Source: Natribaculum luteum (GTDB lineage Archaea > Halobacteriota > Halobacteria > Halobacteriales > Natrialbaceae). Taken from it: DNA of 64,000 bases. Within the stretch, counting starts at the first letter, position 1, and each line of letters begins with the position of its first letter. Both the position numbers and the translations under genes were made by a program. Below, one piece after another: positions 1-64,000 of this stretch. Under the pieces are notes generated by a model. It ran no database searches. It was not told the origin of the DNA and saw only the letters and a program-made list of their open reading frames with translations. The stretch is taken from assembly GCF_023008545.1 (NCBI RefSeq), contig NZ_CP095397.1, positions 2,294,001 to 2,358,000 on the forward strand. Direction: 5' to 3'.

Positions 1-918
1 TTCGTTATCTTCTTCGCCGTCTTCGTCGTCTTCGTCCTCGTCGCGTGCGGCGATTTCTTCCTCGAGGGCAACGACAGTGCCCGTCTCGCCGTCGACGCTA
101 ACCTCGGCGTCGCCGACCTCGGAGCCCGTGAGGACGAACTCGAACTCGTAGAGGCCGTCGTCGGTCTCGCTTTCGTCGAGGATCCAGGTTCCGTTCGCCG
201 CGGAGAGGGTATCTTCGGCGATGGCGAGCGCGTCCGACTGGCTGATCACCAGCGTCCCGTTGCCATCACGCGGGCGCTCGAATTCGCGGCTTCGCTCGCC
301 GTCTTCGCTTTCGACCTCGATCGACACGCCGTCGTCGAACTCGAGTTCGACCTCACCGCGTTCCTCGCCAGTGAAATGCCGGAGAAGTGCCTCGGAACCA
401 GCGCCTGTCAGTCGAGTCACCGACGCTTTGCCGTCGGCCAGCGCCGTCTCGTTCACGCCGGCCGCGGCGAGTTCGAAGTCGTCGACCTCGGCGGCGCGTT
501 CCTCGAGGCGGTCGTAACTCTCTACGACGCCCTGTGCACGGGCACTCAGCGACGCGAGTCGCTGGGCGTACGCCGACCTGTCGAGTTCGCCGTTCCGGTA
601 TGCCTCCGTGGCGGCTTCGTACTCCGCCCGCAGCGTCGCCGAACGGTTCTCGAGAACCGCCGCGCGGTCTGCGATCGCCGCCGCGCGGTCGCTCTCGTTG
701 CCACGTTCTATCCGTTCGTCGAACGCGGTATTCTCGAATTCGGTACGTACTTCGTCGCTCGTGGCGGTGACGACCGTCGACAGCTGTGCGCCAGCGGTGA
801 CGTCGACGCCACCGTTGGTCTGTCGATCGGCAGTCGACACTCCAGCGACGACCGCCGGGCCGATCGCGCCCGTACAGAGCAACACGGCCATCGCGACGAG
901 CAGGAGTTGTCGTTTCAT
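1..918 (-). CDS. Predicted exported protein with C-terminal PepSY-like domain (3' end cut by window)
   Basis: The minus-strand frame is open from ATG at 918 to the window edge, 306 codons, so the C terminus is missing. Residues 1-26 form a signal peptide (Lys-Arg followed by a Leu/Val/Ala-rich core). A Glu/Arg/Ala-rich, probably coiled-coil region follows. After about residue 225 comes a PepSY-like segment (a helix beginning DALAIAEDTL, then beta hairpins ending in GETGTVVALEEE). The tail at the edge is Asp/Glu-rich. A TATA-like box lies on the minus strand at 945-956, about 28 bases before the ATG, so the transcript is probably leaderless. The gene is divergent from the membrane HTH gene at 1085. 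In haloarchaea such exported proteins often sit beside that HTH type, which suggests a cell-surface role, but no reaction can be assigned. Confidence 0.8.
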   Translation of the reverse strand, partial: MKRQLLLVAMAVLLCTGAIGPAVVAGVSTADRQTNGGVDVTAGAQLSTVVTATSDEVRTEFENTAFDERIERGNESDRAAAIADRAAVLENRSATLRAEYEAATEAYRNGELDRSAYAQRLASLSARAQGVVESYDRLEERAAEVDDFELAAAGVNETALADGKASVTRLTGAGSEALLRHFTGEERGEVELEFDDGVSIEVESEDGERSREFERPRDGNGTLVISQSDALAIAEDTLSAANGTWILDESETDDGLYEFEFVLTGSEVGDAEVSVDGETGTVVALEEEIAARDEDEDDEDGEEDNE

Positions 919-1055
919 CGTCGATCCGGTCTCTCTTCGGGACCGACATAAACCGTCGTCACCGTTGTCGTGATTTCCCTCGAGTTGCACGGCAGCCCCG
1001 CCGCTGTCGGACGTTTGCACCGAATTGCAGCGATTTGCAGACGATCGGTCAGCAC

Positions 1056-1068
1056 GCTTATACCGTCG
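1056..1068 (+). promoter_or_regulatory. TATA-like box for the HTH gene at 1085
   Basis: The sequence GCTTATACC lies 20-28 bases before GTG 1085. This spacing places transcription start at or next to the start codon and supports the GTG start over the upstream in-frame candidate at 1025. Confidence 0.5.
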
Positions 1069-1084
1069 CTCTCAAAACCATCAC

Positions 1085-2227
1085 GTGACTGTGAGAGTCA
1101 CAACTGAGCGAGTCGTTGCTGTTCTCGTCGTGGCGTCTATCTTCTCTTCCGTTCCCATCGAGACCTCGGCCGCTTCCGTTCCGGATGGGGCCGCCCAGAC
1201 TGCAGTTCAGGACGTACCCACGGCTGACACGACCGTCACGCGAATCGAGGTCGCAGACGACGGGTCTGCCCGCTGGTCGGTGACGGTCCGAACGCGACTC
1301 GAGAACGACACCGACGTCGCCGACTACGAGGCCTTCCAGGACCGGTTCCGCGCCGACCGAGAGGCGTACGCCGATCGGTTCGAACGGCGCATGACTGGCG
1401 TCGTCTCGAGTGCGTCGGACGCGACCAGTCGGAACATGACCGCGACGGAGTTTCGCGTGCGGACGTCGATTCAGGAACTTCCGAGACGGTGGGGCGTCGT
1501 CACCTACTCGTTCACCTGGACGAACTTCGCCGCTGTTGACGGGGAGACCGTCGTCGTCGGCGACGTGTTCGAGGGCGGGTTCTATCTCGACGACGGCGAC
1601 CGTCTCCAGCTCGTTCCACCCGCGGAATACGTGGCAACGTCGACGTCACCACCGTCGGACGAGGTCGACGACACGACGGTTATCTGGATCGGCCCGGACA
1701 ACTTCGCCACCCAGCAACCGGCCGCCCGCTTCGAACCCGCAGAAGCGAACGACGGTTCGGACCGTTCCCGTCTCGATTCGGTCGGCTCCGTGATCGTCGA
1801 CGACGGACTCGCCACCGTCATCGTCGTCGCGGCCGTCGTGCTCGTGGCTGGCGGCGTCTCCCTCGCCCGGCGACGTGACGACATCGACCTGATCCCGTCG
1901 CGACGCTCGTCGGCTGCGGCCGCAGTCGAGTCCGCCGATCGGCCAACCGACACCGACGGCGAGACGGCGGACGATGCCGATGCCGAACAGTCGAGCGAGT
2001 CGATCGGCCAGATGCCGTCGCCCGACCTTGCGACCGACGACGACCGGGTCCGGGCGCTGCTCGAGCACAACGGCGGTCGAATGCGACAGGCCGCCATCGC
2101 CGACGAACTCGAGTGGTCCGCCTCGAAGACGTCTCGAGTCGTCTCCAGGATGGCCGACGAGGGAGCCGTCGAGAAGCTTCGAATCGGTCGTGAGAACGTC
2201 ATCGACCTCCTCGAGGACGACGACTGA
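1085..2227 (+). CDS. Membrane-anchored helix-turn-helix protein
   Basis: This 380-residue protein starts at GTG 1085; the TATA-like box just upstream argues against the longer frame from 1025. It has an N-terminal signal or membrane segment (about 5-28), then an extracellular beta-rich region of about 200 residues. A transmembrane segment (about 240-262, Ile/Val-rich) is followed by RRR and a cytoplasmic Asp/Glu/Ser-rich linker. The C terminus is a winged HTH (about 318-380) containing RQAAIADELEWSASKTSRVV. The architecture fits the haloarchaeal one-component regulators in which an outer domain is linked to a DUF7343-type HTH. It is divergent from the exported protein at 1-918, so it may sense surface status and regulate its neighbour; that role is inference. 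Confidence 0.85.
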   Translation: MTVRVTTERVVAVLVVASIFSSVPIETSAASVPDGAAQTAVQDVPTADTTVTRIEVADDGSARWSVTVRTRLENDTDVADYEAFQDRFRADREAYADRFERRMTGVVSSASDATSRNMTATEFRVRTSIQELPRRWGVVTYSFTWTNFAAVDGETVVVGDVFEGGFYLDDGDRLQLVPPAEYVATSTSPPSDEVDDTTVIWIGPDNFATQQPAARFEPAEANDGSDRSRLDSVGSVIVDDGLATVIVVAAVVLVAGGVSLARRRDDIDLIPSRRSSAAAAVESADRPTDTDGETADDADAEQSSESIGQMPSPDLATDDDRVRALLEHNGGRMRQAAIADELEWSASKTSRVVSRMADEGAVEKLRIGRENVIDLLEDDD

Positions 2228-2283
2228 CTGGCTGTCGAGTCGTCCCGTTACGCTTTACCCCGCGGAGGTCAAATCGAGGCGCA

Positions 2284-3768
2284 ATGACCGCACAAACCGT
2301 CCAGCAGGGCGACCTCGTCACCGTCATCGGCCTCGAGGTCCACGTCCAGCTGGAGACGAACACGAAAATCTTCTGTTCCTGTCCGACCGAGCCGGCGGAC
2401 GAGCCCAACGAGAACGTCTGTCCGGTCTGTCTCGGCCTCCCCGGCGCGTTGCCGGTGTTGAACGAGGCCGCAGTCGAGGCCGCGGTGAAAGTCGGGAAGG
2501 CGATCGACGCCGACATCCCCGAGGAGACCCGCTTCCACCGCAAGAATTACTACTACCCCGACCTGCCGAAGAACTTCCAGATCACCCAGTACGACGAGCC
2601 GATCTGTGCGGACGGCGAACTCGAGATTTCCGTCGAGGGCCAGCGTCGAACCGTCGCGATCGAGCGCGCCCACCTCGAGGAGGATCCCGGGAGCCTCCAG
2701 CACGTCGGCGGCGGGATCGACACCGCCGACTACACGCTCGTCGACTACAACCGCGCTGGCGTCCCGCTGATGGAGATCGTCACTGCGCCGGACTTTCGCA
2801 GCCCCTCCGAAGTCCGGGCGTTCCTCGCCGAACTCGAGGAAGTCCTGGAGTACCTCGGCGTCTTCGACGCAGGACGGGACGGCAGCCTGCGCGTGGACGC
2901 CAACCTCTCGATCATCCCCGCAGAAGAGACCAACGGCGACGGCACGATCGACGAGGAGGCGCTCGCGGCCGCCAACCGGACCGAGGTGAAAAACATCTCG
3001 AGTCACAAGGGCGCGGAGAAGGCGCTGGCCTACGAGGAGACTCGACAGAAAAACGCCATCCAGCGCGGGCGAGCGGTCGAACAGGAGACGCGCCACTGGG
3101 ACGAGTCCCGTGGTATCACGGTCTCGATGCGCTCGAAAGAAGAGGAGAAAGACTACCGGTACTTCGAGGAGGCCGACCTCCCGCCGCTGCGGGTCTCGGG
3201 CTGGAAAGAGGAGATCGCTATTCCCGAGCTTCCAACCGCTCGGCGCGAGCGATTCCAGGACGAGTACGACCTGAGCGAGGAGGCAGCCTCGAAGCTCACC
3301 TCGACCAAGCAGGTCGCCGACTTCTACGAGGACGTCGCAAGCGAGTTCGACCCCGACCTGGCGGCGACGTGGGTCGCCGACGAACTGCTGGGCGAACTCA
3401 ACTACCGAGATATGGAGATCACCGACGTCGAGGATCGCCTCGGGGAGGTAAACCGCCTCGTCGAACTCGTCGCGACCGACGAGATCACAGCGAAGAACGC
3501 CCGCGAAACCGTCCTCCGGGGGATGCTCGACGACGGCGACGATCCGGATACGATCGTCGAGCGGGAGGGGCTCGGCAAGACCGGCGAGGACGAGGTCCAG
3601 CAGGCCGTCGTGGAGGCGATCGACGAGAATCCCGACGCCGTCGCAGACTACCACGCGGGCGAGGGCGGCGCGATCAACTTCCTCGTCGGCCAGGTCATGC
3701 AGAAGACCGGCGGCAGCGCCGACCCCGGCGACGTGAACCAGCTTCTCCGGGCGGAACTCGAGGAGTAG
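2284..3768 (+). CDS. gatB: Asp-tRNA(Asn)/Glu-tRNA(Gln) amidotransferase subunit B
   Basis: This 494-residue protein has full family length. GatB binds misacylated tRNA, activates the side-chain carboxylate with ATP, and accepts ammonia from GatA. The N terminus has the GLEVHVQLET motif and a CSCP...CPVCLG cysteine cluster (about residues 36-56). The YYYPDLPKNFQITQYDEP signature follows. Residues about 330-494 form the helical tRNA-binding tail (Yqey-like). Neither gatA nor gatC is adjacent. Together with aspS at 56145 it fits tRNA-dependent Asn synthesis in haloarchaea. The start is ATG 2284. Confidence 0.97.
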   Translation: MTAQTVQQGDLVTVIGLEVHVQLETNTKIFCSCPTEPADEPNENVCPVCLGLPGALPVLNEAAVEAAVKVGKAIDADIPEETRFHRKNYYYPDLPKNFQITQYDEPICADGELEISVEGQRRTVAIERAHLEEDPGSLQHVGGGIDTADYTLVDYNRAGVPLMEIVTAPDFRSPSEVRAFLAELEEVLEYLGVFDAGRDGSLRVDANLSIIPAEETNGDGTIDEEALAAANRTEVKNISSHKGAEKALAYEETRQKNAIQRGRAVEQETRHWDESRGITVSMRSKEEEKDYRYFEEADLPPLRVSGWKEEIAIPELPTARRERFQDEYDLSEEAASKLTSTKQVADFYEDVASEFDPDLAATWVADELLGELNYRDMEITDVEDRLGEVNRLVELVATDEITAKNARETVLRGMLDDGDDPDTIVEREGLGKTGEDEVQQAVVEAIDENPDAVADYHAGEGGAINFLVGQVMQKTGGSADPGDVNQLLRAELEE

Positions 3769-3943
3769 GCCGTCGCGCTCTCGATCGTCTCCGCTCACCA
3801 CGTTTTCGCTACTCTCGATCCGATTTCGGCTCGACTCGAGTCACCCGAGTGACGTCTTCAGGGCCGCTCGCTGCCGGCGACGGCCGGGACGGATCAACAG
3901 TCATTTGAGCCTCACGCGCAGTTATTCGGCGGACGAGTGTGAT

Positions 3944-5485
3944 ATGACGGACGACGACCCACCACGGACCGGAACGACAGACGACGCGATCGAGTACGGT
4001 ATCGACGACCGACCGCCCGCCGGCGAGTCGGTCGTACTCGGCATCCAGCACTACCTGACGATGGTCGGCGCGAACATCGCGGTGCCGCTGATTCTGGCCG
4101 GCGCGATGGGGATGACGGACAATCCCGAGGTTACCGCCCGGTTCATCGGGACCTTTTTCGTCGTCTCCGGAATCGCGACGCTCGCCCAGACGACGTTCGG
4201 CAACCGGTACCCGATCGTGCAGGGTGCGCCGTTCTCGATGCTCGCGCCGGCGCTGGCCATCGTCGGCGTCGTCACCGCCGGCGGCGTTTCGGGCCAGCCA
4301 GGCTGGGAGGCCGCGCTGTTGCAGTTACAGGGAGCGATCATCGTCGCCGCGATCGTCGAGGTTGCGATGGGCTACTTCGGGCTGGTCGGGAAACTCCGCC
4401 GGTTCCTCTCGCCAGTGGTCATCGCTCCGACGATCGCGCTGATCGGGCTGTCGCTGTTCAGTGCCCCCCAGATCACTACTGCCGACCAGAGCTGGCCCCT
4501 GCTCGGGCTCACGCTCGGGCTCATCCTGCTGTTCTCGCAGTATCTCGACGTCAAGCACAAAGCGTTCCGGCTCTATCCGGTGATTCTGGCGCTCGTCATC
4601 GCCTGGATCGTCGCCGCGGTCCTCTCGGTGACGGGCGTGATCGGCGGGGGCCACCCGGGCTACGTCGACCTCGGACAGGTCGCGGACGCCCAGCTGCTGC
4701 TCCCGATCTACCCCTTCCAGTGGGGTACTCCGCAGGTGACGACGGCGTTCGTCGTCGGGATGTTCGCTGGCGTGCTGGCCTCGATCGTCGAGAGCATCGG
4801 CGACTACTACGCGGTGGCGAACATCTCGGGCTCGGGTGCACCGAGCGAGAAGCGGATCAATCACGGCATCGGGATGGAGGGGCTGATGAACGTCTTCGCC
4901 GGGATCATGGGAACCGGCGGGTCGACGTCCTACTCCGAGAACATCGGCGCGATCGGCCTGACCGGCGTCGCCTCGCGATACGTCGTGCAGGTCGGGGCCG
5001 TCGTCATGCTGCTCGTCGGCTTCGTCGGCTACTTCGGCCAGTTGATCGCGACCATTCCCGGCCCGATCGTCGGCGGCCTGTTCATCGCGATGTTCGGTCA
5101 GATCGTCGCCGTCGGAATCTCGACGCTCAAGCACGTCGACCTCGAGTCCTCGCGGAACACGTTCATCGTCGGCTTCGCCCTGTTCGTCGGGCTGGCGATT
5201 CCAGCGTACATGGGGAACTTCGAGCAGGTACAGGAGTTCCGTGCGGTCATGGAAGGCGTGGCAGTTCTCGGGCCGGTCCTGAGCGAACGTCTCATCGCCG
5301 ACACGATCTACGTGATCGGCTCGACGGGTATGGCGGTCGGCGGCCTCGCCGCGCTCGTCCTCGATAACACGATCCCGGGCACGCGCGAGGAACGCGGGAT
5401 CGCCGAGTGGGACCGCATCGCCGAAGACGACGCGGAGTTCGAAACGTTCCTCGAGCGCCAGACGAGCGCCAGTCGAAGCGACTGA
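3944..5485 (+). CDS. NCS2-family uracil/xanthine-type permease
   Basis: This 513-residue inner-membrane transporter has many hydrophobic segments after a short acidic N terminus. The family entry motif is seen in VLGIQHYLTMVGANIAVPLI. The core TM8-10 signature appears as TSYSENIGAIGLTGVASR (about residues 325-342), and a QGAPFSM motif lies near residue 90. It probably symports a nucleobase such as uracil or xanthine; the exact substrate cannot be read from sequence. ATG 3944 is preferred over the TTG at 3905 because the permease homology starts after it. It converges with the MATE gene, and both stop codons sit in one shared inverted repeat. Confidence 0.93.
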   Translation: MTDDDPPRTGTTDDAIEYGIDDRPPAGESVVLGIQHYLTMVGANIAVPLILAGAMGMTDNPEVTARFIGTFFVVSGIATLAQTTFGNRYPIVQGAPFSMLAPALAIVGVVTAGGVSGQPGWEAALLQLQGAIIVAAIVEVAMGYFGLVGKLRRFLSPVVIAPTIALIGLSLFSAPQITTADQSWPLLGLTLGLILLFSQYLDVKHKAFRLYPVILALVIAWIVAAVLSVTGVIGGGHPGYVDLGQVADAQLLLPIYPFQWGTPQVTTAFVVGMFAGVLASIVESIGDYYAVANISGSGAPSEKRINHGIGMEGLMNVFAGIMGTGGSTSYSENIGAIGLTGVASRYVVQVGAVVMLLVGFVGYFGQLIATIPGPIVGGLFIAMFGQIVAVGISTLKHVDLESSRNTFIVGFALFVGLAIPAYMGNFEQVQEFRAVMEGVAVLGPVLSERLIADTIYVIGSTGMAVGGLAALVLDNTIPGTREERGIAEWDRIAEDDAEFETFLERQTSASRSD

Positions 5486-5532
5486 CGGTATTCCACGCGA
5501 CACTCGAGCGGTCAGCAGTCGGCCGTCAGTCG
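5479..5532. terminator. Shared inverted repeat containing both stop codons of a convergent gene pair
   Basis: A perfect 10-bp inverted repeat (CGACTGACGG at 5479-5488, CCGTCAGTCG at 5523-5532) with a 34-base loop. The left arm holds the TGA of the permease and the right arm holds the TGA of the MATE gene. This could act as a bidirectional terminator or 3'-end stabiliser; the function is inference. Confidence 0.4.
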
Positions 5533-6977
5533 TGACCCGCCTCGGTTTCGTCGCCCCCTCGAGTTCCCGCCGGTGCGGGTGGACCCGGTCGTTCGTCCTC
5601 GACGACGCCTTCTTTCCACGTCCCCAGCCGGAACCAGGCGACGGCGACGACAAACGAGGCGGCCATCCCGAACGAGAACGCCCACCAGATCCCCGCGACC
5701 CCCAGGTCGATCGCGGCGACGGTGGGAATCGTGACCCCGAGAACGGGGATCGTCACGGCGGTAAAGGCGAGCACGAGCGCGACCGGGATGCGGAAGATCC
5801 ACCGCGAGAGCAGCGAGAGCGCCATCGCCTCTCGCGTGTTTCCGGCCCCGCGGAACGCGCCCTGGACGACCATCACGCCGGCGAACAGCGCCCAGAACGG
5901 CGCGGTGATCCGGAGGAAGACGACGCCGTCGGCGATCACGGCGGGGTCGCCGGTGAACACCCCGATCGACCGGGCAGGGAACGCGAACACGAGCGCCGCG
6001 GCGGCGAAGACGACGGCCATCGTTCCCGCCGTCGCGGTTCGGGCGACGGCGGCGGCACGCTCTGGCGTCTCCGCGCCGAGGTTCTGCCCGACGCCGGTCG
6101 CCGTCGCCTGTCCGACTGCCCCCGCGACCGACCACGTGACCGACATCAGCCGGATGCCGATCCCGTAGGCGGCGGTCGGGTTCTGGCCGAAGCGGGCGAC
6201 GAAGCCGGCCATCGCAACCGCGGCGAAACTGCGCGCCCAGCCGTCGAACGTCGCCGGGTAGCCGATGCCGACGAGCTGTCGCTGGACCGTCCAGTCCGGC
6301 CGCAGGTCGCCGATTCGCAGGCGAACGCCGAAGCCGCCGACCAGCAGCACGTAGATCCCGGCTGCCGTCGCGAACCCGCGGGAGATGAACGTCGCCACGG
6401 CCGCCCCACGCGTTCCCCAACCGAGAAACGGGCCCCACTCGAGGACGAAGATCGGGTCGAGAACGACGTTGAGTCCCGCAGAGAGGACCATCAGCCACAT
6501 GGCGGTCTTCGTGTCGCCGGCACCCTGCAGGGAGGCGCGGAAGGCGAAAAAGAGGAACGTAAACGGGAGTGCGAGGAAGATGACCTCGATGTAGGCGAGC
6601 GACTCGAGGAAGACGTCGCCGCGAGCGCCGATGACGGTCAAAAGCGGCCGCCGAAAGGCGAGTCCGACCACCGCGAGGGTCGTCGAGACGACGAGCGTGA
6701 GCAGGATCGTCTGTGCGACGACGCGGTCGGCCCGTCGGTCGTCGCCCGCGCCGACGTGCTGGGAGACCAGCGCGATCGTCGCCGCCGTGATGCCCATCGC
6801 CGTCGAGACGAACATCCACGACAGCGGGAACATGAGCGAGACGGCGGCGACGGCGGCCGAACTCACCCGGCCGACCCAGAACATGTCCGCGAGGTTGTAG
6901 AACGTCTGGAGCAGGTTGCCAAGCACCAGCGGCCAGGCTAGGTGGAGGAGTTTCGGCGGGATCGAGCCCGTCGTCAT
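5526..6977 (-). CDS. MATE-family multidrug/toxin exporter
   Basis: This 483-residue membrane protein has about twelve hydrophobic segments in two related halves, the normal MATE length. The N-terminal half begins LHLAWPLVLGNLLQTFYNLA and contains DMFWVGRVS. The second half begins near YGIGIRLMSVTWSVAGAVGQ. MATE exporters use Na+ or H+ gradients to expel cationic compounds. ATG 6977 (MTTGSIPPKL) is chosen because MATE homology starts there; about 98 more codons are open upstream but look non-coding. The C terminus is hydrophilic. It is convergent with the permease. Confidence 0.92.
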   Translation of the reverse strand: MTTGSIPPKLLHLAWPLVLGNLLQTFYNLADMFWVGRVSSAAVAAVSLMFPLSWMFVSTAMGITAATIALVSQHVGAGDDRRADRVVAQTILLTLVVSTTLAVVGLAFRRPLLTVIGARGDVFLESLAYIEVIFLALPFTFLFFAFRASLQGAGDTKTAMWLMVLSAGLNVVLDPIFVLEWGPFLGWGTRGAAVATFISRGFATAAGIYVLLVGGFGVRLRIGDLRPDWTVQRQLVGIGYPATFDGWARSFAAVAMAGFVARFGQNPTAAYGIGIRLMSVTWSVAGAVGQATATGVGQNLGAETPERAAAVARTATAGTMAVVFAAAALVFAFPARSIGVFTGDPAVIADGVVFLRITAPFWALFAGVMVVQGAFRGAGNTREAMALSLLSRWIFRIPVALVLAFTAVTIPVLGVTIPTVAAIDLGVAGIWWAFSFGMAASFVVAVAWFRLGTWKEGVVEDERPGPPAPAGTRGGDETEAGHD

Positions 6978-7218
6978 GTCGACGCGTTTGCGGTCGGTCT
7001 GGGCCACTGTTCGTGGGTTCGTCGGTCGGCCGACGCAAAAGAACTCCCATCTCGTCCGGGGTTGCCGGCTTCGTCGCGCCCCTGCCCAGATCGGTCTCCC
7101 AAGCGCGCGTGTCGCGCGTACACCCGCGCTGTCTCCCGATTTCTGCGAAACAGTTATCCGGGCGACTGGCGTATCGAGCGACGATGACAACGGCTCGAGC
7201 ACCGGGAGGTGAGCCCCC

Positions 7219-9705
7219 GTGGAGCTAATTATCACCGAGAAGGACAACGCTGCGCGGCGGATCGCCGACATTCTGAGCGGCGGTTCGATGGAGTCTTCCC
7301 GGGAGAACGGCGTGAACGTCTACGAGTGGGGCGGCAAGCGCTGCGTGGGCCTGTCGGGGCACGTCGTCGGCGTCGACTTCCCGCCCGAGTACTCCGACTG
7401 GCGGGACGTCGAACCGGCCGAACTCGTCGACGCGGACATCGAGAAGACGCCGACGAAAGAGAACATCGTCGCGACGCTGCGAATCCTCGCACGACAGGCC
7501 GAGCGCGTGACGATCGCGACCGACTACGACCGCGAGGGCGAACTCATCGGCAAGGAAGCCTACGAGATCGTCCGCGAGGTCAACGAGGACGTCCCGATCC
7601 GTCGCGTCCGGTTCTCGTCGATCACCGAAAACGAGGTGCAAAACGCCTTCGCCGAGCCGGAAGAGCTCGACTTCGACCTCGCCGCCGCCGGCGAAGCCCG
7701 CCAGATCATCGACCTGATCTGGGGGGCGTCGCTGACCCGGTTTCTCTCGCTCTCGGCGGGACAACTCGGCCAGGACTTCATCTCCGTCGGTCGCGTGCAG
7801 TCGCCGGCGCTCAAGCTGATCGTCGACCGCGAACGCGAGATCCAGGCGTTCGATCCCGACGACTACTGGGAAATCTTCGCCGACCTGACGAACGACGACG
7901 GAGAGACGTTCGAGTCGCAGTACTTCTACCGCGACGAGGACGACAACGAGGCCGAACGCGTCTGGGAGGAGTCCGCGGCCGAGGCGGCCTACGAGACGCT
8001 CTCGAGTGCCGACGCCGCGACCGTCGTCGACGTCAACCGCCGTACGCGCACCGACTCGCCCCCGACGCCGTTCAACACCACGCAGTTCATCCGCGCGGCG
8101 AGCGCGATCGGCTTCTCGGCCAAGCGAGCGATGTCGATCGCCGAGGATCTCTACACCGCCGGCTACATCACCTACCCGCGTACCGACAACACCGTCTACC
8201 CCGACGACCTGGATCCCGAGGAGTTGCTCGACGACTTCGTCGGCCACTCCACGCTCGGCGAGGACGCCGAGGACCTGCTCGAGGCCGACGAGATCGTTCC
8301 CACCGAGGGCGACGAGGAGACGACCGACCACCCGCCGATCCACCCGACGGGTGAGATCCCGACCCGCGGCGGGGACGTCACCGACGACGAGTGGAAGGTC
8401 TACGAACTCGTCGTCCGCCGGTTCTACGCGACGGTCGCCGACGCCGCCGTCTGGGAACACCTCAAGGTCGTCACCGAGGTCGACGACCGCAGGCTCAAAG
8501 CCAACGGCAAGCGCCTCGTCGAACCTGGCTACCACGCGGTCTATCCCTACTACAGCACGTCGGAGAACTACGTGCCCGCCGTCGAGGAGGGCGAGGAACT
8601 CGCCGTCGGCGACGTCGAACTCGAGGAGAAAGAAACCCAGCCGCCACGCCGGTACGGCCAGTCCCGGCTCATCGAGACGATGGAAGACATGGGCATCGGG
8701 ACGAAGGCGACCCGCCACGAGATCGTCCAGAAGCTGTACGATCGGGGCTACATCGAGAGCGACCCACCGCGGCCGACGCGGCTGGCGATGGCCGTCGTCG
8801 AGGCCGCCGAAAACTACGCCGACCGCGTCGTCAGCGAGGGAATGACCGCTCAACTCGAGGCCGACATGGACGCCATCGCCTCCGGCGAGGCCACCCTCGA
8901 CGACGTCACCGAGGAGTCCCGCGAGATGCTCGAGGAGATCTTCGCGGAACTCGCAGACTCCCGCGAGGAGATCGGCGACCACCTCCGGAAGTCGCTCAAG
9001 GCGGACAAGCGCCTGGGGCCGTGTCCCGAGTGTGGCGAGGACCTGCTCGTGCGCCGGAGTCGCCACGGCTCGTACTTCGTCGGCTGTGACGGCTACCCCG
9101 ACTGCGAGTTTACCCTCCCGCTTCCCTCGACGGGCAAGCCGCTGATCATGGAGGAAACCTGTGAGGAACACGACCTCCACCACGTCAAGATGCTCGCCGG
9201 CCGCCAGACGTTCGTCCACGGCTGTCCGCTCTGCAAGGCCGAGGACGCCGGCGAGGGGCCGATCATCGGCGACTGTCCCGAGTGTGGCGACGAACACGGG
9301 GGCGAACTCGCGATCAAGACCCTTCAGAGCGGCTCTCGGCTCGTCGGCTGTACGCGCTATCCCGACTGCGAGTACTCGCTGCCGCTGCCGCGCCGGGGCG
9401 AGATCGAAGTCACCGACGAGTACTGCGAGGAACACGACCTGCCCGAACTGGTGATCCACAACGGCGACGAGCCCTGGGAACTTGGCTGTCCGATCTGCAA
9501 CTACCGGGAGTTCCAGGCCCGCCAGAGTGACAGCGGCACGGACCTCGAGTCGCTCGACGGTATCGGCGCGAAGACCGCCGAGAAGCTCGCCGACGCGGGC
9601 ATCGAGAGCATCGACGACCTGACCGACGCCGATCCGGACGCCGTCGCCGAGGACGTCGACGGCGTCAGCGCCGATCGCGTTCGTAGCTGGCAGGCGAAAG
9701 CCTGA
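7219..9705 (+). CDS. topA: DNA topoisomerase I (type IA)
   Basis: This 828-residue enzyme relaxes negative supercoils through a 5'-phosphotyrosine intermediate. The Toprim domain is at the N terminus (ELIITEKDNAARRI start; TDYDREGELIG at about 101-111). The active-site Tyr is in ITYPRTDN at about residue 318. Four cysteine-rich zinc-finger modules run from about 601 (CPECGED, CPLCK, CPECGDEH, CPICN). A terminal helix-hairpin-helix runs from about 774 (LDGIGAKTAEKLADAGI). The start is GTG 7219, preceded by a GGGAGGTGA Shine-Dalgarno-like stretch at 7201-7209, so this transcript is probably led. Confidence 0.97.
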   Translation: MELIITEKDNAARRIADILSGGSMESSRENGVNVYEWGGKRCVGLSGHVVGVDFPPEYSDWRDVEPAELVDADIEKTPTKENIVATLRILARQAERVTIATDYDREGELIGKEAYEIVREVNEDVPIRRVRFSSITENEVQNAFAEPEELDFDLAAAGEARQIIDLIWGASLTRFLSLSAGQLGQDFISVGRVQSPALKLIVDREREIQAFDPDDYWEIFADLTNDDGETFESQYFYRDEDDNEAERVWEESAAEAAYETLSSADAATVVDVNRRTRTDSPPTPFNTTQFIRAASAIGFSAKRAMSIAEDLYTAGYITYPRTDNTVYPDDLDPEELLDDFVGHSTLGEDAEDLLEADEIVPTEGDEETTDHPPIHPTGEIPTRGGDVTDDEWKVYELVVRRFYATVADAAVWEHLKVVTEVDDRRLKANGKRLVEPGYHAVYPYYSTSENYVPAVEEGEELAVGDVELEEKETQPPRRYGQSRLIETMEDMGIGTKATRHEIVQKLYDRGYIESDPPRPTRLAMAVVEAAENYADRVVSEGMTAQLEADMDAIASGEATLDDVTEESREMLEEIFAELADSREEIGDHLRKSLKADKRLGPCPECGEDLLVRRSRHGSYFVGCDGYPDCEFTLPLPSTGKPLIMEETCEEHDLHHVKMLAGRQTFVHGCPLCKAEDAGEGPIIGDCPECGDEHGGELAIKTLQSGSRLVGCTRYPDCEYSLPLPRRGEIEVTDEYCEEHDLPELVIHNGDEPWELGCPICNYREFQARQSDSGTDLESLDGIGAKTAEKLADAGIESIDDLTDADPDAVAEDVDGVSADRVRSWQAKA

Positions 9706-9807
9706 ACGGGCACAGCGCGGGGCCACTCGTTTTTAGCACCACAAGCCACGGCCGTCTCGAGGTCGGCGGAGGCGAACGTATATGTCACTCGCCTTCGACG
9801 TACCGGT

Positions 9808-10575
9808 ATGTCCTGGGAGACAGTCACTCTCGAGGAGAGCGAAGGCATCGCAACGATCACCGTCGACCGTCCGGACAGCCTGAACGCCCTGAATCGCGAG
9901 ACGCTGCAGGCACTCGAGGAGGCGGTCGGCGAGACAGACGACGCCAGAGCGGTCGTCGTCACCGGCGCGGGCAAGGATGCGTTCGTCGCCGGTGCGGACA
10001 TCGGCTACATGCAGGAGATCTCGACGAACGAGGCCCAGGAGTACGCCGAAGTCGGCCACCGGATCTTCGACGCGATCGCGACCCACGACGCGCCGGTGAT
10101 CGCCGCGGTCAACGGCTACGCCTTCGGTGGCGGCTGCGAACTCGCACTCGCCTGTGACCTCCGCGTGGCGAGTGAGAACGCCGTCTTCGGACAGACCGAG
10201 ATCGACCTGGGGATCGTCCCCGGCTGGGGTGGCACGCAGCGACTGTCGCGACTCGTCGGCGACGCGACCGCTCGACGGATGGTGTTCCTCGGCGAACGCC
10301 TCGACGCGGCGTCGGCCGCCGAGGTCGGACTGGTCGGCGAGGTCGTCCCTCAGGCGGAACTCGACGACGTCGTCTCGGACCTGGCCGCCGAAATCGCAGC
10401 CAAGCCGAAGTTCGCCATGACGGCGGCCAAAGAGGCGCTGAACCAGGTCCACGAGATGCCCCAGTCGGCCGGACTGGCCTTCGAGCGGCGACTCTGGAGC
10501 GGCCTGTTCGGGACGCACGACCAGCGCGAGGGGATGGCGGCGTTCCTCGAGGATCGAGAACCGGAGTTCGAGTGA
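9808..10575 (+). CDS. Enoyl-CoA hydratase/isomerase family protein
   Basis: This 255-residue crotonase-fold protein would add water to 2-enoyl-CoA or act on a related acyl-CoA. Oxyanion-hole motifs are AGADIGYM (about 64-71) and YAFGGGCELALACDLR. The two catalytic-type glutamates are in GGGCE and in GQTEIDLGI. The C-terminal helix carries AAKEALNQ. A TATA-like CGTATATGTC at 9777-9786 precedes ATG 9808 at leaderless spacing. It stands alone, so whether it serves fatty-acid, amino-acid or 3-hydroxypropionate-type metabolism is unknown. Confidence 0.92.
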   Translation: MSWETVTLEESEGIATITVDRPDSLNALNRETLQALEEAVGETDDARAVVVTGAGKDAFVAGADIGYMQEISTNEAQEYAEVGHRIFDAIATHDAPVIAAVNGYAFGGGCELALACDLRVASENAVFGQTEIDLGIVPGWGGTQRLSRLVGDATARRMVFLGERLDAASAAEVGLVGEVVPQAELDDVVSDLAAEIAAKPKFAMTAAKEALNQVHEMPQSAGLAFERRLWSGLFGTHDQREGMAAFLEDREPEFE

Positions 10576-10733
10576 GGCCGACGCCAGACGCGATTCGACG
10601 TCGCGAGGAACCGTAGCACCCGAATGGTCCGCCACCGCCGGGACGACTCGACGACACACTAGGGAAATCTGTACTTCACGTGTGAGCGCGGAAATGCTTA
10701 TCAAACTGGTCGTTGCATCATCACGTAACACCT

Positions 10734-11378
10734 ATGACGACCGATAGCCAGTCGACGGAGTGCACCGTGGTGTGTCACGTCCGTGCACCGCTGTTGCTCG
10801 AGCCGGTGGACGGCCAGGTCGAGACGCTCCAGACGTGCGAGTCAGAGGGGACAGTCGATACGGTCCTGCTGCGGAGCTGGCCGGAGAAGGTCACGATCGC
10901 CGAGGAGAGTCCGCACCAGGAGGTCCTCGAGACGTTCGAGCGGTACGAACGGTGGGCCGACAGACAGGGCGTAGACATCCAGCCGCCGTTCAACGAGCGG
11001 ACGGTCCGCTCGTCGGTGACCGGCCAGACGAAAGACGTCCTCGTCACGCCAGTGCTCTGTCTGGCGATCTACCAGGACGAGCAACTGGTGGGGGTCTTCC
11101 CGCACTCGGCGGGCGACGAGACCTACACGGCCACCGAGGCGATCGCCGCGCTCCGGACCGGCAACGTCCCGACGCCGCTCGGAACCTCGGACGTTCCGGC
11201 CGAGACGGACGAGGATACCTGTCCCGACTGCGGTGGTTCGCTGATCAATGGCCAGGGCATCTTTACCTGTGTCGACTGTGGGTGGACCGGGACGATCAGG
11301 GGCGACGGCCGGTACGTGCCGATCCAGGAAACCGAACCGTCGTCAGACGCCGAAGTCGAACTCGAGGCCCGGCGGTAG
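10734..11378 (+). CDS. Haloarchaeal HTH-like protein with C-terminal zinc ribbon
   Basis: This 214-residue soluble protein. The N-terminal about 150 residues match a haloarchaea-restricted family I associate with the HTH_63-type domain (start TVVCHVRAPLLLEPVDGQVE). The C terminus carries a zinc ribbon, CPDCGG and CVDCGW, about residues 164-185. ATG 10734 is chosen over the frame opening at 10713 because a CTTATC box at 10697-10702 fits a very short leader. It is probably DNA- or RNA-binding; no target is visible. Confidence 0.75.
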   Translation: MTTDSQSTECTVVCHVRAPLLLEPVDGQVETLQTCESEGTVDTVLLRSWPEKVTIAEESPHQEVLETFERYERWADRQGVDIQPPFNERTVRSSVTGQTKDVLVTPVLCLAIYQDEQLVGVFPHSAGDETYTATEAIAALRTGNVPTPLGTSDVPAETDEDTCPDCGGSLINGQGIFTCVDCGWTGTIRGDGRYVPIQETEPSSDAEVELEARR

Positions 11379-11458
11379 CCGTCACGTTTTCTGCGCGACG
11401 AGCGCGCACCGAATTCACGTCCGGGAGAGCCAAGACCCACGCGACCGTCGCTCCAGAC

Positions 11459-12064
11459 GTGACCGACGACCGCGAACGCTGGAACGAAAAGCACGGCGAC
11501 GACGACTTCCGACTGCCCGAGGAGCCGATTCCGGAACTCGAGCGACGACTCGAGACGCTGCCGTCGGGACGAGCGCTCGACGTCGCGACCGGAACCGGAC
11601 GCAACGCGCTCTTTCTCGCCGAGAACGGGTACGAGGTCGACGCGGTGGACGTCTCCGATGCAGCCCTCGAGACGGCCCGTCGTCGCGCCGACGACCGCGA
11701 CGTCGACGTAAACTGGATTCGCACGGACGTCGCCGCGTTCGATCTCGAGACAGACGCCTACGACGTGATCACCGTGAGCTTCTTCGCCGCGCTCGAGGTG
11801 CTCCCCGACCTCAAGGAGGCGCTGGCACCGGGTGGCGTCGTGGTCTACGAACATCACCTGCGCTCGAGCGACCCGGTCGAAGTCGGTCCCTCGAACCGTC
11901 ACCGGTACCGGTCGAACGACCTCCTGCGGGCGTGTCTGGATCTGACGATCCTCCACTACGAGGAACGCGTTCGGTCGCTAACGGGCGGGTCCGCCGCAGT
12001 GGCGACGCTCGTGGCCCGCAACTCGAGCGGCGGAAGCCAGTCGTATCCACGGCTGTCCCGATAG
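11459..12064 (+). CDS. Class I SAM-dependent methyltransferase
   Basis: This 201-residue protein has a Rossmann methyltransferase core: motif I ALDVATGTGRNALFLAENGY (about 40-59), motif II VDAVDVSD, a DVAAFDL acidic turn, and a motif IV/V region around LAPGGVVVYEHHL. It resembles TehB/Tam-like small-molecule methyltransferases. The start is GTG 11459; a longer upstream extension is open but is Arg-rich and non-conserved in character. The substrate is unknown. Confidence 0.85.
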   Translation: MTDDRERWNEKHGDDDFRLPEEPIPELERRLETLPSGRALDVATGTGRNALFLAENGYEVDAVDVSDAALETARRRADDRDVDVNWIRTDVAAFDLETDAYDVITVSFFAALEVLPDLKEALAPGGVVVYEHHLRSSDPVEVGPSNRHRYRSNDLLRACLDLTILHYEERVRSLTGGSAAVATLVARNSSGGSQSYPRLSR

Positions 12065-12151
12065 CGGGTCGGAGCGGATCGTCGGCGACGTCTACGGCGT
12101 CGTCACTCGCGTTCCGCGACACTTTTGTCCGCTCACTACGGACCGAGTACC

Positions 12152-12835
12152 GTGACCTCCCCCGTCGTCACGACGTTCGCCGGAATCGTCTTCGGCGTCG
12201 CACTCGCTGCCCCGCCGGGGCCGATGAACGCGATCATCGCCGAAGAGAGCGTCCTCCGTGGCTGGACGTCCGGCTTCAAAGCCGGCATCGGCGCCATGCT
12301 CGCCGACGTCATCTTCTTCGTGCTCACGTTCGCCGGCGTCGCCGCCGTCCTCGAGCGTCACGCCACCGTTCAGGACGCCCTCTTTCTCGTCGGCGGCGTC
12401 CTCATGCTGGCGTTCGCCGCCGACGCGTTGCGGAACGTGACCGCGGCGACGGGGTTCACCCAGGGCGACGTCGCCCAGGCCTCGACCGGCTTCCGGAAGG
12501 CGTTCGCGCTCTCGCTGACTAACCCCTACCAGATCGCTTTCTGGCTCACCGTCGGCATCGGTCTCGTCCGACCGGGGACGCTCGCGGTGACAGACCACGT
12601 CCCCGACGTCCTCTCGTCGCTGGTCGGCGAATTCGTCGTCGAGACCGGGAGCCCCGCGCTGTTGGTCGGCTTCTTCGGTGGAATCGGTCTCTGGGTTATC
12701 GCCTATCCGGCCGCGCTCGTCGCGACGGGGCGGCGAATCGACGCGTTCGCGCCGCTGGTCGCGCTGTTGAGCGGCCTCGTCCTCGGGGGTTTCGGGCTGC
12801 TGTTCTGCTGGATTGGCCTCACGGCGCTCTTCTGA
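12152..12835 (+). CDS. LysE/RhtB-family exporter
   Basis: This 227-residue membrane protein has about six transmembrane segments. The LysE-family signature is visible near the N terminus (ALAAPPGPMNAIIAEESVLR), with a TNPYQIAFWLTVG motif in the fourth segment. Family members export amino acids or related solutes. GTG 12152 is preferred over TTG 12125 since hydrophobic segment 1 begins directly after it. It lies 87 bases downstream of the methyltransferase. Confidence 0.85.
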   Translation: MTSPVVTTFAGIVFGVALAAPPGPMNAIIAEESVLRGWTSGFKAGIGAMLADVIFFVLTFAGVAAVLERHATVQDALFLVGGVLMLAFAADALRNVTAATGFTQGDVAQASTGFRKAFALSLTNPYQIAFWLTVGIGLVRPGTLAVTDHVPDVLSSLVGEFVVETGSPALLVGFFGGIGLWVIAYPAALVATGRRIDAFAPLVALLSGLVLGGFGLLFCWIGLTALF

Positions 12836-12909
12836 GAGACCACTCGCTCGAACCAGGGCATCTGGCTCGAATCGAAACGATCAGAACGGTTGCGGTACGA
12901 TCTTCGATC

Positions 12910-13011
12910 ATGTCCGGATGGCCGTACGTCGCCGCGCTGGTCTACCCGGCGATCATCGTCGGGCTCATCTACCTCGTGTTGCGATACAGGCAGCCACTCA
13001 GCGACGGCTAG
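12910..13011 (+). CDS. Candidate 33-residue single-pass membrane peptide
   Basis: A short frame from ATG 12910 to TAG 13009-13011 encodes 33 residues: a polar start (MSGWPYV), one Ala/Leu/Ile/Val-rich membrane span of about 20 residues, then RYRQPLSDG, giving a positive-inside C terminus. Third positions are almost all G or C, as in neighbours, which supports coding. The stop sits in a CGGCTAGCCG palindrome. No function can be given. Confidence 0.45.
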   Translation: MSGWPYVAALVYPAIIVGLIYLVLRYRQPLSDG

Positions 13012-13049
13012 CCGAGCCAGCGGTCGACGACGCTCGAGTCCACCGCCCG

Positions 13050-13724
13050 CTACTCGCCGAACGCCGCGATTTCGTCCTCGAGCCACTCGCGGAACCAGCG
13101 GACGCGCTTGAGTCGCTGGTGGGCGATGCTCTCGGCGGTGTCGCTTCTGACGCGGCTGGCGGCGTCGATCCCGCGTTCCATGACGCGATCGACCATCTCG
13201 TCTGCGTCCATGTGCGTGCGAGCCTCGTAGCCCATCCGCAGGAGCATCAGGGCCGTACCGTTGGCACCGACCTTGTCGAGCAGGTCGGCCTCGATGAGAC
13301 ACTGCGTCTCGAGGGGGAGGTCCCGCAGGTCGCCCTGGTAGGAGTGGTCCTCGATCGCACGACACACCTGGTCGACGAACGATTCGGGGTACTCGCCGTG
13401 GGAGTTGAGGTACTCGCGGGCGACGCGAGCGCCGGCCTCGGCGTGCATCTCCTGGTCGGCCTCGAGTTTCGCGACGTCGTGAAAGAGCGCGGCGACGCGG
13501 GTGACGTCGACGTCGGCGCCCTCCTTGCGTGCAATCTCCTCGGCGAGGGAGACGACGTTGAGGATGTGGTTGTGTCGGTACTCGGCGGAGTGCCACGGGT
13601 ACCAGCGCATGCGACCACCCTCCTCTTCTTTTTCGACGCTGGCTGACAGGTATTCGAAGACGAACCGTTCCATCGCCTCGAACTCGGCGTCGCTTACCCT
13701 CGTTTCCTTTATTTCGACACCCAC
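13050..13724 (-). CDS. HD-domain phosphohydrolase-like protein
   Basis: This 224-residue HD superfamily protein has a metal-binding H at RHNHILNVV, the HD pair in VAALFHDVAKLEA, and a downstream HSYQG histidine. It is likely a metal-dependent phosphohydrolase on nucleotides or a related regulatory hydrolase. GTG 13724 is chosen over a much longer open frame: a GGAGGG Shine-Dalgarno-like site (plus-strand CCCTCC at 13732-13737) sits 7 bases before it, and the upstream extension is Arg/Ser-rich. Confidence 0.85.
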   Translation of the reverse strand: MGVEIKETRVSDAEFEAMERFVFEYLSASVEKEEEGGRMRWYPWHSAEYRHNHILNVVSLAEEIARKEGADVDVTRVAALFHDVAKLEADQEMHAEAGARVAREYLNSHGEYPESFVDQVCRAIEDHSYQGDLRDLPLETQCLIEADLLDKVGANGTALMLLRMGYEARTHMDADEMVDRVMERGIDAASRVRSDTAESIAHQRLKRVRWFREWLEDEIAAFGE

Positions 13725-14032
13725 GATAGATCCCTCCGCAACAGACGAGCGATAGTCATTACGCAAATATTGGGTCGTTCCGCTCTTTAGCCTTTGGTTC
13801 GTGTTACTTCTTCTGCGAAAGACGCGCAGAATACAAGTCTTCCCTGCGCTATCGCGACAGGTCGCTCGCGGAGATCGTCGGTGCTCACTCGAGTCTGTCT
13901 CGCTGGCTGCCACTGCCGGATGGGGACTACCGTCCAGCGCGCGGACACGACTCGTGTGTGGCGTCCTGTCATACTACCCATTTGCAAGCAACTTCCGTTA
14001 AAGTCAAACGACCGGCCACGAAACAGTGTGAC

Positions 14033-14449
14033 ATGACTAGCGAACAGGAGCAACAGTCCATTCGATGTCTCGTCGCCAAAGTCGGCCTCGACGGTCACGA
14101 CCGCGGGGCCCACGTCATCGCCCGGGCGTTCCGCGACGCCGGCTTCGAGGTCATCTACTCCGGACTGCACAAGGCTCCCGACGAGATCGTCCAGGCGACG
14201 GTCCAGGAGGACGTCGACGTCCTCGGCATTTCGATCCTCTCGGGTGCACACAACACGCTCGTCCCGAAGATCATGGACGGACTCGAGGAGTACGACGCAC
14301 TCGAGGACACCATGGTGCTCGTCGGTGGCGTCATTCCGGACGAGGACAAAGACCAGCTAAAAGACGAAGGCGTCGCAGCAGTCTTCGGACCCGGAACGTC
14401 GATCGAGGAGACGATCGAATTCGTCCGCGAGAACGCCCCGGAACGATGA
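14033..14449 (+). CDS. mcmA2: Methylmalonyl-CoA mutase small/C-terminal subunit (B12-binding)
   Basis: This 138-residue cobalamin-binding domain has the base-off motif VAKVGLDGHDRGAHVIA (DxHxxG). It also has SILSGAHNTLVP and VGGVIPDEDKDQL. It pairs with a separate catalytic subunit, not in this window, to interconvert methylmalonyl-CoA and succinyl-CoA. Its stop overlaps the ATG of meaB (ATGA), so the two are translationally coupled. Confidence 0.95.
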   Translation: MTSEQEQQSIRCLVAKVGLDGHDRGAHVIARAFRDAGFEVIYSGLHKAPDEIVQATVQEDVDVLGISILSGAHNTLVPKIMDGLEEYDALEDTMVLVGGVIPDEDKDQLKDEGVAAVFGPGTSIEETIEFVRENAPER

Positions 14450-15525
14450 ACGCCGCCGACGAGCAGTTACTCGAGGACCTCCTGGCCGGCAAACACCGGG
14501 CGCTCGCGCGGACCATCTCGAAGATCGAGAACCGTTCGTCGGGCTATCGCGACCTCGTCTCGGAGCTGTACGCCCACACCGGCGACGCCGACGTGATCGG
14601 GATCACGGGCAGCCCCGGCGCTGGCAAGTCGACCCTCGTGGACAAACTCGCCGAAGCCTACCGCGAGCGCGGGGAGACGGTCGGGGTCATCGCGATCGAC
14701 CCGTCGTCGCCGTTTACCGGCGGCGCGGTGCTCGGCGACCGCATCCGGATGGCCTCGACGGTCGGCGACATGGACGTCTTCGTCAGGTCGATGAGCGCCC
14801 GCGGGACGCTCGGTGGCCTCTCGACGGCCACGGCGGACGCCGTCAAGGCGATGGACGCGTTCGGCAAGGACAAGATCATCATCGAGACCGTCGGGGCGGG
14901 CCAAAACGAGATCGACATCGTTCGCACCGCCGACAGCGTCGCCGTCCTCGTCCCACCGGGCTCGGGCGACTCGGTCCAGACGCTGAAAGCCGGCATCTTA
15001 GAGATCGCCGACGTCTTCGTCGTCAACAAGGCCGACCGTCCCGGTGCCGACCGCACGGTCCAGGAGCTCAGAGAGATGATCGAACTCGGTGAGGGAACCG
15101 GTTTCGGTGGTGGTGCAGGCCACCACGGCGCGGACGCGATGGACACGGACGCGGACGCGACGGACGTAGACGGCGCGGGCGACGGCTGGACGCCGCCGAT
15201 CGTCGAGACGGTCGCCACCGAGGGCGACGGCGTCGAGACGTTCATCGACGCGCTGGGCGACCACCGGACGTACCTCGAGGAGTCGGGGATACTCGCCGAA
15301 CGGACGCGACAGCGCTACGCCGAGGAGATTCGAACGCTGCTTCGCGAAGACGTCCACGCCATGCTCGAGGACGAACTCGAGCGCGCTGGCGGTGTCGACG
15401 GCCTCGCCGAAGCGGTCCGACGGGGTGAGACGGACCCGTACGAAATCGCCGGCGGCGCGCTCGACCCCGTCGAAACGTGTCTCGACGAACTCGAGTACGA
15501 GTCGCTCGAACTGCCGTCTGAGTAG
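14446..15525 (+). CDS. meaB: Methylmalonyl-CoA mutase-associated GTPase (MeaB/ArgK type)
   Basis: This 359-residue G3E-family GTPase protects and reloads cobalamin on the mutase. The P-loop is ITGSPGAGKSTLVDKL (about 52-67). Switch and Walker-B type segments are AIDPSSPFTGGAVLGDRIRM and IIIETVGAGQNEIDI, and the guanine-specificity loop is VVNKADRPGAD. An Asp/Gly-rich insertion (about 222-248, DTDADATDVDGAG) sits in the G domain and looks lineage-specific. It overlaps mcmA2 by 4 bases. Confidence 0.95.
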   Translation: MNAADEQLLEDLLAGKHRALARTISKIENRSSGYRDLVSELYAHTGDADVIGITGSPGAGKSTLVDKLAEAYRERGETVGVIAIDPSSPFTGGAVLGDRIRMASTVGDMDVFVRSMSARGTLGGLSTATADAVKAMDAFGKDKIIIETVGAGQNEIDIVRTADSVAVLVPPGSGDSVQTLKAGILEIADVFVVNKADRPGADRTVQELREMIELGEGTGFGGGAGHHGADAMDTDADATDVDGAGDGWTPPIVETVATEGDGVETFIDALGDHRTYLEESGILAERTRQRYAEEIRTLLREDVHAMLEDELERAGGVDGLAEAVRRGETDPYEIAGGALDPVETCLDELEYESLELPSE

Positions 15526-15628
15526 TCGTGTCGCCGATTCGGCCGGTAGCCGCTCGAACGGTCGTCTGTAACCCGATTTTCTCGCCGAGATCCGCGGTTC
15601 TAAGGCCGTCGTCGTCCAACGGGAGCGT

Positions 15629-16561
15629 ATGAAGCTCCGTACGGCACTCACGACGGGCGTCGGTGCAGTCGGCGCGGCGGTCGTCGGGAACAGACTGCTC
15701 GCCAGCCGGGCCGGCGACCTCGAGAACCCGCTTCCAGGCGTCGAACGGACCTACCGCTGGCGGGGGATGAACGTGGCGTACACGGTTGCCGGAGATCCAA
15801 ACGACCCCGACGTCATGCTCGTCCACGGGCTCAACGCGGCGGCGAGTAGTTACGAGTTCGAGCCGATCGTCCGGAACCTCGCCGAGAACTACCACGTTAT
15901 CGCGGTCGACCTCCCCGGATTCGGCCGGTCGGACCGTCCACCGCTCGTCTACGACGCCGACCTCTACACGGCGTTCCTCCGTGCGTTCGCTGGCGACGTG
16001 ACCGACGAGCCGATCGTGATCGCCTCCTCGCTTTCCGGGTCGTTCGCGGCGACGGCGGCCGCCGACGCCGACGTCGATCGCCTCGTGCTGATCTGTCCGA
16101 CCGCCGAGACCACGAGCGACCGCCCCTGGGTACGGACGCTCCTCCGGACACCCGTCGTCGGGACGGCGCTTTTCAACCTGCTCGCGAGCGAACCATCGAT
16201 CCGCCTCTTTCTCGACCGCGACGGCTACTACGACGCCGACAGCGTCGACGACGAGGAAGTCGACTACGCCTGGCGCAGCGCCCACCAGCCGGGCGCGCGC
16301 TTCGCCCCCGCATCGTTCGCCGCCGGCACCCTCGACCCCGACGTCGACCTCGAGACCGAACTCGCGGCCCTCGAGATTCCCGTCACGCTCGTCTGGGGTC
16401 GCGACGCCGAACTCGTCCCGCTCCGGGACGGCCGCAACCTCGCCGAGGCCGCCGACCTCGACCTCGTCGTCGTCGACTACGCGACGTTGCTTCCCCACGC
16501 AGAACACCCCGAACAGTTCCTCGAGTACCTCGAGGCGGAACTGCCTCGAGCGACGGACTAG
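15629..16561 (+). CDS. Alpha/beta-fold hydrolase, N-terminally membrane anchored
   Basis: This 310-residue protein. Residues about 5-27 are an Ala/Val/Gly-rich signal or anchor. The hydrolase core has the oxyanion motif VHGLNAAASS, DLPGFGRSD, and a nucleophile Ser in ASSLSGSFAA (about 132-141). The acid is probably in VWGRDAELVPL and the His in LPHAEHPEQFL. The substrate is unknown; it is probably an esterase or lipase-like hydrolase at the membrane. Confidence 0.88.
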   Translation: MKLRTALTTGVGAVGAAVVGNRLLASRAGDLENPLPGVERTYRWRGMNVAYTVAGDPNDPDVMLVHGLNAAASSYEFEPIVRNLAENYHVIAVDLPGFGRSDRPPLVYDADLYTAFLRAFAGDVTDEPIVIASSLSGSFAATAAADADVDRLVLICPTAETTSDRPWVRTLLRTPVVGTALFNLLASEPSIRLFLDRDGYYDADSVDDEEVDYAWRSAHQPGARFAPASFAAGTLDPDVDLETELAALEIPVTLVWGRDAELVPLRDGRNLAEAADLDLVVVDYATLLPHAEHPEQFLEYLEAELPRATD

Positions 16562-16657
16562 TCCTGCGTTCTCGGCGTGGCAGCGAGGCGTCCTCGCGCC
16601 TGTATCTGCAGGTCGAAACGGTACCCGTACGCGGACCGTATCACTCGAGGATCGAGC

Positions 16658-16999
16658 ATGAATGACCGAGACGACGCGCCTCCTGGAACCTCCCCGGACG
16701 AGATCGACGAGGACGCCAGGCCGTCGAAACAGGAACCGGACGCGGAAGCGATCGAGGAACCGACTCGGGACAGCAAACAGGAGGCGAGAGAAACAGCCTG
16801 GATGATGAAAGAGGGGACGACGATCGGCGTCGTCTCGATTCTCGCCGTTCTCCTGCTCGCGCTCGCACTCATGCAGGCGACCGGGCTGGTCGACCTCATG
16901 GCACCGCTCGCGGACACCCAACTCGGGCAGTGGGGCGCGTTCGCCGCTCTCGCGCTCGTCGTCGCCGCGGTCTTCGCGTGGAGCCGCTGGGGGGTCTGA
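16658..16999 (+). CDS. Small two-TM membrane protein
   Basis: This 113-residue protein has a highly acidic, Lys/Glu/Asp-rich N-terminal half (1-50) followed by two hydrophobic segments (about 53-77 and 88-107). It ends with WSRWGV. ATG 16658 is chosen because the upstream extension from 16577 is Arg-rich. This looks like a haloarchaeal small membrane protein of unknown role. Confidence 0.7.
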   Translation: MNDRDDAPPGTSPDEIDEDARPSKQEPDAEAIEEPTRDSKQEARETAWMMKEGTTIGVVSILAVLLLALALMQATGLVDLMAPLADTQLGQWGAFAALALVVAAVFAWSRWGV

Positions 17000-17743
17000 C
17001 ACTGCTGGTTGGAACTGGTTCCTGGGAGGATGCCGCAGAACCGTTCACCGGCCCTTTCTGCGACTAACCGACGATCAGTGCAGACGAAGGACGTAGCGCG
17101 ACGGATTGTGATCTCTCCATCCCCTGCCAGAAACCGCATGCGGGATTTTCATAGGAGGATGAGTTCAGCACGGCGGGTTCGTTTGTTTCACGCTCTTCAT
17201 TCCGAAGCAGGCGCTCAGATTGAACGAGAACTACGCCTACGAACGACCGGAGACGATAGAGTGGAACAAGGGACTGGTTACGGTGATCCGTTGCTTCGGA
17301 TTGGTTTACCTTCTTATCGCGCTCAGCGCACTCTCCAACCGAAACCGGGATATTGACAGCTCCTGATCGGTGAACCGAAACACTTCACACCTGTACGTAA
17401 CACCGAAATTTGGCAGATCATGTGGCCAATATACGCCCTGAGTTCAGCACACAGCACATGAGTTATCCAACTCTTGTCAGAAACGATGTGACCGACTCAG
17501 AGGCTACGGCGCACGTACCCTACCAAAGGTGAAGAATGCTCGCCGCAACCCCTGACCCCATGACAGGAGCGGACGACGAGGCCAACAGCCTCGAGGCGGC
17601 GTTGAATCTATCCAATCATATCTCGTCGTCTATCTCCCGCATTTCCCACACGGTCGTGGCTGCCAGGGAAAACATGAGTGACCTGACCCCAGCGAAATCC
17701 CAGGATCTATCGTCTCGAACTCACCCCGACTGCTCGGCGCGGG
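17000..17743. other. 744-base stretch without a convincing gene
   Basis: GC content and codon bias fall here. Short overlapping frames on the plus strand (from 17159 after an AGGAGG, and from 17536) have Arg/Ser-rich translations and look spurious. The only coding-like piece is the 17220-17366 frame listed separately. The region precedes the convergent end of gshA and has the appearance of decayed accessory DNA. Confidence 0.5.
17220..17366 (+). pseudogene. Possible remnant with one membrane span
   Basis: An open frame with a possible TTG at 17220 encodes about 48 residues: NENYAYERPETIEWNKG, then a hydrophobic stretch (VIRCFGLVYLLIALSALS), then NRNRDIDSS and TGA. The amino-acid composition is protein-like while the overlapping +1 frame is not. 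No good start codon or promoter is visible, so it is either a fragment or a chance frame. Confidence 0.22.
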
Positions 17744-18856
17744 TCATCTGCCACGTACCGCATCGGCCCGTTGCACGTCGTGTTCGAGCCGATCTGCGTA
17801 TTCCAGCCGGAGTCGCCGTGCGTCGTCTCGGGACACTGGGGCACGGCCCTCGATCTCATGTGTGACCGGGTGGTACGCGTCGACGTCGAATCCCATGCGT
17901 TCGAGATATGACCTGACCGACGCCGACGCCAGCCCGTCGCGGATGGCGGCGTTGACGTATCCCAGAACTGCGTCGAACGTCGGGACAACGACGCCGTTTT
18001 CTGTTACGCGGCCCTCTTTACCCTCGATTCGCAGCGTCGTCTCGGTGGCGTGGGTCGCGACGGTCGCGATCCAATCGGCCAGGCGGACGACCTGGCTCGG
18101 CAGGGAGGTATCCGGTGAACGCCACTCGACGGTCGGAAACTCCTCGCGGAGTTGAACGGGCGTCCAGACGGCACTCTCTGGCTCGAAGTTGAACTCGACG
18201 GTTCGGCGGTTGATCCCGGCATCGGCCGCCGCAACCACGAACTCGTCGTAGCGTCGTTCCAGACGCCGTTTCCATTCGTCGGTATCGTCAATGTACGGCC
18301 AGAGCCACCCCTGGTGTGGAACGTCGTCGTATGCCATCCAGCGGTAGAGCTTCGACCTGGCACCGGCCGCCAGGTGTCGCCCCTGATAGTAGGGGGACGA
18401 ATTAACCAGGGCGAGCGCTGGGTCGAGTGCGACGAGTGCGTTTACCTGGTCGGCCTCGTGACCCGGCACTTGCTCGACGTGGACGTGTGTTCCCGCGCAG
18501 TGACGAACGTACGAGAAGTCCCCACCGACGACTTGATTCTGTATTCGTGTCCGGTCGCTCTCCAGTTCCCGAACCCGGTCCTCGTTCAACGGCGTGGCCA
18601 GCGGAACCAGCCGTTTGCCATCTGTCGCGGCGCGCTCTATCGCTTCGCCGACCCGTTTGAATAACTCGGCACGTAACCCTTCGGTCGTCTCACACGGGGT
18701 CGTCTTGATCTCGAGGATCGGCTCGACGAACTCTCGCTCGGTGCCCGACGCCGCCACCATGTGGCCGCTCGGCTCGACGAGGTGGCCCTCCTCGTCGATT
18801 ACCCAGTATTCGACCTCGATACTTCGTCGTACCGGCTCTGAGTTGTGTGCTAACAC
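17744..18856 (-). CDS. gshA: Glutamate-cysteine ligase family 2 protein (GshA-like)
   Basis: This 370-residue protein would join glutamate to cysteine with ATP to make gamma-glutamylcysteine, the main haloarchaeal thiol. The GCS2 start RRSIEVEYWVIDEEGHLVEP and the metal/substrate histidines in RHCAGTHVHVEQVPG (about 118-132) are visible, as are WPYIDDTDEWKRRLERRYDE and RTVEFNFEPESAVWTP. The start is GTG 18856; no better start lies before the in-frame stop at 18926. It sits in a lower-GC islet. A near-copy of its start region lies 119 bases upstream. Confidence 0.85.
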   Translation of the reverse strand: MLAHNSEPVRRSIEVEYWVIDEEGHLVEPSGHMVAASGTEREFVEPILEIKTTPCETTEGLRAELFKRVGEAIERAATDGKRLVPLATPLNEDRVRELESDRTRIQNQVVGGDFSYVRHCAGTHVHVEQVPGHEADQVNALVALDPALALVNSSPYYQGRHLAAGARSKLYRWMAYDDVPHQGWLWPYIDDTDEWKRRLERRYDEFVVAAADAGINRRTVEFNFEPESAVWTPVQLREEFPTVEWRSPDTSLPSQVVRLADWIATVATHATETTLRIEGKEGRVTENGVVVPTFDAVLGYVNAAIRDGLASASVRSYLERMGFDVDAYHPVTHEIEGRAPVSRDDARRLRLEYADRLEHDVQRADAVRGR

Positions 18857-18981
18857 GATATCCTCGTTCGGCGCGTCTGTCTCTGTCAGTGCACTCCTCT
18901 CCGGGATCGTGGCTGTGCTAACTTTTTACACTATCCGGTGTAGGGTTCATTCACATGAATGTTGTGTGCTATCACAATATC
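18842..18981. repeat. Imperfect direct repeat at the start of gshA
   Basis: The 21-base stretch 18842-18862 (which contains the gshA GTG) recurs at 18961-18981 with 19 of 21 matches. A small palindrome (CATTCA-TGAATG) lies just before the second copy. It looks like a partial duplication of the gene start. Confidence 0.5.
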
Positions 18982-19364
18982 TGCCTCAAATCGTGGACGG
19001 GACGATTGTAGGGAATATGTTGGCGGTTTCTGCCCAGCGTTAGGGTAAGCGCCTCGCTAGGCAGGGGGTACACACAGCCTCGGCTACTGGTTCTACCAGT
19101 CCGAAAGAAGCGGCCCGATCGAGTCGGTGCTGGCTATGCGCCCTGTAGGTTGCACAGCGGGAAGAAAATCTACCTCAACTGATGGGTTATCGGCGGTATC
19201 GTACACCCACGTATCGCCTGGCTCACGGGAACGATAGTGAAAATACTTCGCCGAGAGCAGTTCGATGACACCCCCCGTTCTTGACGCAACTGCAAGCCGA
19301 TTTGCGGGTGCGCCAGACCGGACGTACGACCGGCGTTGGGGACGGATTCTGCCGACCAGTCTAG
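18857..19364. other. 508-base gap: gshA upstream region and debris
   Basis: This stretch contains the start-region echo of gshA and the possible gene remnant at 19093-19330. No intact gene is supported. Base composition is less GC-rich than in flanking genes. Confidence 0.45.
19093..19330 (-). pseudogene. Possible C-terminal fragment of an unidentified gene
   Basis: The minus frame ending at 19093 reads like protein (ELLSAKYFHYRS, GDTWVYDTADNPSVEVDF, STDSIGPLLSDW) but has low GC at third positions. It merges upstream into an antisense shadow of the DUF35 gene with no start of its own. It may be what remains of a gene cut off when the islet was rearranged. Confidence 0.25.
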
Positions 19365-19748
19365 TTATCGCGGCCGGAACGCCACGACTCGCTCGCCGTC
19401 GGTCTCCGAGGTGATCACGTCGGGTTCGACCGTCAGGCCGGTCTCGACCTCCTCGAGGTCGATCCCGACGACCTGGCCTGTCACCCGGACGGGGCCGAAG
19501 TCCGCGACGGCGGTGGCGTATGGCGCGTCGTCCTCGAACGCCGGCGTCGGAACGTGGGTGATCGTGAACGTCTCGAGTTCGCCGGCGTCCGGTAGCGGCC
19601 GCTGCTCGAGGTCCGTCGCCCCACACTCGAGACAGACCCGACGCGGCGGCAGCGAGCCGTGTCCCTCGGGACACTCGAGGTAGTAGGGGTCGCCCGACTC
19701 GAGGGCGTCGAGCCAGTCGTCGAAGCCGGCGTCTCTGACGTCGCTCAT
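19365..19748 (-). CDS. DUF35 OB-fold/zinc-ribbon acyl-CoA-associated protein
   Basis: This 127-residue protein has an N-terminal rubredoxin-like zinc ribbon (ECPEGHGSLPPRRVCLECGA; in this copy one knuckle is C-H rather than C-x-x-C) and a C-terminal OB fold (about 55-127). DUF35 proteins accompany thiolase-like enzymes and in methanogens bridge acetoacetyl-CoA thiolase and HMG-CoA synthase. It lies directly downstream of the thiolase, coupled through a tiny ORF. ATG 19748 overlaps that ORF's stop. Confidence 0.85.
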   Translation of the reverse strand: MSDVRDAGFDDWLDALESGDPYYLECPEGHGSLPPRRVCLECGATDLEQRPLPDAGELETFTITHVPTPAFEDDAPYATAVADFGPVRVTGQVVGIDLEEVETGLTVEPDVITSETDGERVVAFRPR

Positions 19749-19816
19749 GCGACCACCCCCAGAGCGGCGCTCTGGTGTACTCGCATTCGCTTCCGATGTC
19801 CGCTCATGCGACCACC
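19742..19816. repeat. 16-bp exact direct repeat at the thiolase/DUF35 junction
   Basis: CGCTCATGCGACCACC occurs at 19742-19757 and again at 19801-19816 (offset 59). Each copy contains a minus-strand ATGA start/stop overlap, giving the mini-ORF 19745-19807 between the two genes. Confidence 0.6.
19745..19807 (-). CDS. 20-residue coupling mini-ORF between thiolase and DUF35 genes
   Basis: The minus-strand ATG at 19807 overlaps the thiolase stop (ATGA). The frame runs 20 codons to a TGA that overlaps the ATG of the DUF35 gene. The encoded peptide is basic (MSGHRKRMRVHQS) and ends GVVA, echoing the thiolase end EVVA. It probably arose by duplication of the junction. It could keep ribosomes coupled between genes, or be unexpressed. 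Confidence 0.35.
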   Translation of the reverse strand: MSGHRKRMRVHQSAALGVVA

Positions 19817-20970
19817 TCCAGTACGTGAACAACCGCACTCGCGACCGTGCCACCCGCGTTGTGCGTGAGTGCGGTCGTCGCGTCGGCGACGTGATCGCTG
19901 TTGGCGTGGTCGCCGCGAAGCAGCGAGGTCACTTCGGCGACCTGGGAGACGCCGGTCGCGCCGACCGGGTGGCCCTTCGCTTTCAGCCCGCCGGAGAGGT
20001 TGATCGGGTGGTCGCCGTCGGCGGTCGTGCGACCGTCTCGAGCGGCCGCGATCCCCTCGCCGGTCGACTCGAGGTCGAGCGCCTCGAGGGCGAGCACTTC
20101 GGCGATCGTAAAGCAGTCGTGGACCTCGGCGAAGTCGACGTCGTCGGCCGTGACGTCCGCGTCGGCGTAGGCCTCCTCGCCAGCGCTGCGGGCGGCTGGC
20201 GAGCGCGCGAGGTACTCGCGGTCCTGCAGCGCCATCCGGTCGCCACCCTGCCCCGACCCGGTGATCGCGACGGGTGCGTCGAGGTCGTGTTCCTCGGCGT
20301 AGGACTCGCTGGTGATCACGAGCGCCGCTGCACCGTCGGAGATCGGACAGGAGTCGTACAGACCAAGCGGCGAGGCGACCTGCGGTGCCTCGAGGACGTC
20401 CGCGACGTCGATCTCGCTGCGGTACTGCGCTTTCTCGTTCGGGACGGCGTTCTCGTGGTTTTTCACCGCGATGTGGGCGAGGTCCTCGTGTTCGCCGCCG
20501 AACTCCTCGAAGTACGCCTTTGCCATCAGCGCGTACGCACCGGGGAAAGTCATGCCAGCGCGGACCTCCCAGAGGTCGTCCGCGGCGATCGCGAGCGCTT
20601 CGGTTGCGCCGCCGGTTCCGAGGTTGGTCATTCGCTCGGTCCCGCCGACGAGCAACACGTCGTTCTCGCCGTTTCTGACGCGTTTGACGGCCTCGCGAAC
20701 GGCCATGCCGCCGGAGGCACACGCCGACTCGTATCGCGTGGCCGGCGCGTGGACGCCCGCGGCCTCCGCCATCAGCGGTCCCTGGTGTCCCTGGTGTTCC
20801 GACAGTTCGCCCATGAAGTTCCCGTAGAGGACGGCTTCGACGTCGTCTCGAGGGACCCCGGAATCGTCGAACGCTTCGATACTCGCCTCTGCGAAGAGGT
20901 CTCGGCCCGTCCGCTCGGGCGTATTCCCGAACGAGGTGAGGCCAACGCCGGCGACTCGTACGTCGCTCAT
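19804..20970 (-). CDS. Thiolase-family acetyl-CoA acetyltransferase
   Basis: This 388-residue thiolase. The acyl-accepting Cys is in YESACASGG (about residue 86). The HDCFT motif is in FAEVHDCFTIAE, and the second catalytic region is LSGGLKAKGHPVGATG (about 326-341). The partner DUF35 gene downstream suggests a role in acetoacetyl-CoA formation (mevalonate route) or in beta-oxidation-type chemistry. A TATA-like box (minus strand, about 20993-21002) gives leaderless spacing to ATG 20970. Confidence 0.93.
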   Translation of the reverse strand: MSDVRVAGVGLTSFGNTPERTGRDLFAEASIEAFDDSGVPRDDVEAVLYGNFMGELSEHQGHQGPLMAEAAGVHAPATRYESACASGGMAVREAVKRVRNGENDVLLVGGTERMTNLGTGGATEALAIAADDLWEVRAGMTFPGAYALMAKAYFEEFGGEHEDLAHIAVKNHENAVPNEKAQYRSEIDVADVLEAPQVASPLGLYDSCPISDGAAALVITSESYAEEHDLDAPVAITGSGQGGDRMALQDREYLARSPAARSAGEEAYADADVTADDVDFAEVHDCFTIAEVLALEALDLESTGEGIAAARDGRTTADGDHPINLSGGLKAKGHPVGATGVSQVAEVTSLLRGDHANSDHVADATTALTHNAGGTVASAVVHVLEVVA

Positions 20971-21103
20971 ATTCCAACATAGCTGACCGACCCGTTAATA
21001 CCCCCCGGTTGACATCGGAACGGTGCCAGCATCGACGGCGAAAACGGTCGTTCCACGGGTTCCGTTTCCGCGAGTTTATGGCGCACTCTCCCCAGAATCG
21101 GGT

Positions 21104-22189
21104 ATGGACGACGCAGGGTTCGATTTCGAATTACTCGCAGAGCTAACTGAAGAACGCGGCGTTCCTGGGTACGAGGATCGTATCCGCGAACTCGTCCGTC
21201 GCGAGTTCGCAGACAGCGTCGACCGGGTTCGCACCGACGCGATGGGGAACGTAGTCGGGACCATCGAATCGCGGGCCGACACCGAAGACGGGGACTACTC
21301 CGTCGTCGTCGCCGCGCACATGGACGAGATTGGCTTCATGGTCCGCCACGTTCGCGGCGACGACGACGGCGGCTACGGCTTTCTCGAGCTCGACCCGCTC
21401 GGCGGGTGGGACGCACGCGTCCTGAAAGCCCAGCGCGTCACCGTCCACACGGACGACGGCGACCTGCCGGGTGTCATCGGCTCGCCACCGCCACACACCT
21501 TGGACGAGGAGGAACGCGAGAAGACGCCCGACGTGGAGGACGTCTACGTCGACCTCGGACTGCCGGCCGACGAGGCCAGAGACCGGGTGTCGCCGGGCGA
21601 CCTCGTGACGATGGACCAGACCACCGAACGCGTCGGTGAGACCGTCACGGGCAAGGCGCTCGACGATCGAATCTGTCTGTTCGCGATGCTCGAGGCTGCC
21701 CGTCGGATCGAAGCGCCGGATGTGACGATTCACTTCGCCGCGACGGTCCAGGAGGAAGTCGGCCTCCGCGGTGCCCGCGCGCTCGGCGTCGACGTCGATC
21801 CCGATCTCGCGATCGCCCTCGACGTCACCGTCGCCAACGACGTCCCCGAGTTCGATGAAGGCGAGTACGTCACCGCACTCGGTGACGGAACGGCGATCAA
21901 GCTCAAAGACTCGAGCGTCATCACGAACCCCAAAGTCCACCGTCGGCTCCGCGACGTGGCCGAGGCGGAGGAAATCGACCACCAGTTCGAGGTGCTCCCC
22001 GCGGGCGGCACCGACACCGCGGGGTTCCAGCATACCCACGGGGCAAAGCCCGTCGGCGCGCTCTCGATCCCGACGCGGTACCTCCACACCGTCACCGAGA
22101 CCGCCCACGTCGACGACGTCGCCGCGACGATCGACTTACTCGAGGCGTTCCTCGAGAGCGAAGACGGCGGGTTCGACTACACGCTCTAG
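21104..22189 (+). CDS. M42-family metallo-aminopeptidase
   Basis: This 361-residue cytoplasmic peptidase of the TET/glutamyl aminopeptidase type. Metal ligands and catalytic residues are seen in VVAAHMDEIGFM (His/Asp), KALDDRICL (Asp), VQEEVGLRGA (Glu-Glu) and ALDVTVAND (Asp), plus the distal His in IPTRYLHT. These proteins form dodecamers that trim short peptides. ATG 21104 is supported by TTTATG at 21075-21080, leaderless spacing. Confidence 0.93.
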   Translation: MDDAGFDFELLAELTEERGVPGYEDRIRELVRREFADSVDRVRTDAMGNVVGTIESRADTEDGDYSVVVAAHMDEIGFMVRHVRGDDDGGYGFLELDPLGGWDARVLKAQRVTVHTDDGDLPGVIGSPPPHTLDEEEREKTPDVEDVYVDLGLPADEARDRVSPGDLVTMDQTTERVGETVTGKALDDRICLFAMLEAARRIEAPDVTIHFAATVQEEVGLRGARALGVDVDPDLAIALDVTVANDVPEFDEGEYVTALGDGTAIKLKDSSVITNPKVHRRLRDVAEAEEIDHQFEVLPAGGTDTAGFQHTHGAKPVGALSIPTRYLHTVTETAHVDDVAATIDLLEAFLESEDGGFDYTL

Positions 22190-22304
22190 GCGTCTATCGC
22201 CGTTCTGACGGGGCTACTGGTCCCGAATCGGCCGATCGAGAGAGCTGGTAGCGTTGCCGACGGAATCGAAGATTTCAGTAGTGGGGGTTTCTAATCAGGC
22301 GAGT

Positions 22305-22952
22305 ATGAACCCACTCGAGGACGACGACCGACTTTCACGCCGGGGGTTTCTCGTCGGGACCGTCGGCGTTGCTGGTGCGACGGCGGCGAGTTCGGCGGCA
22401 CTCGCACAGGAAGGAAACGAGAGCGACGGGGACACTGGAGGCAACGAAACGGCAGGGAACGAAAGTGAGGGCAACGAGAGCGAAAGCGGCGGCGGTGGCG
22501 GTGGTGGCGGCGGCGGTCCGACCAAGACGGTCACGCTCGTCAACTACGCCTTCGAGCCCGCCACCGAGAGCCCGATGCAGATCCAGCCGGGGACGACGGT
22601 GAAGTTCGTCTGGGAAACGGACAACCACAACATCGCCGTCGACAGCACGCCCGATGGTGCCAGCTGGGAGGGCCACGAGGCGATCGAGAATTCACCGTTC
22701 GAGTACGAACACACCTTCGAAACCGAGGGCACCTACGAGTTCCACTGCACGCCCCACGTCGGGCTCGGAATGACGGGAACGATCGAGGTCACCCAGGACG
22801 CCGGCGGTGGCGGTGGCGGCGGCGAGGCCGGTCCGGCGAAACTCGTCCCCGACGGAGCCCTGACGCTGCTGATCGGGACCGTCGCAGGGATGATCTCGAC
22901 GCTGTCGCTCGTCTACTTCTTCATGCGCTACGGCGGCGAGTACGAGGAGTAA
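22305..22952 (+). CDS. Halocyanin-type blue-copper protein with C-terminal anchor
   Basis: This 215-residue exported electron carrier. Tat signal SRRGFLVGTVGVAGATAASS (about 11-30). A low-complexity Glu/Asn/Ser and poly-Gly linker follows (about 37-72). The single cupredoxin domain has copper ligands His in DNHNIAV and Cys/His/Met in FHCTPHVGLGM. A second Gly-rich linker leads to a C-terminal TM helix (about 186-207) and an acidic tail. It probably shuttles electrons at the outer membrane face, for example to a terminal oxidase; no partner gene is adjacent. Confidence 0.93.
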   Translation: MNPLEDDDRLSRRGFLVGTVGVAGATAASSAALAQEGNESDGDTGGNETAGNESEGNESESGGGGGGGGGGPTKTVTLVNYAFEPATESPMQIQPGTTVKFVWETDNHNIAVDSTPDGASWEGHEAIENSPFEYEHTFETEGTYEFHCTPHVGLGMTGTIEVTQDAGGGGGGGEAGPAKLVPDGALTLLIGTVAGMISTLSLVYFFMRYGGEYEE

Positions 22953-23011
22953 ACGACGATACCGTCGTTCGTTCCGTTCGACGCGCGATCACTCGAGCGT
23001 GGCAGTTGCCG

Positions 23012-24349
23012 TCACAGTGCGGATTCGACCTCGTCTACGACTGCGGTGTCGACGAAGACGACGACGTGATCGCCCAGTTCGACGACGGTCTCGCCACGCG
23101 GGGAGATCAGCTCTCCGCTTCGGGTGATCGCACCGATGACGACGCCCTCCGGAAGGTTTTCCGTCACGTCCTGGATGCGGTTTCCGAACAGCAAGCTGTC
23201 GCGGTCGACCTCGATCTCGAGTACTTCAGCGCGGTCGCTCTCTACGATGTGGACGTTTTCTGTCTGTTCTTCACGGGTAAACCGGGTGATCTCCTCGGCA
23301 GTGACGAGTCGGGGATTGATCGCGACGTCGACGCCGACGGTCTCGAAGAGGTCGACGTACTCGCCGTACTCGACGATTGAGAGGGTGAGATCGACGCCGA
23401 TACGCCGTGCCAGCAACGAGACGAGCAAGTTCTTCTCGTCGCTGTCGAGCGCCGCGACGACGATGTCCGATTCGTCGACGTGTTCGCGGACGAGAAAGTC
23501 GATGTCGGTCGCGTCGCTCTCCAAGACGAGCGTGTTCGGCAGCCGTTCGGCGAGTTTACGAGCGCGCTCGGCGTCGCGTTCGACGAGCCGAGGCGAGAAT
23601 CCCTCCCGTTCGAGCAGTCGTGCCGTCTGGTAGCCGATTTCGCTGCCGCCGACGACGACGACCTCGCTCGCGTCCTCGAGCGTCGGCGCGGGCGTGAGAG
23701 CGGTGGCGAAGTCGCGGACGCTCTCGACGCTCCCGATGACGACGACCTCGTCACCGGCGTCGATCGTCGTCTCGCCGCGGGGGATGACGACGTCGTCGTC
23801 GCGGATGATCGCGGCGAACGTGAGCGGCTCGAAGCGGTCGGCCTGGGAGACGGTGTCGCCTGCGATGGGGCTCTCCGGGTCGACTTCGAACTCGGCCATG
23901 TGTACGAGGCCGTCCGCGAACGTGTCGACGTCGCGGGCACCCGGCAGGCTGGCGATGCGGACGATCGCCTCCGCGGTGAGGAGGTTGGTACACACCATGA
24001 AGTCGACGCCGAAGACCCGCTCGGACTGTTCCCAGGTCCGCAGCAGTTGCGTCTGCTTGACGCGGGCGATCGTGAACGGGTCGCCGACCGCCTTCCCCGT
24101 TCCGCAGACGACGATGTTCGTCTCGTCGCGGTCCGTACTCGCGATTACCATGTCGGCCTCGAAGATTCCCGCTTCCTCGAGCGTCTCGAGATCGGTTCCG
24201 TCGCCCTGGATCGCGAGGACGTCGTGGGAGTAGGTGAGCGACTCGACTCGATCCCCGTCGAGGTCGACGACGACGACGTCGTGTTCGCTGGCGAGACTCG
24301 ACGCGATGTTCGAGCCCACCTGGCCTGCGCCAACGACGATCACGTGCAC
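23012..24349 (-). CDS. trkA: TrkA-type potassium channel regulator with two RCK modules
   Basis: This 445-residue protein has two TrkA_N Rossmann domains (MHVIVVGAGQVGSNIASSL start; second at VVVGGSEIGYQTARLL, about residue 228). Each is followed by a TrkA_C domain. It binds NAD(H) or nucleotides and gates a Trk/Ktr K+ channel at the membrane. No trkH is adjacent. The start is GTG 24349. Potassium uptake is central to salt-in osmoadaptation. Confidence 0.93.
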   Translation of the reverse strand: MHVIVVGAGQVGSNIASSLASEHDVVVVDLDGDRVESLTYSHDVLAIQGDGTDLETLEEAGIFEADMVIASTDRDETNIVVCGTGKAVGDPFTIARVKQTQLLRTWEQSERVFGVDFMVCTNLLTAEAIVRIASLPGARDVDTFADGLVHMAEFEVDPESPIAGDTVSQADRFEPLTFAAIIRDDDVVIPRGETTIDAGDEVVVIGSVESVRDFATALTPAPTLEDASEVVVVGGSEIGYQTARLLEREGFSPRLVERDAERARKLAERLPNTLVLESDATDIDFLVREHVDESDIVVAALDSDEKNLLVSLLARRIGVDLTLSIVEYGEYVDLFETVGVDVAINPRLVTAEEITRFTREEQTENVHIVESDRAEVLEIEVDRDSLLFGNRIQDVTENLPEGVVIGAITRSGELISPRGETVVELGDHVVVFVDTAVVDEVESAL

Positions 24350-24454
24350 GGACGGGCCACCCCCGCCAGCCGGTTCCGCGACATACTCTCACTTTTCCGC
24401 CGACGCGTAAGTGGGTTACTGTCACCGGGGGTTTCGGACGCGATACGGCCGGTC

Positions 24455-24973
24455 TCAGGGTGTCTCGTGGAGCGTCAACTCGACCTGGCGTGACTCGCCC
24501 TCGATGTCTGCGACCAGTCGCTGGACGACGCGTTTGGCCTCGGCCAGTAGCCGTGGTTTGATCTTCTCGACCACCCAGCCAAACGAGACGAACAGGGGGA
24601 GCGAGACGACGTCTTTATCCGCCGAGTGTGGGTCGTAGACCGCCTCGAAGTAGATTCGACTCGCCGTCTCCTCGCCCGCCGGGGCCGATTCGGGTTCGGG
24701 TTCGACGCGCCACTCGCCACGCGCGTCGATGTCTTTGACCAGTCGCCACTCGAGCGACGTCGGCGGAGTCACGTCGGTCACTTCCGATCGGGCGGTGTAG
24801 CTGAGCTTCCACCAGGTCAACCGGAGGTCGTACCGGACGCCGTCGCTCCCGTCGCGTCTCGTGACCGACTCGAGGTGGTCGGCGTAGCGCGGATAGTCGG
24901 TAAACGACTCGAGATACGGGAAGATCTCCTCGGGAGCGCGATAGACGACGGTGCTGACGAGAATCCTGTCCAC
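24455..24973 (-). CDS. SRPBCC/polyketide-cyclase-like (Coq10/START fold) protein
   Basis: This 172-residue protein with the typical START-type opening (STVVYRAPEEIFPYLESFTD). A central segment follows, YDLRLTWWKLSYTARSEVTD. GTG 24973 is chosen because a CTTACG box lies about 30 bases upstream on the minus strand and the fold begins right after it. It may bind a hydrophobic ligand; haloarchaeal members have no assigned reaction. Confidence 0.8.
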   Translation of the reverse strand: MDRILVSTVVYRAPEEIFPYLESFTDYPRYADHLESVTRRDGSDGVRYDLRLTWWKLSYTARSEVTDVTPPTSLEWRLVKDIDARGEWRVEPEPESAPAGEETASRIYFEAVYDPHSADKDVVSLPLFVSFGWVVEKIKPRLLAEAKRVVQRLVADIEGESRQVELTLHETP

Positions 24974-25092
24974 AGACGAGCTATCACCGAGCCGAACGTA
25001 AGCGTTGCTGTCGCCGTTTCGGTCCGCCGTTCGCTCACCTCGCGGGCCACGACTCGCTACACTTGTATAGCTGCGGCTCACGACGATCCGCC

Positions 25093-25857
25093 ATGTACGA
25101 CGTACTGATCGTCGGCGGCGGCGTCGCCGGACTCGCCGCCTCGATCTTCACTGCCCGCACGGGACTCGAGACGCTCGTCGTCGACGGGCGGCGGCCGAAC
25201 GCCTCGACAGAAGACCGACCGAGTGACGGCGAATCCATCCTCGCGCGAAACGCCAGTCTCGAGAACTATCCTGGCCTCCCCGCCGGATTCGACGCTCGCC
25301 GCTACCTGCAGCTGACCCGCGAGCAGGCGACGGACGCCGGCGCGTCGTTCGAACCCGGCCGCGTTACGTCGGTCGACCCGTCCGGGGACGGTTTCGTCGT
25401 CTCGACGGACGCTGGCGAGTCGCTCGAGACGCGGCGCGTAGTCGCTGCCTCGTGGCCGGACAGTTCGTACCTGGAATCGCTCGAGGTCGAGCGAGAACAG
25501 CGCGGGAGCAAGCACGTCGTCGACGTCGACGCGGCGGGTCGGACGGCAGTCGACGGCGTCTACGCCGCGGGTCGGATCGCGGGCGAACCCCACCAGGCGA
25601 TCGTCGCGGCCGGCCACGGCTCGAAAGTCGCCCTCGCAGTCGTCCACGACGCCGACGTCCCGTTCTACCACGACTGGATCGCACCCGAGGGCTACTTCAC
25701 CGGCCGCGATCGCGAGGTGCCGCCTGGCTGTGCGGAGATCGACGACGACGAACGCCGCGCACGCGACGAGCGAGCGCGCGAAACGATGCTCGAGCGACTC
25801 GCCGAGCCACTCGACGCGACACCGACGATGCACCCGAGCGTCGACGACGATACCTGA
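25093..25857 (+). CDS. Short FAD-dependent thioredoxin-reductase-like protein
   Basis: This 254-residue flavoprotein. N-terminal dinucleotide motif YDVLIVGGGVAGLAASIFTA. A RNASLENYPGLPAGF segment is like that of thioredoxin reductases, and a C-terminal FAD motif GVYAAGRIAGEPHQAIVAAG follows. The middle NAD(P)H domain with its CxxC redox pair (about 110-120 residues in thioredoxin reductase) is missing, so it cannot be a normal reductase. A TTGTATA box at 25062-25068 supports ATG 25093, leaderless. Confidence 0.85.
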   Translation: MYDVLIVGGGVAGLAASIFTARTGLETLVVDGRRPNASTEDRPSDGESILARNASLENYPGLPAGFDARRYLQLTREQATDAGASFEPGRVTSVDPSGDGFVVSTDAGESLETRRVVAASWPDSSYLESLEVEREQRGSKHVVDVDAAGRTAVDGVYAAGRIAGEPHQAIVAAGHGSKVALAVVHDADVPFYHDWIAPEGYFTGRDREVPPGCAEIDDDERRARDERARETMLERLAEPLDATPTMHPSVDDDT

Positions 25858-25917
25858 ACGAGCGCAGTCGCCGCGCAACGTCAACGATTAACCCCTCGGG
25901 ACTGAATAGGCGATCGA

Positions 25918-27117
25918 ATGCTCGAGGGAGTCAACGTCGCGCTCGGAGTGACGGGATCGATCGCGGCCGTGAAGACAGTCGAACTCACTCACGAACTCCA
26001 GCGACACGGGGCCAACGTTCGAGGGGTGATGACGGGGAGTGCACAGGGGATCATCCACCCCTGGGCGCTCGAGTTCGCGACCGAACGCGACGTCGTCACC
26101 GAGATCACGGGTGCGGTCGAACACGTCGACCTCTGTGGCTACGAGGGGTGGGCCGACGTCTTTCTGATCGCGCCAGCGACGGCGAACACGGTCGGCAAGA
26201 TCGCCAGCGCGGTCGACGACACGCCCGTCACGACCTGCGCGACGACCGCACTCGGGTCGGGAACGCCGGTCGTCGCCGCGCCCGCGATGCACGAGCCGAT
26301 GTACGACCACCCGGGCGTCCTCGAGGCGATCGAGCGCGTCGAGTCCTGGGGCGTCGACTTCGTCGACCCTCGACTCGAGGAGGGGAAAGCCAAGATCGCG
26401 AGCGAGGAGGCGATCGTCCTCGAGGTCGCTCGCGCCGTCGGCGATCGGTCGCTCGAGGGCAAACGCGTCGTCGTCACCAGCGGCGCGACCAGCGAGGCGA
26501 TCGATCCCGTCCGGGTGCTGACCAACCGATCGTCGGGGAAGATGGGACGGGCCGTCGCGAAATCGTGTTACGTCCGCGGTGCCGACGTGACGCTGGTCCA
26601 CGGCGACGTCGGTCCACACCCGCTCTCGCAGGGATCGTCGCCGCCCGACGGGGCGTCGGTACCCTACGCCGACGTCCACGAGGTCGAGAGCGCCGCCGAG
26701 ATGCTCGAGGCGACGCTCGAGGCCTGCGAGGATGCAGACGCCCTGCTCTGTGTCGCCGCCATCAGCGACTACACGGTCGAACGGCGACCCGAGAAGATCC
26801 GCTCCGGGCAGGACCTCTCGCTCGACCTCGAGTCGACGCCGAAACTCATCGATCGCGTTCGCGACCATCGTCCGAAGTTGCCGATCGTCGGCTTCAAAAC
26901 CGAGACCTCCGGCGACGACGGTGCGATGATCGACGCCGCACGGGAGACGTTAGAACGGGCCGATCTCGCGTTCGTCGTCGCCAACGACGCGAGCGTGATG
27001 GGATCGGATCATACGCGTGCACTCCTGGTCCACGCGAGCGACGTCGCTCAGTTCGAAGGTTCCAAAGCCGGTCTCGCGGGCGAGGTCGCAGCCTCCCTCG
27101 CCGTCGTCGTCGGTTGA
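25918..27117 (+). CDS. coaBC: Bifunctional phosphopantothenoylcysteine synthetase/decarboxylase
   Basis: This 399-residue protein. The N-terminal CoaC flavoprotein half (about 1-180) has GVTGSIAAVKTVEL, PATANTVGKIASAVDD and PAMHEPMYDHP. The C-terminal CoaB half (about 183-399) has VVVTSGATSEAIDPVRVLTN and DLSLDLESTPKLIDRVR. It adds Cys to 4-phosphopantothenate and decarboxylates the product to phosphopantetheine. Upstream steps are encoded at 57672 and 61594. Confidence 0.96.
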   Translation: MLEGVNVALGVTGSIAAVKTVELTHELQRHGANVRGVMTGSAQGIIHPWALEFATERDVVTEITGAVEHVDLCGYEGWADVFLIAPATANTVGKIASAVDDTPVTTCATTALGSGTPVVAAPAMHEPMYDHPGVLEAIERVESWGVDFVDPRLEEGKAKIASEEAIVLEVARAVGDRSLEGKRVVVTSGATSEAIDPVRVLTNRSSGKMGRAVAKSCYVRGADVTLVHGDVGPHPLSQGSSPPDGASVPYADVHEVESAAEMLEATLEACEDADALLCVAAISDYTVERRPEKIRSGQDLSLDLESTPKLIDRVRDHRPKLPIVGFKTETSGDDGAMIDAARETLERADLAFVVANDASVMGSDHTRALLVHASDVAQFEGSKAGLAGEVAASLAVVVG

Positions 27118-27160
27118 AGTGACAAAAATTCTTTAGTGTCAATTACCGCCAGTCACGACT

Positions 27161-27170
27161 CTTATATAGG
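27161..27170 (+). promoter_or_regulatory. TATA box for the uORF and DUF7344-type gene
   Basis: CTTATATAGG at 27161-27170 is a near-ideal archaeal TATA box. Its spacing predicts transcription start at about 27190-27194, which coincides with the ATG of the 14-codon upstream ORF rather than with the main GTG at 27238. Confidence 0.55.
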
Positions 27171-27191
27171 TGGCGTTCATGCTCCGAATTA

Positions 27192-27236
27192 ATGGCTGGT
27201 GGCTGGAATGCGCGTCTGTTCGGTGAGGTGACATGA
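27192..27236 (+). CDS. Leaderless 14-residue upstream ORF
   Basis: ATG 27192 to TGA 27234-27236 encodes MAGGWNARLFGEVT. Its ATG lies at the predicted transcription start, and its stop ends one base before the GTG of the regulator gene in another frame. It would make translation of the main gene dependent on termination at the uORF. Confidence 0.4.
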   Translation: MAGGWNARLFGEVT

Positions 27237-27237
27237 A

Positions 27238-27810
27238 GTGACGAATGGGCACACGGAATCGAAACCTCTCTCGAAAGGTGAGATTTTCGACCTGCTTCGA
27301 AATCAACGACGACGATACGTCGTCCAGTACCTGAAACAGGACGAGCGACCAGTCGAACTCGGCGACCTCGCCCAGCAGGTCGCCGCCTGGGAGTACGAGA
27401 CGACACTCGAGGGCGTCACACCCGAACAGCGCAAACGCGTCTACACCACGTTACAGCAGACACACCTCCCCAAGATGGATCAGGCGGGCATCCTGACGTT
27501 CGACTCCGATCAGGGACTCATCCAGTCGACCGACCGGACGCGCGATATCAGCATCTACCTCGAGATCGTCCCCGGGTACGAGTTCGCCTGGCGCGAACTG
27601 TACCTCTCGCTCGGTGCGATCAGCTGTGCGCTCGTCGCGGCGCTGTGGGTGGGCGTCTACCCGCTGACGACGGTTCCAGCGCTCGCCTGGACGGCGCTCA
27701 TCGCTACCACGTTCACCCTGACGGCGGCGGCACACATCTACTACGAGCGAAACATGCGGCTGGGCCACGGCGAACAGCCCCCGGAACTCAGCTACGGAGC
27801 CGACGACTGA
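27238..27810 (+). CDS. DUF7344-type haloarchaeal winged-HTH membrane protein
   Basis: This 190-residue protein. The N-terminal wHTH (about 10-105) contains [36 protein letters not shown] and [20 protein letters not shown]. It is followed by two hydrophobic segments (about 118-140 and 145-165). It is probably a membrane-tethered transcriptional regulator. The GTG 27238 start follows a GGTGAGGTGA Shine-Dalgarno-like stretch that lies inside the short uORF. Confidence 0.85.
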
Positions 27811-27896
27811 TCGTCGTCAGGCGGCGGAATTTGGGCCGTTATAGCACTGTCGAGGGGTATCGTCAGCTTTTACTCGATCACCACCTCACCCACGAC

Positions 27897-28463
27897 ATGG
27901 ACCAGTTGAAGCGGTCGTTGCTCGAGGCACCTATCATCGAGAAAGAGGGGTACCATTACTTCGTCCACCCGATAAGCGACGGCGTTCCGAAACTCGATCC
28001 TGGTCTGCTGCGCGAGATCGTCATCCGGATCATCCGCAAGGCCCAGCTCGAGGACGTCGATCGGATCGTCACGCCCGCCGCGATGGGCATTCACATCTCG
28101 ACGGCCGTCTCGCTGATGACCGACATTCCACTGACGGTCATCCGAAAACGCGAGTACGGACTCGAGGGCGAAGTCGAAATTTCCCAGCAGACGGGCTACT
28201 CCGAGAACGAGATGTACATCAACGACGTTCGCGAGGGCGAGCGAGTGCTCGTGCTCGACGACGTCCTCTCGACGGGCGGGACGCTCGCCGCGGTCCTCAC
28301 AGCACTCGACGAGATCGGCGCGGAGGTCATCGACACCGTCGCCGTCATCAAGAAAGTCGGCGGAGAGAACAAGGTCGACGACGCCGGCTACGACGTCAAG
28401 ACGCTCATCAACGTCGACGTCGTCGACGGTGAGGTCGTCATCGTCGACGAGGAAGGCGACTGA
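27897..28463 (+). CDS. hpt: Hypoxanthine/adenine phosphoribosyltransferase (archaeal Hpt type)
   Basis: This 188-residue purine salvage enzyme transfers phosphoribose from PRPP to a purine base. The PRPP loop is [19 protein letters not shown] (about 118-136). The N-terminal [20 protein letters not shown] and the [13 protein letters not shown] segment match the archaeal HGPRTase-like family. A CTTTTACT box about 26 bases upstream supports ATG 27897, leaderless. Its TGA stop is the first three bases of palindromic element A. Confidence 0.9.
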
Positions 28464-28546
28464 TAATGCCTGCTGTACCTGTTTTCGGGAGCAACCGCGA
28501 ACTGTCCGGCGTTTGCTCCGGGAACGACGTACAGCAGACGTTATGA
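28461..28546. repeat. 86-bp palindromic element, copy A
   Basis: Outer arms TGATAATGCCTGCTGTAC (28461-28478) and GTACAGCAGACGTTATGA (28529-28546) are inverted copies. The inner arms are GGGAGCAA and TTGCTCC. The left end overlaps the hpt stop codon. It is one of five related elements in this window. Confidence 0.75.
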
Positions 28547-28696
28547 AAGCGCCACGGGGGAGCGTTCGCGGTCGATCCTCCGACGAGCGCGAGCCACCGG
28601 CTGCTTGCCGGCACGGGACGATGGTGTGTCTTCTCACACTCACTATAAACTAGCTGTGCGTTTGCCAACGTTCGCGACTGTTGTATGAGCCGATCC

Positions 28697-28731
28697 GACC
28701 AAATCTTGGTCTAAAACCAACACATATATAG
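28697..28731 (+). promoter_or_regulatory. Palindromic operator candidate and TATA box of the first Dpp operon
   Basis: A perfect 6-bp inverted repeat, GACCAA-ATC-TTGGTC (28697-28711), overlaps a second one, TTGGT-CTAAA-ACCAA (28706-28720). Both lie directly upstream of CATATATAG (28723-28731), which is about 25-33 bases before the ATG at 28756. The position fits binding of a regulator next to the BRE/TATA. Confidence 0.5.
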
Positions 28732-28755
28732 AGATAGAATTCTCAGTTGCAACGC

Positions 28756-30438
28756 ATGGTACGAGACAACAAACAGGTCGAGTCCGGTCTCGACCGACGA
28801 CGCATCCTTCAGGGAATTGGTGCCGCCGGTGCGATGGCGGTCGCCGGCTGTCTCAGCGGAGACGGCGACGACAACGGCGACGGCAACGACAACGGCGATC
28901 AGGAACGCGCGATGCAGCTGCTCGAGGAAGGGTTCGAGGAGGAAGGCTTCGAACCGCCGTACGAGGCCGACCTCGTCACGAACGAGAACCCCGAGCGCGT
29001 CCAGTGGTCGCAAATCGTCCAGCAGGTCCTCGAGAACACGGGGTACTTCGACCTCGAACTGCAGCAGTACGAGTGGACGACCTACCAGGAGATCGTTCTC
29101 TCCGAGGAGTCCGCCGAAGAGAACCACCTCGCGGCACTCGGGTGGAGCGCCGGCTTCGACCCCGACGCCTACGTGAACTTCCTGCTACACTCTGACTTCC
29201 ATACGCCGTCGTGCTGTAACACGAACCACTACGCCAACGAGGAACTCGACTCTCTCATCGACGAGGGGAAGACGGAGACCGACCCCGAGGAGCGAGTCGC
29301 GATCTACGAGGAACTCCAGAACCTCGTCGCCCAGGAGTCGCCGCTCACTTTCGTCCGGTTCGGCGAGGAACTCATCGCCTACCGCGAAGAGGCCCTCGAC
29401 AACTGGACGGTCTCCCCCTTCGACAGCACGCGCTTCTCGACGATTTACAACGTCTACGCTGGCACGAGCATCTCGTTTGCCGACCCCGATGGGGACGGTG
29501 AACTCAAGGCTTCCGTCGGTGCCAACATCGCGAACTTCGACCCCACCCAGCAGAACGACACGACGTCCACCCAGGCGACCGTCCCCCTCATCTACGAGGG
29601 GCTGGTCGGCTCGGACTACAGCGGCGAACCTCAGCCGTGGCTCGCAGAAGACTGGGAGCAACAGGACGACACCACGTACACCTTCTACCTCAGAGAGGGC
29701 GTCCAGTTCCACAACGGCGAGGAGCTGACGGCCGACCACGTCAAAGCCTCGATGGAGCGATACAAGGGGACGCCGCGCGAGGCCGACGTCTACGACTGGC
29801 TCGGCGAGGACGGCGAGATCAGAGTCGTCGACGACTACGAACTCGAGATCGAACTCTCCGAACCCTACGCGCCGTTCCTGCTCAACGTCGGCAACGCGCT
29901 CATCGTCCCGATGGCCGGCATCGAGGAGGAGTACGGCGGCGAGGGTGCCGTCGACCTGCAGGAGGAGCCGATCGGCACTGGCCCGTACATGCACGAGGAG
30001 TACCAGCCCGACGAACTCTACCGGGTCTCGCGCAACGACGACTACTGGGGTCAGGAGCTCATGGACAGCGCGCCGGAACCGGATACGATCCAGTTCCGCG
30101 TCATCGTCGAGTCCTCCGTCCGACAGAGCGCCCTCGAGGCGGGCGACATTCACGTCGTGAGTCCGCCCCCGGCGTCGTTCCAGGACCTGGACGACAGCGA
30201 CGAGATCGTAGCAAAGAGTACGACGAGTGGCGGCTTCGACATGCTCATTCCCCCGGTCCAGCACGAGCCGTTCACTAACGCGAAGGTGCGCCGTGCACTC
30301 GCCCTCCTGATCCCGCGCCAGCAGATCATCGACACCGTCTACAACGGTATCGGTGTCCCGGCGTACGGGCCGATCTCGCCCGTCGCCAAGCGATTCGCGC
30401 TCGACAACGAGGAACTCATCGACGTCCTCGAAGGATAG
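28756..30438 (+). CDS. Peptide-type ABC transporter substrate-binding lipoprotein, circularly permuted
   Basis: This 560-residue SBP_bac_5-family protein captures solute outside the cell and delivers it to the permeases encoded downstream. Tat/lipobox signal: DRRRILQGIGAAG with Cys32 in AVAGC, then a Gly/Asp/Asn linker. Order is unusual. Residues about 52-234 (from ERAMQLLEE, through QIVQQVLENTGYFDLELQQ, to VSPFDSTRF) match the canonical C-terminal part. Residues about 240-560 match the canonical N-terminal and middle parts (GANIANFDPTQ, FYLREGVQFHNGEELTADHV, IGTGPYMHEEYQ, FTNAKVRRALALLIPRQQII). The protein ends LIDVLEG, where the canonical chain would continue into ERAMQLL. Confidence 0.9.
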   Translation: MVRDNKQVESGLDRRRILQGIGAAGAMAVAGCLSGDGDDNGDGNDNGDQERAMQLLEEGFEEEGFEPPYEADLVTNENPERVQWSQIVQQVLENTGYFDLELQQYEWTTYQEIVLSEESAEENHLAALGWSAGFDPDAYVNFLLHSDFHTPSCCNTNHYANEELDSLIDEGKTETDPEERVAIYEELQNLVAQESPLTFVRFGEELIAYREEALDNWTVSPFDSTRFSTIYNVYAGTSISFADPDGDGELKASVGANIANFDPTQQNDTTSTQATVPLIYEGLVGSDYSGEPQPWLAEDWEQQDDTTYTFYLREGVQFHNGEELTADHVKASMERYKGTPREADVYDWLGEDGEIRVVDDYELEIELSEPYAPFLLNVGNALIVPMAGIEEEYGGEGAVDLQEEPIGTGPYMHEEYQPDELYRVSRNDDYWGQELMDSAPEPDTIQFRVIVESSVRQSALEAGDIHVVSPPPASFQDLDDSDEIVAKSTTSGGFDMLIPPVQHEPFTNAKVRRALALLIPRQQIIDTVYNGIGVPAYGPISPVAKRFALDNEELIDVLEG

Positions 30439-30478
30439 CGTTAGACTCTAACCGCCCCTCCCCCTTGTCTATCGAAAC

Positions 30479-31426
30479 ATGAGCCTTTCACGGTACATTG
30501 TCAAACGTATCCTCGTCTCTATCCCCGTCTTGATCGGGGTAACGATGGTTTCGTTCGGGCTGGTACAGCTGATCCCGGGTGATCCGATCGAGTTCATACT
30601 CCAGTTTACGAACGTCTCACCCGAGGCCGAACAACGACTGTACGCCAAGTACAACCTCAACGAGCCCATCTGGAAACAGTATCTACTGTGGCTTCAGGAC
30701 GTACTGGTCCTGGACTTCGGCGAGTCTATCATCTCGGGCCGTGACGTCGCCTACGAGATCAGCACGCGACTCGATCACACGATCGCGCTCGGTCTCTTCT
30801 CGTGGCTGATCGGTCTGGGTGTCGGCATTCCGACCGGCATCATCGCCGCAGTCAAGCGCGGAACCATCACCGACGAGGTCAGTCGTATCGCCGCCCTGCT
30901 GGGAATCGCGACGCCGAACTTCTGGCTCGGCCTGATGTTGATCCTCGTTCTCAGTGTCAATCTCGGGCTCTTCCGGGCAATTCCGCCGGACGCCCCGCTG
31001 TGGAGCGCAGAGAAACTGAAGTTCCTCATCTTGCCCTCCGTGACCATCGGGACCGCATCCGCGTCGCTCATCATGCGTCTCGTCCGGTCGTCGATGCTCC
31101 AGGAACTCAACAAGGAGTACGTTCGGATGGCACGCGCGAAGGGGCTGAGCGAACGAACGGTCATCTTCAAGCACGTCCTTCGTAACTCGATGATCGCTGT
31201 CGTCACCGTCGCGGCGATCCAGATCGCGTTCATCATCAACGGGTCGGTCGTCATCGAGCAGGTCTTCTCGTGGCCTGGCCTCGGACGGCTTCTCGTCAGG
31301 TCTATCAGTCAGCGCGACTTCCCGATCATTCAGGCAGGCGTGTTGATGACCGGCGTCGCGATCGTGATCGCGAACCTGTTAGCCGACATCGTCTACTCGT
31401 GGCTCGATCCACGGATCCGCTACTAA
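30479..31426 (+). CDS. dppB: Dipeptide-type ABC transporter permease, DppB family
   Basis: This 315-residue membrane protein with about six TM segments. N-terminal family motif RYIVKRILVSIPVLIGVTMV and LIPGDPIEF. The EAA-type loop is EYVRMARAKGLSERTVIFKH (about 218-237). It forms the channel with the DppC product. It lies 40 bases after the SBP gene in the same operon. Confidence 0.94.
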   Translation: MSLSRYIVKRILVSIPVLIGVTMVSFGLVQLIPGDPIEFILQFTNVSPEAEQRLYAKYNLNEPIWKQYLLWLQDVLVLDFGESIISGRDVAYEISTRLDHTIALGLFSWLIGLGVGIPTGIIAAVKRGTITDEVSRIAALLGIATPNFWLGLMLILVLSVNLGLFRAIPPDAPLWSAEKLKFLILPSVTIGTASASLIMRLVRSSMLQELNKEYVRMARAKGLSERTVIFKHVLRNSMIAVVTVAAIQIAFIINGSVVIEQVFSWPGLGRLLVRSISQRDFPIIQAGVLMTGVAIVIANLLADIVYSWLDPRIRY

Positions 31427-31428
31427 GA

Positions 31429-32466
31429 ATGAAGCAGAAACAACGAGACACGACGACGCAGCGTGGTCGAATCCGAATTACTGGATTCGACGCCGAACGA
31501 GTGCGCAACCGGGAACCGATCTCGGGCTGGACCGAGACCGAATCCGACGGCGGCACCAGTCGGATGGAGTACGCCTGGCGACGATTCAAGAGCAATCGCC
31601 TCGCGATGCTCAGCGTCGGCGTCATGGCACTCATGGCCATCGTCGCCGTCCTCGCACGGCCGATCTCCGTCGACGTCGCCGGCATGTCGCTTACGGTACA
31701 GCCGTTCGCACTCACGCCGTACGGGCCCGGCGAGATGTTCGTCGGATCGCCACACGCAGCCCCGAGCGCCGAACACCTGATGGGGACCGACTGGTCGGGA
31801 CGGGACCTGTTCTCGCGCGTGCTCGTCGGGACCCGGTACAGCCTCTCGATCGGGCTGATCGCGACCGTACTTGCCCTGTTCGTCGGGATTCCACTCGGCT
31901 CGATCGCCGGCTACTTTGGCGGCTGGATCGACGAGGCGATCATGCGTCTCGTCGACGTTCTCTACGCGTTCCCGTTTCTCGTCCTCGCCATCGCGATCAT
32001 CGCGGTGCTCGGCCAGGGGTTCTGGAACCTGATCCTGGCGCTGACGATCACCGGGTGGATCAGCTACGCCCGTCTCATCCGCGGTGAGGTACTGAGCGTG
32101 AAAGAAAACGAGTACGTACTCGCGGCGAAAGCGCTCGGCGCGACCGATCGCTCGATCATCTTCCGTCACGTCGTCCCGAACGCGATGGCCCCGGTCATCG
32201 TCCAGGCGACGCTGTCGATCGGTACCGTCGTCCTCTCTGCGGCCGCGCTTGGCTTCCTCGGACTCGGTCTCACGCCGGGCACCCCCGAGTGGGGGACGAT
32301 GCTCTCGAGCACTCGCGACACCATCGCTCAGGGCTACTGGTGGGTGTCTGTCTTCCCCGGCCTGGCCATCGTCGTGTTCGTGCTCGCTATCAACCTGATG
32401 GGTGACGGGATCAACGACGCACTCGACCCACAGGGAGACACCGCAACGAAACAGAGGATGCAATAG
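31429..32466 (+). CDS. dppC: Dipeptide-type ABC transporter permease, DppC family
   Basis: This 345-residue permease has a polar N-terminal extension of about 45 residues (possible inner start at MEYAWRRF). First TM at about 59-76, then the LMGTDWSGRDLFSRVLVGTR motif. The EAA loop is EYVLAAKALGATDRSIIFRH (about 225-244). It lies two bases after dppB and directly abuts the ATPase gene, consistent with one operon. Confidence 0.93.
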   Translation: MKQKQRDTTTQRGRIRITGFDAERVRNREPISGWTETESDGGTSRMEYAWRRFKSNRLAMLSVGVMALMAIVAVLARPISVDVAGMSLTVQPFALTPYGPGEMFVGSPHAAPSAEHLMGTDWSGRDLFSRVLVGTRYSLSIGLIATVLALFVGIPLGSIAGYFGGWIDEAIMRLVDVLYAFPFLVLAIAIIAVLGQGFWNLILALTITGWISYARLIRGEVLSVKENEYVLAAKALGATDRSIIFRHVVPNAMAPVIVQATLSIGTVVLSAAALGFLGLGLTPGTPEWGTMLSSTRDTIAQGYWWVSVFPGLAIVVFVLAINLMGDGINDALDPQGDTATKQRMQ

Positions 32467-33516
32467 ATGGCACTACTCGAAGTCAACGATCTAGTTACGC
32501 AGTTCTACACTGAGGACGGAACCGTTCGCGCGGTCGACGGCGTGAGCTATCAGATCGACCGCGGTGAAAAGTTCGGCGTCGTCGGCGAGAGCGGTGCCGG
32601 CAAGAGCGTGACGAGCCTGTCGGTCATGGGCCTCATCGAGAGCCCCGGTGAGATCGTCGGCGGGGAGATCCTCTTCAAAGGGGAGAACCTCCTCGAGAAG
32701 AGTCCCGAAGAGATGCGCCGCATCCGCGGCAACGAGATCGCCATGGTGTTCCAGGACGCCGAGACGGCTCTCAACCCCGTCTACACGGTCGGCGAGCAGA
32801 TCGCCGAGGGGATCCGCACGCACAAGGACGTCTCGGACGAGGAGGCCAAAGAGCAGGCGATCGAGATGCTCGCGAAGGTCGGCATCCCCGACCCGGCAGA
32901 GCGCTACAGCGATTACCCCCACCAGTTCTCCGGTGGGATGCAACAGCGTGCGGTCATCGCGATCGCACTCTCCTGTGATCCCGACCTGCTCATCTGTGAC
33001 GAGCCCACGACGGCACTCGACGTCACGATCGAGGCGCAGATCCTCGAGTTGCTCGACGAACTGGCGTCGGACTTCGATACGGCGATCCAGCTCATCACGC
33101 ACGACCTCGGCGTCGTCGCCGAGATCTGCAACCGCGTGATGGTGATGTACGCCGGCAAGGCCGTCGAGAAAGCGCCCGTCGAGGACCTCTACTACCAGCC
33201 CAAACACCCCTACTCGGTCGGCCTGATGGGGTCGATCCCGCGCATCGGCGACAGGCGCGACCGCCTCGAGACGATTCCGGGGACGATGCCCGACCTCGTC
33301 GAAGTGCCGCCAGGCTGTAGTTTCCACCCGCGGTGTCCGTACGCCGAGGAGGCCTGCAGTCGGAAAGAGCCGCAACTCGTCGACGTCGAGACCGGGGAGC
33401 CGTCGAACCCGAACGACGACGGCGAACACGCCGCCGCGTGTCTGGCCTATACGGGCGACCTCGAGGACGAACTGTCCTACCAGGTCGAAGTACTGACGGA
33501 GGAGACCTATGAGTAG
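32467..33516 (+). CDS. dppD: Dipeptide-type ABC transporter ATPase, DppD family
   Basis: This 349-residue ATPase. Walker A GESGAGKS (about 39-46), Q-loop VFQDAETALNP, signature [12 protein letters not shown], Walker [14 protein letters not shown]-loop [10 protein letters not shown]-terminal oligopeptide/dipeptide domain with cysteines GCSFHPRCPYAEEAC and a later AAC. It pairs with the next gene, which it overlaps by 8 bases. Confidence 0.95.
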   Translation: MALLEVNDLVTQFYTEDGTVRAVDGVSYQIDRGEKFGVVGESGAGKSVTSLSVMGLIESPGEIVGGEILFKGENLLEKSPEEMRRIRGNEIAMVFQDAETALNPVYTVGEQIAEGIRTHKDVSDEEAKEQAIEMLAKVGIPDPAERYSDYPHQFSGGMQQRAVIAIALSCDPDLLICDEPTTALDVTIEAQILELLDELASDFDTAIQLITHDLGVVAEICNRVMVMYAGKAVEKAPVEDLYYQPKHPYSVGLMGSIPRIGDRRDRLETIPGTMPDLVEVPPGCSFHPRCPYAEEACSRKEPQLVDVETGEPSNPNDDGEHAAACLAYTGDLEDELSYQVEVLTEETYE

Positions 33517-34513
33517 CCAACCGCTCGTTCAGGCAGACGAACTGACGAAGTACTACAGCAACGCCGACGGTTTCCTCGACCGGATGCTCGGCAATCAGTC
33601 GCAGGTTCGCGCCGTCGACGGCGTCGACCTCGAGGTCCGCGAGGGCGAGACACTCGGTCTGGTCGGCGAATCCGGCTGCGGGAAGAGTACGCTCGGTCGC
33701 ACGCTCCTCCAGCTCGAAGAGCCCACGGACGGACACGTCTACTTCAAAGGCGAAGACATCACGGACCTGTCGGGATCGGCGCTCCGGAAGAAGCGCCGGG
33801 AGATGCAGTATATCTTCCAGAACCCCTTCGCCAGTCTGAACCCCCGACTGACGATCAACGACATCGTCGGCGAAGCGCTCGACGTTCACGGCATCGCCGA
33901 CGGCGAAGAACGGGACGCCCGAATCGCGGAGATCCTCGACACGGTCGGCCTGAAGTCGAGCCACGCCAACCGTTACCCACACGAGTTCTCCGGCGGCCAG
34001 CGCCAGCGGATCGGCATCGCCCGCGCGCTCGCGGTCGACCCCGACTTCGTCGTCTGTGACGAGCCGGTCTCCGCGCTCGACGTCTCGGTGCAGGCACAGA
34101 TCCTCAACCTGCTCGAGGATCTACAGAGCGACCTCGGCCTCTCGTATCTGTTCATCGCTCACGACCTCTCGGTCGTCGAGCACATCGCCGACCGCATCGC
34201 TGTCATGTACCTCGGCGAGATCGTCGAGGTCGGGACGGCAGAAGAGATCTTCAGCCCGCCGTACCACCCGTACACGCACGCGCTGCTGTCTGCGATCCCG
34301 GAACCCGACCCGCTCTGGAAAGGCGACCGCGTCATCCTCGAGGGATCGGTGCCGTCGCCACTCGATCCGCCCAGCGGCTGTAAGTTCCATACCCGCTGTC
34401 CTATCGCCCAGGACGACTGCGGCGAGTGGGAGGACCACCCGGACCTCGAGTCCGTCGGCGGCTCCCACAAGATCGCGTGCCCGTACCACGAGATGATCGA
34501 CACCGAGGTCTGA
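33509..34513 (+). CDS. dppF: Dipeptide-type ABC transporter ATPase, DppF family
   Basis: This 334-residue ATPase. Walker [12 protein letters not shown], signature [15 protein letters not shown], Walker [17 protein letters not shown]-loop [10 protein letters not shown]. The C-terminal [14 protein letters not shown] cysteine region is intact and ends in KIACPYH. It is the last gene of the first importer operon. Confidence 0.95.
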
Positions 34514-34584
34514 TCGGCGGCTGTCGCGTCGCGTCGAGTATCGAAACGAACGTTTCTTAGGCGATTGCTGCCTACGAGCGGTCG

Positions 34585-35109
34585 ATGCGTCGTATCTACG
34601 AGTCCGACGCGCTCTCGCGGGACGACGAGGATCCGTTCTCTCCGAGCGAATCCGACGAGCGATCCCGGAAGATGATCGACTGGGAGGCGGCCAGTCACGC
34701 CTTCCTCCCTGTCTGGCTTCGCGACCGCGCGGTGAGCGTCGACCTCGAGACGAACAAAGACGAATACGAACCCGGCGAACCGGTCCGCTGGCGGGCGACG
34801 TTTCGAAACCGCCTCCCGTTTCCCGTCCGCATCGTCACCGAGACGCCGGAACTCTGGCGCTGGTCGGTCGACGGCGTCGACCGCGCGAGCGAAGTTCCGG
34901 CACGGATTCCGGACCGAAAGAGCGTCATCAACTTCTCCCGTGGCGAACGAAAGGTCGTCGAACGCCGCTGGAAGCCACAGATTCAGGTCACGGAACGTGA
35001 GTGGGAACCACTCGAGTCAGGCGAGCATACTCTCTCGGTCGCCCTCAACGTCGATCGACCCGACGAGCGCGATCTCGTCAGCGAGACGAGTTTTACGATC
35101 ACGTCCTGA
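34585..35109 (+). CDS. Haloarchaeal protein with Ig-like (BsuPI/DUF7974-like) domain
   Basis: This 174-residue soluble, acidic protein with no signal peptide. Residues about 45-174 look like a beta sandwich: VDLETNKDEYEPGEPVRWRA, then FPVRIVTETPELWRW, then SGEHTLSVALNVDRPDERDL. It resembles intracellular proteinase-inhibitor-like Ig domains. GTTTCTTAG, about 30 bases before ATG 34585, suggests leaderless transcription. It sits between the two importer operons; any link with peptides is inference. Confidence 0.75.
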   Translation: MRRIYESDALSRDDEDPFSPSESDERSRKMIDWEAASHAFLPVWLRDRAVSVDLETNKDEYEPGEPVRWRATFRNRLPFPVRIVTETPELWRWSVDGVDRASEVPARIPDRKSVINFSRGERKVVERRWKPQIQVTEREWEPLESGEHTLSVALNVDRPDERDLVSETSFTITS

Positions 35110-35115
35110 CGCGTT

Positions 35116-35201
35116 TCATAATGATGGCTGCGACTGCGTATCGGGGCAACCGCAAGACGATTCACGGTTGCCCCGGAACTGACTCGCAGCCATCGGTATC
35201 A
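35116..35201. repeat. 86-bp palindromic element, copy B
   Basis: Left arm TCATAATGATGGCTGCGA, right arm TCGCAGCCATCGGTATCA. A perfect inner 10-bp stem GGGGCAACCG/CGGTTGCCCC. It starts 6 bases after the stop of the gene at 34585. It belongs to the GATGGCTG subfamily with copy C. Confidence 0.75.
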
Positions 35202-35312
35202 GTTGTCCCGTTCGAACACGGCTACCCGTTTTGCACGGTCACGCTCGCCGGCATCATTTTAATTGAGTGACAAAATTCGCAGTGGAAATTCGAACGGCGG
35301 GACGCCGGGGAG

Positions 35313-36650
35313 TTACTCCGTCAATCGGAGTTCGTCGGGTTCCACGTGGGCGTCGTCGAGCAGATGACAAGCAGCCTCCTGTTCGGTGCCACAGCCCTCG
35401 AGTTCCGGTTTCTCGCGTTCACAGACGGTCGTGAATTCCTCCACGAGGTGTGCGTTCGCGCGTTCGTGGTCGCCGTCGACGAGCGCATCGAGTGCGTCGT
35501 CGAGCGTCGCTTCGGCACGCGGATCGTCCAGCCGAACGGGGACGTCGTACTCGGACCGAATCCACCGTTTGAGATCCGCGTCGTCGACCCTTTCCGGCGA
35601 CGGGTCCTCGAGGTCCCCGTATTTGCCGTCCGATTCCAGGACACCAACCTCGGCGATGCTCTCTACGTCGATCGACTCGCGCTCGACCTGTTTGCGAAAG
35701 GTGAGGACGGATCGCCAGGTCTCCTGTGGCAGATCGATCCCCGACGGCGGGATCACCTCCGGACAGCGCGTGTGGAACTTACAGCCACTCGGCGGATCCG
35801 ACGGATCCGGGACGTCGCCTTTGAGTTCGACGCCGAGGCCCCGGTCCGTCGGATCGGGCGTCGGGATGGCGGACAGCAGCGCCCGCGTGTAGGGATGCTG
35901 TGGATTCGAGAACAGTTCCTCGGTCGGCCCGACTTCCACGAACTCGCCTAGGTACATCACCGCGACGCGGTCACACACCTGACGGACGACGCCCAGATCG
36001 TGACTGATGATGAGCACCGTCAGCCCCAGTTCTCGCTGGAACTTGTCGATGAGCCGGAGGATTTCCGCCTGGACAGAGACGTCGAGCGCCGACACGGGTT
36101 CGTCGGCGACGAGGAGTTTCGGGTTCACCGTGAGCGCTCGGGCCAGCCCGATCCGCTGTTTTTGGCCCCCGGAGAACTCGTGTGGATACCGCTTCATGTC
36201 CGCGGCCGAGAGGCCGACGCGCTCCAGGAGGTCGGCGACGATCTCCCGGCGTCGCTCGCGATCGGCCATCCCCTGGACGACGAGCGGTTCCGCGACGGCG
36301 TCGCCGACGTTCATCCGGGGGTCGAAACTCGAGTCCGGGTCCTGGAAGATCAACTGGACCTCTCGGCGAAACCGGCGGAGCTCCGCCGCGTCGTACTCGA
36401 GGACGTTTTCGCCCTCGAAACGGATTTCGCCGTCCGTCGGCTCCTCGAGGCGAACCATCGACGCCGCCGCGGTTGACTTGCCACAGCCGGATTCGCCGAC
36501 GATGCCGAACGTCTCGCCGCGCTCGAGTTCGAGACTGATTCCGTCGACTGCACGGGCCCGGCCGACTTCCGTGTTCAGTATCCCCTCGGTGATCGGATAG
36601 TGTTTTTTCAGCCCGCCGACGCGGAGCAGCGGATCGCCGGATCGACTCAT
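35313..36650 (-). CDS. dppF: Dipeptide-type ABC transporter ATPase, DppF family, with C-terminal insertion
   Basis: This 445-residue protein is about 110 longer than usual. Walker [13 protein letters not shown], signature FSGGQKQRIGLARAL, Walker [18 protein letters not shown]-loop ISHDLGVV. The C-terminal Cys motif is split: HTRCPEVIPP at about residue 293 is followed by a charged insertion of about 110 residues before VCEREKPELEGC. The other importer's ATPase has the same motif uninterrupted. It overlaps the upstream ATPase gene by ATGA and is last in its operon. Confidence 0.94.
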   Translation of the reverse strand: MSRSGDPLLRVGGLKKHYPITEGILNTEVGRARAVDGISLELERGETFGIVGESGCGKSTAAASMVRLEEPTDGEIRFEGENVLEYDAAELRRFRREVQLIFQDPDSSFDPRMNVGDAVAEPLVVQGMADRERRREIVADLLERVGLSAADMKRYPHEFSGGQKQRIGLARALTVNPKLLVADEPVSALDVSVQAEILRLIDKFQRELGLTVLIISHDLGVVRQVCDRVAVMYLGEFVEVGPTEELFSNPQHPYTRALLSAIPTPDPTDRGLGVELKGDVPDPSDPPSGCKFHTRCPEVIPPSGIDLPQETWRSVLTFRKQVERESIDVESIAEVGVLESDGKYGDLEDPSPERVDDADLKRWIRSEYDVPVRLDDPRAEATLDDALDALVDGDHERANAHLVEEFTTVCEREKPELEGCGTEQEAACHLLDDAHVEPDELRLTE

Positions 36651-37759
36651 CGCCGATCACCTCGCTCGAGGTCGTCGGTCGGAGACGGCGATCCAGCGGG
36701 TTCGGCGTCGGTGTTCAGGACGGTACTCGACTCTCGTCCCGGTTCGAAGTGAACGCAGGAGGTCGTGTGATCCGACGCGTCCCCGACCCGGTGCATCTCC
36801 GGCTGGTCGCCGGTTCGACAGGCGTCGATCGCGTGCGGACAGCGATCCGCGAACCGGCAGCCGGGCGGCGGCGACCGGGGATCCGGGAGTTCGCCGGGGA
36901 TGCCACCGATCCCGCCTCGCCCTGGGAGACAGTCGAGGAGCGCCCGGGTGTAAGGGTGGGCCGGCGTTTCGAAGACGTCCACGACCGACCCCTTCTCCAT
37001 GATCTTTCCGGCGTACATCACGGCCACGCGATCGGCGATTTCGGCGACGACGCCGAGATCGTGCGTGATGAATAACATCCCCATGTCCCGTTGCTCCTGG
37101 AGCTCTGCGAGTAGCTTCAGAATCTGAGCCTGGATCGTGACGTCCAGCGCCGTCGTCGGCTCGTCGGCGATCAACAGGTCCGGTTCGCAGGCCAGCGCGA
37201 TCGCGATAAGCACCCGCTGTTGCATCCCGCCGGAGAACTCGTGTGGGTAATCGTCGAGTCGGGAACTCGCCTCGGGAATCCCGACCTGCGTGAGTAACTC
37301 GACGGCGCGCTCGCGGGCCTCGGATTTGGACACGTCGGCATGGAGTTGAAGCGCTTCGCGGATCTGCCAGCCGATCGTGTACACCGGGTTCAGCGCACCC
37401 TGTGGGTTCTGGAAGATGTGGCTCACCTCGCCACCCCGGACGTGACGTAGTTCTTCGTCCGACAGATCGGAGATCTCCCGCCCGTTGATCTCGATCGAGC
37501 CCTCGGGAATGTAGCCGGGCGGGGACTTGAACAGCCGCGTGATCGCTTCGCTGGTGACGGTCTTTCCCGATCCGCTTTCGCCGACGATCGCGACAGTTTC
37601 GCCGGGTTCGACGGTCAGCGAGATCCCGTCGACTGCCCGCACGTCCTCGCTGTCCGTCCTGAAGTACGTATGGAGGTTCGAGATCTTCAGGAGAGGCTTA
37701 TCGTCCCGTTTGGTCGATACGTGTCGAGCGTCGGTCGTGTCGTCGTCTCGTGTACTCAT
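36647..37759 (-). CDS. dppD: Dipeptide-type ABC transporter ATPase, DppD family
   Basis: This 370-residue ATPase. Walker [15 protein letters not shown]-loop [12 protein letters not shown], signature [15 protein letters not shown], Walker [14 protein letters not shown]-loop [11 protein letters not shown]. The C-terminal [15 protein letters not shown] cysteine region is present. ATG 37759 is chosen because it overlaps the DppC stop (ATGA) and the longer frame is Arg-rich. It has a polar tail with no known function. Confidence 0.94.
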
Positions 37760-38991
37760 TCTCCACTCCCTCCGTGTCTCGGGTCGAGCGCGTCCCGGAG
37801 CGCGTCGCCGAGGAAGTTGAACGCGAGGATGGTGAAAAACAGGAATCCGCCCGGGATCGTCGAGATCCACCACGCGGTGCGGAGTTGATCGCGACCGTCC
37901 GCGATCAGCCGCCCCCACGACGGAACCGTGGGATCCCCGAGTCCGAGGAACGCGATCGCGGCCTCAGCCAGGATGATCGACGGAATCGTCAGCGTTGCGG
38001 CGGTGATGAGGCTGTTCGAGATGTTCGGCAGGAGGTGCCGGCGAATCGTCCAGAGACTCGATGCACCAGCGTTCTTCGCGGCCTGCATGTACGGCTCCTC
38101 GCGGCGCTGGAGCGCTTCCGAGCGCATGATTCGGGCGGACGACCCCCACCCGAACAGGCCGAAGATGAGGATGAGCACGAACAGGCTGCCGCCGATCGTG
38201 TACGCGAGCAACAGGAACAGGAAGAACGTTGGGAACGTCATCTGGATATCGACGTAGCGCATCAGCACCTCGTCGACGAGGCCGCCGTAGTAGGCGGCCG
38301 TCAGGCCGACCGCCGCAGCGACGGCGATGCTCATCAGCGTCGCGATCAGGCCGACCTGCATGCTCACCTCCATCCCGTAGATGCTCGACAGCAGGATGTC
38401 CTCGCCCGAGGAGGTCGTCCCGAGTGGATGTTGCCAGCTTCCCTGACACATCGTCACGCCGTCTACCGTCGTCATCCCGCCGGCACAGTTGGTCCCGGCG
38501 TTGTACGCTTCGATCGATCCCCAGACCGGCGGCTGATTCTCCAGCCCCGGCGTCGGTCCGGGTTCCGGAAGCACACGAGGACCGATCACACCGACCGCGA
38601 AGACGACGATCAGGTACAGCGCGCTGACGACTGCCGCTTTGTTTTTCTTGAACTCCTTCCAGTAGTAGCGGGTCATCCGCGGATTCTCGTACAGCGGGAC
38701 GACGCCGTAATACAGGAGGACGAGCAGCGTAAACGACCACAGCCAGTCGACCGGCGAGACCGGTCCCAGCACCGGAAACGCCGCCTGCCCGGTTTCGGCG
38801 ACGAATCGAGAGTACAGATCGTACGCCACCCCGATCGACCACAGGCTCACGACGGCGAGCCAGGCGACCCGCTTTCTCGATCGCGCCACGCCGTCGGCGT
38901 CGATCTCGTCCCAGTCGACCTGCTCGAAGGTCACGTCCCCAGGTGCGGTACCGCCGTCCGTCTTCGTCCGCGTATCCGTATCCTCGTCCAT
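37756..38991 (-). CDS. dppC: Dipeptide-type ABC transporter permease, DppC family
   Basis: This 411-residue permease is longer than its counterpart at 31429 because it has an extra N-terminal TM pair (about 45-110) and a Cys-containing external loop (NAGTNCAGG, GVTMCQGSW; a possible disulfide). Core motif HPLGTTSSGEDILLSSIYGM. The EAA-type loop EEPYMQAAKNAGASSLWTIR is present. It overlaps its neighbours by 1 and 4 bases. Confidence 0.93.
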   Translation of the reverse strand: MDEDTDTRTKTDGGTAPGDVTFEQVDWDEIDADGVARSRKRVAWLAVVSLWSIGVAYDLYSRFVAETGQAAFPVLGPVSPVDWLWSFTLLVLLYYGVVPLYENPRMTRYYWKEFKKNKAAVVSALYLIVVFAVGVIGPRVLPEPGPTPGLENQPPVWGSIEAYNAGTNCAGGMTTVDGVTMCQGSWQHPLGTTSSGEDILLSSIYGMEVSMQVGLIATLMSIAVAAAVGLTAAYYGGLVDEVLMRYVDIQMTFPTFFLFLLLAYTIGGSLFVLILIFGLFGWGSSARIMRSEALQRREEPYMQAAKNAGASSLWTIRRHLLPNISNSLITAATLTIPSIILAEAAIAFLGLGDPTVPSWGRLIADGRDQLRTAWWISTIPGGFLFFTILAFNFLGDALRDALDPRHGGSGE

Positions 38992-40055
38992 TAGCGATCA
39001 CCGTAGTCGATCCGCGGGTCGAGTACCGCGTACATGATGTCCTCGATCAGGTTGCCGACGATCGCGACGAACGTCGGCAGGAGGATCGTTATCGCGACCA
39101 GGTCAGTGTCCTGCCTGATGATTGCCTGGAACGACGCCAGCCCGATGCCGGGTATCCCGAACACCACCTCGATCAGGTACGAGCCGAACAGGACCAGTCC
39201 GAGGATCCGCCCGACGAGGATCGTCATCAACGGAATCGACGCTGGCCGGAAGATGTGCTTGGCGACGATCGCCCGGCTGCTGACGCCTTTCGACTTCGCG
39301 GTCTTGACGAAGTCGGCGTCGACGTACTCGAGTGCTTCCGCGCGCGCGTAGCGCATGACCGAGGCGATCGCGCCCGTCATCAGCACGAACGTCGGCAGGA
39401 TGAGCTGTTTGAGGTTCGCCGGACTGAGGATGCCGACGTAGCGCTCGCCCTCGAAATCCTGGCGGAAGAACGCCGGATGGTCGGAGCCAGCGGTCTCGAG
39501 TAGGGTCCAGCTTCCGTCCGCCGCCTTCGGGAGTGCAGCGTTCCAGCCGATGTCGACCCAGCCGAGCCACGATCCGAAGACGACGAGCAACACGATCCCG
39601 AACCAGAAGTTCGGAATGCTGATCCCGAAGAAGGCCGCGAACGTCGCCGCGTAGTCTTTCTTCGTGTACTGGTTGACCGCCGAGTAGAGCCCGATCGCAG
39701 TCCCGATGATCGTCGACAGGACGATCGCGGGAACCCCGTACAGCAGCGAGTACGGGACGGTTTCACGGACGACGTCGACGACCGGCTGGTCGTACTCGTA
39801 GGACCAGCCCCAGTCACCCTGGAAGACGTTCGTCATGAAGTCGACGTATCGTTCGTGGAACGGTCGATCCAGGCCGAGCCGTTCCCTCTCTGCCTGGACG
39901 GCCGTTTCGACGTCCACGTCGTTTATTGCCGCCTGGAACTCCGCCTGCATGAGCTGCTGGTTCGGAACCTGGTCCATCAGCACGAACGTGATCGTGAGGA
40001 TGAGAAACGACGCGAATGCGGCCCAGAGCACCCGGCGAATGACATACCATTTCAT
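38991..40055 (-). CDS. dppB: Dipeptide-type ABC transporter permease, DppB family
   Basis: This 354-residue membrane protein. N terminus WYVIRRVLWAAFASFLILTI, then a long external segment. Six or so TM helices. EAA loop DFVKTAKSKGVSSRAIVAKH (about 260-279). Its TAA shares one base with the start of the DppC gene. It lies 47 bases after the SBP gene. Confidence 0.93.
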   Translation of the reverse strand: MKWYVIRRVLWAAFASFLILTITFVLMDQVPNQQLMQAEFQAAINDVDVETAVQAERERLGLDRPFHERYVDFMTNVFQGDWGWSYEYDQPVVDVVRETVPYSLLYGVPAIVLSTIIGTAIGLYSAVNQYTKKDYAATFAAFFGISIPNFWFGIVLLVVFGSWLGWVDIGWNAALPKAADGSWTLLETAGSDHPAFFRQDFEGERYVGILSPANLKQLILPTFVLMTGAIASVMRYARAEALEYVDADFVKTAKSKGVSSRAIVAKHIFRPASIPLMTILVGRILGLVLFGSYLIEVVFGIPGIGLASFQAIIRQDTDLVAITILLPTFVAIVGNLIEDIMYAVLDPRIDYGDR

Positions 40056-40102
40056 AGAGCGTGTATTGGAAAACTCCGTACTGTATTCGTAGTCCGCGCG
40101 GC

Positions 40103-42004
40103 TCAGACCTCTTCGAGCGTGAAGTTGTCGTTGTCGCGCAGGAGGTCACGCGCCGCGACGATGTCGTCTTCGGTGATGTCGATGCCGTAGACGTCGACCG
40201 CAGACTCGTCGTACCAGTCGGACCACGTCGGCTGGAAGGTGACCGCGGGGTCAGCCTGCCCGCGCCGGATGTCCTGGGTGATCGTCTCCTTGTCGACCAC
40301 GCGCGCGATGGCTTCCCGGCCGTCCCGCTCCCGAGTCAGGATGCTCCCGTTCGATCGCTGGTTGAAAAAGAGGAAGCTGATAAACGGGTCCTGCTGGTCT
40401 TCGACGCGGATCTCGTCGACGGCTTCCTGGAATTCCTGGACGTTCTCGCTCGGGAGTTCCATCCGGTCGGCCTCCGTGTTGCGGAACCGCTCGACGCGGG
40501 TCGACTGCTCGGCCTCGACGTCGAACTGGAACTGATCGAAGTAGGGCGCGTCCGCCCACGCGTCGTCCATGACCTGGACGTTGCTGTCGTCCGTGTGCTC
40601 GCGCATGTAGTAGTCGTCGTTGCGGACGGCTGTGAACGATCCCGTCTGTCCGGGCGTTCGATCTTCGAACGTGTACGCGCCGAGGTTGCCGGTCCAGGTG
40701 AACTCCTGTACCTCGTCGGACTGGCGAAGCGCCTCCGCGTCGGGCGCGTACTGCTCGTAGAGCGCTCGCGGGTAACAGTACTCGCTCCACAGGATCGGCC
40801 GGAGTGGGAACAGCGGGTCCGGTTCGACGAGTTCGATCTGGAACTCGAGTTCTCCGGTCTGTTCGACGTTCTCGACGTCCACCCACTCTTCAGGCTGGCC
40901 CGGCGGCAGATCCTCGTTCCACATGTCGGCCGCGTCGTCGGCCACGCCGTGGACGTTCTCGATCTGGAAGACCCAGTCTTCTGCGGTCATCTGGCCGTAC
41001 GGGTTGCCGTCCGCGTCGGTCCCAAACTCGAGGTTGTCCCGGAGGGTGCAGATCCACACCTCCCCGTCGCCGCTATCCTCGACGTCCATGAACAGCGGAA
41101 AGACCTCGTCGTTCGTGTCGACCGCGTAGGAGGTGTCGGAGATGAGGCCCGTCCTGTAACTCGAGTTGACGTCCTCCTGTTCGGGCAGGTACGCCTCGTT
41201 GAACTGATTGCCTGTCAGCCAGACGTAGTCGCCGCCGACAGTCTGGTCGTCGCGATATCGGTTGATCCAGTCGGGCGAGTAGCCGTAGAGGTTGAACTCG
41301 TCTGACGTGTTGATGCGCTCCTCGAACCCCCAGAATCGCAGCGACTCCGACATGAAGTTCGCCGGGAGTTCGTCGGTGAGCGCACCCATGATCTCGTTGA
41401 GGTACTCCTGCTGTTCCGCTTCCGTTTCGGCGTTCCGGAACTCCTCGTACAGACCCTTCATGTCGACTTCGGGAACGTAGCCGTAGGCGTTCGTCCCCGA
41501 GTCTTTCAGCCAGAACGTGTCGGTGTTCCCCGGGGTCCGCGGGTACGAGTTTGCGGCGATGCCATAGAGCATGTCCCAGTCGGAGACGGTCCGGGTTCGG
41601 TCCGGCGGACCAGCGTTGAACAGGCCCGGATTGTACTCGAAGTCCTCTGGATCCTCACCCGGCAGCGGTTCCGAACCGAAGTGGTCGCCGATGAGTTGCG
41701 TCTTGCCCTCGAGTTGCAGGTCGACGCCGATCTTCTCGAGGTCGCTCTGTATCTGGGACGCGATGTCCTGGTGGGTGTCGTCACCTTGATCGAAGAAAAT
41801 CGTCGGTGCGATCCGATCACCGTCCGGCCCGTACAGTTCGACTTCCGGAAGGTCCGCTGACGGATCGTTGTCGTCGTCCGGCTCGGATCCGAAACAGCCG
41901 GCGAGACCGGCGGCGGCACCGATACCGACCGTCTGGAGGACTCGTCGGCGGGAACTCGTCGCTTTCAGGTTCGCACGTTTGTCTCCCGTGAAACGGTTTG
42001 ACAT
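40103..42004 (-). CDS. Peptide-type ABC transporter substrate-binding lipoprotein, circularly permuted
   Basis: This 633-residue SBP_bac_5-family lipoprotein. Tat/lipobox SRRRVLQTVGIGAAAGLAGC with Cys37. The order is again permuted. Residues about 51-250 (VELYGPDGDRIAP, IASQIQSDLEKIGVDLQLEG, ADELPANF-like region, WGFEERI) match the canonical C-terminal part. Residues about 255-633 match the canonical N-terminal and middle parts (CTLRDNLEFGTDADG, MTAEDWVFQIENVHG, and the DGREAIARVVDKETITQDI segment before the end). The chain ends ARDLLRDNDNFTLEEV, which in a canonical protein would run into VELYGPDG. ATG 42004 is supported by the TATA box at 42031-42040. Confidence 0.9.
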   Translation of the reverse strand: MSNRFTGDKRANLKATSSRRRVLQTVGIGAAAGLAGCFGSEPDDDNDPSADLPEVELYGPDGDRIAPTIFFDQGDDTHQDIASQIQSDLEKIGVDLQLEGKTQLIGDHFGSEPLPGEDPEDFEYNPGLFNAGPPDRTRTVSDWDMLYGIAANSYPRTPGNTDTFWLKDSGTNAYGYVPEVDMKGLYEEFRNAETEAEQQEYLNEIMGALTDELPANFMSESLRFWGFEERINTSDEFNLYGYSPDWINRYRDDQTVGGDYVWLTGNQFNEAYLPEQEDVNSSYRTGLISDTSYAVDTNDEVFPLFMDVEDSGDGEVWICTLRDNLEFGTDADGNPYGQMTAEDWVFQIENVHGVADDAADMWNEDLPPGQPEEWVDVENVEQTGELEFQIELVEPDPLFPLRPILWSEYCYPRALYEQYAPDAEALRQSDEVQEFTWTGNLGAYTFEDRTPGQTGSFTAVRNDDYYMREHTDDSNVQVMDDAWADAPYFDQFQFDVEAEQSTRVERFRNTEADRMELPSENVQEFQEAVDEIRVEDQQDPFISFLFFNQRSNGSILTRERDGREAIARVVDKETITQDIRRGQADPAVTFQPTWSDWYDESAVDVYGIDITEDDIVAARDLLRDNDNFTLEEV

Positions 42005-42030
42005 GAAATACATTCTTTTATCATATACAC

Positions 42031-42040
42031 ATATATTTAC
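42031..42040 (-). promoter_or_regulatory. TATA box of the second Dpp operon
   Basis: Read on the minus strand, CCGGTAAATATATG has a BRE-like and TATA-like composition, with the TATA 27-36 bases before ATG 42004. This predicts a leaderless or very short-leader transcript. Confidence 0.5.
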
Positions 42041-42250
42041 CGGTAGACTATCCATAGAACCTAAATATTATCAGCAATACTATGGACTGGGAATTCGATA
42101 AGATGACCCGTCTCTGCCGTGTCACTGGACAATCGTCGAGCGTTCCTGGTCGGTGACCTCCGTTACTCGAGCCTCGCCCGGACGTCGACCCGCAGCGAAC
42201 CCCCAGTCTCCGACGAACTGCAATCATCCGGAGCCAGTGCTCGCAAATTT

Positions 42251-42338
42251 GTTCGCGCCAAAAGTATCGTGGGAGGTAGATTTTAACCACGCCGAGACGT
42301 GCTCACTTCGTTGCGCGCGTCTCGTCTGGTTAAAATCT
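42251..42338. repeat. tRNA 3'-end echo, distal copy, with hairpin
   Basis: Contains GTTCGCGCCAAAAGTAT and a degenerate copy of the tRNA acceptor/T-arm complement. It forms a perfect 12-bp stem (42278-42289 with 42327-42338) and an inner 7-bp stem CGAGACG/CGTCTCG (42293-42299 with 42318-42324). It lies 118 bp from the next copy. Confidence 0.65.
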
Positions 42339-42368
42339 GCTCGTCGTATTTTCGACGCTCACGAGTTT

Positions 42369-42444
42369 GTTCGCGCCAAAAGTATTGTGGGAGGTAGATT
42401 TGAACCACGGTCGCAGCGAAGCTGCTCCCTGATTCAAATCTACT
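42369..42444. repeat. tRNA 3'-end echo, proximal copy, with hairpin
   Basis: Repeats the sequence flanking the tRNA 3' end (GTTCGCGCC, then GGGAGGTAGATTTGAACC). A 15-bp stem with two mismatches pairs 42393-42407 with 42430-42444. The inner stem is GCAGC-GAA-GCTGC (42413-42425). It lies 104 bp from the matching sequence next to the real tRNA. Confidence 0.65.
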
Positions 42445-42455
42445 CCGTGCTATGG

Positions 42456-42483
42456 TTGGCGCTCACGAGTTTGTTCGCGCCAA
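42456..42483 (-). terminator. Inverted repeat just downstream of the initiator tRNA
   Basis: TTGGCGC (42456-42462) and GCGCCAA (42477-42483) form a 7-bp stem with a 14-base loop. It lies 4 bases past the tRNA 3' end on the minus strand and includes a TTTT run at its tRNA-proximal edge. It plausibly terminates transcription or marks 3' processing. Confidence 0.4.
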
Positions 42484-42487
42484 AACA

Positions 42488-42562
42488 TAGCGGGAGGTAG
42501 ATTTGAACTACCGATCTGCGGGTTATGAGCCCGCCGGAATCTCCTGGCTATCCCATCCCGCT
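42488..42562 (-). tRNA. Initiator tRNA-Met (anticodon CAT)
   Basis: The minus strand folds as a tRNA. The acceptor stem is AGCGGGA/TCCCGCT with discriminator A. The anticodon arm is GCGGG-CTCATAA-CCCGC, and the T arm contains the GTTCAAAT loop. The A1:U72 end pair and the three G:C pairs at the base of the anticodon stem are the archaeal initiator features. No intron is seen and CCA is not encoded. Confidence 0.92.
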
Positions 42563-42626
42563 ACTTCTTCGTAACCCGGTGTCGTAGTTAAGGGTTGTGA
42601 TTCGGACGCCGTGTGCGGGTTTCTAC

Positions 42627-43075
42627 CGCCCGCCTCGGTGGACCTGCCACGTGTAGAGGCTCTCACAAACGTAGTTCACGAAGAACCCGACTCCGATTCC
42701 GATCACGTTCGCCGTGACGTACCAGACGGCGAATCCGTAGACGAGCGCCGCCAGTACCGCCAGCGTGACCAGGAACCCGCCGAAGCGAACAACGTTCGAT
42801 CGCAGAAACCGGCGGGCCAGCGCTCGAGTTCCCGACTCGCCGAACGTCGCGAACGTCCACCGTTCGTTGATCGTGAAGATGACCGCGATCCCGAGTTCCC
42901 ACGAGATCGCTTTCGCGACCACCGGCCCGAGCGCCGTGAACTCGACCAGCGCGACGAGGACGAGATTGTCGACGATCGCGCCGACAGCGCCGACAGACGC
43001 GAACTGACCGAACCGCGACTTCGAGAACAGGACCGTCAGACGGCTCCGAATCACGTCGGCAAACGAGTCGCTCAT
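42627..43075 (-). CDS. GtrA-family membrane protein
   Basis: This 148-residue protein has four TM segments: FGQFASVGAVGAIVDNLVLV, then VVAKAISWELGIAVIFTINE with the family WTF motif, VVRFGGFLVTLAVLAALVYG, and VIGIGVGFFVNYVCESLYTW. GtrA proteins assist polyprenyl-linked sugar transfer or flipping for cell-surface glycans. ATG 43075 is the start of the conserved region. A longer start at ATG 43315 is possible, since CTTTTACTC lies 26 bases before it, but the extra 80 residues are Arg/Ser-rich. Confidence 0.88.
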
Positions 43076-43526
43076 CGTCGTCCTCGAGCGTTCCGTGGCC
43101 GGGTGGCCGGTTTCGGTCGGCGGTTCGATCGCGTCGGAAGCGAGCGCCGACCGCTCGAGCGTCGGTCGGCGTCGCAATCGAGCACTCCTCGGGGTCGTCG
43201 ACTCGACTCTGCCGTCAGAAAGCGACGCGACCCGTGATGGCAACGACAGCGCGGGTGACGACGGGCGACGGGTCGGGACGCTCCGATCACGACGTCGACG
43301 GTCCGAATCATCCATTTGGATTCGGCGTTCACGTCGAGTAAAAGCATTCGAAAGCGTGTCGGATATTTTTGGACCGAATCTGGTGCGATCGCTCGCGTGA
43401 GTGACGCTGCCGCGGGGATCAGGACACGACGACGGCGCGACGTGCGACCGCCGCTCGAACGGCAGTCGACGTGACAGCGCGGGCGAGATCACCACTCCCG
43501 GGAGACCTCGCGAAGAAGGGAACCGA
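43076..43526. other. 451-base gap upstream of the GtrA gene
   Basis: It holds the possible N-terminal extension of the GtrA protein (43076-43315) and its TATA-like box near 43341. The rest, to the end of the HAH_0734-family gene, shows no supported gene. Confidence 0.4.
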
Positions 43527-43793
43527 TCAGACGGCGATGTCGCCTCGTGGCTCGACGACGGTCACTTCCTCGGCAGTGACGTGGTCGACCTCGAGGAAAT
43601 GTGGCGTGTAGTTGCGCCTCTCGTAGTCTTCGATCTCGCTCTCGTCGCCGACGGTACACCAGAGCTGGACGCGATCGGGACCGTGCCACTCCCCGTTGCG
43701 GTTGATCCCGAAACAGGTCACCTCTCTACCGTCGTACTCGATGACGGCGCCTTTCCGAATGCCCGGGTCCCCGTGGATGATGAGCCGCTTCAT
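43527..43793 (-). CDS. HAH_0734-family small protein
   Basis: This 88-residue haloarchaeal protein: MKRLIIHGDPGIRKGAVIEY, then WHGPDRVQLWCTVGDE, YERRNYTPHFLEVDHVTAEE. It appears all-beta and is found near translation genes. ATG 43793 is preferred to the 244-residue open frame because that extension is Arg/Ala-rich with no family similarity. It is divergent from the L44e operon. Confidence 0.8.
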   Translation of the reverse strand: MKRLIIHGDPGIRKGAVIEYDGREVTCFGINRNGEWHGPDRVQLWCTVGDESEIEDYERRNYTPHFLEVDHVTAEEVTVVEPRGDIAV

Positions 43794-44024
43794 GACCGGC
43801 GGTTCGTGCGATGGGAAATTAAGCGCTTCGAAGGCTCGTTCGCTCGCTGCTGGTTGCGGTCGCCGAATTTGCCGCTCCACGTGCACGTGCCGCCCCGCGT
43901 CCACGTCGTCGTTTCGCTCGCGGCCGGCGTCGTCGCCCCTGCGGGCAATTCCCACGGTCAGACCGACGGCGAACCAAACGCGTTTTAAACGGGCGTGCCA
44001 TAACTCTCGGCAAGTGAGATAACT

Positions 44025-44306
44025 ATGCAGATGCCACGCCGGTTCAACACGTACTGCCCGCACTGCAACGAACATCAGGAACACGAAGTCGAGAAGGTCC
44101 GTACGGGCCGCTCGAGCGGCATGAAGTGGGACGCTCGCCGAACCCGCCGCAACAAGGCGGTCATCGGGAACGCCGGTCGCTTCTCGAAGGTGCCCGGTGG
44201 CGACAAGCCCACGAAGAAGACGGACCTCAAGTACCGCTGTGGCGAATGCGGCAAGGCCCACCTCCGCGAAGGGTGGCGCGCCGGTCGACTCGAGTTCCAG
44301 GAGTGA
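44025..44306 (+). CDS. rpl44e: 50S ribosomal protein L44e
   Basis: This 93-residue zinc ribosomal protein, near identical in pattern to the Haloarcula protein: [60 protein letters not shown]. The zinc-binding cysteines are CPHC and CGECG. It is the first gene of the conserved archaeal L44e-S27e-aIF2alpha-Nop10-PAC2 cluster. Confidence 0.97.
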
Positions 44307-44311
44307 TCACG

Positions 44312-44485
44312 ATGGCAGGAAACTTCTACACCGTCCGCTGTAGTGACTGCGAGAACGAACAGATCGTCTTCGGCAAAGCCTCCACCGAGGTCGCCTGTGC
44401 CGTCTGCGGGACGACGCTGGCTCGCCCGACCGGTGGCAAAGCCGAGATCGACCACGAGATCGTCGAGACCGTCGAAGCACGATGA
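44312..44485 (+). CDS. rps27e: 30S ribosomal protein S27e
   Basis: This 57-residue zinc-ribbon protein: [20 protein letters not shown] and [20 protein letters not shown], with the two CxxC pairs. It starts 5 bases after L44e; its stop overlaps the ATG of aIF2-alpha. Confidence 0.96.
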
Positions 44486-45282
44486 AGTACAGCGGCTGGC
44501 CCGACCCCGGCGAACTCGTCGTCGGCAAGATCGACGAGATCGAGGACTTCGGCGTCTTCGTCGATCTCGAGGAGTACGAGGACAAACGTGGCCTCATCCA
44601 CATCTCCGAGGTCGCAAGCGGGTGGATCAAGAACGTCCGCGACCACGTCCGCGAGGGCCAGATCGTCGTCTGCAAGGTACTCGACGTCGACGAGTCCTCC
44701 CAGCAGATCGACCTCTCGCTGAAAGACGTCAACGATCACCAGCGCTCCGACAAGATCCAGGAGTGGAAAAACGAACAGAAGGCCGACAACTGGATGGAAC
44801 TGGCCTTCGGCGAGGAGATCGAGGACGAACAGTACACCTCGATCGCGAACGAACTGCTCGCCGCACACGGAGGCCTCTACGACGGCTTCAAACAGGCCGC
44901 CATCCACGGCCAGGAGGCCCTCGAGAACACCGACCTCGCCGACGAGGAGGTCGACGCGATCGTCGAGACCGCCCGCGAGAACGTCTCGGTGCCGTACGTC
45001 AACGTCACCGGCTACGTCGACCTCGAGAACCCCTCCGAGAGCGGCGTCGATGGCGTTCGCAAGGCGCTCAAAGCGGCCGAGGGTAACGGCGACGTCCCCG
45101 AGGAAGTCGACCTCGAGGTGACGTACGTCGGTGCACCCGAGTACCGCATCAAAGTGCAGGCGCCGAACTACAAGACCGCCGAGAGTCAACTCGAGGCGAG
45201 CGCCCGACGTGCGGTCGCCGCGATCGAAGACCGCGGCGGCGAGGGCGAGTACCACCGCGAACAGCGAACCGACGACGAGTGA
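44482..45282 (+). CDS. Translation initiation factor aIF2 subunit alpha
   Basis: This 266-residue factor. The N-terminal S1 domain (about 1-85) has [40 protein letters not shown] and [20 protein letters not shown]. It is followed by a helical domain and a C-terminal alpha-beta domain that contacts aIF2-gamma. It binds initiator tRNA as part of the aIF2 trimer; an initiator tRNA gene lies 2 kb away. Confidence 0.97.
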
Positions 45283-45310
45283 CGACGCCGACGACTCGAG
45301 GATAGAATCG

Positions 45311-45493
45311 ATGAAATCGGACATCAGGGTGTGTTCGGCGTGGCGCGAGGCCCACGACCGCCCGGTCTATACCCTTTCGTCGACCTGTCCGGAGTGTGGT
45401 GCCGACGCGGTAAACAGCGCCCCTGCGCCGTTCGACCCGACCGATCCGTACGGCGAGTACCGACGCGCTCTTAAGTGTCGCAATCGCGGGTAA
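45311..45493 (+). CDS. nop10: H/ACA RNP component Nop10
   Basis: This 60-residue protein: MKSDIRVCSAWREAHDRPVY, TLSSTCPECGADAVNSAPAP and FDPTDPYGEYRR. One zinc site. It forms the H/ACA pseudouridylation complex with Cbf5, Gar1 and L7Ae. ATG 45311 is chosen over the upstream frame from 45131, which is an antisense-like shadow of aIF2-alpha. Confidence 0.95.
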   Translation: MKSDIRVCSAWREAHDRPVYTLSSTCPECGADAVNSAPAPFDPTDPYGEYRRALKCRNRG

Positions 45494-45496
45494 GGT

Positions 45497-46264
45497 ATGG
45501 ACGAACTCGACATCGACGCGGTCGCGGAGGTCGACCTCGACGACCCCGTACTCGTCGAGGGGCTGCCGGGCGTCGGACACGTCGGAAAACTCGCCGCAGA
45601 GCACGTACTGGAGGAACTCGAAGACGAGAGCACGCTCGTTCGACGGATCTACTCGCGGGAGTTCCCGCCACAGGTCTCGATCGACGGTGGCGTCGCCGAC
45701 CTGACGTGTGCGGAACTCTACGCTGTCGAGGTGCCCGAGGGACGGGACGTGCTCGTCCTGACTGGCGACCACCAGGCCCAGTCGAACGACGGACACTACC
45801 TCCTTACAGACGCGTTTCTCGACGTCGCCGAGGAGTTCGGCGTCACGGAACTGTACGCACTCGGCGGCGTTCCGACCGGCGAACTCATCGACGAGTACGC
45901 CGTCCTCGGAGCCGTCAGCCACGAGTCGCTACTCGAGCCACTCGAGGAGGCGGGCGTCGAGTTCCGCGAGGACGAACCGGCCGGCGGCATCGTCGGTGTC
46001 AGCGGCCTGCTGCTCGGACTCGGCGGGCGGCGTGGCTTCGAGGCGGCGTGTCTGATGGGCGAGACCAGCGGCTACCTCGTCGATCCGAAAAGCGCCCGCG
46101 CGGTCCTCGAGGTGCTCGAGACCCGCCTCGAGTTCGAACTCGACTACGAGTCGCTTGACGAACGCGCCGACGAGATGGAAGAGGTCATCGGGAAGATCCA
46201 GGAGATGGAAAATCAGCAGTCGATGGACGTTCCGAGTGACGACGACCTGCGATACATCGGCTGA
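45497..46264 (+). CDS. PAC2-family proteasome assembly chaperone-like protein
   Basis: This 255-residue protein with the PAC2 opening LVEGLPGVGHVGKLAAEHVL, FPPQVSIDGGVADLTC and LALGGVPTGELIDEY-like segments, plus a C-terminal coiled helix (MEEVIGKIQEMENQQS). It lies 3 bases after Nop10 in the conserved cluster. Eukaryotic relatives assist 20S proteasome assembly; the archaeal role is inferred. Confidence 0.9.
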   Translation: MDELDIDAVAEVDLDDPVLVEGLPGVGHVGKLAAEHVLEELEDESTLVRRIYSREFPPQVSIDGGVADLTCAELYAVEVPEGRDVLVLTGDHQAQSNDGHYLLTDAFLDVAEEFGVTELYALGGVPTGELIDEYAVLGAVSHESLLEPLEEAGVEFREDEPAGGIVGVSGLLLGLGGRRGFEAACLMGETSGYLVDPKSARAVLEVLETRLEFELDYESLDERADEMEEVIGKIQEMENQQSMDVPSDDDLRYIG

Positions 46265-46338
46265 CCGTCGGCTGGCGGCGGTCGAACTGTGCGACGCGTG
46301 ACGAGAAATTCTTTAGGAACCACATCCTATAGCCGAGC

Positions 46339-46938
46339 GTGCCAACCGACGTCGTCGACGCGATTCCGCCGGTCGTCCTCACCGGGCTTGCACTCGGGGC
46401 CATATTTACGGTGTTTGCCGCGGGGCTGTTTTTCGTCGGCGAACGGCTGTTCCCGAACCGATCGCCAGGCAGTGAGCGGACGTACTCGAGCGAAGACCGC
46501 CGGCGCGTCGAGATCCGCGAGTACCTCCAGCGGATCGGCGAGCGCTTCGCGGAGGATCACCCGATCGCCGGGGAGTCGGTCGAATTCTACCTGCCCGAGC
46601 GTGACGTCGCGGTGACGTTCGACGCGCACGCGTTCTTCCGAATTCAGAACGCGACCGACACGTACCCGATCCTCGTCGAGCACGAGATGCCCGGCAGCCA
46701 CCTCGGGCGGCGACTCCCGTTCGAGGTCCCCGAGGTGGGTCCCGATCCGATGGACTTCCAGGAGCGAACGCGCCTCGCCTTCGAGGCACTCGGACTGCCG
46801 ACGACTGCAGATCGAGACGAGATCAAGTCCGCCTACCGGGAGCGAGTCAAGGAGGTCCACCCCGACCACGGCGGCGACGAGGAGTCGTTCCGTCGCGTCC
46901 AGGAAGCGTACGTGACGGCGAAAGAGCACGCCGACTGA
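46339..46938 (+). CDS. Membrane-anchored J-domain protein
   Basis: This 199-residue protein with an N-terminal TM helix (about 8-31). A middle region of about 100 residues resembles no family I know. The C-terminal J domain (about 145-199) has LGLPTTADRDEIKSAYRERV and the HPD motif in EVHPDHGGDEESF. It probably recruits DnaK to the membrane. TTCTTTAGG near 46310 gives leaderless spacing to GTG 46339. Its stop codon opens palindromic element C. Confidence 0.88.
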   Translation: MPTDVVDAIPPVVLTGLALGAIFTVFAAGLFFVGERLFPNRSPGSERTYSSEDRRRVEIREYLQRIGERFAEDHPIAGESVEFYLPERDVAVTFDAHAFFRIQNATDTYPILVEHEMPGSHLGRRLPFEVPEVGPDPMDFQERTRLAFEALGLPTTADRDEIKSAYRERVKEVHPDHGGDEESFRRVQEAYVTAKEHAD

Positions 46939-47021
46939 TAATGATGGCTGTGACTGGTTGCCGACGCAACCGCACGATGGTTCGCGGTTGCGGCGGTACA
47001 GACTCGCAGCCATCGTTATGA
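46936..47021. repeat. 86-bp palindromic element, copy C
   Basis: Left arm TGATAATGATGGCTGTGA, right arm TCGCAGCCATCGTTATGA. Inner stem CGCAACCGC/GCGGTTGCG. The left end is the stop codon of the J-domain gene; the right end is 5 bases from the stop of the convergent regulator. Confidence 0.75.
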
Positions 47022-47025
47022 GACC

Positions 47026-47805
47026 CTAGGCCTCGAGCACTTCGTAGGTCACGTCGCCGTCTCTGAGCGTGTCGGTGACGCGTCCGACGGCATCGATCGT
47101 GGCGACGACGGCCACCTCGAGGCCGCGTTCTGCGGCGTCGGCTGCGACCTCGCCGACGGCAAAGGTCACGTCGGGATCGACGCCGGCCTCGCGCAGCGAG
47201 ACGACGGCTTCGACGCCGGCGGCGGCGACGAGGTCGGTGTCCGCACAGCCGTCGGCGATCTGGTCGACGTCGACAACGCGGCTGCCGCCCGCGCGGACCG
47301 CCGGTACCTGCCACACCGTCACCGAGCCCGGCTCGAGGTCGATGACACCCTCGAAACTCGTGACGCCGACGTCGGTGCCGGCGGCGGCGTCTGTCGTCGC
47401 GACGCCGGTCGCCGGCCCCTCGGTTCCCGGGCTGGCGTGGAGGAGGCCGTCTCTGATGGATAGCGAGACGGTATCGCCTTCCGACAGGTCGTCGGTTGCG
47501 ATGGCAGCGTCTTCGCCCATCGCGCCGAGGACGTCTTCGGTGACGTGGTCGGCGAACCGGCGAACGTCACCGGCAGCCTGGAAGAGCCAGTCGACGCCCT
47601 CTTTGGTGACGCGATACCGCGAGCGGCCCTCTTTCTCGACGAGTCCGTCGTCGACGAGCGCACGGATGTACTCGCTTACTGCCTGACTCGTCACGTCTAC
47701 TTCGTCGGCGATCTCTCCCTGACTGACCGCCGGCTGGCGCTCTGCGATCTCGACCAAGATGCGAAACCGCGTCGCCGCTCGTTTGTTGTCGAGGACGTCG
47801 ACCAT
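47026..47805 (-). CDS. Winged-HTH transcriptional regulator (MarR/TrmB-like N terminus)
   Basis: This 259-residue protein. The N-terminal wHTH (about 1-75) has MVDVLDNKRAATRFRILVEI, SQGEIADEVDVTSQAVSEYI and EKEGRSRYRVTKEGVDWLFQ. The C-terminal about 170 residues (from TEDVLGAMGEDAAIA) form an Asp/Val-rich sensory-type domain typical of haloarchaeal DUF7839-like regulators. ATG 47805 is chosen over 48072 since a TACTTTTTG box lies about 30 bases before it. It is divergent from artA. Confidence 0.85.
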   Translation of the reverse strand: MVDVLDNKRAATRFRILVEIAERQPAVSQGEIADEVDVTSQAVSEYIRALVDDGLVEKEGRSRYRVTKEGVDWLFQAAGDVRRFADHVTEDVLGAMGEDAAIATDDLSEGDTVSLSIRDGLLHASPGTEGPATGVATTDAAAGTDVGVTSFEGVIDLEPGSVTVWQVPAVRAGGSRVVDVDQIADGCADTDLVAAAGVEAVVSLREAGVDPDVTFAVGEVAADAAERGLEVAVVATIDAVGRVTDTLRDGDVTYEVLEA

Positions 47806-48043
47806 GTCTCTCAGTTCTTTCGACGTTGGCAAAAAGTACGCGGTCCACTCGAGACGGGTCGTCCCCGCCGTAGACGCGGACCCGGTCGACTCGAGGACAC
47901 TCACCGAAGGCGTCAGGTTGATTGCGGATGGGGCCGTGGTGTCGAGACGAACAATGTCGTCAGCGTCAGCGGTGGCCCCGCTATCATCGACTGTCGGTGT
48001 CGAACCTCCGGTTGCGTCACTCGCGCGCGTCGTGGAACCGACG

Positions 48044-48979
48044 ATGGCGTTCTCGGTCCCGAGTTCGTTCACCGACGTCCTGGCGTGGGTCGTGATCGGT
48101 GCGTTCGTCCTGTCGGTCCTCCTGGAGTGGCTCGACGTTGCGGACGCGCCGCGGTACGTCGCGTCGGCCGCGTGGGTGATCTTCGGCGTCTTCTGGCTGG
48201 CGCTCGTGCCCCACTACTACTATCACGTTCAGAGCCCGATCGAGACGATCCTGAGTCTCGCCGCCCTCCCGCTGTCGCTGTACACGGCCGTCCTCCTGTT
48301 CCGGGGGCGGGACTCGCTGCTCGTGCTCTCGAAGGCGGTCGCGTTCATGGGGCTGATCTACCTGCCCGCGGAGACGATTCCGTTCGTTCGCACGTGGCTG
48401 ATCGAGACGACCGCCAGCCAGGCCCACTGGGGGATGGAGCAGTTCGGCTACAGCCCCGGCCTCGTCGAGGGGGCAAACGGCTACCAGAGCCGCTTTGACT
48501 TCGACCCCGACGAGACGGTGACCGGTCGAACCACGTACATCGTCATGGCCTGTACGGGAATCGGGAGCATGGCGATCTTCGGTGGGTTGATCGCCGCCGT
48601 CAAAGCGCCGCTGCGACGCAAGGCAGCGGGCTTTGCCTTCGCGGTCGGCATCATCTGGTTTCTCAACCTCGTGCGAAACGTCTTCATCGGGCTGGCCTCG
48701 CCGTGGGGCTGGTTCCAGCAGGAACCGCTGGTCTACGTCGTGACCACGTACCTGGGGGAACCGGCGAGTCGCACCTCGTTTCTCGTCGCCCACAACTACA
48801 TCGGCCAGACGCTGTCGGTCGTCGCACTCGTCGGGATCACGTACCTCGTCGTCCGGATCGTTCCCGAGGTTCTCGTCGTCCTCGAGGACGTCCTGTTCGT
48901 GCTCACCGGCACCGAGTACGACCTCGAGGACGCCCTCGGCCCGTCGGTGCGAGCCGACGGTGGCGAACCGAAGCGATGA
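48044..48979 (+). CDS. artA: Archaeosortase A
   Basis: This 311-residue multi-pass membrane transpeptidase cleaves PGF-CTERM proteins such as S-layer glycoprotein and aids lipid attachment. Catalytic residues are recognisable: Cys in VMACTGIGSMAIFGG (about 168), Arg in WFLNLVRNVFIGLASP (about 212), His in LVAHNYIGQTLSVV (about 250). About eight TM helices. ATG 48044 is chosen as the start of the first hydrophobic segment; the longer frame overlaps the divergent promoter region. Its stop overlaps the next gene by ATGA. Confidence 0.95.
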   Translation: MAFSVPSSFTDVLAWVVIGAFVLSVLLEWLDVADAPRYVASAAWVIFGVFWLALVPHYYYHVQSPIETILSLAALPLSLYTAVLLFRGRDSLLVLSKAVAFMGLIYLPAETIPFVRTWLIETTASQAHWGMEQFGYSPGLVEGANGYQSRFDFDPDETVTGRTTYIVMACTGIGSMAIFGGLIAAVKAPLRRKAAGFAFAVGIIWFLNLVRNVFIGLASPWGWFQQEPLVYVVTTYLGEPASRTSFLVAHNYIGQTLSVVALVGITYLVVRIVPEVLVVLEDVLFVLTGTEYDLEDALGPSVRADGGEPKR

Positions 48980-49689
48980 CCGCTGCTGCGGTCGACGTTC
49001 CTTTCACCGTCGCGGACCGTGCCGTCTACCTCCCGTCGGCCGAGACGCTCGTCGTCGCCGACGTCCACCTGGGACGGGCCGCGACGTCCTCGGTCGACGC
49101 GCCGATCGAGGACGGGTCAGACGCCGTCTCCCGACTCGAGGGGCTGCTCGAGCGATTCTCGCCCGGGACGGTCGCGATCGCGGGCGACCTGTTGCACTCG
49201 TTCTCGCGGGTTCCACGCGGCGTCGAGGAGACGGTCGCCGACCTCGTGGCGGCCACCGACGCCGCGGGTGCGGCGCTCGTCGTCACGCCAGGCAACCACG
49301 ACGCGATGCTCGAGGGCGTCTACGACGGCGAGACGGCGGCCGAGTACCGACTCGAGGACGGCGAGACCGTCGTGTTGCACGGACACGAAGCGCCGACGGT
49401 GGCTGCGGATCGGTACGTCGTCGGTCACGATCACCCGTCGCTGTCGGTCGACGGCCGGAAACTGCCGTGTCTGCTGTACGGTCCCGGGACGTACGACGGG
49501 GCCGACGTGGTGGTCCTCCCGGCGTTTACCCGCCTCGCGCCCGGGTCGACGGTCAACGGAATGCGTAGCGGTGACTTCCAGACGCCGCTCGTGACCGACG
49601 CCGACGCGTTCTACCCGGCAGTCAGGGACGTCACAGGCGACGAGACGCTCTGGTTTCCCCCGCTGGGCGAGTGTCGGCAGCTCCTGTGA
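48976..49689 (+). CDS. Metallophosphoesterase (calcineurin-like)
   Basis: This 237-residue protein. Metal motifs are VADVHLGRAA (D-x-H), AGDLLHSFSR (GD), TPGNHD (GNHD), LHGHEAP and VVGHDHPSL (GHxH-like). The family acts on phosphodiesters and includes proteins beside archaeal DNA helicases. It is coupled to artA by ATGA overlap. The substrate is unknown. Confidence 0.9.
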   Translation: MTAAAVDVPFTVADRAVYLPSAETLVVADVHLGRAATSSVDAPIEDGSDAVSRLEGLLERFSPGTVAIAGDLLHSFSRVPRGVEETVADLVAATDAAGAALVVTPGNHDAMLEGVYDGETAAEYRLEDGETVVLHGHEAPTVAADRYVVGHDHPSLSVDGRKLPCLLYGPGTYDGADVVVLPAFTRLAPGSTVNGMRSGDFQTPLVTDADAFYPAVRDVTGDETLWFPPLGECRQLL

Positions 49690-49714
49690 GCGGTCGATCT
49701 AGCGCGTCGCGCGT

Positions 49715-50557
49715 TCAGAGCGGTCGCGACGCCGTCGCGTCGAGTTCCGCGAGAAACGCGGCGCAGACGTCGTTGAACGCCTGCGGATTGTCCTGGTTGA
49801 CGAGGTGGCCCGAATCGGGAACCGCCGCCCATCTGCCGTCGTCGACGGTTGCCGCGATCCGTCTTCCCTGTCGTCTGACCGGTGACGCCTCGGCTTCGCC
49901 GTAGACGACGAGCGTCGGCGTCGTGACGTGGGACAACTCGGGCGGGTCGAACGCGTAAAGCGCGTCGAATATCTTCCGGAACTCCGCGCGTGAGACGTCC
50001 CCGACCGCCTCTATCGCCTGCGATCGGATCGACGAGTCGGTCGACAACCACGGCCCGTTTGTCACCGTGCGGATCGATCCGAGCAGCGAGCGGAACGTGG
50101 TCCGCGGCCCGGCGACGGAGAGCGTGGCCGTGAGCGCCGGCAACGGCGAGAGAAACGGCTTCACGCCGGTCGGGACGTCGACCGGCGGCATCGACCGGAC
50201 CGGGCCCGCGAGGATCGCTCCCGCCGCCCGGTCGGGGTGGCGGTCGAGGTACTCCTGGACGATCATCGACCCGAGCGAGAGCCCACAGAGGATCGGCTGC
50301 TCGACCTCGAGCGACGCGAGCAGCGACTCGAGGTCGTCGACGAAAAGCGAAACGGAGTACCGTTCCCGATCGGTCGCCCCTGTCCGGCCGTGACCGCGGA
50401 CGTCGAGCGTGATCGTCCGATACTCGTCGGCGAACCGGTCGACCTGCGGTCGCCAGGCGTCGCCGTTCATCCAGCCGCCGTGGACGAACACGAGCGGCGG
50501 CCCGTCACCGACCTCGTCGTACCAGAGCGTCCCGTCGGAAACCTCGAGCGTTGCCAT
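49715..50557 (-). CDS. Alpha/beta-fold hydrolase
   Basis: This 280-residue protein. FVHGGWMNGDAW oxyanion region, LDVRGHGRTG, nucleophile Ser in CGLSLGSMIVQEYL (about 92-105), probable acid in LVVYGEAEASP and His in DSGHLVNQDNPQAFN. No signal peptide. The substrate is unknown. It is transcribed towards the metallophosphoesterase. Confidence 0.9.
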   Translation of the reverse strand: MATLEVSDGTLWYDEVGDGPPLVFVHGGWMNGDAWRPQVDRFADEYRTITLDVRGHGRTGATDRERYSVSLFVDDLESLLASLEVEQPILCGLSLGSMIVQEYLDRHPDRAAGAILAGPVRSMPPVDVPTGVKPFLSPLPALTATLSVAGPRTTFRSLLGSIRTVTNGPWLSTDSSIRSQAIEAVGDVSRAEFRKIFDALYAFDPPELSHVTTPTLVVYGEAEASPVRRQGRRIAATVDDGRWAAVPDSGHLVNQDNPQAFNDVCAAFLAELDATASRPL

Positions 50558-50633
50558 CGTCTACTCGACGGGGCGAACGTACGTCAACGGTGTGGTTGCA
50601 CTCGTGCGTTGGCGGTGGGTGCAGCGACGACGA

Positions 50634-51914
50634 TCACGCAGACGAGAGGTCCTCGACGACGGCCTTCGCCGCCATCCGACCGCTCTCCATCGCTCCCTGA
50701 ATCGACGACCACTGCGTGTAGTCGCCGGCGAGGTAGACGGCACCCTCGGGATCGCGGACGTCGGGGAGTCGGTCGTGGATGCCGGGTGGCTGGGCGAACT
50801 GGGCGAACGCCACGCGCTCCGTGTGAACGGCCTCGAACCGGTCGAACCGTCGCTCGGGATACCACGACTCGAGCGTCTGCCGGCTGATCGCGGCGAGTTC
50901 GTCGTCACCTTCCTCGCGCTCGCCGAGGTAGGTCGCGCTCACGAGCGTCGCGTCGTCGGGCGCGTACTCGGGCGCGACGTCGCTGTGAGGGACGACGTGG
51001 TTCGGCCCCTCTTCGCTCGCGTTCAACAGCAACCGCTTTCCCGTCTCGAGGTCGGTTCCTCCTCGGAGCGTGTAGTACTGGGTCACGCAGGCCCGCGCCG
51101 TCGTCGGCACGCTCGCGACGCCGGTGAGGTCGCGCGCAGTCGGCGGGTCGGTCGCGACGACCACGGCGTCCGCCTCGAGGGTCTCGCCGTCGGCAGACAC
51201 CACCACGCCGTCGCCGTCCTGCGAGACGGATTCGACCGTCGTTCCCGTCTCGACGGTCGCCCCAGCCTCGCGGGCGCGCGCTGTGAGCTGTCGCGGGATC
51301 GCCCCCATCCCCGCGGCGGGAACGGCGATGTCGCCCTCCGAGAGCGCCTTGAACGTGTACTCGAAGACGCGGCGGGAAGTCGACAGCGAGCGATCGAGCG
51401 TGATGCCGCCGTAGAACGGCGCGGCGAAGTTCTCGACGAACCGGTCGGTGAACTCCCGTTCGTGGAGGTACTCGTCGATCGAGCCGTCATCGCCGGCGAA
51501 GACGACCGCCGGATCGGTCCGCTCGAGTCGTCTGCGAAGTCGGAGCAGGCGCAGTTTGTCGCCGACGGTGAGGTCCGGATTGAACAGCGTCGTCGGGAGC
51601 GTGCGCGGATCTCGAAGCGGGTCCGACAGCGTCGACCGGTGGCCCGGCCGCGCGATACAGGCACCGGGGGCGAACCGTCGGAGGTCGAGTGTCTCGAGGT
51701 CGAGTTCGCGCTGGACGGCAGGATAGGCGGTGAAGAGTACCTGAAACCCCCTGTCGAACCGGTAGCCGTCGCGTTCGACGGTCCGGACGCGGCCGCCGAC
51801 GTCCTCGCGACGTTCGAACAGCGTGACAGCGACGCCACCGGCTGCGAGGTGACGAGCGGCGACGAGACCGGCGAGGCCCCCGCCGGCGACGATCACTCGC
51901 GGTTCCGACGTCAT
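50634..51914 (-). CDS. FAD-dependent amine oxidase/phytoene-desaturase-like oxidoreductase
   Basis: This 426-residue protein with the dinucleotide-binding motif VIVAGGGLAGLVAARHLAAG (about 7-26) and the GG-x-R loop RREDVGGRVRTVERDGYRFD. The C-terminal FAD motif is AVYLAGDYTQWSSIQGAMES (about 393-412). It may act on isoprenoids or amines; carotenoid roles are common but not shown here. A minus-strand CTTTATACTT at 51937-51946 gives leaderless spacing to ATG 51914. Confidence 0.88.
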   Translation of the reverse strand: MTSEPRVIVAGGGLAGLVAARHLAAGGVAVTLFERREDVGGRVRTVERDGYRFDRGFQVLFTAYPAVQRELDLETLDLRRFAPGACIARPGHRSTLSDPLRDPRTLPTTLFNPDLTVGDKLRLLRLRRRLERTDPAVVFAGDDGSIDEYLHEREFTDRFVENFAAPFYGGITLDRSLSTSRRVFEYTFKALSEGDIAVPAAGMGAIPRQLTARAREAGATVETGTTVESVSQDGDGVVVSADGETLEADAVVVATDPPTARDLTGVASVPTTARACVTQYYTLRGGTDLETGKRLLLNASEEGPNHVVPHSDVAPEYAPDDATLVSATYLGEREEGDDELAAISRQTLESWYPERRFDRFEAVHTERVAFAQFAQPPGIHDRLPDVRDPEGAVYLAGDYTQWSSIQGAMESGRMAAKAVVEDLSSA

Positions 51915-51936
51915 GGCCGACGATTCGGCGGCGAAG

Positions 51937-51946
51937 TATAAAGACG
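51937..51946 (-). promoter_or_regulatory. TATA box of the FAD oxidoreductase gene
   Basis: AAGTATAAAG on the plus strand reads CTTTATACTT on the minus strand, 23-32 bases before ATG 51914. Confidence 0.5.
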
Positions 51947-52045
51947 TGGAGCCAACGTCGTCGCTCGTCGCCGTTTTCCTTCGCCCGTCTGCGCGTCCCC
52001 GCTCCGATGGACAGGGATTTGGTGGCGGGGCCGATACCTCCTCGC

Positions 52046-53239
52046 ATGGAAACGACGGACGCGTTCGCCGGACTCGAGTGTACCGACTGCGGTGGGACGT
52101 TCGACGCCGACGAGGCGACTCATCGGTGCCCCGAGTGTGGGGGCATCCTCGACCCGACGTACGACTACGACGTCATCTCGCTCGACAGGGAGACGCTTTC
52201 GTCGCGACCGTTCGACTCGATGTGGCGCTACGAGGAACTGCTGCCGTTTCGCCGGGAGTCGGCCGTGACGATGGACGAGGGCGCGACGCCGCTGGTCGAG
52301 TGTCCCGCCCTCGCCGACGAACTTGGCGTCGAACGCGTCGTGATCAAAGACGAAGGGCGAAATCCGACCGGCACGTTCAAAGACCGCGGGCAGTCGGTCG
52401 CCGTGACCGCGGCCAGCCAGCACGACGCGACCGACGTCGCCCTCGCCTCGGCGGGCAACGCCGGACAGGCCGCGGCGGCCTACGCGGGCCGGGCCGACCT
52501 CGAGTCGCACGTCTTCCTCCCCGCCCGCTCGAGTCACACCACCAAGGCGATGGTGAACGTCCACGGCGGCGACATGACCGTCGTCGGCGGGCGGATCGGC
52601 GAGGCCGTCGAGGCCTACGAGGACGCCCTCGCCGAACACGACGACTGGTACCCTCTCCAGACGTTCGTCACGCCCTACCGCCACGAGGGCAAGAAGACGA
52701 TGCTGTACGAGTTGATCGAGCAACTCGAGTGGGAGACGCCCGACGCGGTCGTCTACCCGACGGGCGGTGGCGTCGGCCTCGTCGGCATGCACAAGGGCGC
52801 CACGGAGTGGCGCGAGTTGGGACTGATCGACGAGTTGCCCGCGATGTACGCCGCGCAGGCGTCCGGCTGTGCCCCGATCGTCGAGGCGTTCGAGGCGGGT
52901 CGTGACGTCCACGAACCCGTCGAGTACCCCGACACGATCTGTGGCGGCCTCGAGATCCCCGACCCGGGTGCGAGTCCGCAGGTCCTCGAGGCGCTTCGCG
53001 AGAGCGACGGCGGCGCGGTCGCGACCGACGACGACGACGTCCTGGAGGCGGCGATCGCCGTCGCGAAAGGCGAGGGCCTCGAGATGGCACCGTCCGCGGC
53101 GGCGGCGGCCAGCGGCGCGTGGGAACTCGCCGAGCGCGGCGAGTTCGACGGCGACGAGACGGTGGTCATCCTCAACACCGGGACGGGGAACAAACAGGCA
53201 GACGTGTTGCGGAGTCACCTGATGGGCAAAGGGATCTGA
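52046..53239 (+). CDS. thrC: Threonine synthase
   Basis: This 397-residue PLP enzyme converts O-phosphohomoserine to threonine. N-terminal zinc ribbon CTDCGG...CPECGG (about 10-31). The PLP lysine is in NPTGTFKDRGQSVAV (about 111-125). SAGNAGQAAAAYA and YPTGGGVGLVGMHKG (phosphate loop) are present. The C-terminal GTGNKQADV motif is present. ATG 52046 begins the ribbon domain; ATG 52007 is a possible longer start. Its TGA is the first triplet of palindromic element D. Confidence 0.93.
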   Translation: METTDAFAGLECTDCGGTFDADEATHRCPECGGILDPTYDYDVISLDRETLSSRPFDSMWRYEELLPFRRESAVTMDEGATPLVECPALADELGVERVVIKDEGRNPTGTFKDRGQSVAVTAASQHDATDVALASAGNAGQAAAAYAGRADLESHVFLPARSSHTTKAMVNVHGGDMTVVGGRIGEAVEAYEDALAEHDDWYPLQTFVTPYRHEGKKTMLYELIEQLEWETPDAVVYPTGGGVGLVGMHKGATEWRELGLIDELPAMYAAQASGCAPIVEAFEAGRDVHEPVEYPDTICGGLEIPDPGASPQVLEALRESDGGAVATDDDDVLEAAIAVAKGEGLEMAPSAAAAASGAWELAERGEFDGDETVVILNTGTGNKQADVLRSHLMGKGI

Positions 53240-53321
53240 TACCGCCTGCTGTCAGTCAGTGCCGGCACACCCACGACCCGTTCGGCGGGTGCGCCGGCAC
53301 CAGTGACAGCAGACAGTATGA
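53237..53321. repeat. 85-bp palindromic element, copy D
   Basis: Left arm TGATACCGCCTGCTGTCA and right arm TGACAGCAGACAGTATGA. Inner stem GTGCCGGCAC with its inverted copy GTGCGCCGGCAC. It opens on the threonine synthase stop codon. Confidence 0.75.
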
Positions 53322-53389
53322 GTTCGTCCAACACTGCCCTCTCCGACCGTTTCGCAGGGTTTTTTGCGTCTACCGGGAAACGGAGCGGT

Positions 53390-54091
53390 ATGACTGCGCC
53401 CTGGGACGACTGGAACCACATTCTCAAACTCGATCCCGACAAGGAACTTCCCGACGGCGTCACCTACGGCGACCTCTGTGCCACCGGGACGGACGCCATC
53501 GAGATCGGCGGGACGACCGGTATGACCGAGGAGAACATGTCCGCGGTGATCGCGGCCTGTGCCGAACACGACGTCCCGCTCTACCAGGAACCCTCGAGTC
53601 CCGACGTCGTCGTCGAAGACGACGCGCTCGAGGGGTATCTCATTCCGACGGTGTTCAACGCGGGGTCGCCGTTCTGGATCACCGGCGCGCACAAGGAGTG
53701 GGTCCGCATCGACGGCGACCTAGACTGGGAGCGGACGACGACCGAGGCCTACATCGTAATGAATCCCGAGGCCGACGTCGCGACGTACACCGAGGCGGAC
53801 TGTGACCTCTCACCGGACGACGTCGCCTCCTACGCGAAGATCGCCGAACGGATGTTCGGCCAGGAGATCGTCTACCTCGAGTACTCCGGCACGCTCGGCG
53901 AGGAGTCGATCGTCGCGGCCGGCCGGGACGCACTCGAGGAGTCGACGCTGTTCTACGGCGGCGGTATCCACGACTACGACTCCGCGTACGCGATGTCCTC
54001 GGTCGCCGACGTGATCGTCGTCGGTAACGTCGCCTACGACGAGGGCGTCGAGGCGGTCAGGGAGACGGTCGAGGCGGCGAACGACGCCTGA
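53390..54091 (+). CDS. Geranylgeranylglyceryl phosphate synthase
   Basis: This 233-residue TIM-barrel enzyme makes the first ether bond of archaeal lipids, joining geranylgeranyl diphosphate to sn-glycerol-1-phosphate. Motifs: [71 protein letters not shown] and [17 protein letters not shown] 53390 is supported by the T-rich box at about 53360. The gene is bracketed by elements D and E. Confidence 0.95.
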
Positions 54092-54174
54092 TACGGTCTG
54101 CTGTCCCTCTTTGCCGCAGCGACCGCGTCCAGTCGGGCGGTCACTGCGGGACGGACGGACAGCGGACCGTATGA
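54089..54174. repeat. 86-bp palindromic element, copy E
   Basis: Left arm TGATACGGTCTGCTGTCC and right arm GGACAGCGGACCGTATGA. Inner stem CCGCAGCGACCG with CGGTCACTGCGG. It opens on the stop codon of the GGGP synthase gene. Confidence 0.75.
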
Positions 54175-54364
54175 GTCGCCGCTGCGTCGTTCTCTACGAC
54201 CGGTCGACAGCCGGTGACCGCTCGATGATCCTCGAACGGGTGTGGATCTGTTGTCCGACCAGTTTCGTCGAAATTCGCAGATATTGCTACGTAGAGGCAG
54301 TCGCTGTAGCTGTCTCTCTCACCGGTCAGTTATTTTTATTTGATTGGGTACTTGACGTGATTTC

Positions 54365-55132
54365 GTGCCCTCCAGCCCGACCCTCTCCCCGTTTCGACGA
54401 GATCTCGTATTGGCGGTGGTTGCGTTCCTGCTTCTCGTCTCTCCCGCGTTGGTCTCCGTCTCGAACATCTCGGGGACGACGTACACGTACGACCGGACGG
54501 AAGTCGTCGTCGATGAAGAGAACGGAATAACGTATGCCACCGACCCACCGTCGGACGACGCACACATCAGCGAGGAGATCGGCTGCTCAGTCCCGCAGGA
54601 CACTCGAACGTGCGCGTTCGAGCGACACCTTCTCTCGAACGCCACAATTCCAACCGAGGTGTACACGAATAATCCAGCCGCCCCGTTCGACATCGGCATC
54701 AACCGGTACCAGTACGTAGAGCTCGACGGATCCGTGTACGATGTATCCTACGTCGGGAATCGGTCTGTACAACGGGACGACGGCCTCTATCGAATCGATC
54801 TCGCACTCGAACCGACCGAAGCCACAGATGCGCTTCGCCACGTCTCGATAAACGTCTCGACAGAGAGCGAGGAAGTGCCGCCAGTAGTCGTCGAAGCCGC
54901 TAGACAGGGGACAGCGACTGCAGACCGAGCGGTCGAGATTCCACAGACGCCACTGCGCGTCGGGGAAGATACGTATTACCGTGTGCTCCTCACCAGCCAA
55001 AACGACCCGAACTCGATCGGTTCGCTGTTCGGTCTCGGCCTCTCGATTGTCGGGCCGATTGCCGGTCTTTACATCGGCTATCGCCTCTCCCGCCGTGTCG
55101 AAATCAGGTACGTTGGTGGGAACGACACGTAG
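54365..55132 (+). CDS. Membrane protein of unknown function
   Basis: This 255-residue protein. N-terminal signal or TM segment (about 12-32, LVLAVVAFLLLVSPALVSVS). An extracellular domain of about 170 residues with NIS/NAT/NVS glycosylation-type sequons and a Cys pair (GCSVPQDTRTCAF). A C-terminal TM helix (about 220-242, SLFGLGLSIVGPIAGLYIGY) is followed by a short basic tail. Codon use is less GC-biased than in neighbours. TTATTTTTATT at about 54329-54340 gives leaderless spacing to GTG 54365. Confidence 0.7.
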   Translation: MPSSPTLSPFRRDLVLAVVAFLLLVSPALVSVSNISGTTYTYDRTEVVVDEENGITYATDPPSDDAHISEEIGCSVPQDTRTCAFERHLLSNATIPTEVYTNNPAAPFDIGINRYQYVELDGSVYDVSYVGNRSVQRDDGLYRIDLALEPTEATDALRHVSINVSTESEEVPPVVVEAARQGTATADRAVEIPQTPLRVGEDTYYRVLLTSQNDPNSIGSLFGLGLSIVGPIAGLYIGYRLSRRVEIRYVGGNDT

Positions 55133-55220
55133 GTGTGGGTCCCGTGACTCGAGCAGAGTCGAAGAATTTCGACAGGGCGGCCGACCGTATCGCTCGGTAG
55201 CGACCGACGCGGCCTCGAGA

Positions 55221-56018
55221 TCAGTGCTCGTCGTCGACGACCAGCCCCTGGAGCCGCGGCAGCAGGTCGACGACGTCGCCCCGGACCACGACGGACGCGT
55301 CCCGGTCTCGTTCGGTCTCCTCGAGATTGACGATTCCGACGGTGCCACCGGTCTGGGCCGCCTGTCGGGGGAGCGAGGCGGCCGGTTCGACGAACAGCGA
55401 GGAGCCGATCGCGAGGAAGACGCCGCTCTCGCGGGCGAGCGACCGCGAGCGCGGGAGCGTCGCGGGCGACAGTTGCTCGCCGAAGAGGACGACGTCCGGT
55501 TTGAACACGCCGCCGCACTCACAGCGCGGCGGTACGTCGCCGTCTCGTACCCGCTCGAGGATCGGCTCGTTCGGTTTCCGGCGGCCACACTGCACGCAGC
55601 GGACCCGGTGGGCGTTGCCGTGGAGCTCGAGTAGTTCGGCACCCGACTGGTTGCTCGCGTTTTCGTCGCCGTCGGCGACGGTCTCCGCCGCCCTCGCGTG
55701 GAGACCGTCGGTGTTCTGCGTGAGGATCGCCTCGAGGTGGCCGTCGCGGGCGAGTGCCGCGAGCGCCTCGTGGGCGGGGTTGGGTTCGAAGCCGTCGCCG
55801 AACATCGTCTCGTAGAGCTCGAGTCGGTCGCGCCAGAACCCGGCCGGGTCGCGCTGGAAGCGGCCGTAGGTGAACTGACCCTCGTCGAACCGTGCCCAGA
55901 CGCCGTCGTCGCCGCGGAAGGTCGGCACGCCCGAGGGCGCGGAGATTCCCGCGCCGGTCAGCGCGACGACCGTGTCGGCGTCGGCGATTTCGTCTGCGAG
56001 TCGCTCGAGGTCGTCCAT
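55221..56018 (-). CDS. Sir2-type NAD-dependent protein deacylase
   Basis: This 265-residue sirtuin removes acyl groups from lysines with NAD. Motifs: VVALTGAGISAPSGVPTFRG (NAD site, about 17-36), TQNTDGLH, catalytic His in LELHGNAHRVRC, zinc cysteines CVQCG and CECGG, and AIGSSLFVEPAASLP. An insertion (DENASNQSG, about 120-128) is lineage-specific. ATG 56018 is supported by the minus-strand CTTTTACCG box at about 56040-56050. It is divergent from aspS. Confidence 0.94.
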   Translation of the reverse strand: MDDLERLADEIADADTVVALTGAGISAPSGVPTFRGDDGVWARFDEGQFTYGRFQRDPAGFWRDRLELYETMFGDGFEPNPAHEALAALARDGHLEAILTQNTDGLHARAAETVADGDENASNQSGAELLELHGNAHRVRCVQCGRRKPNEPILERVRDGDVPPRCECGGVFKPDVVLFGEQLSPATLPRSRSLARESGVFLAIGSSLFVEPAASLPRQAAQTGGTVGIVNLEETERDRDASVVVRGDVVDLLPRLQGLVVDDEH

Positions 56019-56144
56019 GTCGAACCGATCGACCGCGATCGGTAAAAGCGCGAAGAACTGCGGTCGCTCTCGAGGGCGGGCCCGGTTCCGACCGTACCGC
56101 TCCGAACGATTGCGCTTAAGTCGCGGCTCCGACAATCGAAGGGT

Positions 56145-57449
56145 ATGCAGGACCGAACCTACACTGCCGACGCCGAGCCGGGCGAGGACGTAACCGTCGC
56201 CGGCTGGGTCCACGAGGTGCGCGACCTCGGTGGCATCGCCTTCCTGATCCTCCGGGACACGAGCGGCAAGATCCAGGTCAAGTTCGAGAAAGACGAGATG
56301 GACGACGACCTCGTCGAGACGGGCCTCGAGGCGGCCCGCGAGAGCGTCGTCAGCGTCACTGGCGCGGTCGAAGAGGAACCGCGCGCGCCGACGGATGTCG
56401 AGGTCGTCCCCGAGTCGGTCGAGATCGTCGCTCCCGCCGATCCCGAACTTCCCCTCGACCCCTCCGGGAAGGTCGACGCCGACCTTTCGACGCGACTCGA
56501 CAACCGGACGCTCGATCTGCGCAAGGAGGAGATCCAGGCGATCTTCGAGATCCGCGCCGAGATCCTGCGGGCCGCCCGCGAGCGGTTCCGCGAGTTCGAC
56601 TGTACGGAGATCAACACGCCGAAGATCGTCGCCACCGGCACCGAGGGAGGTACCGAGCTGTTCCCGATCACCTACTTCGGTCGCGAGGCCTTTATGAACC
56701 AGTCGCCACAGCTGTTCAAGCAGCTGATGGCCGGCTCGAACTTGGAGCGGGTCTTCGAGATCGGTCCGATCTTCCGCGCCGAAGAACACAACACGCCCCG
56801 ACACCTGAACGAGGCGACCTCGATCGACTTCGAGGGCGCGTTCTGTGACGCCGGCGACGCGATGGACGTCGCCGAGGGCGTCGTCCGGGCTGCCTACGAG
56901 GCCGTCGAGGAGAACTGCGCCGAGCAACTCGAGGCGCTCGGCATCCGCGACGAGTTCGAAGCGCCCACCGAGTCGTTCCCGCGGATCAGTTACGAGGAAG
57001 CGATCGAGCGCATCAACGCGACGGGCGAACTCGACGAGCAGCTCGTCTGGGGTGACGACCTGCCGACCGAGGCGGAGAAGGCACTGGGCGACGACGTCGG
57101 CGGCCACTACTTCATCACGGAGTGGCCAAGCGAGATCAAGCCCTTCTACATCAAAGACGACGAGGACGACGAGCAGCTCTCGACCGGCTTCGACCTGATG
57201 CACCCGCGGATGGAACTGGTCTCTGGCGGCCAGCGCGAACACCGCTACGACCTCCTCATCGAGGGCTTCGAGCAGCAGGGACTCGACCCCGACCAGTTCG
57301 AGTACTACACGAAGATGTTCAAGTACGGCATGCCGCCCCACGCCGGCTTCGGTCTCGGAGGCGAACGGCTGGTCATGACGATCCTCGGCCTCGAGAACAT
57401 CCGCGAGGCTGTTCTGTTCCCGCGAGACCGTCAGCGGCTGAGCCCGTAA
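56145..57449 (+). CDS. aspS: Aspartyl-tRNA synthetase, archaeal type
   Basis: This 434-residue class IIb synthetase. N-terminal OB fold (about 1-105, [20 protein letters not shown]). Class II motif 1 near [15 protein letters not shown], motif 2 in [20 protein letters not shown], motif 3 at [16 protein letters not shown] (about 404-419). With GatB in this genome, the family is usually non-discriminating (Asp-tRNA-Asn). The C terminus [12 protein letters not shown] is echoed twice downstream. Confidence 0.96.
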
Positions 57450-57497
57450 GGGCTCGCCGCTGGCCGGCGAGTGGGAGCAGGGAGGAGCTTTGCTCCG

Positions 57498-57607
57498 ACC
57501 GTGTTCCCGAGAGATCGCCAGCGTTTGTCGCCGTAGGCGGCAAACCTGGGAGCCAGCGAGACGAGCGAAGCGAAGTCTCGCGGGACCAGAAGCAGCTGTC
57601 GCCGTAC
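57498..57607 (+). repeat. Two degenerate copies of the aspS 3' end, with hairpins
   Basis: Positions 57501-57536 translate as [11 protein letters not shown] plus a stop, the same peptide as the aspS end but with different synonymous codons. Positions 57575-57607 translate as VSRDQKQLSPY. A GGAGC-TTT-GCTCC hairpin precedes the first copy. GCGAGAC/GTCTCGC (57556-57562 with 57575-57581) leads into the second. Confidence 0.6.
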
Positions 57608-57671
57608 GGCGTCGACGCTCGAGACGGGCGAATCTTCAAGGTTATATCGCGCGAGACGAAACGGCGTGGTA

Positions 57672-58499
57672 ATGAGCGACGAGGTGACGGCGTTCGTCCC
57701 CGGACACGTGACGGGGTTCTTCAGCGCCCACCACGACGACGACCCGACGAAAGCCGGTTCCCGGGGGGCTGGGCTCACGCTCACCGACGGGGTCACGGTG
57801 ACGGTCCGACCGGCGAACGACCGGACAGTGCTGTTCGAAGGCGAACCGATCGACGTCGAGCCAGTGTGGACGGTCCTCGAGACGCTCGAGGTCTCGGCTC
57901 GCGTCGACGTCGACTCCGACCTGCCGCTCGGTGCCGGATTCGGCGTCTCCGGTGCGATGACGCTCGGGACGGCGCTCGCGGCGAACCGCGTCTTCGACCG
58001 GAAGCTCTCGGCGAACGAACTGGTAACGATCGCCCACGGTGCGGAGGTCCAGGCGGGGACGGGGCTGGGCGACGTCGTCGCGCAGGCTCGCGGCGGCGTC
58101 CCGATTCGGCTCGAGCCAGGCGCACCGCAGTTCAATAAACTGGACGCGATTCCTGCGCGTGCGCGCGTAGAATACGTTTCGTTCGGCGAACTCTCGACGG
58201 CGGACGTCCTCTCGGGCGACACCGAGCGACTCACGGCGGCCGGCAAGCAGGCACTGTCGCGCGTCGTCGAGGAGCCGACGCTCACGTCGTTCATCTGCGC
58301 CTCGAGAGCGTTTGCCCGCGAAGCCGGGCTGTTGACGCCGAACGTTCGCGACGCGCTCGAGTCGGTCGCCGAGGTCGAGGGGCAGGCGTCGATGGCGATG
58401 CTCGGTGACACGGTCTTTGCCCTCGGGACTGGCCTCTCGGACGCAGGTTACGAACCGTCGGTGTGTGCGACTCATCCGGCGGGTGCGATGTTGAAGTGA
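57672..58499 (+). CDS. Pantoate kinase (archaeal CoA pathway, GHMP family)
   Basis: This 275-residue GHMP kinase phosphorylates pantoate. FVPGHVTGFFSAHHDDDPTK start, ATP loop DLPLGAGFGVSGAMTLGTAL (about 80-99), and AHGAEVQAGTGLGDVVAQAR. A TTATATCG box at about 57643-57650 supports ATG 57672, leaderless. The next enzyme of the pathway is encoded at 61594, beyond one large gene. Confidence 0.92.
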   Translation: MSDEVTAFVPGHVTGFFSAHHDDDPTKAGSRGAGLTLTDGVTVTVRPANDRTVLFEGEPIDVEPVWTVLETLEVSARVDVDSDLPLGAGFGVSGAMTLGTALAANRVFDRKLSANELVTIAHGAEVQAGTGLGDVVAQARGGVPIRLEPGAPQFNKLDAIPARARVEYVSFGELSTADVLSGDTERLTAAGKQALSRVVEEPTLTSFICASRAFAREAGLLTPNVRDALESVAEVEGQASMAMLGDTVFALGTGLSDAGYEPSVCATHPAGAMLK

Positions 58500-58749
58500 C
58501 GGCTGTCGCCGGTCTGTCACTCGAGACGAACCTTCTGACAGAGCCGCTTCTGTCCTGCTGGTGGAGTGACTTCTATCGATCCGAATAGGTCGTTCTGGAC
58601 CCGGTTGAAGCGATCGGTCCGACGCAGCGTCACCTGTGGCAGGGTGAGAGACGCACGGAGTATCTTGTGTCTATCACAACACAATAGATAATTTATACTT
58701 GGCCGGAAATTTATTACACTCCGATTCAGTTATCGGTTTGAATTAGCGA

Positions 58750-61542
58750 ATGTCTAGAATACAGGACACACGGGACAAACTGTTTCGGCTGTACGAACAC
58801 TACGTGGGAGAGCCAGACTCCCCGAAAGACGTCTACGGCTACTGGATTTTCATCGCTGGCTACCTCATCGGGGCGGCCGGGGTGTTCACGTTCGTCGTCG
58901 GCTACGCGGGCGCGACCGATTCGTACTTTCACATCAGGGTCTCCGGTGTCACTGCCGCGGCTGGACTGTCGCTTTGTCTGTTCGGGATCGTTCTCATGCT
59001 TCCCGTTCGTCGACGCGGGATACAGGCGGGTGGCGTCGGTCTCGTGGTCGCACTCGTCGGCGTCGCCTCCTTCGGCGTCGTCTACCCGAGCGACTGGCGG
59101 GGGTTCGGTGCTGACTACAGCGTCGAAGTGATCACGATCTACTCGGTCGGTCTCGCGATCATCGCGGGCGTTACCGCGCTCGTTCCGGTCGTCACCGGTC
59201 GAAAGGGGATGTTCGTCGAAGAGGAAGGTGCGACGGAAGATCCACCGATTCTCACAGGCGACGAACTCGAGGCCGCCCAGTTTGCCGTCTTCCGTGACGA
59301 GAACGGCGACTGGGTCTGGAACGTCTTGCACCTCGAGGCGCTGGCCCAGAGCGAGGAGAGTTCGTTGAATCGCCCGGCGGCCGAGTCGAACATCGACAGC
59401 GTCCGATCGAAGATCGGCAACGCCGGGTTGATGGAGATCACGACCTCGGCGTTCCGACTGTACGAAGACGAGCACGGCCACTGGCAGTGGCTACTCATGC
59501 GCGAAGACGGGAGCGTCATCGCTGACTCCGCGGGCGAGTTCGCCGACCGCGACGGTGCAGAGGAGTCGGTGAGTTTCCTCAAAGACCGCGGTCCGGATGC
59601 CGACGTCATCGACATCGATGGTGCCGCGTTCAACTACCACCAGGACAGAGACGAGTGGCACTGGCAACTGCTCGACGACGATCGAGCGCTGCTGGCGTCG
59701 TCCGACGCGGGATACGGGACGCAGTCGGCGGCCGAGGAGGCCGCGACGACGTTCGCCGAGCGCTTTGCCGACGCCAGACTGCTCACGATCGAACGCCTCG
59801 GCGTCGAACTTCGCGAACGAGGCGACGAGTGGTTCTGGCGGTTCGTCGACGAGGAAGACGAACAGTTAGCCGAGAGCACCGCGACGTTCGACTCTCGCCG
59901 GGACGCCGAGGAAGCAACGGAAGCGTTGCTCGGCGAACTCGAGTCGGCGTCGGTCACGGTCGCAGGTGAACCGACGTTCGAACTCTACGAGCACGGCGAG
60001 GGGTGGCGCTGGCGGCTCGTCGACGCTGGCGACCAGGTCGTCGCCCGGTCCCCGTCGGTACTCGAGTCACGACCACAGGGCGAGACCCAGGTCGAGCAGT
60101 TCGGATCGAACGTTCGCGACGCGGCAGTCGTCGGGATCGACGACGCAGAGTACGAGGTCTACCCCGACGGTGAGTCGTGGCACTGGCGGCTGGTCACCGA
60201 GGAACGTGACGTCGTCGCAGACAGCACCGAACCGCACGAGGACCCGGACGCCGCCGTCGAAGCGATCGAGCGCGTGCGCAGCCAGGCGAGCGAGGCGGAT
60301 CTCATCGAGTTCGAGAACGCCGCCTTCCAGGTCTACGAGGCCGACAGCGGCGAGTGGCGCTGGCGGCTCATCGACGAGGACGGGAACGTCCTCGCCGACA
60401 GCGGGGAGGAACACACCTCGCGCGGCGAGGCCGCCGAGGCGATGATGACGCTCAAAGAGCAGGCGCCAGACGCCGAGTTACTCGAGATCGACACCGCCGC
60501 GTTCGAACTGTTCGAAAACGAGGACGGCCGGTGGGGCTGGCGGCTCATCGACGAGGGCGGCAAGATGGTCGCCGACGATCCCGCCACCCACCCGACGCGC
60601 AGCGCCGCGAAGCAGGCGATGGACCAGCTCCTCGAGCACCTCGAGACAGACGTGCGGACGATGGAGGAGGCGATCTTCCAGACGTACGCCGCCGACAACG
60701 ACTGGCACTGGCGGTTCGTCATCCCGTCGAACGTCACCGTCGCCGAGGGCGAGACGGCACACCCGACCCGGGACGAACTTCTCGAGAGTCTCGAGCGCGT
60801 CCGCGAGACCGCAGCAAGCGGGAGCACACACGCCGTCGGCGAGGTCTCGTTCCAGCTGTACGGCGACGACGAGTGGCGCTTTAGACTCCTCGACCGCGAT
60901 CGGTCCGTCATCGCGGAGTCGAGCGACTCCTACGACGACCAGTCCGCCGTCGGCAACGCCGTCGAGGCGATCAAGCGACATGCCGCCGACGCACCGATTT
61001 TCACCATCGAGTCGGCGGCGATCCGTCTCAGCGCGGCCGCCGGCTGGCAGTGGGAGCTGGTGGAAAAAGACCGCGACGTCGTCGGCGTCGGCGGCGAATC
61101 CGCGTCGTCTCGGCAGGCGGCAGTCGACGAGATCGACCGCATCCGCCGGCTCGCTCCCGCCGCAGGACGGGTCGACTTCGACGTGGCGTCGTTCGAACTG
61201 TTCACCGAGGGCGAGGACGCCTGGCGGTGGCAACTCATCGACGAGGACGGGACGACCGTCACGACCAGTGCCGAGCAGTACGAGACGAGCGAGGCCGCAC
61301 GCGAGGCACTCGCGAGCATCCGGGACCTGATCGGCAGCGCGAGCATCCTCGAGATCGAGGGTGCGTCCTTCGAGTTGCACGCCGCGGACGACGAGGAAGG
61401 CTGGATCTGGAAGTTAGTCGACGAACACGGCGTGACGATGGCCGAGAGCACCAGACCGTACGAGAGCCGGACGGACGCGAGAGAGGCGATGAACGCAGTC
61501 AAAGCCCACGCGCCAGACGGCTGGATCACGTTCACCGAGTAG
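58750..61542 (+). CDS. Four-TM membrane protein with 13 tandem DUF1508/HVO_2922-like repeats
   Basis: This 930-residue protein. Residues about 30-160 contain four TM helices (YGYWIFIAGYLIGAAGVFTF first). From about residue 172 to the end there are 13 repeats of about 58 residues. Each repeat has the plan FELYED..G-WRWRLIDEDGNVIADS followed by a helix with EEA--AI and a short strand such as EIDTAAF. The repeats match the DUF1508 (YegP-like) fold seen alone in HVO_2922. The topology places the repeats on one side of the membrane. Function is unknown; it may be a ligand-binding or structural stalk. Repeats have diverged (roughly 30-45% alike by eye). Confidence 0.85.
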   Translation: MSRIQDTRDKLFRLYEHYVGEPDSPKDVYGYWIFIAGYLIGAAGVFTFVVGYAGATDSYFHIRVSGVTAAAGLSLCLFGIVLMLPVRRRGIQAGGVGLVVALVGVASFGVVYPSDWRGFGADYSVEVITIYSVGLAIIAGVTALVPVVTGRKGMFVEEEGATEDPPILTGDELEAAQFAVFRDENGDWVWNVLHLEALAQSEESSLNRPAAESNIDSVRSKIGNAGLMEITTSAFRLYEDEHGHWQWLLMREDGSVIADSAGEFADRDGAEESVSFLKDRGPDADVIDIDGAAFNYHQDRDEWHWQLLDDDRALLASSDAGYGTQSAAEEAATTFAERFADARLLTIERLGVELRERGDEWFWRFVDEEDEQLAESTATFDSRRDAEEATEALLGELESASVTVAGEPTFELYEHGEGWRWRLVDAGDQVVARSPSVLESRPQGETQVEQFGSNVRDAAVVGIDDAEYEVYPDGESWHWRLVTEERDVVADSTEPHEDPDAAVEAIERVRSQASEADLIEFENAAFQVYEADSGEWRWRLIDEDGNVLADSGEEHTSRGEAAEAMMTLKEQAPDAELLEIDTAAFELFENEDGRWGWRLIDEGGKMVADDPATHPTRSAAKQAMDQLLEHLETDVRTMEEAIFQTYAADNDWHWRFVIPSNVTVAEGETAHPTRDELLESLERVRETAASGSTHAVGEVSFQLYGDDEWRFRLLDRDRSVIAESSDSYDDQSAVGNAVEAIKRHAADAPIFTIESAAIRLSAAAGWQWELVEKDRDVVGVGGESASSRQAAVDEIDRIRRLAPAAGRVDFDVASFELFTEGEDAWRWQLIDEDGTTVTTSAEQYETSEAAREALASIRDLIGSASILEIEGASFELHAADDEEGWIWKLVDEHGVTMAESTRPYESRTDAREAMNAVKAHAPDGWITFTE

Positions 61543-61593
61543 CTGCGCAGGCGATTCGGTCTGCTTTTTATCGGTCGTCTCGAGGTGTCCCTC

Positions 61594-62379
61594 GTGAGCG
61601 ACCACGACACCGTCCCGGCCGACGTCGAACACGAAGAGGAGATTCCCGAGGATCACCCCCGGTACCAGGACCTCCTCACGCGTCATCGGATCGAACGGGG
61701 CGTCGAGAAGGGGATCACGCACTTGCAGGGGATGCACGCCGAAGGGCGGGGGAGCGCCTTCGACTACCTGCTCGGCGAGGAGACGACGCCGAGCGCCAAC
61801 GAGGCCGAACGGGCCGCCGCCGCAGTGCTGTTGCTCGCCGAGCACCCGGTGCTCTCGATCAACGGCAACGTCGCCGCGCTCGTGCCCGGCGAGATGGTCG
61901 AACTCGCCGCAGTCGTCGACGCCGACCTCGAGGTCAACCTCTTCAACCGGACCCCGGAACGCATCGAGGCTATCGCCGACCACCTGCGCGACCACGGTGC
62001 CGAGGAAGTCAAAGGGATCGAGGCCGACGCTCGCATCCCGAACCTGGAGCACGAACGCGCGAAAGTCGACGGCGACGGGATCTTCGACGCCGACGTCGTA
62101 CTGGTTCCGCTCGAGGACGGCGACCGCGCGGAGGCGCTCGACGCGATGGGCAAGACCGAGATCGTCGTCGATCTCAACCCGATGTCGCGGTCGCCGCGCG
62201 TCGCCGACGTGCCGATCGTCGACAACATCATCCGGGCGATCCCGAACGTGACCGAGCACGCCCGAAAGCTCGCGGACCGAGAGGAGGCCGAACTCGAGGC
62301 GATCGTCGAGGCGTTCGATCCCGAGGCGGCGCTCGAGGCCGCAGAAGAGCGGATTCGGACGGGTGCGGTCGACGGCTGA
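61594..62379 (+). CDS. 4-phosphopantoate--beta-alanine ligase (phosphopantothenate synthetase)
   Basis: This 261-residue archaeal CoA enzyme: HPRYQDLLTRHRIERGVEKG, AEGRGSAFDYLLGEETTPSA, LSINGNVAALVPGEMVELA, EVNLFNRTPERI, VVDLNPMSRSPRVADVPIVD and NIIRAIPNVTEHAR match the family throughout. It joins 4-phosphopantoate and beta-alanine with ATP. A CTTTTTATC box at about 61563-61571 supports GTG 61594, leaderless. Confidence 0.95.
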   Translation: MSDHDTVPADVEHEEEIPEDHPRYQDLLTRHRIERGVEKGITHLQGMHAEGRGSAFDYLLGEETTPSANEAERAAAAVLLLAEHPVLSINGNVAALVPGEMVELAAVVDADLEVNLFNRTPERIEAIADHLRDHGAEEVKGIEADARIPNLEHERAKVDGDGIFDADVVLVPLEDGDRAEALDAMGKTEIVVDLNPMSRSPRVADVPIVDNIIRAIPNVTEHARKLADREEAELEAIVEAFDPEAALEAAEERIRTGAVDG

Positions 62380-62392
62380 TCGTCCGATTCGA

Positions 62393-63919
62393 TCAGCGGT
62401 TCAGGAGGTTCGTCGGCAACCTGTTTACGAGGCGCGAGAGGCCGGGGCCGAACTCGGCGAGCATCTGAACGTCGTTGTCGGTGAACGCGTCGGTGACGAC
62501 CAGCGAGAGCGCGTAGACGACGAGGACGACGACCGGGAGGACGACGACGACGGCCGTCTCCGGGAGTAAGACGACGACGGGGACGCCCGCGATCGTCGCT
62601 GGGACGCCCGAGAGGATGATCTTGGCGAAGTCGCGAGTGAAGGTGTGGACGCCGTCGAGATAGTACAGTTCTGCGATCGTCAGCAACCCGACGAGTACGA
62701 GGGCAGTCGCCGACCCGATTGCGGCCCCCTCGATGCCGAGAAACGGCACCAGCGCGAGCGAGACGACGGCGTTCGTGCCGAGCAAGGCCAGCGTGTTCCC
62801 GAAGACGACCCTCGAGTAGCCAAGCCCCTGCAACAGCTTGCCGCTGGGTCCGCCGAAGGTCGCGTTGAACAGGAACGCACTCGAGAGGAGCGCGACGACG
62901 GCGCTGGCCTCCGCGTACTGTGGCGTGTACAGCACCGAGAGGTAGGCGGTGGCACCCAGCGAGAGCGTGATCGCGATCGGCAGGCTGAGACCGGCGATCC
63001 ACCGCGCGGCGACGCGAAACCGTCGCTGGACGAGTTCGGTGTCGTCCTTTCGCTCGGCGATCAGCGGCTTGAACACGGGCGCGAGCGAACTGAAGATGAT
63101 CAACAGCGCCGTTCCGAGCATGTAGCCGACGCGATAGATCCCGACGTCTTCGGACGTGAGGTAAAAGCCGAGCAGGAAGTAGTCGATGCGACCCATCAGC
63201 ACGGAGACGACGCTGGTCATCGCGAGCGGGACGGCGTAGGTCGCGATCGGGCCGGGCGCGACGAACTCGAGGTCGGCCGAGACGATCTCCCAGGCGCGGT
63301 AGGTAAAGAGGATCGCGCCGACGGTGATCGCGACGAGAAGGCCGACGACGTAGCCGCCGATGAGACCGAGCAGGCCGAACCCGGCAACCAGCAGGCCGAG
63401 CGTCGCGCCGAAGCGAACGATCGGTCGGACGAGATCCCGCATCACGACGCGATACTGGAGCCGCTTGATGCTGTAGTAGGAGGTGAGCAACACCTTGTAG
63501 ATCGCGAGCATCGGCACGGAGACGCTCAACAGGAGCAGGGCGATCCGCAGCGACGGTTCGCCGAAGAACTCGCTGACGGCGGATGCACCGAGCGCGAGCG
63601 CGAGCGCGATCGACGACGACGTCACGAGGACGGCAGCCGTGACCTGAACGATCACGCCCTTCGCTTTCCCGGGTTCGTCGTCGGCGAGGAACTGGGGGAC
63701 GAAGTAGTCGATCGCGAGCGGGAACCCGAGGTTGGCGAACACCTGCAGGAACAGGACGACGGAGACGGCCAGGATGAACAGCCCGTAGACCGACGGGCTC
63801 ACAAACCGGGTCATCAGCATCACGAGGGCGAATCCGGAGACGCTCTTGGCGAGGTTCCCGACGAAGGTGATACCGCCCTGTTTGGCGAGGACCGAGACGC
63901 CGTCGTCGCGATCGCTCAT
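62393..63919 (-). CDS. Polysaccharide/oligosaccharide flippase-like membrane protein
   Basis: This 508-residue MOP-superfamily (Wzx-like) transporter with about 12-14 TM helices. N terminus GGITFVGNLAKSVSGFALVM, then FVSPSVYGLFILAVSVVLFL and LGFPLAIDYFVPQFLADDEP. It likely flips lipid-linked glycans for surface glycoproteins or exopolysaccharide. It is convergent with the phosphopantothenate synthetase gene, 13 bases apart. Confidence 0.9.
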   Translation of the reverse strand: MSDRDDGVSVLAKQGGITFVGNLAKSVSGFALVMLMTRFVSPSVYGLFILAVSVVLFLQVFANLGFPLAIDYFVPQFLADDEPGKAKGVIVQVTAAVLVTSSSIALALALGASAVSEFFGEPSLRIALLLLSVSVPMLAIYKVLLTSYYSIKRLQYRVVMRDLVRPIVRFGATLGLLVAGFGLLGLIGGYVVGLLVAITVGAILFTYRAWEIVSADLEFVAPGPIATYAVPLAMTSVVSVLMGRIDYFLLGFYLTSEDVGIYRVGYMLGTALLIIFSSLAPVFKPLIAERKDDTELVQRRFRVAARWIAGLSLPIAITLSLGATAYLSVLYTPQYAEASAVVALLSSAFLFNATFGGPSGKLLQGLGYSRVVFGNTLALLGTNAVVSLALVPFLGIEGAAIGSATALVLVGLLTIAELYYLDGVHTFTRDFAKIILSGVPATIAGVPVVVLLPETAVVVVLPVVVLVVYALSLVVTDAFTDNDVQMLAEFGPGLSRLVNRLPTNLLNR

Positions 63920-64000
63920 GGGACTCTCGAGTGGCGCGTCGCCTGCGGCTCACGACGCAGGTTCCTGGCGGTTTCGGGACGGTCGATCGGCGGTTTCGAG

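Follow-up and report, generated by a model that had tools for sequence, protein, structure and literature searches.

The gene at positions 28756-30438 (+) of the analyzed stretch of the Natribaculum luteum genome (64,000 nucleotides; hereafter, the window) raises the question of whether a substrate-binding protein (SBP) of an ABC importer can carry its two halves in swapped order, and, if so, how often and in what way such an order arose. The sequence-only reading of this region had taken the product, P0001 (560 aa, ATG start), for a circularly permuted Dpp/Opp-type SBP, with the canonical opening located only from about residue 240, chain ends whose joining would restore the canonical order, and a lipid anchor placed away from lobe I.

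P0001 matched the SBP_bac_5 family (PF00496) in Pfam with 254.9 bits (1.7e-75) against the curated cut-off of 32.4. The match consisted of two stretches, the best of which linked residues 291-548 with profile positions 1-255 of 368; the C-terminal third comes first in the chain, so the canonical N-to-C order of the family is absent. Each of the NCBIfam SBP models gave a partial best match, starting at about residue 250 or later, and DppA-family chains of the PDB were aligned to P0001 in swapped order, e.g., residues 257-543 to positions 53-332 of 5u4o and residues 62-208 to positions 356-497. A custom profile of 524 positions, constructed from 30 canonical haloarchaeal SBPs together with DppA, NikA, GsiB, and OppA, was then found along P0001 as positions 348-521 (96 bits) followed by positions 37-337 (260 bits), while the sequence rotated at the junction gave one match, to positions 38-521 (369 bits), with roughly the same total score. 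Moreover, residues 71-364 and 381-565 of the canonical haloarchaeal SBP L102 are each covered once by P0001, near-completely and with the order swapped. The gene is divided as follows:

28756..28851, + strand: Tat signal (RRR) and lipobox, ending with the lipidated Cys32 (read from the sequence; weak TAT_signal matches; signal positions of the custom profile matched)
28897..29448, + strand: C-part, i.e., the canonical last third, now first (profile 348-521, 96 bits; 88/185 residues identical to L102 381-565)
29449..29478, + strand: junction of the old C terminus with the old N terminus (gap between the two profile matches; linker length)
29479..30435, + strand: N-part, i.e., the canonical first two thirds, now last and ending at the domain III cut loop (profile 37-337, 260 bits; 153/304 residues identical to L102 71-364)

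As no single collinear match was obtained, the permutation is real, and chance is excluded because of these scores and the 38 further permuted homologues described below. The analysis thus showed that P0001 is a natural circular permutation of an SBP_bac_5 (cluster C) substrate-binding lipoprotein with the signal left in front. The proposed swap was therefore borne out, as was the restoration of the canonical order by joining the chain ends, and the start of the N-part, at about residue 242, is close to the position suggested earlier.

P0001 is encoded at the head of genes for a DppBCDF-type importer, and a second operon of this type lies on the opposite strand of the window:

30479..31426, + strand: DppB-type permease (65.7% identical to DppB of the canonical-SBP operons L223/L224)
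31429..32466, + strand: DppC-type permease (64% identical to L223/L224)
32467..33516, + strand: DppD-type ATPase (58-61% identical to L223/L224)
33509..34513, + strand: DppF-type ATPase (74-76% identical to L223/L224)
35313..36650, - strand: DppF-type ATPase of the second operon (ORF list; homology)
36647..37918, - strand: DppD-type ATPase of the second operon (ORF list; homology; the longest ORF probably extends upstream of the true start)
37756..38991, - strand: DppC-type permease of the second operon (ORF list; homology)
38991..40055, - strand: DppB-type permease of the second operon (ORF list; homology)
40103..42055, - strand: second SBP_bac_5-type SBP, also permuted (residues 83-248 correspond to profile 366-504, and residues 272-642 to profile 39-359)

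The Tat signal, the lipobox, and the linkage to the importer genes give P0001 the secretion, anchoring, and operon features of SBP_bac_5 proteins, and both canonical-SBP operons checked (L223 and L224) contain the same partners as its own operon. The second SBP (42055-40103), the permutation of which was overlooked in the earlier reading, heads the second dppBCDF-type operon and forms a long branch. Altogether, eight SBP_bac_5 genes were identified in the Natribaculum luteum genome, four permuted (the two of the window and a tandem pair at 3.64 Mb of contig C1) and four canonical, among which L014 is the more divergent one. The genes of the tandem pair (L013:9644-14112) are about 2.7 kb apart, and the same pair is present in genomes G001, G005, G009, and G012.

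Comparison of the window gene with two relatives gave a dN/dS of 0.20, which shows that it is under purifying selection; considering also the intact operon, P0001 is very probably a functional SBP. Most likely it would be a working binding protein of the ABC importer, tethered through lobe 2 instead of lobe 1, and we hold with high confidence that it is both a circular permutation and a working SBP. Escherichia coli DppA, OppA, NikA, and GsiB (SBP_bac_5, cluster C) belong to the same family by profile and have the same kind of operon partners, but their chain order is canonical, whereas P0001 is permuted. The assignment of P0001 as DppA itself was rejected, as the NCBIfam equivalog model gave 110 bits against a cut-off of 1005 and residues R383 and D436 are not conserved. 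These residues bind the peptide ends in DppA (PMC12136057); in the profile alignment, their columns hold a gap and Ala in P0001, and they are absent also from the canonical relatives L101 and L102, so the ligand is probably not a plain dipeptide. The AlphaFold model of P0001 had a mean pLDDT of 69.8 and a pTM of 0.69. The 50 best Foldseek matches of this model were cluster C SBPs, with about 240-265 columns, i.e., about half, aligned in chain order, a comparison to be read with caution, as the model of the canonical L126, based on few diverse sequences, had a pLDDT of 36.

To place P0001 among its relatives, the Natribaculum luteum genome and those of 20 relatives were surveyed, and 19 of these carried SBP_bac_5 genes. 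Within 16 of the 19, we confirmed 39 permuted SBPs, with canonical ones alongside, so that both forms of the protein, the survey of which had been suggested earlier, do occur in haloarchaea. The Tat RR motif was present in 38 of the 39 proteins, and the lipobox pattern likewise in 38. The permuted profile gave full-length matches throughout Halobacteria. Proteins of the P0001 type were found in Natrinema, Natrialba, Natrarchaeobius, Haloterrigena, Natronolimnohabitans, Salinadaptatus, and one Halobacteriales MAG. In genome G172 (L174; C5:155014-156547), a permuted gene of this type is split between two frames and is probably a broken copy.

It should be stressed that the sequence-only reading was silent on the recurrence of the permutation, on its wide spread, and on the existence of close orthologues with canonical order in operons of the same make-up. 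A class-wide search revealed canonical-order proteins with 44-53% identity to the N-part and 42-47% identity to the C-part of P0001. Two of them, L101 and L102 (genomes G120 and G042), resemble P0001 over both parts (about 50% identity) and are encoded in the same operon, with a 66% identical DppB, but have the canonical N-C order and a long linker following the lipobox. L102 is also 53-56% identical to the permuted L158; its canonical orthologue in genome G283 (L144; C37) is split into two frames. In another permuted/canonical pair, L025 and L181, the junction is seamless (cut 552|552), with 260/409 and 122/183 identical residues in the two parts.

A more similar pair was found in the archaeal family f18 (genomes of 1.2-2.6 Mb), in which four permuted SBPs were identified (L183 and L184-L186). 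L184-L186 are placed within canonical branches (L184 and L185 were included in the tree). L185 shares 280/321 and 136/163 residues (83-87%) with the canonical L195 of the same genus; residues 33-353 and 353-515 of L195 are each present once in L185, which accounts for all mature residues and leaves a seamless junction, and the DNAs form collinear blocks with about 79% identity. In sister genera of this family, a canonical SBP gene lies immediately upstream of dppB. Within genus g131, the SBP gene is gone from the dppBCDF locus in four canonical genomes (L216-L219), and in three permuted ones (L213, L214, and L215 of G494, G486, and G533, respectively) it adjoins dppB in divergent orientation; thus, relocation accompanied the permutation there. 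The remaining protein, L183 (L220:7730-9472, genome G553), is permuted, has no evident lipobox, and carries a hydrophobic, PGF-like, anchor-like C-terminal tail; with the tail in this position, any C-terminal anchor would likewise be joined to the cut loop.

Permuted SBPs are also present in Alphaproteobacteria, for which the bacterial survey covered plasmids only. Those of Nitratireductor and two Roseomonas plasmids were read directly, and those of Microvirga, Neorhizobium, Ketogulonicigenium, and Maritalea may be presumed from matches spanning nearly the whole permuted query. Mesorhizobium L256, suggested as permuted by one long tblastn piece, turned out to have the canonical chain order. 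The three proteins read directly fall inside the clade of the majority type of permuted SBPs (100/99). Furthermore, an M28 peptidase gene adjoins the permuted SBP operons L253, L254, and L255 of the Roseomonas and Nitratireductor plasmids and L258 of Haloprofundus. The simplest reading is a transfer between haloarchaea and these Alphaproteobacteria.

In DppA precursor numbering, the chain was opened at about 344-363 in the P0001 type (at about 344-355 in P0001 itself), at 367-373 in the L020 type, at 365-370 in the L184 type, and, with limits uncertain due to low identity, at 369-387 in L183 and 367-386 in the majority type. The cut precedes the ERAMQLL helix in the P0001 type and follows it in the other types. 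According to the domain boundaries reported for AliD (PMC11192437), lobe 1 comprises domains I and II and holds both termini, which in canonical SBPs lie in domain I, and lobe 2 is domain III; all the cuts map to domain III and lie no more than a few tens of residues apart. If five cuts were drawn uniformly over 480 positions, the probability of all landing in a stretch of 35 residues would be about 1e-4, which is a rough estimate, given the uncertain limits for L183 and the majority type and the fact that only some loops can be cut. The linker across the old termini has 15 aa in P0001 and 6-7 aa in f18. Since domain III is lobe 2, the lipid tether is expected to have moved, and that of P0001 would be located on lobe 2 instead of lobe 1, in agreement with the suggestion that the anchor lies away from lobe I.

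The number of origins was approached with trees of rotated sequences, from which the cut columns were excluded. In the tree of the P0001 supergroup, the L020-type sequences nest within a canonical subfamily of about 650 aa, and a single clade of all 26 permuted sequences was rejected by the AU test (p=3e-14), whereas one clade of the P0001 type alone was not (p=0.074). Canonical L101-L107 nest among the branches of this type, so the order may have reverted, or the chain may have been permuted repeatedly at one site; the trees of its N-part and C-part agree in the main. The majority type forms its own clade (99/99). Common clades were rejected for the P0001 type with the majority type (1.2e-5) and with the L020 type (1e-64), for the majority type with the L020 type (4.6e-5) and with f18 (7e-53), and for the two permuted types of f18 (7e-54), which means that L183 is an event separate from L184/L185. 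The second SBP of the window could not be distinguished from the majority type (p=0.374). One origin for all permuted forms is rejected by these tests, and we infer that permutation occurred independently at least five times in archaea.

Changes on the trees alone do not separate gains from reversals, and neither does parsimony alone; with all cuts in one region, it might thus be argued that a single ancient permutation gave rise to all permuted SBPs and that the nested canonical forms are reversals. We consider this very improbable, given the rejected common clades of the P0001-, L020-, and majority-type sequences and of the two f18 types, and the differences in the exact cuts with respect to the ERAMQLL helix. 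In f18, moreover, canonical outgroups already root the permuted lineage separately, and the L184-type sequences lie inside successive canonical branches and are as similar to a canonical orthologue as stated above. The nesting among canonical sequences suggests instead that each lineage represents a separate gain, and it does so most strongly for the L184 type.

As to the route, we regard it as fairly probable that the mature part was duplicated in tandem and in frame, by which signal-N-C (S-N-C) would become S-N-C-N-C, and that the leading N and the trailing C were then lost, which would leave S-C-N. Both native termini should be close together in domain I, so the fold could be closed by a short linker, and the permuted protein would still be a Venus-flytrap receptor of the importer, its lipid tether now on lobe 2 instead of lobe 1. 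The signal (with the lipobox, where present) keeps the front position in the pairs that were examined, and duplication with trimming explains this order without a new signal. A protein of 1292 aa encoded in genome G015 (L225:4111-7989) consists of two complete canonical-order SBP units fused in frame as S-N-C-N-C, a topology that matches the expected intermediate; it belongs to a different subfamily and so shows feasibility, not ancestry. The f18 gene was also moved and flipped, and hence a one-step relocation is possible. The inversion of the permuted gene relative to dppB in three f18 genomes would likewise fit excision of the gene as a DNA circle and its reinsertion, opened elsewhere; however, a whole-gene circle would have put the signal inside, and the signal/lipobox coding part is still in front and homologous to the canonical one, which makes this route unlikely. 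Domain shuffling, in which segments of two different SBP genes were joined, might be read from the weak branches in which the N-part and C-part trees differ, but both parts of P0001 fall into one subfamily and share their canonical relatives, and both parts of the f18 proteins are 83-87% identical to one canonical protein; its likelihood is accordingly very small. Nothing was found in favor of an assembly or annotation artefact, a practically negligible explanation in view of the permuted order shared by dozens of independent genomes, some with contigs of millions of bases, and by bacterial plasmid records, as well as the open frames and the dN/dS value.

Compatible with the account of P0001 preferred here is the reading, concerning why rather than how, that the permutations are selectively neutral, i.e., that the loop tolerates new termini and tandem duplication supplies the variants. 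Most genomes have canonical forms next to permuted ones, the two serve similar operons, and L254 and similar alphaproteobacterial permuted SBPs have no lipobox in their sequence, so no anchor benefit would arise there; on the other hand, neutrality would need structural constraint alone to account for the recurrent cuts in one region and the long-lived majority clade. We find neutrality a fairly probable reading. Alternatively, the domain III loop may have been re-opened repeatedly since tethering of lobe 2 improves docking on or release from the permease. The C-terminal anchor-like tail of L183, which also ends on the domain III cut loop, is counted with this adaptive re-anchoring, which we put forward only tentatively, as doubtful.

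Natural circular permutations are known from other families (plant lectins, swaposins, and DNA methyltransferases), are usually explained by duplication and trimming, and, to our knowledge, are usually ancient and seen once per family. The rearrangement of the SBPs is of the same kind, but, unlike in those families, it was apparently repeated independently at one region, and the signal peptide stayed in front. Periplasmic binding proteins circularly permuted by engineering, for use as biosensors, demonstrate that SBP folds can tolerate new termini; those are laboratory constructs, while the SBPs described here are natural. None of the 60 best-matching solved chains was collinear with the permuted profile, and in the open-access literature we found no earlier report of circular permutation in SBP_bac_5, the sole co-mention being a table entry for the family. 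Natural circular permutation is a known kind of event, and its repeated, site-specific occurrence in SBP_bac_5 appears to be unreported.

For a large and well-studied transporter family, this would mean that the chain was permuted independently at least five times in one region, with permuted forms that appear to have reached some bacteria as well, which gives a rare natural series for studying protein rewiring. As one permutation, that of f18, is recent enough for the permuted and canonical orthologues to be 83-87% identical, the origin, folding, and fitness effects of the permutation are directly testable. The finding also bears on annotation, in which profile searches give partial matches and chain-order structure searches align only half of such proteins, and it raises the question of whether the position of the anchor on the SBP matters for transport.

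Follow-up and report, generated by a model that had tools for sequence, protein, structure and literature searches.

P0001, a predicted substrate-binding lipoprotein encoded in the 64,000-nucleotide stretch of Natribaculum luteum DNA analysed here (the window), is a circularly permuted relative of the SBP_bac_5, or cluster C, substrate-binding proteins (SBPs) rather than a standard member. With high confidence, we assign it to an Opp/Dpp-type importer as its permuted cluster C SBP, and conclude that kindred permutations arose independently, several times, in the same region.

Results

P0001 carries the canonical segments in swapped order

The P0001 gene occupies positions 40103..42004 on the minus strand, stop codon included, as a single uninterrupted ORF of 633 aa with zero internal stop codons; all of its parts are given on that strand. 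The product opens with a twin-arginine (RR) signal peptide and a lipobox running to Cys37 (41894..42004, SSRRRVLQTVGIGAAAGLAGC), conserved among relatives. The RR motif and lipobox Cys are those of a haloarchaeal Tat lipoprotein, and from them Tat export and lipidation are predicted. An acidic linker (41843..41893, FGSEPDDDNDPSADLPE), whose length differs from relative to relative, leads from the lipid anchor to the new N-terminus of the folded chain. The canonical C-terminal segment then comes first (41252..41842, HMM about 327/345-487), starting near residue 55 with VELYGPDG and reading VELYGPDGDRI..., then ...IASQIQSDLEKIGVDLQLEG. The canonical N-terminal segment comes second (40106..41251, HMM 14-339), from about residue 252, close to the residue of about 255 at which the first-pass annotation of this DNA had placed the canonical opening region. 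The chain ends in the helix ARDLLRDNDNFTLEEV, which in canonical proteins continues into VELYGPDG, a continuity that the annotation had correctly anticipated.

A canonical profile of 510 positions was built from unpermuted haloarchaeal SBPs and searched with single and doubled mature sequences. P0001 mature residues 9-196 matched profile positions 327-487, and residues 216-590 matched positions 14-339; the doubled sequence gave one match over positions 14-487 (327 bits). Canonical SBPs gave a single full-length match without doubling. This result bears out the permutation claimed in the first-pass annotation, and comparisons with Pfam and with solved structures agree on the swapped order. Pfam SBP_bac_5 (PF00496) matches P0001 with 121 bits, against a curated cut-off of 32.4, and its positions 11-274 align to residues 309-623. 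Among PDB chains, P0001 residues 59-98 correspond to AppA 354-393, residues 67-100 to YntA 333-366, and residues 306-352 to YntA 50-90; the stretch from VELYGPDGDRI to IASQIQSDLEKIGVDLQLEG lies about two thirds along the chain in the cluster C structures used for comparison. None of the NCBIfam models covers the permuted proteins above its own cut-off, and P0001 scores far under that of the DppA model. Structural models reached a pLDDT of only 34 and 28 (P0002, the second permuted SBP of the window, alone, and P0001 with one near-identical homologue), the alignments being too shallow.

Five relatives share the P0001 order and are colinear with it over nearly the whole chain, at 95, 93, 64, 42 and 44-45% identity (genomes G001, G018, G014, G028 and G033). 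G001 is Natribaculum breve, the 95% relative coming from strain TRM20010; N. breve was also the only genome returned when genome contigs were scanned with a single protein query. Both halves of P0001 occur in canonical order within one ORF in G026 (best, 43%), G006 and others. Colinear permuted and unpermuted relatives together exclude the two circumstances that would have spoken against permutation, namely a co-linear alignment to canonical SBPs and a gene model joining two genes. An artefactual order, created by a sequencing or assembly error that fused genes, or by domain shuffling of unrelated SBPs into a chimera, has nothing in its favour beyond the odd order itself. We give it a negligible probability, since the order is repeated in independent genomes at 42-95% identity with no internal stop, the canonical-order ORFs of G026, G006 and others unite both halves in a single family, and dN/dS (NG86) of P0001 against N. 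breve and G018 is about 0.12-0.13. The P0001 gene is under purifying selection, and the conserved order in independent genomes led us to reject the fusion or assembly artefact.

Two cut classes flank one helix of the C-lobe

P0002 is encoded at 28747..30438 on the plus strand and represents an independent event. Mapping of the cuts, bridged via L061 and E. coli DppA, placed the P0002 cut at about DppA 324-327, ahead of helix YDPEKAKALLKEAG, and the P0001 cut at about DppA 340-345, past the same helix. The two cuts therefore flank one helix, about 17-20 residues apart, and not within a few residues of each other as had been claimed; since they differ, alignments of P0001 and P0002 are misaligned at the N-terminus. 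Nor do the cuts lie at the hinge. We take DppA Domain III to start near residue 261 (1dpp structure). In EppA, Domain III is contiguous and flanked by both hinge strands (PMC7312458). By comparison with these two proteins, the cuts of P0001 and P0002 are 60-80 residues past the hinge, well within the C-lobe, and are accurately described as falling in one shared loop-helix-loop. All permuted-SBP cuts are confined to one region of about 30 residues and form two classes, before the helix (genus g33 and P0002's family) and after the helix (the other counted events).

Permutation arose inside an existing operon

Downstream of P0001, on the same strand, lie two BPD permeases and two oligo_HPY ATPases, which place the gene in an Opp/Dpp-type importer operon. 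These are a DppB/OppB-type permease (38991..40055, BPD_transp_1 and BPD_transp_1_N), whose slot matches that in relatives, a DppC/OppC-type permease (37756..38991, BPD_transp_1 and OppC_N), and two ABC ATPases with an oligopeptide-transporter C-terminal region (36647..37759, start codon inferred, and 35313..36650; both ABC_tran and oligo_HPY). The same SBP-permease-permease-ATPase-ATPase slot holds permuted genes in G014, G033, G416, G380, G216 and G138, and canonical genes in G026, G271, G132, G194 and G040. This syntenic replacement, with identical five-gene order around permuted and canonical orthologues, indicates that permutation arose inside an existing operon.

In the window, one Opp/Dpp-type importer operon runs along the plus strand (28747-34513) and another converges on it from the minus strand (35313-42004), with about 0.8 kb between them; each is headed by an independently permuted SBP. 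Elsewhere in the window, positions 47759-48979 (plus strand) encode a candidate for archaeosortase A, the PGF-CTERM anchor enzyme, judging by sequence resemblance seen by eye. In G040, the canonical family-A SBP gene (L180, G040:C1:410120-411853) seems broken, with an open frame of 396 aa and the remainder out of frame, and the four downstream transporter genes are still present.

Permuted SBPs have at least five origins

Of the eight SBP_bac_5 proteins encoded by the window's genome, four are permuted, and more permuted groups were found across 392 genomes of the phylum; a search of viral contigs found no relatives. Trees of 61 and 95 rows were built with all sequences rotated to canonical order, together with a 95-row control tree from the N-terminal segment alone, for which rotation is unnecessary. 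Both 95-row trees required nine order changes, of which six are forced by supported branches, with gains and reversals only partly separable; some intermediate nodes are weakly supported (L126/L127 with L031/L032, 93/35; L134, 87/52). A single clade for all permuted proteins was rejected (lnL 751 lower, p-AU 5.6e-9), as was holding P0001's family (family A) together with P0002 (lnL 443 lower, p-AU 3.9e-41).

Phylogeny combined with cut class gives at least five independent permutation events: P0001's family, perhaps with L077/L078 (cut after the helix); a recent event in genus g33 (before the helix); P0002's family, L031-L039 (before the helix); the L048/L049 group (after the helix); and the old group 3 (after the helix). 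L144, whose family belongs to the phylum but not to P0001's order, may be a sixth. This permuted SBP (G237, family f21), which lies outside Halobacteriales, has an ordinary signal peptide and, in place of a lipobox, a C-terminal PGF-CTERM-like anchor.

A single ancient permutation behind all permuted SBPs, both window proteins included, with many lineages reverted to canonical order, would account for the confinement of every cut to one region of about 30 residues and could draw on the existence of an old, trans-domain permuted clade. We nevertheless hold it to be very improbable. The topology tests reject both the all-permuted clade and the union of family A with P0002, the cut sites of sister groups are one whole helix apart, the permuted g33 genes are a derived clade nested in a canonical family and have a cut class of their own, and repeated reversion would be needed to regain the canonical order of the solved structures. 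On the strength of the topology test (p-AU 5.6e-9), the single-origin reading was rejected, and the question whether permutation arose once is answered in the negative. The first-pass annotation had offered either an old permuted subfamily or repeated selection. Repeated origin is supported by the nine changes, and a single subfamily with both window proteins is contradicted (p-AU 3.9e-41); an old permuted subfamily does exist as group 3, with P0001 outside it. The recurrence implied by repeated selection likewise stands, but selection does not follow from it, since a permissive loop and drift also give recurrence.

A recent event within one genus

Among the 52 genomes of g33 searched, 19 have the permuted gene, and about 15 have its canonical orthologue. 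The permuted genes form one clade (support 100/100), and their proteins keep the signal and acidic linker. At the junction, the old C-terminus runs directly onto the old N-terminal strand (...NGWDLPAWYEGE joined to PEVSGSYDTV...) with no linker; the new ends read FYPSTDE* and ...DFPRFGVDDLYG. The linker-free junction implies that the original termini are near each other in space, which would ease permutation of the cluster C fold.

An old permuted group spans two domains of life

A permuted query gave single-piece colinear matches in haloarchaea and in Alphaproteobacteria (Nitratireductor, Maritalea, Microvirga, Neorhizobium, Roseomonas and Ketogulonicigenium), but its matches to ordinary bacterial SBPs were split into two pieces. 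The alphaproteobacterial permuted SBPs and haloarchaeal group 3 form one clade (100/98), separate from P0001 and P0002. Members of group 3 (e.g. Nitratireductor WP_113156578.1 and Halalkalicoccus jeotgali WP_238532955.1) resemble P0001 in belonging to the same fold family, in being permuted and in having their cut past the same helix; they differ in forming a separate old clade, P0001's family having been permuted independently. We found no description of the group-3 subfamily in the literature searched. P0003, a permuted alphaproteobacterial protein, lacks a lipobox in its otherwise ordinary signal peptide, which means that permutation does not depend on tethering; L133 is also permuted and lacks a lipobox.

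Two tandem permuted SBP_bac_5 lipoprotein genes in the window's genome (L066 and L065, G000:C1:3637155-3638738 and 3639863-3641473) are distantly placed within group 3. Permuted SBP_bac_5 genes also occur on alphaproteobacterial plasmids (L150:5875-7473 and L182-L186), annotated as 'ABC transporter substrate-binding protein' at most, or not at all; M28 peptidase genes adjoin L185 and L186, a hint of peptide uptake.

Discussion

We propose that P0001 most likely folds as the usual two-lobed trap, tethered to the membrane, and that it would take up a solute (peptide or other) and pass it to the two neighbouring permeases. The original N- and C-termini would be joined in the N-lobe, and the new termini, hence the lipid anchor, would lie in the loop-helix-loop of the C-lobe, shifting the anchor from N-lobe to C-lobe. 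Circular permutations are classically explained by tandem duplication with subsequent fusion and trimming, presumably the route taken here. No fused-duplicate intermediate was seen by eye in the loci read, where open frames as long as 1240 aa were measured from stop to stop.

The permutation recurs, and we consider a structurally permissive site a more probable cause than selection, because the two forms of the gene replace each other in the operon and permutation occurs independently of lipidation. With modest confidence, we lean towards a neutral site, made up of spatially adjacent termini and an exposed C-lobe loop, at which permutation brings no advantage. Such a site agrees with one operon slot holding either permuted or canonical orthologues, with termini that can be joined without a linker, and with alphaproteobacterial members such as P0003, whose lack of a lipobox means that tethering is not needed. 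It sits less easily with permuted clades that persist and dominate some groups (the 19 g33 genomes, four of the eight SBP_bac_5 proteins in the window's genome), although a benefit is not proven thereby.

Alternatively, permutation could have been selected because an anchor moved from N-lobe to C-lobe alters the trap's seating on the permeases or its freedom to open. Most archaeal cases are predicted lipoproteins, the PGF-CTERM-like anchor of the non-halophile L144 would likewise sit at the C-lobe, and tethering was raised by the authors of the TpMglB-2 study as one reason for permutation in that protein (PMC4990184). Yet being a lipoprotein does not set the permuted cases apart from canonical haloarchaeal SBPs, which share that feature, and soluble permuted cases exist (the alphaproteobacterial P0003; L133, without a lipobox), which leaves this explanation rather unlikely. 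That cluster C SBPs of archaea and of one alphaproteobacterial group are under recurrent selection for permutation at one C-lobe element is, more broadly, doubtful; the reason for such selection would be a relocated anchor or a changed folding order, and with it an altered action of the trap on its importer. A neutral permissive site remains our preferred explanation.

The natural circular permutations known so far are usually solitary, ancient events. In the cluster C SBPs, at least five permutations, including one inside a single genus, hit one element of one fold, and this recurrent re-ordering in one small region amounts to a repeated natural experiment. Permuted and canonical orthologues in one slot offer paired natural replicates in which chain order and anchor position can be set against the working of a binding protein. 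In practice, profile-based annotation captures only part of the permuted SBPs, which need rotation prior to alignment or tree building.

Once rotated, P0001 is homologous across the entire folded chain to DppA, OppA, NikA and AppA (cluster C, PF00496), and it shares with them an Opp/Dpp-type operon and a lipoprotein or secreted form; it differs from them in its swapped chain order and new termini in the C-lobe. Permuted order was absent among solved chains in the best 60 of about 100 matches listed per search. In DppA, R355 and D408 contact the ligand (PMC8566422); their equivalents were not recognisable in family A, which aligns poorly there, and the label 'Dpp-type' given to P0001 by the first-pass annotation applies to fold and operon type only. 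In the literature searched we found no natural permuted SBP from archaea or from the Opp family, and the sole relevant precedent is TpMglB-2 (Tp0684) of Treponema pallidum, a natural circular permutation classed as 'Type Ic/Cluster Bc' that still binds ligand and closes (PMC4990184). Such an identity was rejected for P0001, which gives only SBP_bac_5 (cluster C) matches. Both are naturally permuted ABC substrate-binding proteins, tethered in the case of TpMglB-2 and predicted to be so in that of P0001, but TpMglB-2 has a cluster B sugar-binding fold, with its cut in the N-lobe and an extra hinge crossing. Moreover, TpMglB-2 was reported as one family, whereas the cluster C SBPs described here were permuted repeatedly.

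Follow-up and report, generated by a model that had tools for sequence, protein, structure and literature searches.

Hairpin arrays built from copied and inverted tRNA tails recur behind tRNA genes in haloarchaea

The rtT RNA of E. coli is freed on processing and has a role in the stringent response; the rtT repeats themselves have been, to our knowledge, a curiosity of one locus. In E. coli MG1655, the tail of tyrV recurs 159, 337 and 515 bases downstream of the gene, exactly 178 bases apart, with all three copies matching at 19/19 positions. In each repeat, an inverted arm, GGGGAAGGAT, pairs with the copy, and the two flank a hairpin core; the first such arm begins 59 nt past the tRNA. The annotated ncRNA RttR covers the first repeat. 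We met no mention of the inverted arm in search listings on rtT/rttR, which covered a small part of the tyrT papers. Likewise, no description of tRNA-tail arrays in haloarchaea was found in the open-licence PMC literature, and the annotation of haloarchaeal tRNA loci does not extend past the tRNA, judging by one annotated record. Besides PMC7237163, sections of PMC3119063, PMC7714728, PMC4983044 and PMC3432209 are cited.

The array behind the initiator tRNA

The window, i.e., the whole 64,000-nucleotide stretch of Natribaculum luteum DNA that was analysed, contains a tRNA-Met(CAT) gene, which we take to be the initiator by its A1-U72 pair and GGG/CCC anticodon stem. The original prediction had placed three repeats containing GTTCGCGCC beside this gene, and both the repeats (at about 42250, 42368 and 42472, with spacings of 118 and 104) and the gene (ARAGORN and Rfam) are indeed there. 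It had named GTTCGCGCC as the core of repeated acceptor/T-arm sequence and flank; this stretch is not tRNA sequence but part of a trailer hairpin (L) between the tail and the inverted arm, and the tRNA-derived part of the repeats runs from the T-loop to the discriminator base (Table 1). The complementary arms that it described do exist: AGATTTTAACCA and TGGTTAAAATCT pair at 12/12 positions, and the other hairpin is 17 nt long and 88% complementary. The 5′ arm is likewise derived from the tRNA, being its tail in imperfect reverse complement.

On the minus strand, the array occupies 42508-42239 and comprises two tandem units and the beginning of a third trailer, in the order tRNA-X-L-X′-C-X-L-X′-C-X along the tRNA strand. 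Here, X denotes the last ~21 bases of the tRNA, from the T-loop to the discriminator base (73), and its direct copies, L the small trailer hairpin, X′ an inverted copy of the T-loop and T-stem, and C a core hairpin. A T-loop change, C56 to A, in the second tail copy is mirrored in the second inverted arm. When the window was scanned with Rfam at the gathering score, the tRNA alone was matched and the array fell into no known family. Stepwise gain and loss of copies was observed: the locus has two units in the window, a single one in Natribaculum breve and up to three in other relatives.

Table 1. Features of the initiator tRNA-Met locus, in window coordinates
Feature	Position	Strand	Remark
Initiator tRNA-Met (CAT), parent gene	42487..42563	-	ARAGORN; Rfam tRNA 58.5 bits
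X, own tail of the tRNA, T-loop to discriminator base	42488..42508	-	
L1, trailer hairpin, TTTTGGCGC-GAACAAACTCGTGA-GCGCCAA	42456..42485	-	
X′1, tRNA tail inverted (CATAGCACGGAGTAGATTTGAA)	42433..42454	-	
C1, core hairpin, class A	42405..42432	-	class A behind 17 tRNA species
X1, tail copy, direct	42385..42405	-	19/21 matches
L2, region of second trailer hairpin	42340..42382	-	
X′2, second inverted arm (CGAGCAGATTTTAA)	42330..42343	-	
C2, core hairpin, class B	42287..42329	-	
X2, tail copy, direct	42267..42287	-	18/21 matches
L3, beginning of third trailer, end of array	42239..42264	-	

Distribution among tRNA genes and genomes

A DNA search of the same genome returned 34 matches, and most of the stronger loci have a tRNA directly upstream. 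We then took a census of three haloarchaeal genomes from three families, using fixed criteria of at least 15/21 matches for the tail copy and at least 8/12 for the inverted arm. Units were found behind 26/45 tRNA genes in the N. luteum genome (G000), and behind 23/42 and 20/42 in the two others (G057 and G060). Searching the 700 bases 5′ of the tRNA genes for their own tails gave 0, 0 and 0 in the three genomes. With the same unit present after roughly every second tRNA gene in three genomes and an upstream control of zero, the observation in the window is not a product of chance. Repeating the census with the tails of other tRNAs gave 7.5, 5.0 and 4.3 genes (N. luteum, G057 and G060), which we attribute to the resemblance of tRNA tails to one another. 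The alanine, tyrosine and isoleucine tRNAs carry no units in the three genomes. The set of unit-bearing tRNAs is partly conserved between families: presence per tRNA species was concordant in all three for 19/38 species, against an expected 9.6 (p = 0.0008).

Over a wider range, the pattern GATTYGAA-N25-55-TTCRAATC is present in 27/28 Halobacteriales genomes versus 12/118 other genomes of the phylum, the latter with one or two sites each, while a reversed control pattern is seen in 3/146 genomes. Units also follow tRNA-Gln in Halorubrum vacuolatum, tRNA-Asp in Natronobiforma, tRNA-Thr in Natronosalvus, and tRNA-Trp in Natrinema, Natronococcus and Halegenticoccus. Among initiator tRNA loci, 22/30 within the family have a unit by the strict criteria (24/30 with any copy), as do 13/23 in the wider order (21 parsed). 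The initiator tRNA on the Haloferax gibbonsii plasmid pHG2 also carries an array, and the match has no annotated feature in the one annotated record examined.

Three further observations concern particular loci. The array behind the tRNA-Leu of Halobacteriales archaeon YIM A00013 (L119:1622-2076) consists of three repeats of 146 bp that are nearly identical and all contain a class A core. On the second contig of N. luteum, five clustered tRNA genes recognised by Rfam (G000:C2:681274-683007; L056, L066, L082) are free of tail units; the ARAGORN calls there include Arg, Tyr, Glu, Gln and Asp. The cluster resembles a set of tRNAs carried by a virus or plasmid; it holds no accepted unit and is not among the 45 genes of the census. 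Finally, a coding-looking sequence, GTGGTCGGCGTGACGGTCTCGCCGTGGCCG..., is common to the regions downstream of tRNA-Arg(CCG) (L057), tRNA-Arg(TCT) (L040) and the elongator tRNA-Met (L006).

The N. luteum genome has 14 integrase matches, two of which follow a tRNA gene at a distance of no more than ~1.5 kb. The one at tRNA-Ala(GGC), a gene without a unit, lies ~0.4 kb downstream (G000:C1:2599293-2599673) and likely marks an integrated element; at tRNA-Glu(CTC), the unit is below the cut-off and the integrase is beyond it. At tRNA-Arg(TCT), an insertion of ~2.2 kb parts the tRNA from its unit (L083:1644-3800; G000:C1 ~1493942-1496110). It has a repeat of the tRNA end but no inverted arm, and contains two pilin-like ORFs and a further ORF whose end resembles a haloarchaeal integrase C-terminus. 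Comparison of integrase matches with tRNA positions, and inspection of the ORFs, revealed neither an integrase nor element remains between the tail copies of the arrays.

Match to the local tRNA and competing explanations

Both X and X′ fit the local tRNA. Across 120 non-redundant units (4/124 were dropped, two for lying on the second contig or for core length and two as duplicates), the pairing optimum of X′ is at tRNA positions 54-64. Within the T-stem, pairing between X′ and the copy of the same unit reaches 428/600, versus 290 ± 10 for permuted copies (maximum 328 in 2000), although the units are not independent as 50/120 are from tRNA-Met; in the N. luteum genome alone, it is 114/170 versus 77.8 ± 4.9. 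Where the T-stem of the initiator tRNA reads CCACC in place of CTACC, copy and arm have changed too, with some mispairs (L169, L170, L173, L176). Between genus mates, the tail copy is the best-kept part, with positions 53-65 identical at 180/183 (98%) against 1812/2055 (88%) in the flanks.

The core hairpins fall into rough sequence classes, A to E, behind 17, 12, 5, 5 and 1 tRNA species, respectively, with 24 units left unclassed. An alignment of class A (48 units) displays both-side changes within the arms and within the apical stem. In the units read, the orientation of the array is that of the tRNA. In a comparison of 101 units with distinct cores, C was predicted to be stabler on the sense than on the antisense strand in 82/101 (p = 6 × 10−11) and L in 72/98 (p = 2 × 10−6), p-values that are weakened by the shared ancestry of the cores; we think that the bias stems in part from paired GA mismatches on the sense strand. 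Tandem G.A pairs in L and C might suggest kink-turns, a reading that we do not claim. The pattern for L was too strict for counting this hairpin, yielding 7 sites.

The reading that we prefer, and to which we would give close to an even chance, is that the arrays are co-transcribed hairpin trailers, with X′ able to break up the T-arm of the tRNA and the copied tail serving to capture X′. The tRNA promoter would drive the array as a long trailer. Being antisense to the T-arm, an unpaired X′ would cause the tRNA to misfold, and the downstream tail copy would hold this arm within the C hairpin, so that each X′ needs a fitting X after it. Recombination between X copies could enlarge arrays by tandem duplication, and recombination in the nearly universal T-loop arms (GATTYGAA/TTCRAATC) could exchange cores between loci. 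The hairpins might serve the formation of the pre-tRNA 3′ end or its maturation, and are perhaps set free as small RNAs in the manner of the E. coli rtT RNA. Against this reading, about half of the tRNA genes do without units, so tRNA function in general does not depend on them.

Predicted folds are in part consistent with this trailer model. At thermodynamic equilibrium and standard salt, which folding during transcription in a haloarchaeon may not follow, the mean predicted probability of the T-stem over 68 first units is 0.74 for the tRNA, 0.25 with X′ exposed and 0.53 with core and copy; the corresponding values are 0.73, 0.26 and 0.67 in the N. luteum genome, and 0.97, 0.00 and 1.00 for the initiator tRNA. 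The copy is predicted to rescue the T-stem in 26/53 cases in which the probability had fallen below 0.5, and in 15/68 it is already below 0.5 for the tRNA alone. The predicted destruction of the T-stem by X′ alone and its restoration by core and copy are clear in the initiator tRNA and hold on average but not in every tRNA. In the E. coli array, the predicted switch is absent (probability 0.93 with X′ and 0.00 with the full unit), and the sense strand of its hairpin is no stabler than the antisense strand (-50.3 versus -50.8). We count the census, the T-stem pairing, the sense-strand stability, the both-side changes, the fold predictions, the concordance between families, the high identity of the tail copies between genus mates and the existence of the E. 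coli array with its annotated ncRNA in favour of the trailer model, and the partial rescue, the E. coli fold, the many tRNA genes without units and two features of the arms given below against it. A tRNA-specific fold switch acting in cis, with the inverted arm as anti-tRNA and the copied tail as antidote, in which read-through would decide pre-tRNA folding and excised units would form a new class of tRNA-matched small RNAs, strikes us as unlikely.

The main rival is that the arrays are DNA by-products of hairpin-templated copying, for which we see a lesser but substantial chance. L and C would act as two mirrors: at each, the nascent strand would fold back on itself and copy the tail, so that X and X′ come to alternate. 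Tandem units would arise by slippage, upkeep would be neutral, and quasi-palindrome correction would keep the arms matched. The two features of the arms make this a serious contender. First, the mismatches of the arms comprise 52 G.T versus 76 A.C, i.e., there is no excess of G.U and hence no wobble signature of RNA selection. Second, of the 42 sites where copy and tRNA differ, the arm still agrees with the tRNA in 25 but with the copy in just 15. Many trailer stems are, moreover, near-perfect palindromes, and the acceptor portion of X′, though mostly degenerate, has left a trace: the local score is 8.93 for the own acceptor versus 8.02 ± 0.12 for those of other tRNAs, above all 500 permutations (68 units), while in G057 alone it is 7.13, inside the permuted range (maximum 7.26) and not significant. 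Against a by-product stand the fixed orientation relative to the tRNA in the units read, the bias of stability to the sense strand, the lower conservation of the flanks than of the tail copies, the tendency of the same tRNA species to carry units in different families, and the occurrence of the pattern no more often than by chance in the phylum outside Halobacteriales. Origin and function of the arrays may be separate questions.

The finding of one core class behind many tRNA species, and of near identical cores in distant genera, could also point to a non-autonomous mobile family, whose core and T-loop arms would hop between tRNA genes, duplicating or copying the target tail on insertion. We regard this as quite improbable, since 14/14 exact class A sites, from 12 named loci, belong to arrays that follow tRNAs, and neither a blastn match to the array in phage records nor an exact core match in IMG/VR was found. 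On these same results, we rejected a MITE or mobile insertion away from tRNAs (0/14 sites tRNA-free) and a viral origin.

That the units are plain tandem transcription terminators appears very doubtful. A TTT does occur within 12 nt after 80/137 tRNAs, 21/33 internal copies and 42/87 last copies, and the part of PMC7237163 cited here gives two RNA 3′ ends for the tRNA-Pro of H. volcanii; yet terminators leave the match of the tail and its inverse to a particular tRNA unexplained. Nested attachment-site scars, one of two origins first proposed for this locus, are highly improbable despite the likeness of attR sites to tRNA 3′ end copies, as the units are of ~100-160 bp, without genes or an integrase inside, and occur behind most tRNA kinds across the order, while att sites lack the inverted arm and core and the genuine insertion at tRNA-Arg(TCT) differs in layout.

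Comparison with known systems

Integron attC sites have imperfect hairpin arms that contain a bulged base, and their apical part varies. The haloarchaeal units are like them in these three respects, by analogy, but their arms follow the tRNA and the units are without genes. REP and MITE palindromes are likewise short, non-coding, dispersed hairpins with conserved cores; in contrast to these, the exact class A cores keep to tRNAs and the arms are rewritten per tRNA. The attL/attR pairs of integrative elements resemble the arrays in that a tRNA gene is followed by direct copies of its 3′ end, whereas the haloarchaeal copies have no element between them, possess an inverted arm, and are found at about half of all tRNA genes.

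We found no closer relative than the repeats behind E. coli tyrV (rttR). Their layout is the same: in both, a copied tRNA 3′ end closes each tandem repeat, and every repeat has an inverted arm and a core. Accordingly, the other origin first proposed, a new class of tail-copying element, came close, but the layout has a precedent at this one locus. The two differ in that the E. coli repeats are confined to one operon, and in that the E. coli arm spans the T-stem and acceptor and not the T-loop, whereas the haloarchaeal X′ covers the T-loop and T-stem. If the arrays are transcribed, haloarchaeal tRNA genes have structured, tRNA-matched trailers through which tRNA folding, 3′ processing or yield might be controlled; as DNA by-products, the arrays would document how hairpins template copying at tRNA genes in nature. 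In both cases, the rtT repeats of E. coli would gain a counterpart that is spread genome-wide, and this in an order well suited to genetic work.
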